Assembly (NCBI GenBank): GCA_019454625.1
Contig: JACFNY010000004.1
Coordinates: 1 to 15,671, forward strand
Length of the DNA: 15,671 nt
Origin: Sphingomonadaceae bacterium
GTDB taxonomy: Bacteria; Pseudomonadota; Alphaproteobacteria; Sphingomonadales; Sphingomonadaceae
Reading direction: 5' to 3'
Shown here: positions 1-15,671 of the stretch, piece by piece
How positions within the stretch are numbered: the stretch's first letter is position 1
Layout of the letters: each line of letters opens with the position of its first letter
Made by a program: the position numbers and the translations under genes
Notes under the pieces: generated by a model
Databases searched by the model: none
The model's input: only the letters and a program-made list of their open reading frames with translations
Told to the model about the DNA's origin: nothing

Positions 1-489
1 GACGGTCGCGCCCCAGAAGCTCATCTGGCCCCACGGCAGCACGTAGCCCATGAAGGCGGTGGCCATCATCAGCAGCAGGATGACGACGCCGAGCATCCAC
101 ACCAGCTCGCGGGGCGCCTTGTAGCTGCCGTAGTAGAGCCCGCGGAAAATGTGGATGTAAACGACGATGAAGAAGAAGCTCGCGCCGTTGGCGTGCCCGT
201 AGCGCAGCAACCAGCCGTAGTTCACGTCGCGCATGATGTGCTCGACCGAATCGAACGCGACCAGCGTGTTGCCGCCGTAGTGCATGGCGAGCACGATGCC
301 GGTGACGATCTGGATCAGCAGCGCGAGACCGGAGAGGACACCGAAGTTCCACCAGTAGTTGATGTTGCGCGGTACCGGATAGCCTGCACCGACGCTGTTG
401 TAGACGAGGCGCGGCAGCGGCAGGCGCGAATCCAGCCACTGCATGAACGGGTGCTTCGGCTGATAGTGGTTGGCCCAGGGAAAGCTCAT
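1..489 (-). CDS. petB: Cytochrome b of the cytochrome bc1 complex (N-terminal part, runs off the window)
   Basis: This is the membrane subunit of complex III that oxidises quinol and carries both b haems. The first 163 residues are present and the reading frame is open to the window edge. It starts ATG-Ser-Phe-Pro-Trp and contains [10 protein letters not shown] at residues 41-50 and the first membrane segment at about 50-70. The haem-ligand pair His99 and His113 has the family's 14-residue spacing, in HANGAS and YIHIFRG, followed by [11 protein letters not shown]. The start of the quinol-oxidising region, [13 protein letters not shown], lies at 148-160. The gene follows petA by 6 bases on the same strand, so the two are co-transcribed; cytochrome c1 would be expected next, outside the window. 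The family match is unmistakable. Confidence 0.97.
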
Positions 490-495
490 GACGTC

Positions 496-1059
496 TTATC
501 CAATCTGAACGCGCGTGTCGGACGTGAAGGCGTACTCTGGCACCTCGAGGTTCTTCGGCGCCGGGCCTTTGCGGATACGCGCTGCGGTGTCGTAGTGCGA
601 GCCGTGGCAGGGGCAGAAGTAGCCGCCGTAGTCGCCGCGGTTCTCGCCTTCCGCCGCGCCGAGCGGGACGCAGCCGAGGTGGGTGCAGACGCCGAGCGTG
701 ATCAGCCAGTTCGCCTTGCCTTCCTTGGTGCGGTCGGCGAGCGTCTCCGGATCGCGCAGCTCGGAAACCGGCACCTTGTTCGCCTCGGCGATCTCGGTGG
801 GCGTCAGGTTGCGCACGAACACCGGCTTGCCGCGCCAGTTGAGCTTGATGGCCTGCCCGACCGCGATCGGCGCGAGATCGACCTCGATCGAGGCAAGCGC
901 CAGCACATCGGCGGACGGGTTCATCTGGTCCACGAGCGGCCAGGCGGCGGCGGCGGCGCCGACCCCGACAAAGGCGCCGGTTGCGACATGGATGAAGTCG
1001 CGGCGACGCACGCCTTCATCGGTGATCGGATGACCGGTTGCATTTTCGACTGTTGTCAT
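496..1059 (-). CDS. petA: Ubiquinol-cytochrome c reductase Rieske iron-sulfur subunit
   Basis: This subunit passes electrons from quinol to cytochrome c1 through a 2Fe-2S cluster on the periplasmic side. The 187-residue product has a twin-arginine-type N-terminus (RRRDFI at 18-23) followed by a hydrophobic anchor at about 24-42, as in bacterial Rieske proteins that keep their Tat signal as a membrane anchor. The cluster-binding boxes are complete: CTHLGC at 125-130 (Cys125, His127, with Cys130 for the disulfide) and CPCHGSH at 149-155 (Cys149, His152, with Cys151 for the disulfide). The start is supported by TTAGGGA just upstream of ATG. It is the first gene of the pet operon, with petB 6 bases downstream, and is divergent from trmL. 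Confidence 0.97.
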
Positions 1060-1066
1060 TCCCTAA

Positions 1067-1080
1067 CCCCGCGCGCGGGG
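1067..1080. repeat. Perfect 14-bp GC palindrome upstream of petA
   Basis: CCCCGCGCGCGGGG equals its own reverse complement. It lies 8 bases upstream of the petA start codon, in the petA/trmL divergent intergenic region, so it falls in the petA leader. It could be an operator half-site or simply low-complexity GC sequence; nothing identifies a partner protein. Confidence 0.5.
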
Positions 1081-1123
1081 GGAGTCTCGGGCAAAGCTCC
1101 GCCCGAACGCCCCCTTCAGGTTC

Positions 1124-1129
1124 TATACT
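1124..1129 (+). promoter_or_regulatory. Possible -10 box for trmL-hemF
   Basis: TATACT matches the sigma-70 -10 consensus at five of six positions, in an otherwise GC-rich divergent intergenic region. No good -35 hexamer is found 16-18 bases upstream, so the call is tentative. It would give an untranslated leader of roughly 85 bases before trmL. Confidence 0.3.
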
Positions 1130-1220
1130 TGCGCGCCTGATAACCGCCGAGCCCCCCCAACCGCAATGGGCAAATTTGGCGCATTGCTGTCGAAGCATGG
1201 CTGGGCTAGCGGACGGCACC

Positions 1221-1670
1221 ATGCGCATCGCCCTGTTTCAGCCCGATCTGCCGCCGAATGTCGGCACGCTGGTGCGGATGGGCGCCTGTCTCGGCCTGCC
1301 CGTCGACATCATCCGCCCCTGCGGCTTCCCGCTGGGGCGTGAGGCACTTCGCCGCAGCGCGATGGACTATTTCGAGCAGGCCGAAATCCGGATCCATGAT
1401 GACTGGGCAGCGTTCCAGCAGGACGTGCCCGGCCGCCGCGTGCTGCTGACGACGAAGGCGTCGGTGCCCTACACGGAGGCGGCCTACGCGCCGGAGGACG
1501 TGCTGGTGATGGGGCAGGAATCGGTCGGTGCGCCCGATTTCGTGCATGACGCCGCGGCGCTTCGCGTCCGCATTCCGATGCGCGCCGGGCTGCGTTCGCT
1601 GAACGTCGCACTCGCCGCCGCAATGGTGGCGGGCGAAGCCCTCCGACAGACAGGATCATATCCGCGATGA
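1221..1670 (+). CDS. trmL: tRNA (cytidine(34)-2'-O)-methyltransferase
   Basis: This SPOUT-fold enzyme uses S-adenosylmethionine to 2'-O-methylate the wobble base of tRNA-Leu isoacceptors. The 149-residue product begins [19 protein letters not shown], the canonical TrmL N-terminus with Asn13. It also has MDYFEQAEI at 48-56, the cofactor-knot motif [11 protein letters not shown] at 95-105, and [14 protein letters not shown] at 117-130. The ATG at 1221 is chosen because the family starts immediately before the first beta strand; the upstream in-frame ATG at 1197 would add eight unconserved residues. The stop overlaps the hemF start as ATGA, indicating translational coupling. The length is typical of the family. 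Confidence 0.93.
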
Positions 1671-2521
1671 CGACATTCGATGCCCGCCAGACCGCCGCCG
1701 CCGACTGGTTCCGCGACTTGCGCGACCGCATCTGCGCGGCCTTCGAAGCGCTTGAGGACGAGCTTGGCGGCGATGCCGCGCCCGGCCGATTCGCGAGGCA
1801 GAGTTGGGAACGCGCCGATCATTCAGGCGCGCCGGGCGGCGGCGGAACGATGTCGGTGATGAAGGGGCGCGTGTTCGAGAAGGTCGGCGTCAACATTTCC
1901 ACCGTCCACGGCGCGTTCGACCCCGAGTTCGCGAAGACGATTCCCGGCGCCGCCGATGACCCGCGCTTTTTTGCCACAGGCATCAGCCTCGTCGCGCACA
2001 TGGCGAACCCGCATGTGCCCGCCGTTCACATGAACACGCGCTACCTCGTCACGACGAAGGCGTGGTTCGGCGGCGGCGCGGACCTCAACCCGCCGATCCC
2101 CATGGCGGCGGACACCGCCGACTGGCACGCCGCCTTCAAGGCCTGCTGCGACCGGCACGATCCCGAATACTTCCTGCGCTTCAAGGCGTGGTGCGACGAG
2201 TATTTCTTCATCAAGCACCGGAACGTGGCGCGCGGGCAGGGCGGCATCTTCTACGACCAGCTCGCAAGCGGCGACTGGGACGCGGACTTCGCCTTCACGC
2301 GCGACGTCGGCGAGACGTTCCTCGCCGCCTATCCGGAGCTTGTCCGCCGCCACTTGCACGAGCGCTGGACAGCGGAAGACCGCGCTCGGCAGCTCGCCTA
2401 CCGGGGGCTCTACACGGAGTTTAACCTCGTCTACGACCGCGGCACGCTGTTCGGCCTCAAGACCGGCGGCAACATCGACGCGATCCTGATGAGCCTGCCG
2501 CCCGTTGCGACCTGGAGCTAA
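1667..2521 (+). CDS. hemF: Oxygen-dependent coproporphyrinogen III oxidase
   Basis: This cytoplasmic enzyme oxidatively decarboxylates coproporphyrinogen III to protoporphyrinogen IX in haem synthesis. The 284-residue product carries the family motifs in order: [21 protein letters not shown] at about 47-67, VHMNTRY at 120-126 (containing the conserved catalytic-region His121), [10 protein letters not shown] at 134-143, [14 protein letters not shown] at 184-197, and the C-terminal [16 protein letters not shown] then LMSLPP. The substrate-loop motif reads [11 protein letters not shown] where enterobacterial enzymes usually have GGGFDLTPYYP, a modest variation. The gene is coupled to trmL by an ATGA overlap. 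Its TAA stop overlaps the stop codon of the convergent membrane-protein gene. Confidence 0.96.
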
Positions 2522-3237
2522 GCGGCCAGCTGGCGGTAGACATTGGCGGTAAGCACCGCAATGAACACGCTGAACACGGCACCGACGATCGAGATCAGCA
2601 GTTCCGTTAGGAAGGACGGATTCTCCGGCGTACCGCCCGTAAGTGCAAGCCCGATGGCGCCCACGAGAGCGCTCAGAATCACGAAGATCAGCACGAACGC
2701 CGCGAAAACCGCGAGGATTCGCCCGACATTGCCCGCGGTCAGCAGCCAGCTGCGGCGCAGCGCATCTGCAGCACGCGCGTTCTCGGCTGCGATGATCGCC
2801 GCCAGCAGCGAAAGGCGCAGCGCGACATAGACGGCAACCGCCGTGAGCAGAAGCAGCAGGACGGACATCAGAACCGATGCCTGCGCTCCACCCGCCGTGT
2901 AGATGACTGCGACCGGGATGAAGGCGACGAGTACGGCAAGGCTTGCGAGGACGATACGGGGCGTGAGGCTCACCGCGCGGCGAATCGCCGTCCCCGCGTC
3001 GATGCGGGGAAAGAGCACCAGAAGCACGATGGCGGCCTGCCCGATCACGCCGACAAGGCCGCCCACGGCCTGCGCGAGCTGCGCGTTCTGCTCACCGAGC
3101 GCTTTTCCATCGGCGAAACGTGCGATCAGCAGCGACGGCATGAACACGAATGCCGCTGCGGGAAGAGCGAACTCCCCGAAGCGGCGCTGCACGTCAGCGA
3201 CCGTATCGGTCCAGACCTTGCCGATCGCCAGCGCCAC
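2518..3237 (-). CDS. Polytopic membrane protein of unknown function (glycerophosphodiesterase-membrane-domain-like)
   Basis: This 239-residue hydrophobic protein has about six predicted membrane segments, near residues 22-40, 57-77, 93-113, 120-150, 172-200 and 211-232. The segment [26 protein letters not shown] at 150-175 resembles the repeated A-x-x-A-L-x-R-S-W-x-L-T-x-G-N pattern of the membrane domain of glycerophosphoryl diester phosphodiesterases and YciC-type proteins. That resemblance comes from memory and gives no enzymatic function. The start is GTG, preceded on its strand by GGGGGTG. It lies 28 bases downstream of grxD as the last gene of a minus-strand unit, and its TAG stop overlaps the hemF stop. 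Confidence 0.8.
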
Positions 3238-3265
3238 GCATCACCCCCGTTGGAAAAGCGCCGTT

Positions 3266-3595
3266 TCAGGCGGCGTGCGGAACGCCCTTCTCGGCGAGCA
3301 GCGTGTGCAGCTCGCCCGATTCGAACATCTCCATCATGATGTCGCTGCCGCCCACGAACTCGCCCTTCACGTAGAGTTGCGGGATCGTCGGCCAGTCGCT
3401 GAACGTCTTGATGCCCTGCCGAAGCTCGGCATCCTGAAGCACGTCGGCGCTGTCGTATTCGACGCCGAGGTGCTCGAGAATGGCAACGGCGCGGCTCGAA
3501 AAGCCGCACTGCGGGAACAGCGGCGTACCCTTCATGAACAGCACGACGTCGCTGCCGTTCACCTTCTCGGCGATTCGGGTGTTAATATCGGTCAT
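3266..3595 (-). CDS. grxD: Monothiol CGFS glutaredoxin
   Basis: CGFS glutaredoxins bind a glutathione-ligated 2Fe-2S cluster, alone or in a heterodimer with BolA, and act in Fe-S cluster transfer and iron homeostasis. The 109-residue product has the conserved Lys22 and the active-site CGFS at 30-33 in the context PLFPQCGFSSRAVAIL. WPTIPQLYVKGEFVGG follows at 68-83, with GGSD at 82-85, which contact glutathione. The length is normal for the single-domain Grx4 class. The gene lies 19 bases downstream of the BolA-family gene on the same strand, a pairing that matches the known physical partnership. Confidence 0.96.
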   Translation of the reverse strand: MTDINTRIAEKVNGSDVVLFMKGTPLFPQCGFSSRAVAILEHLGVEYDSADVLQDAELRQGIKTFSDWPTIPQLYVKGEFVGGSDIMMEMFESGELHTLLAEKGVPHAA

Positions 3596-3614
3596 GTCTC
3601 GCTCCTCGTCCGGC

Positions 3615-3848
3615 TCAGGCCGGAACCTCGGTGGTCAGCTGCAAGGCGTGCAGTTCGCCGCCCATGCGGCCGCCGAGCGCCGCATAGACCATCTGGTGCT
3701 GGCGGACGCGCGGCAGGCCCCGGAACGCCTCCGAAACCACGCGGGCCGCATAGTGATCGCCGTCGCCGGCAAGATCGGTGATCTCGACGACGGCGTCCGG
3801 CAATGCCGTCCGGATCATGCCTTCGATCGCGCCCGCATCCATCGGCAT
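3615..3848 (-). CDS. bolA: BolA-family protein
   Basis: This small BolA-type protein of 77 residues is a likely partner of the CGFS glutaredoxin encoded next door; the pair shares a 2Fe-2S cluster in other bacteria. Visible family features are GDGDHYAARVVSEAF at 28-42, the RGLPRVRQHQMVYAAL helix at 43-58, and the C-terminal GGELHALQLTTEVP with His67, the usual invariant histidine. The ATG at 3848 is chosen over the one at 3842 because GAGGG lies 7 bases upstream. It follows the DUF1476 gene by 10 bases and precedes grxD by 19. Whether it belongs to the BolA or the IbaG/YrbA subclass is not settled here. Confidence 0.92.
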   Translation of the reverse strand: MPMDAGAIEGMIRTALPDAVVEITDLAGDGDHYAARVVSEAFRGLPRVRQHQMVYAALGGRMGGELHALQLTTEVPA

Positions 3849-3858
3849 GGCGCGGCCC

Positions 3859-4182
3859 TCAGACTTCCTCGATGAACTGACGGCGCGCCTCGACGAGCTT
3901 TTCCTCCATCGCGCGGCGCACCTCGTGCTCGGTGACCTCCACGCCCTTCGCGGTAAGGTCGCCGTAGACCTTGCGGAACACATCGTCGTCGCCGGCTTCC
4001 TCGAAGTCGGCGGCTACAACCTCGCGGGAATAGGCCTCGGCCTCGGCGGTCGTCAGCCCCAGCTTTTCCGCCGCCCAGTTGCCGAGCAGGCGGTTGCGCC
4101 GCGCCGTGACCTTGAACTGAAGCTCGGCATCGCGCGCGAAGCGATTCTCGAAAGCCTTCTCGCGGTCGTTGAGATTGGTCAT
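3859..4182 (-). CDS. DUF1476 protein, F1-ATPase zeta-inhibitor family
   Basis: DUF1476 proteins are short, charged, alpha-helical proteins nearly confined to alphaproteobacteria. The Paracoccus denitrificans member is the zeta subunit, which inhibits ATP hydrolysis by the F1Fo-ATP synthase through its N-terminus. This 107-residue product matches along its length: LNDREKAFENRFARDAELQFK at 4-24, ARRNRLLGNWAAEKLGL at 27-43, EVVAADFEEAGDDDVFRKV at 54-72, and the KGVEVTEHEVRRAMEEKLVEARRQ helix at 79-102. The ATG at 4182 fits the family start and has GGAAGGA upstream. A TTG at 4212 would lie too close to the probable transcription start. It is the first gene of the unit ending with the membrane protein. 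Confidence 0.92.
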   Translation of the reverse strand: MTNLNDREKAFENRFARDAELQFKVTARRNRLLGNWAAEKLGLTTAEAEAYSREVVAADFEEAGDDDVFRKVYGDLTAKGVEVTEHEVRRAMEEKLVEARRQFIEEV

Positions 4183-4228
4183 GGCGGGCGTCTGTCCTTC
4201 CTTGGCTGGCAAGCCGGGTTATCGGGCC

Positions 4229-4257
4229 TAGATAGAGAGGCACCGCACCCGGTTCAA
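4229..4257 (-). promoter_or_regulatory. Candidate promoter for the DUF1476-bolA-grxD unit
   Basis: On the minus strand, TTGAAC (4257-4252) is followed after exactly 17 bases by TATCTA (4234-4229), a reasonable sigma-70 pair at four and three matches to consensus. It lies about 45 bases upstream of the DUF1476 ATG, in the intergenic region divergent to the DUF3667 gene. Transcription start would be near 4222. Confidence 0.4.
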
Positions 4258-4340
4258 CTGCAAGCGGTATGCTTGATCGTCGCAGCTTTTGCGCCGAAAC
4301 TTCGGGCGCGGACATTCCTACAGGCGCGGGGCGGGAAGCG

Positions 4341-5495
4341 ATGAGCGACGAGAGCGATGCAGCGGGCACCACGGTCGCGGGCAGCCTCGTGGCGTCGGAG
4401 CTGAGCAGGCAGGACGGCAAGGCGGGCGACGTGCAGACCGTATGCCCGAACTGCGGCACCGCCATCATCGGCCACTACTGCCACGAATGCGGGCAAAGCG
4501 CGCATCTGCCGCGTTCGATCGGCCACATCTTCCACGACATCGTGCACGGCGTGCTGCACTTCGACAGCAAGGGCTGGCGCACGTTGCCCATGCTGGCCCT
4601 TCGCCCCGGCACGCTGACCCGCGATTATGTGGAGGGAAAGCGCGCCCGCTACATCGCGCCCTTCCCGATGTTCCTGTTCACCGTGTTCGTGATGTACTTT
4701 ACGTTCGCGATGGTCGGCGGGCCGAAGGTCGACCTTGCGGACGCGGTGCAGCTCGATCCCAAGAGCGTCGAGGCGGCGCAGAAGGAACTCGTCACCGAGA
4801 TCGAAAAGCTGAATGCCCTCGAAGCGGAGCTTGCCGCCGCAAAGGCGAAGCCGGTGCCGGTGCCGGGCGAAGCCGCGGAAATCAGCGGCCGAATGCGGGA
4901 ACTGCGTACCGAGATCGGCATCCTCAAGGCGACGCTCGGCACGATGGGCGTGGTGCCGCGCGATCCGGCAAAACCCAACGCACCGCAGCCCCCCGACTGG
5001 CGCGAGGCGCTCTCGAAGGCTGCCGATGCAACCGACAAGCACACGCCGAAAGTCGATACCGGCAACCCCGGCTTCGACGCGAAGCTCCGCAAGGCGCTGC
5101 AGAACCCCGAGCTCCTGTTCTACAAGATGCAGCAGTCCGCCTATAAGTTCTCGTTCCTGCTGGTGCCCCTGTCACTGCCCTTCGTGTGGCTGCTCTTCCC
5201 GTTCAGGCGGCACACACATCTCTACGATCACACTGTGTTCACGCTCTATTCGCTGTCGTTCATGTCGCTGCTGTTCGTATTCGCCGTGCTGTTCGCCCGC
5301 ATCGGCCTCATCAGCTTCGGCAGCGCGATGGCGATCAGCATGTTCGTGCCGCCCGTCCACATGTTCATGCAGCTCAAGGGCGCCTACGGCCTCGGCATCG
5401 GCGGCGCGCTTGTGCGAACGGTCCTACTTTCGATCTTCGCGATCGTCGTGCTGAGCCTGTTTATGGTCATCGTCATGGCGCTGGGCGCGGCCTGA
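4341..5495 (+). CDS. DUF3667 zinc-ribbon membrane protein with coiled-coil insertion
   Basis: The function is unknown. The 384-residue product has an N-terminal zinc ribbon, CPNCG at 35-39 and CHECG at 47-51. [29 protein letters not shown] at about 85-113 follows, which is the diagnostic DUF3667 segment leading into the first membrane helix (107-126). A charged stretch at about 141-198, rich in Glu, Lys, Ala and Leu, looks like a coiled coil and separates this helix from four more near 268-288, 299-324, 327-345 and 357-381. The ATG at 4341 is preferred because GGGGCGGGAAG precedes it; the upstream ATG at 4269 has no ribosome site. Its stop codon lies inside a perfect hairpin. Confidence 0.82.
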
Positions 5496-5508
5496 CCGCG
5501 CCCAGCGC
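5478..5508 (+). terminator. Perfect 13-bp hairpin enclosing the DUF3667 stop codon
   Basis: GCGCTGGGCGCGG (5478-5490) pairs perfectly with CCGCGCCCAGCGC (5496-5508) across a five-base loop, CCTGA, whose TGA is the stop codon of the upstream gene. The stem is very stable, but no run of T follows, so it may act as a factor-assisted terminator or RNA-stability element rather than a classical intrinsic terminator. Confidence 0.6.
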
Positions 5509-5513
5509 TTGCA

Positions 5514-5542
5514 TTGTCAGCCCCGCAGGCTTCCGCTATGGC
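5514..5542 (+). promoter_or_regulatory. Candidate promoter for purC
   Basis: TTGTCA (5514-5519, five of six matches to the -35 consensus) is followed after 17 bases by TATGGC (5537-5542, three of six). It lies just after the DUF3667 terminator-like hairpin and would give a leader of about 85 bases containing the hairpin at 5577-5596. Confidence 0.4.
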
Positions 5543-5576
5543 GGGTCATGTGTTTCCCCGCCTCGGGCGCGCGCCA

Positions 5577-5596
5577 GTCCCGGTGCGAACCGGGGC
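5577..5596 (+). promoter_or_regulatory. GNRA-capped hairpin in the purC leader
   Basis: GTCCCGGT (5577-5584) and ACCGGGGC (5589-5596) pair to form an eight-base-pair stem with one G-U, closed by the tetraloop GCGA. Five T residues follow at 5602-5606. This could be an attenuator, an mRNA-stabilising element or part of a larger structured leader. I do not recognise a known riboswitch class. Confidence 0.35.
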
Positions 5597-5634
5597 GGTG
5601 CTTTTTCCAGACCCCGAATCGAGAAGGTCCGCCG

Positions 5635-6420
5635 ATGTCCCGCCGCCGCCAGATTTACGAAGGCAAGGCCAAGATCCTGTACGAAGGGCCGGAACCCGGC
5701 ACCATCATCCAGTACTTCAAGGATGACGCAACCGCGTTCAACGCCCAGAAGAAGGGCACGATCAGCGGCAAGGGCGTGCTCAACAACCGGATTTCCGAGC
5801 ATATCTTCACGCTGCTCGGCCAGATCGGCATCCCCACGCACTTCATCCGCCGCCTCAACATGCGCGAGCAGCTTGTGCGGCAGGTGGAGATCATCCCGGT
5901 CGAGGTCGTCGTGCGCAACGTCGCCGCCGGATCGCTCTCGAAGCGCCTCGGCATCGAGGAAGGCACGCCGCTCCCCCGCACGATCCTTGAATATTACTAC
6001 AAGGACGACGCGCTCGGCGATCCGATGATCACCGACGAGCACATCGCCTGCTTCGGCTGGGCGAGCCAGGAGGAGATGCACGACGTCGCCGACATGGCGA
6101 TCCGCATCAACGACTTCATGTCGGGCCTGTTCGCCGGCGTCGGCATCCGCCTCGTCGACTTCAAGCTGGAGTTCGGCCGCCTGTGGGACGGCGACTACAG
6201 CCGCATCATCCTCGCCGACGAGATCAGCCCGGACGGTTGCCGCCTGTGGGACATCGCCACGAACGAGAAGCTGGACAAGGATCGCTTCCGCCGCGACCTC
6301 GGCGGCGAGGTGGAAGCCTATCAGGAAGTCGCGCGCCGCTTCGGCCTGCTCCCCGAAGGCTCGGTCTCGACCGTCCTCGACCTCGACGAGCACCGCAAGG
6401 CGCGCAAGAAGGACAGCTGA
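5635..6420 (+). CDS. purC: Phosphoribosylaminoimidazole-succinocarboxamide synthase (SAICAR synthetase)
   Basis: This cytoplasmic purine-pathway enzyme joins CAIR and aspartate with ATP to give SAICAR. The 261-residue product begins [20 protein letters not shown], with the ATP-loop motif EGKAKILYE. It continues with [24 protein letters not shown] at 29-52, [21 protein letters not shown] at about 90-110, [10 protein letters not shown] at 174-183 and [15 protein letters not shown] at 192-206, all standard PurC blocks. The ATG at 5635 has AAGG at a suitable distance (GAGAAGGTCCGCCG) and fits the family start. The gene is separated from purS-purQ by an opposing pair of small genes, so it has its own promoter. 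It is convergent with them at a 7-base gap. Confidence 0.97.
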
Positions 6421-6427
6421 GGCCCGT

Positions 6428-6592
6428 TCAGCGGCGCTTGGCGCCCTTCTTCTTGACCTGATAGCCGCAGATGATGCCGAACAGGAACGCGCAGAACAGC
6501 GCGATGTGCAGGTTCGTCCCGCGCATCTGGCCGAGGATGTCCTCGTAATAGACGAACAGCGCCACGAACATCGCGGCGGCGATCAGACCCAT
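6428..6592 (-). CDS. Small two-helix membrane protein, 54 residues (second of a tandem pair)
   Basis: The function is unknown. The 54-residue product has two hydrophobic helices, about 2-20 and 28-43, and a very basic tail (KKKGAKRR), suggesting a cytoplasmic C-terminus. It starts with ATG sharing one base with the stop of the preceding gene (TGATG on the minus strand), a clear coupling signal. The sequence resembles its neighbour: both have Phe9-Val10, Leu12-Phe13 and Glu17, and both have the motif FLFGII in the second helix. They are therefore probably tandem duplicates. It is convergent with purC 7 bases away. Confidence 0.75.
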   Translation of the reverse strand: MGLIAAAMFVALFVYYEDILGQMRGTNLHIALFCAFLFGIICGYQVKKKGAKRR

Positions 6593-6756
6593 CAGCCGTC
6601 CTTTCGCCAGGCGGAAATGATGCCGAACAGGAAGGAGGCGACGAGCGCGAGCTGCACCTCCTGGTCGTGCGTCAGCCACGGGAAGATGTAGCCGCCGACG
6701 AATTTCTCGGCAGTCGCGAACAGCAGCACGAACAAGGCAATGGCGAGATAGTCCAC
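6592..6756 (-). CDS. Small two-helix membrane protein, 54 residues (first of a tandem pair)
   Basis: The function is unknown. The product (GTG start, reading MDYLAIALFVLLFATAEKF) has two hydrophobic helices, about 2-16 and 35-49, joined by a short polar loop with Pro26-Trp27. It ends in WRKDG. The GTG at 6756 is chosen because TTGGGGCAC precedes it and because it gives a protein of exactly the same length as its downstream paralogue; TTG codons at 6783 and 6765 are alternatives. It is divergent from purS, and its stop overlaps the next start by one base. No enzymatic motif is visible. Confidence 0.68.
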   Translation of the reverse strand: MDYLAIALFVLLFATAEKFVGGYIFPWLTHDQEVQLALVASFLFGIISAWRKDG

Positions 6757-6890
6757 GTGCCCCAAGCCCCGAATAGAAAACAACCCCGCCGTGACGATAG
6801 ACCCACAGGCTTAACAAAACCCTCACGCGCGGCCCCATGCACACCATTTGAGCGTTGCGACGCGGCGCGGGGAACGCCATAAGGCGCGCC

Positions 6891-7121
6891 ATGAAAGCCA
6901 AAGTCTATGTCACGCTGAAGAACGGCGTTCTCGATCCGCAGGGCAAGGCGATCTGCCACGCGCTGGAATCCCTGGGGTTCGGCGAGGCGCAGGACGTGCG
7001 GCAAGGCAAATTCATCGAGCTCGACCTTGCGGACGGCACCAGCGAGGCGCGCATCGAGGAGATGTGCAGGAAGCTGCTCGCCAACACCGTGATCGAGAAC
7101 TACCGGATCGAGATCGCCTGA
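6891..7121 (+). CDS. purS: Phosphoribosylformylglycinamidine synthase subunit PurS
   Basis: PurS is the small dimeric subunit that bridges PurQ and PurL in the three-subunit FGAM synthase, where it is needed for ammonia channelling. The 76-residue product, [21 protein letters not shown] followed by [19 protein letters not shown] at 27-45 and a C-terminal [15 protein letters not shown], matches the family end to end. The ATG at 6891 is preceded by AAGGCG; in-frame codons further upstream add unconserved residues. One base separates its stop from the purQ ATG. Confidence 0.96.
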
Positions 7122-7122
7122 G

Positions 7123-7791
7123 ATGAAGAGCGCGGTCATCGTCTTCCCGGGCAGCAACTGCGACCGCGACATGGCCGTGGCGCTCCGCGCGGTGACGGGG
7201 CGCGCCCCGGCGATGGTCTGGCATCGCGAGGCGGAACTGCCGGATGTCGATGTCATCGCGCTTCCGGGAGGCTTCTCCTACGGCGACTACCTACGCACGG
7301 GCGCGATTTCGGCGCGGTCGCCAGTGATGGCCGCCGTGAAGCGCGCCGCCGAACAGGGTCGCTTCGTGCTCGGCGTCTGCAACGGCTTCCAGATCCTCAC
7401 CGAGACCGGGCTGCTGCCAGGCGCGCTGATGCGCAACGCAGGGCTGGACTTCGTCTGCCGCGACGTGCCGCTGACGGTCGAGAACACGCAGACGGCGTTC
7501 ACATCAGCCTACAAGGCGGGCGAGACGATCCGCATTCCGGTCGCGCACCACGACGGCAACTACTTCGCCGATGCCGCGACGCTCGACCGGCTCGAGGGCG
7601 AGGGCCGCGTCGTCTTGCGCTACGGCGAGGACGTGAACGGGGCGCAGCGCCGCATCGCGGGTATCGTCAATGAAACCGGCACCGTGCTCGGCATGATGCC
7701 GCACCCCGAACGCGCCATCGAGGCGGCGCAGGGCGGCACCGACGGCCGCCGCCTGTTCGAAGGCCTCGTGCGGGCCTTCGTCAACGCTTGA
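7123..7791 (+). CDS. purQ: Phosphoribosylformylglycinamidine synthase subunit PurQ (glutaminase)
   Basis: This class I glutamine amidotransferase subunit releases ammonia from glutamine for FGAR amidation by PurL. The 222-residue product starts [18 protein letters not shown]. It contains the oxyanion-region [16 protein letters not shown] at 47-62, the nucleophile Cys86 in [11 protein letters not shown], the HHDGNYFAD segment at 142-150, and the remaining triad residues His194 and Glu196 in [10 protein letters not shown]. All catalytic residues are present and the length is normal. It is tightly coupled to purS. The gene that should complete the complex, purL, does not follow; a convergent SDR gene starts the accessory region instead. 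Confidence 0.97.
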
Positions 7792-7809
7792 GGGCGCAGG
7801 AACCTCGGC

Positions 7810-7827
7810 ACGGCCTCAAACGGCCGT
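7810..7827. terminator. Short hairpin between convergent purQ and SDR genes
   Basis: ACGGCC (7810-7815) and GGCCGT (7822-7827) form a six-bp stem with a six-base loop that includes the SDR stop codon. No T run follows. It is the only terminator-like structure between the convergent genes and could serve both directions, but it is weak. Confidence 0.35.
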
Positions 7828-8595
7828 ATCGTGACCCCACTGGCGCTCGATGCGTCCGTCGATGCGGCGCACTGCGACCCAGTCCCCGCCCGCAAGCGTA
7901 TCGTCCTCGATGAGGTCGACGACGGCGTCGGCGATGTCCTCCGGCTGGCACATGGCGTTGCCCGCAAGGATCGGCGCCATCCACGGCGCATAGTCGCCGT
8001 CCGCACCGGTTTTCTTCAGGATCGGCGTGTTGGTGAGGCCGGGGAGCACACCCGCGACGCGCACGTTCCAGTCGGCCTTGAGCGAGGCGCAGCAGCGCGT
8101 GAACATCATCACGCCCGCCTTGGTGGTCGCATAGAGCGCGTCGCTGAAGCCCGTGCCGAGCGCCACGGTCGAGACGGTATTGACGATCACTCCGCCGCCC
8201 CGTGCGCGCATCGCCTGCGCGGCAAGCTGGGTGGCGATCACGAGCGACGACAGGTTCACGTCGATCATTCGCCGCAGCCCGCGCACCTCCGCCGTGGGAA
8301 ACTGCGGCGTGCCGGAGACAATGCCCGCATTGTTGAACAGGATGTCGCAGCCGCCGCGCGCCGACAGGCTGCCGAACCACGTTTCCACCGCATAGAGGTC
8401 GGAGAGGTCGAGCCGCACGGTTTCCGCGATTGCGCCCGCCGCGCGTGCACGCGCGGCGGCTTCCGCCATGCCCGCCTCGTCCACATCGACGATGATGAGC
8501 CTCGCCGCCCCCTTCCCCACAAGCTGCAACACGGCTGCCTGCCCGATTCCCGCCGCGCCGCCCGTCACGATCGCCGTCTTGCCGCTGATCTCCAC
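7816..8595 (-). CDS. Short-chain dehydrogenase/reductase
   Basis: This is a classical NAD(P)-dependent SDR of 259 residues, probably oxidising a secondary alcohol or reducing a ketone in a catabolic pathway. The cofactor motif TGGAAGIG is at 11-18 and Asp38 at the end of the second strand favours NAD. NNAG is at 88-91, and the catalytic residues are Ser142, Tyr155 and Lys159 (YATTK). The start is GTG at 8595, preceded by GGGGGGAGGATC, a strong ribosome site with five bases of spacing. It is divergent from the MFS carrier gene and shares its promoter region. The substrate is unknown; the C-terminal 60 residues give no specific hint. Confidence 0.9.
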   Translation of the reverse strand: MEISGKTAIVTGGAAGIGQAAVLQLVGKGAARLIIVDVDEAGMAEAAARARAAGAIAETVRLDLSDLYAVETWFGSLSARGGCDILFNNAGIVSGTPQFPTAEVRGLRRMIDVNLSSLVIATQLAAQAMRARGGGVIVNTVSTVALGTGFSDALYATTKAGVMMFTRCCASLKADWNVRVAGVLPGLTNTPILKKTGADGDYAPWMAPILAGNAMCQPEDIADAVVDLIEDDTLAGGDWVAVRRIDGRIERQWGHDTAV

Positions 8596-8640
8596 CCGAT
8601 CCTCCCCCCATCGCTTTTTGCCGCCGACACTAGACCGCGT

Positions 8641-8682
8641 TTGACAATGACAGCAATATACATAGATACCTAAGTAAATACG
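8641..8682. promoter_or_regulatory. Divergent promoter/operator region of the catabolic cluster
   Basis: This AT-rich island lies between the SDR and MFS genes. It holds a perfect -35 box TTGACA (8641-8646) facing the MFS gene, with a weak -10 (TAGATA at 8663-8668). An element at 8658-8682 (ATAC...CTAAGTAAATACG) resembles one at 13601-13624 in the other divergent region of the cluster. The position suggests an operator for a shared regulator, which is not encoded in this window. Confidence 0.45.
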
Positions 8683-8706
8683 AAAGCATATGGGGAGGAG
8701 GGTGCA

Positions 8707-10020
8707 TTGGCAGACGCGGCAGCAGCGCTTGCCCCGGAGCCGCCGGTTGCGGAGGCCAGGCTGGCAAGGCAGCGTCTCGTCGCGCTGTGGATGCTCACGA
8801 TCATCGGCACGATCAACTTCGTCGACCGGCAGATCCTGTCGGTCCTCATTGAGCCGATCCGCGCGGAGATGCAGTTCACCGACACGCAGTTCGGGCTGCT
8901 GACGGGACTCGCCTTCGCACTCTTCTACGCCATCGTCGGCCTGCCGATCGCAATGATCGCGGATCGCTGGCACAGGATTCGCCTGATCGCCGCCTCCTGC
9001 TTCGTGTGGAGCGGCTTTACGGCGCTTTGCGGCATGGCGAACTCGTTCGGACAGCTCGCTGCGGCGCGTTTCGGCGTCGGCATCGGCGAGGCGGGGGGCA
9101 CGGCGCCCTCGCTATCGGTCCTCGCGGACTACTATCCGCCGGAAAAGCGCCCGCTCATCATCGGCATCTTCACCGCGAACGGCCCGCTCGGCGTGTTCAT
9201 CGGGGCGACGTTCGGGGCGTGGGCCGCGCAGCATATCGGCTGGCGCGGCGCCTTCTTCACCGTGGGCGTCGTCGGCCTCGTCGCGGCGCCGCTCCTGCTG
9301 CTGCTCGTGCGCGAACCGGCACGGGGCCGCTCCGATGCCGCCCATGCGGACACCGCCGCCCCCTCGTTCGGCGCAAGCATGGCGCTGTTCTTCCGGCATC
9401 GCAGCCTGCGCCTGCTGCTCTTCGCGAGCGGCCTCGCCGCCTTCGTCAGCTACGGGATGCTGAACTGGATTCCGGCGTTCCTGATGCGCACGCAGGGTAT
9501 GCCCCTCGAAGCGCTCGCCGCGTGGTTCGGGCCGGCGGCAGGCTTCTCGATGGCGCTCGGCATCTGGGGCGGCGGCGCGCTCGTCAACCGTGCCGCGCGC
9601 AGAAGCACGCGCGCCTACGCGCTCATCCCCTGCGCCGCGACGCTGGTGATGATCCCGACGTTCATCGCCGCGCTGCTCGCGCCGGGCTGGGAATGGTCGC
9701 TGGCGCTGATGATCGTGCCGATGATCTGCTGCACCATCTATGTCGCGCCCGCGATCGCGCTCGTGCAGAATCTCACGCCGCCGCGCGCCCGCGCCACTGC
9801 CTCCGCGATCCTGCTGCTGGTGTTCAACCTCGTCGGGCTGGGCGGCGGGCCGTTGTTCATCGGCATGATCTCCGACGCGGTGGCGCCTGCGATGGGGAGC
9901 GAGAGCCTGCGCATCGCGCTTCTCTGCGCGATGCCCGCCGCGGCCGTGGCGGCGATCGCCCAGTTCTCCGTTTCGCGCGCCGTCGGGAACGACTTCAGAG
10001 CAATGCAGGCACAGGCATGA
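8707..10020 (+). CDS. MFS transporter, spinster-like
   Basis: This is a predicted inner-membrane secondary transporter of 437 residues with about twelve helices. The first helix carries INFVDRQILSVLIEPI at 36-51, the arrangement seen in bacterial spinster-type carriers. A motif-A-like loop, ADRWHRIR, is at 85-92, and RFGVGIGEAGGTAPS at 121-135 is the family's motif-B helix. The start is TTG at 8707, supported by GGGGAGGAGGG four bases upstream and the absence of any ATG with a ribosome site before the first helix. Its stop overlaps the start of the next SDR gene (ATGA), so it is the first gene of a plus-strand operon and the likely uptake or export step of the pathway. Confidence 0.9.
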   Translation: MADAAAALAPEPPVAEARLARQRLVALWMLTIIGTINFVDRQILSVLIEPIRAEMQFTDTQFGLLTGLAFALFYAIVGLPIAMIADRWHRIRLIAASCFVWSGFTALCGMANSFGQLAAARFGVGIGEAGGTAPSLSVLADYYPPEKRPLIIGIFTANGPLGVFIGATFGAWAAQHIGWRGAFFTVGVVGLVAAPLLLLLVREPARGRSDAAHADTAAPSFGASMALFFRHRSLRLLLFASGLAAFVSYGMLNWIPAFLMRTQGMPLEALAAWFGPAAGFSMALGIWGGGALVNRAARRSTRAYALIPCAATLVMIPTFIAALLAPGWEWSLALMIVPMICCTIYVAPAIALVQNLTPPRARATASAILLLVFNLVGLGGGPLFIGMISDAVAPAMGSESLRIALLCAMPAAAVAAIAQFSVSRAVGNDFRAMQAQA

Positions 10021-10889
10021 AAAACATCGCAGGCAAGACCGCGTTCATCACCGGCGGCGGCAGCGGCATCGGGCTGGCGACGGCGCGCGCACTGGCGCGC
10101 GAAGGCGCCCACGTCGTGATCGCCGATATCGACGAGGGCAGGCTCCGCGTGGGTGCGGACACGCTTGCTGCCGACGGCGCGGAGGCGCTGGCGATCCGAC
10201 TCGACGTGACCGACCCGGCATCGTGGGCCGCCGCGAAGGCCGCCACCGATGCCTTCGGCCCGGTCGGCATCCTGTGCAGCAACGCCGGTGTCGGCGGCGG
10301 CAGCGGCGCTTTCGAAAGCTACGACCCGGCCGTGTGGCGCTGGAACTATGCGGTCAATGCCGACGCACACCTCCACGCCTGTCGCACCTTCCTCGGTGAC
10401 ATGAAGGCGCGCGGCGAACCGGCGCATCTCGTCATCACCGCTTCCATGGTCGCGATCGTACCGCCGCCGATCTCCGCCGCCTACATCAGTTCGAAGTATG
10501 CCGCTCTCGGCATCGCCATGGCGCTCAGGAACGAACTTGCGGGCAGCAACGTCGGCATCTCGGTGCTCTGCCCCGGCATGGCCGCAACGGCGATCGTGGA
10601 GACGACGCGCGCGCTCCGCCCGGTCGACCCGGAAGTGGGTGACGCGGCAACCACTTCGCAGGCCATGCAGGCCGTGCTGGCCGGGGGCATGTCGCCGGGG
10701 CCGATCGGCGAGCATGTCGTCCGCGCGATCCGCGCCGACACGTTCTTCATCTTCACGCATCCCGAATGGAAGCCGCTCGTCGAAGCGCAGCACGCGAACC
10801 TGCTCGCTGCCTTCGGCGCGTCGGCGGACCCGGCCTATGCGGGCGACGACATCGGCGCGGTGGCCGCCGCCAATCGCCGCCCGCGATGA
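10017..10889 (+). CDS. Short-chain dehydrogenase/reductase
   Basis: A second classical SDR, 290 residues, is translationally coupled to the MFS gene. It has TGGGSGIG at 12-19, Asp37 and Asp39 after the second strand (NAD preference), SNAG at 88-91 and the triad Ser143, Tyr156, Lys160 (YISSK). Compared with the cluster's other SDR it has an extra C-terminal region of about 30 residues and a P-P-P-I segment before the catalytic tyrosine, so the two are unlikely to be recent duplicates. It is followed 22 bases later by the SnoaL-like gene. The substrate is unknown. Confidence 0.92.
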   Translation: MKNIAGKTAFITGGGSGIGLATARALAREGAHVVIADIDEGRLRVGADTLAADGAEALAIRLDVTDPASWAAAKAATDAFGPVGILCSNAGVGGGSGAFESYDPAVWRWNYAVNADAHLHACRTFLGDMKARGEPAHLVITASMVAIVPPPISAAYISSKYAALGIAMALRNELAGSNVGISVLCPGMAATAIVETTRALRPVDPEVGDAATTSQAMQAVLAGGMSPGPIGEHVVRAIRADTFFIFTHPEWKPLVEAQHANLLAAFGASADPAYAGDDIGAVAAANRRPR

Positions 10890-10911
10890 GACACGAGAAG
10901 GAAACACGCCA

Positions 10912-11301
10912 ATGACCGATGACGACATGCGCGCGCTTGCCAAACACTTCTTCGATGCCGTCGAGCAGGGCGACGTGGCGACGCTGCGGAGCTGCTATGC
11001 GGATGACGCTCGTATCTGGCACAATACCGACGAGGCCGAGCAGACGCCGGACGAGAACGCGGAGACACTCTCCGGCTTCGTCAAACGGATCAGCGACCGT
11101 GTCTATGCCAACCGCCGCGTCAATGTGTTCCCCGGCGGTTTCGTACAGCAGCACGAGCTCCACGGCACACGGCAGGACGGCGCGCGCCTGACGCTGCCCG
11201 CCTGCATCATCTGCCGCGTCGAAAACGGCAAGGTCACGCGGCTCGACGAGTACTTCGATTCCGCGCGCGTCGCGGAATTCCGGAAATTCGCCGCCACCTG
11301 A
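10912..11301 (+). CDS. SnoaL-like / NTF2-fold protein
   Basis: This 129-residue protein has the NTF2/SnoaL cone fold pattern. An N-terminal helix (ALAKHFFDAVEQGDVATLRSCYADDARIWHN at about 8-38) is followed by a helix around FVKRISDRV and the strand series RRVNVFPGGFVQQHELHG, RLTLPACIICRVENGKVTRLDEYFDSARV. This family includes isomerases, hydratases, cyclases and lyases of catabolic and polyketide pathways. Here it probably acts on a pathway intermediate, but the reaction cannot be assigned. The ATG has AAGGA upstream. It ends the MFS-SDR-SnoaL operon; the VOC gene 78 bases on has its own promoter. Confidence 0.87.
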   Translation: MTDDDMRALAKHFFDAVEQGDVATLRSCYADDARIWHNTDEAEQTPDENAETLSGFVKRISDRVYANRRVNVFPGGFVQQHELHGTRQDGARLTLPACIICRVENGKVTRLDEYFDSARVAEFRKFAAT

Positions 11302-11305
11302 TCTC

Positions 11306-11336
11306 GTATAATCGTCAATTAGATTGACGATTATAC
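11306..11336. promoter_or_regulatory. Perfect 14-bp inverted repeat, probable operator of the VOC gene
   Basis: GTATAATCGTCAAT (11306-11319) and ATTGACGATTATAC (11323-11336) are exact reverse complements separated by TAG. The right arm contains the -35 box of the VOC promoter. A dimeric repressor of TetR, MarR or GntR type bound here would block transcription. An RNA hairpin ending the upstream operon is a second possibility, but the AT-rich stem makes an operator more likely. Confidence 0.7.
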
Positions 11337-11352
11337 TTCGAAAGCGTAGTAT
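11324..11352 (+). promoter_or_regulatory. Sigma-70-type promoter of the VOC gene
   Basis: TTGACG (11324-11329) and TAGTAT (11347-11352) are separated by 17 bases, with five and four matches to consensus. The leader would be about 20 bases, containing the strong ribosome site AAGGAGG at 11367-11373. Confidence 0.6.
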
Positions 11353-11379
11353 TCGGCAAAAGACATAAGGAGGATCGAC

Positions 11380-12000
11380 ATGTCCAGGGACACCACCGCC
11401 CCGTTCGCGTTCCGGGGCGTCAACCATCTGGCGCTGGTCTGCAAGGATATGGCGCGCACCGTGGAATTCTACCGCGATGTCCTCGGGATGCCGCTCGTCA
11501 AGACGATCGACCTACCCGGAAACCGCGGCCAGCACTTCTTCTTCGATATCGGCAACGGCGACAGCTTGGCCTTCTTCTGGTTCAAGGACGCGCCTGAAGC
11601 AGCCCCCGGCATCGCCGCACCCGCCGCACTGCCGACACAGGGCTCCTTCGTTTCGGCACACGGCTCCATGAACCATATCGCCTTCAACGTGCCCGCCGAG
11701 CATATCGACGAGTATCACCAGCGCCTGATCGACAGGGGTGTCCAGGTCACCAAGATCCTGAACCACGACAATTCCGAGACGCAGGTCGCCGAGAGCGCGG
11801 ACGACGAGGACGTGTACGTGCGCTCCGTCTACTTCTTCGATCCCGATGGCGTCTGCCTCGAGTTCGCGGCGTGGACGCACGAGGGCTTCACCGACAAGGA
11901 CGTCGCGCACGATCCTGCCCGCGCCGACGGTTCGCGCGCGCTCGGCATGATCGTCGCGGCCGCGAAGAACGACGAAAAGACGATGGTTCCGGCGGAATAA
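11380..12000 (+). CDS. VOC-superfamily protein (glyoxalase/extradiol dioxygenase fold)
   Basis: This 206-residue member of the vicinal-oxygen-chelate superfamily has two beta-alpha-beta-beta-beta modules. Candidate metal ligands are His16 (VNHLALV), His99 (MNHIAFNVP) and Glu161 (CLEFAAW), the usual positions in extradiol dioxygenases and related enzymes. The segment YFFDPDGVCLEF at 151-162 is the classic end of the second module. The C-terminal 40 residues are an extension. AAGGAGG lies six bases before the ATG and the gene has its own promoter and palindrome. Ring-cleaving dioxygenase, isomerase and lyase activities are all possible, so I do not choose. Confidence 0.88.
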   Translation: MSRDTTAPFAFRGVNHLALVCKDMARTVEFYRDVLGMPLVKTIDLPGNRGQHFFFDIGNGDSLAFFWFKDAPEAAPGIAAPAALPTQGSFVSAHGSMNHIAFNVPAEHIDEYHQRLIDRGVQVTKILNHDNSETQVAESADDEDVYVRSVYFFDPDGVCLEFAAWTHEGFTDKDVAHDPARADGSRALGMIVAAAKNDEKTMVPAE

Positions 12001-12007
12001 ACGACCT

Positions 12008-12033
12008 ACCGCGCGGTCAGCCGACCGCGCGGT
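12008..12033. terminator. Bidirectional hairpin between VOC and ligase genes
   Basis: Two copies of the self-complementary decamer ACCGCGCGGT (12008-12017 and 12024-12033) flank a six-base loop, CAGCCG, giving a ten-bp perfect stem. It covers the end of the ligase gene and lies 8 bases after the VOC stop. There is no T run, but it is the only transcription-blocking structure between two convergent genes. Confidence 0.5.
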
Positions 12034-13579
12034 CCCATCCTTCCCAGTACGATCGGCGCAACTCGCGCCGCAGCACCTTGCCCGCCGCGTTGCGCGGTAG
12101 AACATCCACGATATCGACGCTCTTCGGTGCCTTGTAGGCCGCGATCCGTTCGCGCGCCCACGCAATCACGTCCTCCGCGGCGGGCGGCGCGCCGTCCGGC
12201 ACCACGAGCGCCTTCACCGCCTCACCCCAGCGCGCGTCGGGGACGCCGATGACGGCGACGTCGGCGACGCCGGGGCAGCCGAGGATCGCGTTCTCGACCT
12301 CGGCCGGATAGACGTTCTCGCCGCCCGAGACGATCATGTCCTTGATGCGGTCGTGGACGTAGAAATAGCCGTGTGCGTCGGCGAAGCCCGCGTCGCCGGT
12401 GTGCAGCCACCCGTCCGCCAGCGTCTCGACGGTCGCATCGGGACGGTTCCAGTAGCCCTTCATGACGATGTCGCCGCGGATCGCGATCTCACCGATCTCG
12501 CCGGGCGCGAGGCGCGCGCCGTCCGGCCCGAGGATCGCGATCTCGATGTCCGGCCAAGGCTGCCCGCAGGACTTGAGCCGCTCCGAGACCTCGTGCCCTG
12601 ACGGCGACAGGTAGGAACCGGCGCCGGTCGATTCGGTCATGCCATAGAACTGCACGAAGCCGCAGCCGAAGGCGGCCCGGGCGCGCACCAGCACGTCCTC
12701 CGCGATGGGCGAGGCACCGTAGGCGATGGTGCGCAGCGCCTCGAAGCGCGCTTCCGCGATCGCTTCCGTTTGCAGCATCATCTGGATCATGGCGGGTGCG
12801 AGGAAGGCGTGCGACACGCGTTCCTGCTCCAGCATCGCGACCGCCGCCTCGGCAGCGAAATCGCGGACGAGGACGAGGCGGCAGCCCTGCGCGAGGCCCG
12901 CGAAGCTGACGTTCGTGCCCGCGACGTGGAACAGCGGCATCACGATCATCACGGTCTCGCCCTTGTCGTAGGCGAAGCCGTCGACGCCCGCCGCCATCTC
13001 CATGAAGCGGCGATAGTTGCGGTTGCCGAGCACGACGCCCTTCGGCCGGCCGGTGGTGCCGCTGGTGTAGAGCTGCAGCACGTCGTCGTCGGGCTCGGGC
13101 GCGCCGGGGAGTTGCGCACCTTCTCCCGTCGCGAGCCAGGTGTCGAAGTTTTCGAAGTTATCGTGCGCGCCGTAAAGTGCGACGAGGCGCGGCGGGGCAG
13201 GGAGAAACTTCACCGCCTCCAGCGCGGTCTCGAAGAAGTCCTCGCCGACGAACAGCAGCTTCGGCGCAGCGTCTTCGAGGATGAAGGCGATCTCGCTCGC
13301 CACGAGGCGGCAGTTGACGGGTGTGAGACAGGCGCGCGCCCGCGCGGTGCCGAAGAACAGCGGATACCAGGCATCGTGGTTGCGCGTCAGCACCGACACG
13401 CGGTCGCCGGGCGCGACGCCGCTCGCCGCGAGCGCGCGCGCCACCGCCGCCTGCCGCCCGGCGAGCTCGGCGAAGGTCGTCTCGCGCGCGCCGAACAGGA
13501 CCGCGACTTCGCTGCCCCGCGCCTTCGCCTGCGCGGCCGGGATGTCCGACAGGCAGCGGATGGCCTCAAGGTCGATCAT
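12017..13579 (-). CDS. AMP-forming acyl-CoA ligase (adenylating enzyme)
   Basis: This ANL-superfamily ligase activates a carboxylic acid as its acyl-adenylate and then the CoA thioester. All core motifs are present in the 520-residue product: the P-loop YTSGTTGRPKG at 171-181, YGMTES at 312-317, WLHTGD at 391-396, the hinge segment DRIKDMIVSGGENVYPAEVE at 410-429, and PRNAAGKVLRR at 495-505 with catalytic Lys501. The substrate could be a medium or long-chain, aryl or terpenoid acid. The ATG at 13579 has GAGGGGAGAG just upstream. It is divergent from the MetE-like gene and convergent with the VOC gene, and is probably the CoA-activation step of the same pathway. Confidence 0.93.
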   Translation of the reverse strand: MIDLEAIRCLSDIPAAQAKARGSEVAVLFGARETTFAELAGRQAAVARALAASGVAPGDRVSVLTRNHDAWYPLFFGTARARACLTPVNCRLVASEIAFILEDAAPKLLFVGEDFFETALEAVKFLPAPPRLVALYGAHDNFENFDTWLATGEGAQLPGAPEPDDDVLQLYTSGTTGRPKGVVLGNRNYRRFMEMAAGVDGFAYDKGETVMIVMPLFHVAGTNVSFAGLAQGCRLVLVRDFAAEAAVAMLEQERVSHAFLAPAMIQMMLQTEAIAEARFEALRTIAYGASPIAEDVLVRARAAFGCGFVQFYGMTESTGAGSYLSPSGHEVSERLKSCGQPWPDIEIAILGPDGARLAPGEIGEIAIRGDIVMKGYWNRPDATVETLADGWLHTGDAGFADAHGYFYVHDRIKDMIVSGGENVYPAEVENAILGCPGVADVAVIGVPDARWGEAVKALVVPDGAPPAAEDVIAWARERIAAYKAPKSVDIVDVLPRNAAGKVLRRELRRSYWEGWDRAVG

Positions 13580-13600
13580 TCTCTCCCCTCGTTCTTGTTA

Positions 13601-13638
13601 ATACTAAGAATACTAACTAATACGGGAACCAGAAACAA
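13601..13638. promoter_or_regulatory. Divergent promoter/operator region between ligase and MetE-like genes
   Basis: The element at 13601-13624 (ATACTAAG...CTAATACG) resembles the one at 8658-8682. It includes the tandem nonamers AATACTAAG and AATACTAAC (13600-13617). A ligase promoter is visible on the minus strand: TTGTTT (13638-13633), 17 bases, TAGTAT (13615-13610), the same -10 hexamer as the VOC promoter. On the plus strand TTGTTA (13595-13600), 17 bases, TAATAC (13618-13623) could serve the MetE-like gene. Confidence 0.45.
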
Positions 13639-13655
13639 CCGGAGCGAGGTCCCCC

Positions 13656-14702
13656 GTGCTCGAACACCCGATCCTGCCTACCACAATCGTCGGCAGCTAT
13701 CCGCAGCCGGAATGGCTGATCGACCGCGAGCGGCTGAAAAAGAGCCTGCCGCCGCGCGTGCGCGCCGCCGAGCTGTGGCGCGTGCCCGAGCCGTGGCTGG
13801 CGGACGCGCAGGAACACGCGACGCTGATGGCGATCCGCGACCAGGAGGAGCTGGGCATCGACATCGTCGGCGACGGCGAGATGCGGCGCGAAAGCTATTC
13901 GAACCGGCTGGCGACGGCGCTTTCCGGTATCGACACCGAGACCCACGGCACCGCCATCGACCGTACCGGCAAGGCGAACCCGGTGCCGCGCGTCACCGGG
14001 CCGATCCGCCGCCTCTCGCCCATCGAATCGCAGGACGCCGCCTTCCTGAAGCGCCACGCGCGCGGCCCGGTGAAGCTGACCCTTCCGGGTCCGTTCACCA
14101 TGACGCAGCAGGCGCAGAACGATCATTACCCGACGAACGAAGCGCTCGCGATGGACTATGCCGACGCGGTGAACGCCGAAATCCGCGACCTGTTCGCCGC
14201 CGGGGTCGACGTCGTGCAGCTCGACGAGCCGTATCTTCAGGCCCGCGCCGACGCGGCGCAGGAGTACGCGCTCGCCGCCATCGACCGCGCGCTCGACGGC
14301 GTGGAGGGCACGACCGCGCTCCACATCTGCTTCGGCTACGCGCTCGTCCACGGCAGCCACGTCGCGAAGCCCAAGGCCTACGACTTCCTCGCCGAACTCA
14401 ACCGCTCGCGCGTCGACGTGATCTCCATCGAGGCCGCGCAGCCGCGGCTCGACCCTGCGATCCTCGCCGAGCTTCCCGACAAGATCATCATGTACGGCGT
14501 GCTCGACCTCGCCGATCCGGCCGTGGAAACGCCCGAGACGGTGGCGGCGCGCATCCGCGAGGCGCTGCGCTACGTCTCCACCGACCGGCTGTGGATCGCG
14601 CCCGACTGCGGCATGAAATACCACTCGCGCGACCTCGCGCAGGCGAAGCTGCGCGCGATGGTTGAGGGCACGGCGATCGTGCGGCGCGAACTGGGCCGCT
14701 AG
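13656..14702 (+). CDS. MetE C-terminal-domain-like zinc methyl/alkyltransferase
   Basis: The 348-residue product corresponds to the catalytic barrel of cobalamin-independent methionine synthase without the N-terminal half. The zinc site looks complete: His223 and Cys225 (HICFG), Glu259 (SIEAAQ) and Cys318 (APDCGMKYHS). QLDEP at 188-192 is the conserved MetE strand. Relatives include archaeal core methionine synthases, epoxyalkane:coenzyme M transferase and many uncharacterised catabolic proteins, so a thiol (homocysteine or another) may be the nucleophile and the alkyl donor is unknown. The start is GTG at 13656, with GGAGCGAGG about ten bases upstream. Its place in a degradation cluster argues against simple methionine synthesis. 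Confidence 0.85.
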   Translation: MLEHPILPTTIVGSYPQPEWLIDRERLKKSLPPRVRAAELWRVPEPWLADAQEHATLMAIRDQEELGIDIVGDGEMRRESYSNRLATALSGIDTETHGTAIDRTGKANPVPRVTGPIRRLSPIESQDAAFLKRHARGPVKLTLPGPFTMTQQAQNDHYPTNEALAMDYADAVNAEIRDLFAAGVDVVQLDEPYLQARADAAQEYALAAIDRALDGVEGTTALHICFGYALVHGSHVAKPKAYDFLAELNRSRVDVISIEAAQPRLDPAILAELPDKIIMYGVLDLADPAVETPETVAARIREALRYVSTDRLWIAPDCGMKYHSRDLAQAKLRAMVEGTAIVRRELGR

Positions 14703-15032
14703 AGTCGGTTCGATTTTGAATGGATCGCCAGTATCCCCCCCTCCCTCTTCAGGGGAAGGGTCGGGGAGTGGGGCGGTCATGATAAGCTGTGTCGAGCTTG
14801 GGGAAACGCTCCACCCCAACCCCTCCCCTGAAGAGGGAGGGGCTTCGGGGATCAGGCTCGGGTCGGCGCAAATCCGGGCTGCCATACGGTCGGGCGCGCC
14901 CTGATCGCTCAATCTGTGGATGATTCCCTGTGCCCCCGGCGTGCATTGCGACCGCAGCGCGCAGGTCTTGCACGCTGAACTCCGGCAGCGGATCGCCCGA
15001 GTGCATGTCACTCAGCCTTAGCCAAATGTCCA
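14703..15032. other. Gene-free interval
   Basis: No convincing coding sequence is found. The interval holds the inverted repeat at 14738-14842 and then about 190 bases of ordinary GC-rich sequence. An open frame on the minus strand from 15033 (ATG, MDIWLRLSDMHSGD) runs through the repeat to 14749 and matches nothing I recognise. It may be a gene remnant or chance. Confidence 0.5.
14738..14842. repeat. REP/MITE-like long imperfect inverted repeat
   Basis: Arms at 14738-14773 and 14811-14842 are imperfect reverse complements, with an 18-base identical core (CCCCTCCCTCTTCAGGGG on the left and its complement on the right) and a few mismatches beyond. They flank about 37 bases. The whole could fold into one long hairpin. 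Each arm also contains a small internal palindrome, CCCCT-CCCTCTTC-AGGGG. Repeats of this type are common between genes in sphingomonad genomes, as I recall. It lies just after the catabolic cluster. Confidence 0.7.
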
Positions 15033-15067
15033 TTGACTTGCTTCTTTTTTGTTGTATAAACACAACA
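15033..15067 (+). promoter_or_regulatory. Promoter of the XRE gene with overlapping operator-like inverted repeat
   Basis: TTGACT (15033-15038), 16 bases, TATAAA (15055-15060) is the best sigma-70 promoter in the window. The inverted repeat TGTTGT (15050-15055) / ACAACA (15062-15067) straddles the -10 box and the start point, the position expected for an autorepressed regulator. Confidence 0.65.
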
Positions 15068-15093
15068 TATCATTATCAATTCAAGACGATTTT

Positions 15094-15354
15094 GTGATAA
15101 ACTTATATAACCGCATCGCTGTCTTTCGAGCCGAACGCGGCGTGTCCCGCCGCGAACTCGCGGAGGCGGTGGGTGTGAACAACCAGACGATCGGCTATCT
15201 CGAGCGGGGCGACTACAAGCCCAGCCTCGAGCTCGCGATGAAGATCGCCGTCTATTTCGAAGTGCCGATCGAGCTTCTGTTTTCCTTCCGTCCCTTCGAA
15301 CCAGTCGCAGACACATTACGCCGTGCCGCCGCGGCCGGAGACCAACCCTCATGA
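15094..15354 (+). CDS. Small XRE-family HTH transcriptional regulator
   Basis: This 86-residue DNA-binding protein has a Cro/CI-type helix-turn-helix. The N-terminal VFRAERGVSRRELAEAVGVNNQTIGYLERGDYKPSLELAMKIA (10-52) contains both HTH helices, and YFEVPIELLFSF closes the domain. It matches the short YozG/HipB-like regulators that sit beside membrane protein genes. GTG at 15094 is chosen because transcription should begin near 15067, so the upstream in-frame TTG codons (15049, 15052) would not be in the mRNA. No strong ribosome site is seen. Its stop overlaps the next ATG (ATGA), implying coupled expression; the inverted repeat in its promoter suggests autoregulation. Confidence 0.86.
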   Translation: MINLYNRIAVFRAERGVSRRELAEAVGVNNQTIGYLERGDYKPSLELAMKIAVYFEVPIELLFSFRPFEPVADTLRRAAAAGDQPS

Positions 15355-15671
15355 CCCTGCTCGAAAAAATGGACCGCCTCGTCCATGCGACGCGGCTCGA
15401 CAAGATCATCTTTATGAAAACGCCGCCGCGAAGCTTTCGCTGGGCGCCGCTACTGGTGGTCGCGGCCATGATCCTGGGCTTCGTGCTGATGGCCAGGGCC
15501 GGAATAGCGATTGCCGCCGATTTCCTGATCGGGTGGCTGATCTTCTATGGCGCGATCCTCGCCGCCGCCTTTCTTCGCGCCTTGGGACCCCGATTCACGG
15601 CGACCGTTAACCGACCGCTGGATGAGCGCGAACTCATGGTGAAGGCTCGCGCGCACGCCACCTCGGGCGTC
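15351..15671 (+). CDS. Membrane protein co-encoded with the XRE regulator (partial, runs off the window)
   Basis: The first 107 residues are present. A polar, basic N-terminus (1-30) is followed by two membrane helices near 32-50 and 55-76, and then a cytoplasmic-type segment with LDERELMVKARAHA at 90-103. The L-D-E-R-E motif with a following A-x-A recalls small integral membrane proteins (DUF2178-like) often paired with short XRE regulators; that assignment is tentative. The ATG overlaps the regulator's stop by ATGA. The function is unknown. Confidence 0.75.
   Translation, partial: MTLLEKMDRLVHATRLDKIIFMKTPPRSFRWAPLLVVAAMILGFVLMARAGIAIAADFLIGWLIFYGAILAAAFLRALGPRFTATVNRPLDERELMVKARAHATSGV

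Follow-up and report, generated by a model that had tools for sequence, protein, structure and literature searches.

The seven adjacent genes from SDR1 to MetEC in the window, the whole stretch of 15,671 nucleotides analysed here, form the upstream part of a larger gene set and do not stand alone. Many loci of Sphingopyxis and Phenylobacterium, and that of Sphingosinicella soli, the nearest relative, carry a cluster of about 15–20 genes, conserved along with its order, in which these seven are joined by genes for alpha/beta hydrolases (ABH1, ABH2), a 2-hydroxyacid dehydrogenase (HacidDH), an enolase paralogue (Eno2), a kinase of the APH type, another acyl-CoA ligase (ACL2), and MarR regulators. 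Judging by its sequence features, we lean slightly towards reading the whole set as one regulon, in which a C3 end product would be reduced, phosphorylated, and turned into phosphoenolpyruvate (PEP). The features of the window are the following.

7123–7791: purQ, left neighbour of SDR1
7816–8598, minus strand: SDR1, short-chain dehydrogenase (Pfam adh_short, 136 bits)
8655–8680: operator-like box in the divergent SDR1/MFS promoter (17.1 bits at 8663, 9.9 bits at 8655)
8707–10020, plus strand: MFS carrier (Pfam MFS_1, 157 bits)
10017–10889, plus strand: SDR2, with a 4-base overlap with the MFS gene (Pfam match)
10912–11301, plus strand: SnoaL-like (NTF2 fold) protein (Pfam SnoaL_2, 50.6 bits)
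11380–12000, plus strand: VOC-fold protein with conserved His16, His99, and Glu161 (Pfam match)
12017–13579, minus strand: ACL1, acyl-CoA ligase (Pfam AMP-binding, 264 bits)
13598–13623: two overlapping operator-like boxes in the ACL1/MetEC promoter (20.6 and 18.2 bits)
13656–14702, plus strand: MetEC, MetE C-domain-like zinc protein (Pfam Meth_synt_2, 142 bits)
14738–14842: REP-like inverted repeat within the cluster, with arms at 14738–14766 and 14814–14842
15049–15354, plus strand: XRE-type HTH gene (Pfam match)
15351 to window end: small open frame without a Pfam match

The seven proteins belong to the families that the earlier note had named: all seven open frames are present, and the Pfam scores of 7/7 lie above the curated cut-offs. 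Its naming of purQ as one neighbour was likewise correct, and neither an Rfam nor a tRNA scan gave a match in the window. On the right, the REP-like repeat proposed as a border is a genuine repeat, with arms that are 93% complementary and a unit that occurs at six places in the genome at no more than two mismatches (none for a reversed control), but it is not a border, as cluster genes continue beyond it. The repeat is followed by the XRE-type HTH gene, the small open frame, and then ABH1, HacidDH, Eno2, and a truncated APH gene, the last four at contig positions 15953–19690. Because the window ends directly at a run of 10 N (contig 15672–15681), its linkage to ABH1 in this assembly depends on scaffolding; the scaffolded order agrees with that of the S. 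soli locus (L002). The XRE-type HTH gene, which gave no tblastn match at 1e-10 in S. soli or in 79 further related loci, is an apparent insertion. A search of the genome for ABH2 gave no match, which shows little, since genome completeness is 78% and this contig stops within APH.

Co-occurrence in other genomes, which the earlier note had named as the test that could refute it, is observed. Among 52 loci whose MetEC reaches 70% identity or more and which have 8 kb of upstream DNA, all six other window genes were found in 13, at least four in 26, and none in 3. In the 48 loci with 8 kb on either side, MetEC is present in 48, Eno2 and ABH1 in 46 each, HacidDH in 45, APH and ABH2 in 44 each, VOC in 41, MFS in 30, the SnoaL-like protein and ACL1 in 29 each, SDR1 in 20, and SDR2 in 17; SDR1 and SDR2 vary, and the downstream genes are more constant. 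The counts differ slightly between the two sets, the first made by tblastn at 50% identity and the second with labels from single-linkage BLAST at 45% identity. From both, the gene grouping exceeds chance; the counts are conditional on MetEC, the 80 related loci being the best 80 of 161 found with it. Genes were called with a custom GC-frame script and not a standard finder, and APH, missed in three loci, was checked again there by tblastn. HacidDH, Eno2, and APH are consecutive in 55 of the 58 loci with Eno2. Two genomes (G072 and G128) lack MetEC and keep the downstream genes, which counts against the one-regulon reading. The taxa that carry the putative regulon belong to the Sphingomonadales and Caulobacterales.

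An operator-like site is apparently common to the cluster promoters, weakly so for SDR1/MFS, and fits one putative regulon, probably controlled as a whole by a MarR-family regulator. The motif was learned from other genomes (20 distinct training sites), with the window left out, and its only strong matches in the window lie at the SDR1/MFS and ACL1/MetEC promoters; the latter promoter type was in the training set, and the former was not. The best score among 30 first-order Markov shuffles was 11.5 bits. Nearly all motif sites (226/228) lie outside genes, and the motif is found at promoter types absent from training, namely MarR2/LeuD (29/29), MarR2/MetEC (23/23), and DUF3237/TonB types (12/13), and at 11 of 276 junctions between unlabelled genes. 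A weak point for shared control is that only 5 of 18 SDR1/MFS promoters reach 14 bits. LeuD and LeuC, present in 24 and 22 of the 48 loci and neighbours of the cluster in S. soli as in many Sphingopyxis, were treated as flanking housekeeping genes and not as members, although the MarR2/LeuD promoter carries the motif; that site may serve MarR2 alone. A genetic handle is offered by the shared sites and by the availability in culture of S. soli DSM 17328 and of numerous Sphingopyxis.

For the route itself, we infer the substrate, every reaction, and the acting regulator. A carboxylic substrate, probably aromatic, would be imported by the MFS carrier and, in relatives, by a TonB receptor too. The SDRs, the CoA ligases, and the SnoaL-like protein would prepare this substrate, and the VOC metalloprotein and the alpha/beta hydrolases would cleave it. 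HacidDH would reduce the C3 fragment, X-CH2-CO-COOH, APH would phosphorylate the 2-hydroxyl of the reduced acid, and Eno2, altered around the C3 leaving group, would eliminate HX to yield PEP. MetEC would transfer a methyl or alkyl group onto a homocysteine-like thiol. The more specific idea that Eno2 removes a larger C3 group, and not water from 2-phosphoglycerate, is speculative and on present evidence doubtful; the group could be, for example, methanol from 2-phospho-3-methoxylactate, in which case HacidDH would first reduce 3-methoxypyruvate and APH would then phosphorylate the product for Eno2. If true, APH and Eno2 would together be a C–X lyase driven by phosphorylation, releasing PEP from the substituted pyruvates that ring cleavage leaves. 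Such a reaction would be of a new type for the enolase subgroup, and the pair would be a catabolic module, general among proteobacteria, that is currently annotated as glycolysis. The earlier proposal of an accessory catabolic cluster is supported, and the cluster could not be matched to a described route; searches of open-licence papers gave no description of it or of a catabolic kinase-enolase pair.

Eno2 is, by its sequence, a paralogue of glycolytic enolase that forms its own clade, within an enzyme that counts, to our knowledge, among the most uniform in metabolism. Similar to glycolytic enolase (EC 4.2.1.11), Eno2 keeps the fold, Arg374, Ser375, and the metal ligands and catalytic residues Asp246, Glu295, Asp320, Lys345, Lys396, and Glu211, these six in 77/77 sequences (we take the numbering to be that of yeast enolase). 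Unlike glycolytic enolase, Eno2 has Asp at Glu168 and Ala at His373 in 77/77, with Glu and His in 16/16 housekeeping copies selected among the matches listed; it also has mostly Ala for Ser39 and is coupled to the APH kinase. The 77 sequences are distinct but related, those below 390 residues (first set) or 330 residues (second set) having been dropped. Glu168 and His373 presumably adjoin the C3 hydroxyl of the enolase substrate, which would place the two fixed changes of this separate clade on the side of the active site that faces the leaving group. As a catabolic enzyme, Eno2 is easily overlooked: 6 of 17 plasmid records with an Eno2 match are labelled phosphopyruvate hydratase, and the rest carry no label there.

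APH and Eno2 are widely found as a pair: in a sampling via the APH kinase, the Eno2 clade occurs in 34 of 264 alphaproteobacterial genera, with the kinase gene usually beside Eno2. The wider context was taken from 38 of 43 APH genomes (the window's own genome, G373, G152, G165, and G211 left out), and APH adjoins Eno2 in 31 of these 38 loci; one locus is common to this set and the first because of duplicate DNA (L118 and L052 are identical DNA, as are L087 and L065). On Paracoccus and Roseibium plasmids, APH, Eno2, FAH, and an SDR follow LacI, together with sugar ABC transporters. This context does not favour an aromatic substrate, because sugar-type transporters and FAH adjoin the pair. FAH follows Eno2 in locus L152 too. 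PEP carboxylase is encoded in the same stretch as the pair in L155 and on two plasmids of Rhizobium.

HacidDH resembles phosphoglycerate and glyoxylate/hydroxypyruvate reductases, and HacidDH-APH-Eno2 as a whole resembles a hydroxypyruvate-to-PEP conversion. The three could accordingly be an ordinary hydroxypyruvate reductase, a glycerate 2-kinase, and an enolase isozyme taking hydroxypyruvate or glycerate to PEP, with the Eno2 changes neutral or tuning a D/L preference. Eno2 could be a glycolytic isozyme because its score against the curated enolase equivalog, 457 bits, exceeds the cut-off of 300, and the Rhizobium PEP carboxylase points the same way. We consider this rather unlikely, as 6 of 6 near-complete Eno2 carriers, among the matches listed, already have a second, housekeeping-type enolase, and the invariant Asp and Ala lie at positions by the C3 hydroxyl. 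It is unlikely, too, that APH and Eno2 act jointly as a phosphorylating dehydratase, converting larger 2,3-dihydroxy (sugar) acids via a 2-phosphoenol to 2-keto-3-deoxy acids, in which case the cluster would apply it to a substituted intermediate and not for making PEP. The Paracoccus, Roseibium, and L152 contexts speak for such an enzyme, and extra space at C3 would fit it, whereas the Rhizobium PEP carboxylase points to PEP and no phosphate-removing enzyme was recognised.

The picture in the earlier note of seven genes that form a pathway of their own, with the repeat as its limit, is extremely improbable: the seven genes are adjacent in S. soli as in the window, but the downstream genes are more constant than SDR1 and SDR2, the motif is common to both parts, and the downstream genes lie on the same contig. 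That MetEC is a methionine-biosynthesis gene located here by chance is very unlikely. In its favour, six zinc and homocysteine residues, the zinc ligands among them, are kept in 81/81, with Ser433 in 78 and gaps in 3, and its nearest solved relative, 3rpd, is MesD according to PMC7857596. Against this, 15 of the 16 genomes tested have MetH, 13 of the 16 being MetEC carriers; MesX (DUF1852) was found in 0 of these 16, with silent search controls; and MetEC relatives in other phyla have different neighbours, catabolic-looking by eye. The same MesX search across 147 genomes gave two matches, in G126 and G087.

We return to the one-regulon reading and compare its proteins with known systems. For the VOC-fold protein, 9u42, an Acinetobacter VOC-fold protein titled homogentisate 1,2-dioxygenase, is the best sequence match (38 bits) and ranks first by Foldseek and by structural Z, in the latter tied with glyoxalase I, a tie that counts against the proposed route; the metal triad is present (His16 in 46/49 with 3 gaps, His99 and Glu161 in 49/49). 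The closest solved matches of ACL1 include feruloyl-CoA synthetase, and ABH2 has only weak lipase matches. The SnoaL-like model (pLDDT 85.8) matches NTF2-fold proteins of many functions, and therefore no function is assigned. ACL2 comes close to 3-(methylthio)propionyl-CoA ligase, with a score below the cut-off of that family (709.6 versus 822 bits). A serine-cycle or DMSP route was considered and set aside, with no further genes of either recognised within the cluster.

Similar to the sphingomonad beta-aryl ether (Lig) pathway, the cluster has an SDR, SDR2, whose closest solved matches are C-alpha-dehydrogenases, and related clusters encode GSTs. Unlike that pathway, the window has no GST in evidence, and the Lig pathway is not known to include a kinase-enolase module, MetEC, or two CoA ligases. 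GST2 of related clusters was given no assignment, with yeast Gtt2 ranking first and LigF fourth among solved structures. The earlier note had guessed at an ether, methoxylated, or terpenoid-like substrate. In some related clusters, a Rieske protein matches the LigXa C-terminal domain (455 bits); LigXa is an aromatic O-demethylase, and the evidence there leans towards methoxylated aromatics. The window's own contig shows no Rieske/LigXa gene.

MetEC, a protein of 348 residues, lacks the N-terminal folate-binding half of MetE, and its plasmid relatives (4 records) are only 55–58% identical. Similar to the core methionine synthase MesD, it comprises a single Meth_synt_2 domain with the zinc and homocysteine residues. 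It differs from MesD in scoring below the PRK09121 cut-off (250.2 versus 392 bits) and in the absence of MesX from the genomes tested; the homologues that adjoin the two MesX matches are separate proteins, 39% identical to MetEC. Epoxide:coenzyme M transferase is a MetE-like zinc thiol alkyl transferase encoded in a catabolic cluster with SDRs, a setting that MetEC shares. In contrast to that enzyme, MetEC keeps the homocysteine amino-end residues Glu484 and Asp599 in 81/81, which a coenzyme M enzyme would presumably not need. A role for MetEC in alkyl transfer would fit the zinc and homocysteine residues that it conserves.

All seven genes of the catabolic cluster proposed in the earlier note are found in the window: SDR1, MFS, SDR2, a SnoaL-like gene, the VOC gene, the acyl-CoA ligase gene ACL1, and MetEC, whose product is a zinc protein resembling the MetE C-domain. 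MFS and SDR2 overlap by 4 bases and are therefore probably co-transcribed. In Sphingosinicella soli (L002), the closest among the best 80 of 161 MetEC-related places kept from a search of named genomes, the same genes occur in the same order with 83–96% identity, the SnoaL identity being measured across 60% of its length. There the cluster is placed after purQ with one gene intervening and continues beyond MetEC with an alpha/beta hydrolase (ABH1), a 2-hydroxyacid dehydrogenase (HacidDH), an enolase homologue (Eno2), an APH-type kinase (APH), a second hydrolase (ABH2), a second acyl-CoA ligase (ACL2), and a MarR regulator (MarR1), then LeuD, LeuC, and an FMN-reductase-like gene, a label checked on locus L006. 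The features at the borders are:

purQ: window, end at 7791
XRE-type HTH gene, followed by a small open frame lacking a Pfam match: window, 15049–15671, separating MetEC from the later cluster genes, beside a REP-like repeat
Sulfotransferase-like gene: S. soli L002, 3221–4186, between purQ and SDR1; not in the window

The REP-like inverted repeat, which lies 3′ of MetEC and occurs at six places in the source genome, had been taken as a boundary of the cluster. It is not one: ABH1, HacidDH, Eno2 (C174:17598–18893), and a truncated APH were identified on the same contig past the window, behind a run of 10 N (15672–15681), and the actual cluster is larger than the seven genes.

Co-occurrence in other genomes is borne out. 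Sixty-six loci have a MetEC of at least 70% identity, and 52 of them extend 8 kb upstream; in these 52, VOC is present in 42, SnoaL and ACL1 in 31 each, MFS in 27, SDR1 in 18, and SDR2 in 17. The six other window genes are complete in 13 of the 52, at least four are present in 26, and none in three. Fourteen loci with a more distant MetEC contain SnoaL once, ACL1 twice, and the other window genes not at all. In 48 loci with 8 kb on both sides, the counts are MetEC 48, Eno2 46, ABH1 46, HacidDH 45, APH 44, ABH2 44, VOC 41, MarR2 (the second MarR regulator) 41, ACL2 37, and FMN reductase 37. From these counts, VOC and MetEC are part of the constant core, and the two SDRs lie outside it. Upstream genes for a TonB receptor and a GST are seen in many Sphingopyxis loci, as is an insertion between SnoaL and VOC of a CMD-family gene, an SMP-30-like gene, and a second GST. 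In a 147-genome panel of the order, MetEC is found at 72% identity or more in four genomes (the source included) and at 59–61% in eight, and a 39% homologue is found in two. G502 (L149), a distant member of the class, holds a remote version of the cluster, with MFS, HacidDH, Eno2, APH, ABH2-like, and ACL1-like genes and a 190-aa VOC-fold protein in one stretch. In betaproteobacterial MAGs (L074, L076, L077, L079), relatives of MetEC at about 61% identity have different neighbors, judged by eye to be SMP-30-like, enoyl-CoA hydratase-like, and CoA-transferase-like proteins.

An operator-like motif, consensus TAGTATACTAAGCAATTT, was trained on 67 ACL2|MarR1 and ACL1|MetEC promoters (20 distinct sites), with the window and S. 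soli left out. In the 15,671-base window, it exceeds 10 bits at only two places, 13598–13623 (20.6 and 18.2 bits) and 8663–8680 (17.1 bits), with a weaker overlapping match at 8655 (9.9 bits); the top score of 30 Markov shuffles was 11.5 bits. Across 81 sequences, 226 of 228 merged sites of at least 14 bits lie outside genes. Among promoter types outside the training, the motif is present in MarR2|LeuD (29/29), MarR2|MetEC (23/23), DUF3237|TonB types (12/13), FMN reductase|MarR2 (28/43), and just 5 of 18 SDR1|MFS promoters, likewise absent from training; among junctions whose genes belong to no recurrent family, it occurs at 11 of 276. Judged by these sites, the cluster looks like a single regulon, and the MarR genes within it suggest that a MarR protein may be the binder.

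Eno2 is distinct from the housekeeping enolase. An enolase match is found in 146 of 147 genomes of the order, and the housekeeping-type enzymes among the matches listed are 39–46% identical to Eno2. A gene at 59–93% identity to Eno2 is found in seven genomes; the six that are at least 99% complete all contain both types, and in the source genome (78% complete) no enolase other than Eno2 was found. The Eno2 sequences group in a clade of their own (support 0.995) and retain the examined metal and catalytic residues. In yeast numbering, Glu168 is replaced by Asp and His373 by Ala in 77 of 77 Eno2 sequences, with Glu and His kept in 16 of 16 housekeeping copies; the Ser39 position is Ala in 64, Ser in two, and a gap in 11. 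Because Glu168 and His373 sit beside the C3 hydroxyl, the leaving group of 2-phosphoglycerate, these changes suggest that Eno2 acts on a different or larger C3 group.

Of 387 alphaproteobacterial genomes, 43 carry an APH homologue. In the 38 whose wider context was examined, Eno2 lies within 600 bases of APH on the same strand in 31, farther away in two, and is absent from five; HacidDH (at least 45% identity) is present in 10. Two named Rhizobium plasmids (L172, L176) combine PEP carboxylase with Eno2, APH, and HacidDH, the last annotated as C-terminal binding protein, in a stretch that also holds genes for a VOC protein, an alcohol dehydrogenase, and an NAD(P)H-dependent oxidoreductase; FAH and CMD genes lie nearby, and branched-chain-type ABC transporter genes accompany the set. 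Locus L155 echoes these plasmids: a complete PEPcase domain occurs there with Eno2, APH, and HacidDH. The Asp and Ala are found in all five plasmid Eno2 copies read, Cupriavidus included. This PEP carboxylase is the best hint that the Eno2 product may be PEP. The best hint of another product comes from Paracoccus and Roseibium, where LacI-APH-Eno2-FAH-SDR sets occur with sugar-type transporters.

The zinc ligands and homocysteine residues of MetEC are conserved, and its acceptor is therefore likely a thiol with an amino-acid end. Assignment as MesD was rejected on the missing MesX, a score well under the family cut-off, and the pairing of MesX elsewhere with a separate homologue. MesX was found in none of 16 genomes (13 with MetEC), in a search whose controls gave no match either; in the order panel it is confined to G126 and G087, adjoining a separate 39% homologue in both. 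The G087 match (C12:294794–295012), beside the MesD-like gene, is limited to the last quarter of the family and appears partial. Fifteen of those 16 genomes encode MetH, the exception being the incomplete source genome, so methionine supply seems independent of MetEC. Two genomes (G072, G128) retain the downstream genes without MetEC, which is thus dispensable.

The VOC metal triad is conserved. Sequence and structure comparisons both put 9u42, titled homogentisate 1,2-dioxygenase, first among solved proteins, with glyoxalase I equal in Z; a ring-cleaving role for VOC is no more than a lead. SDR2 is near C-alpha-dehydrogenases and ACL1 near feruloyl-CoA synthetase, and seven loci carry a Gfo/Idh oxidoreductase, a Rieske protein whose C-terminal domain is of the LigXa type, and an NMT1/THI5-like protein initially read as a 4,5-dihydroxyphthalate decarboxylase. 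These likenesses and neighbors point towards aromatic, perhaps methoxylated, acids as substrates.

After uptake, the side chain would be oxidized and activated with CoA, and VOC and the hydrolases would cleave the ring or chain; a C3 fragment could then undergo reduction and phosphorylation, with dehydration or another cleavage finally yielding PEP, and MetEC would transfer a methyl or alkyl group. The sequences themselves show only how the genes are ordered, where the operator-like sites lie, and which residues are kept or changed. The hunch of an undescribed catabolic cluster is borne out, and its kinase-enolase module is divergent, widely distributed, and probably mis-annotated. The window holds an incomplete portion, a torso, of this cluster. 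ABH1 directly follows MetEC in S. soli, whereas the XRE-type HTH gene and the small open frame take that place in the window.
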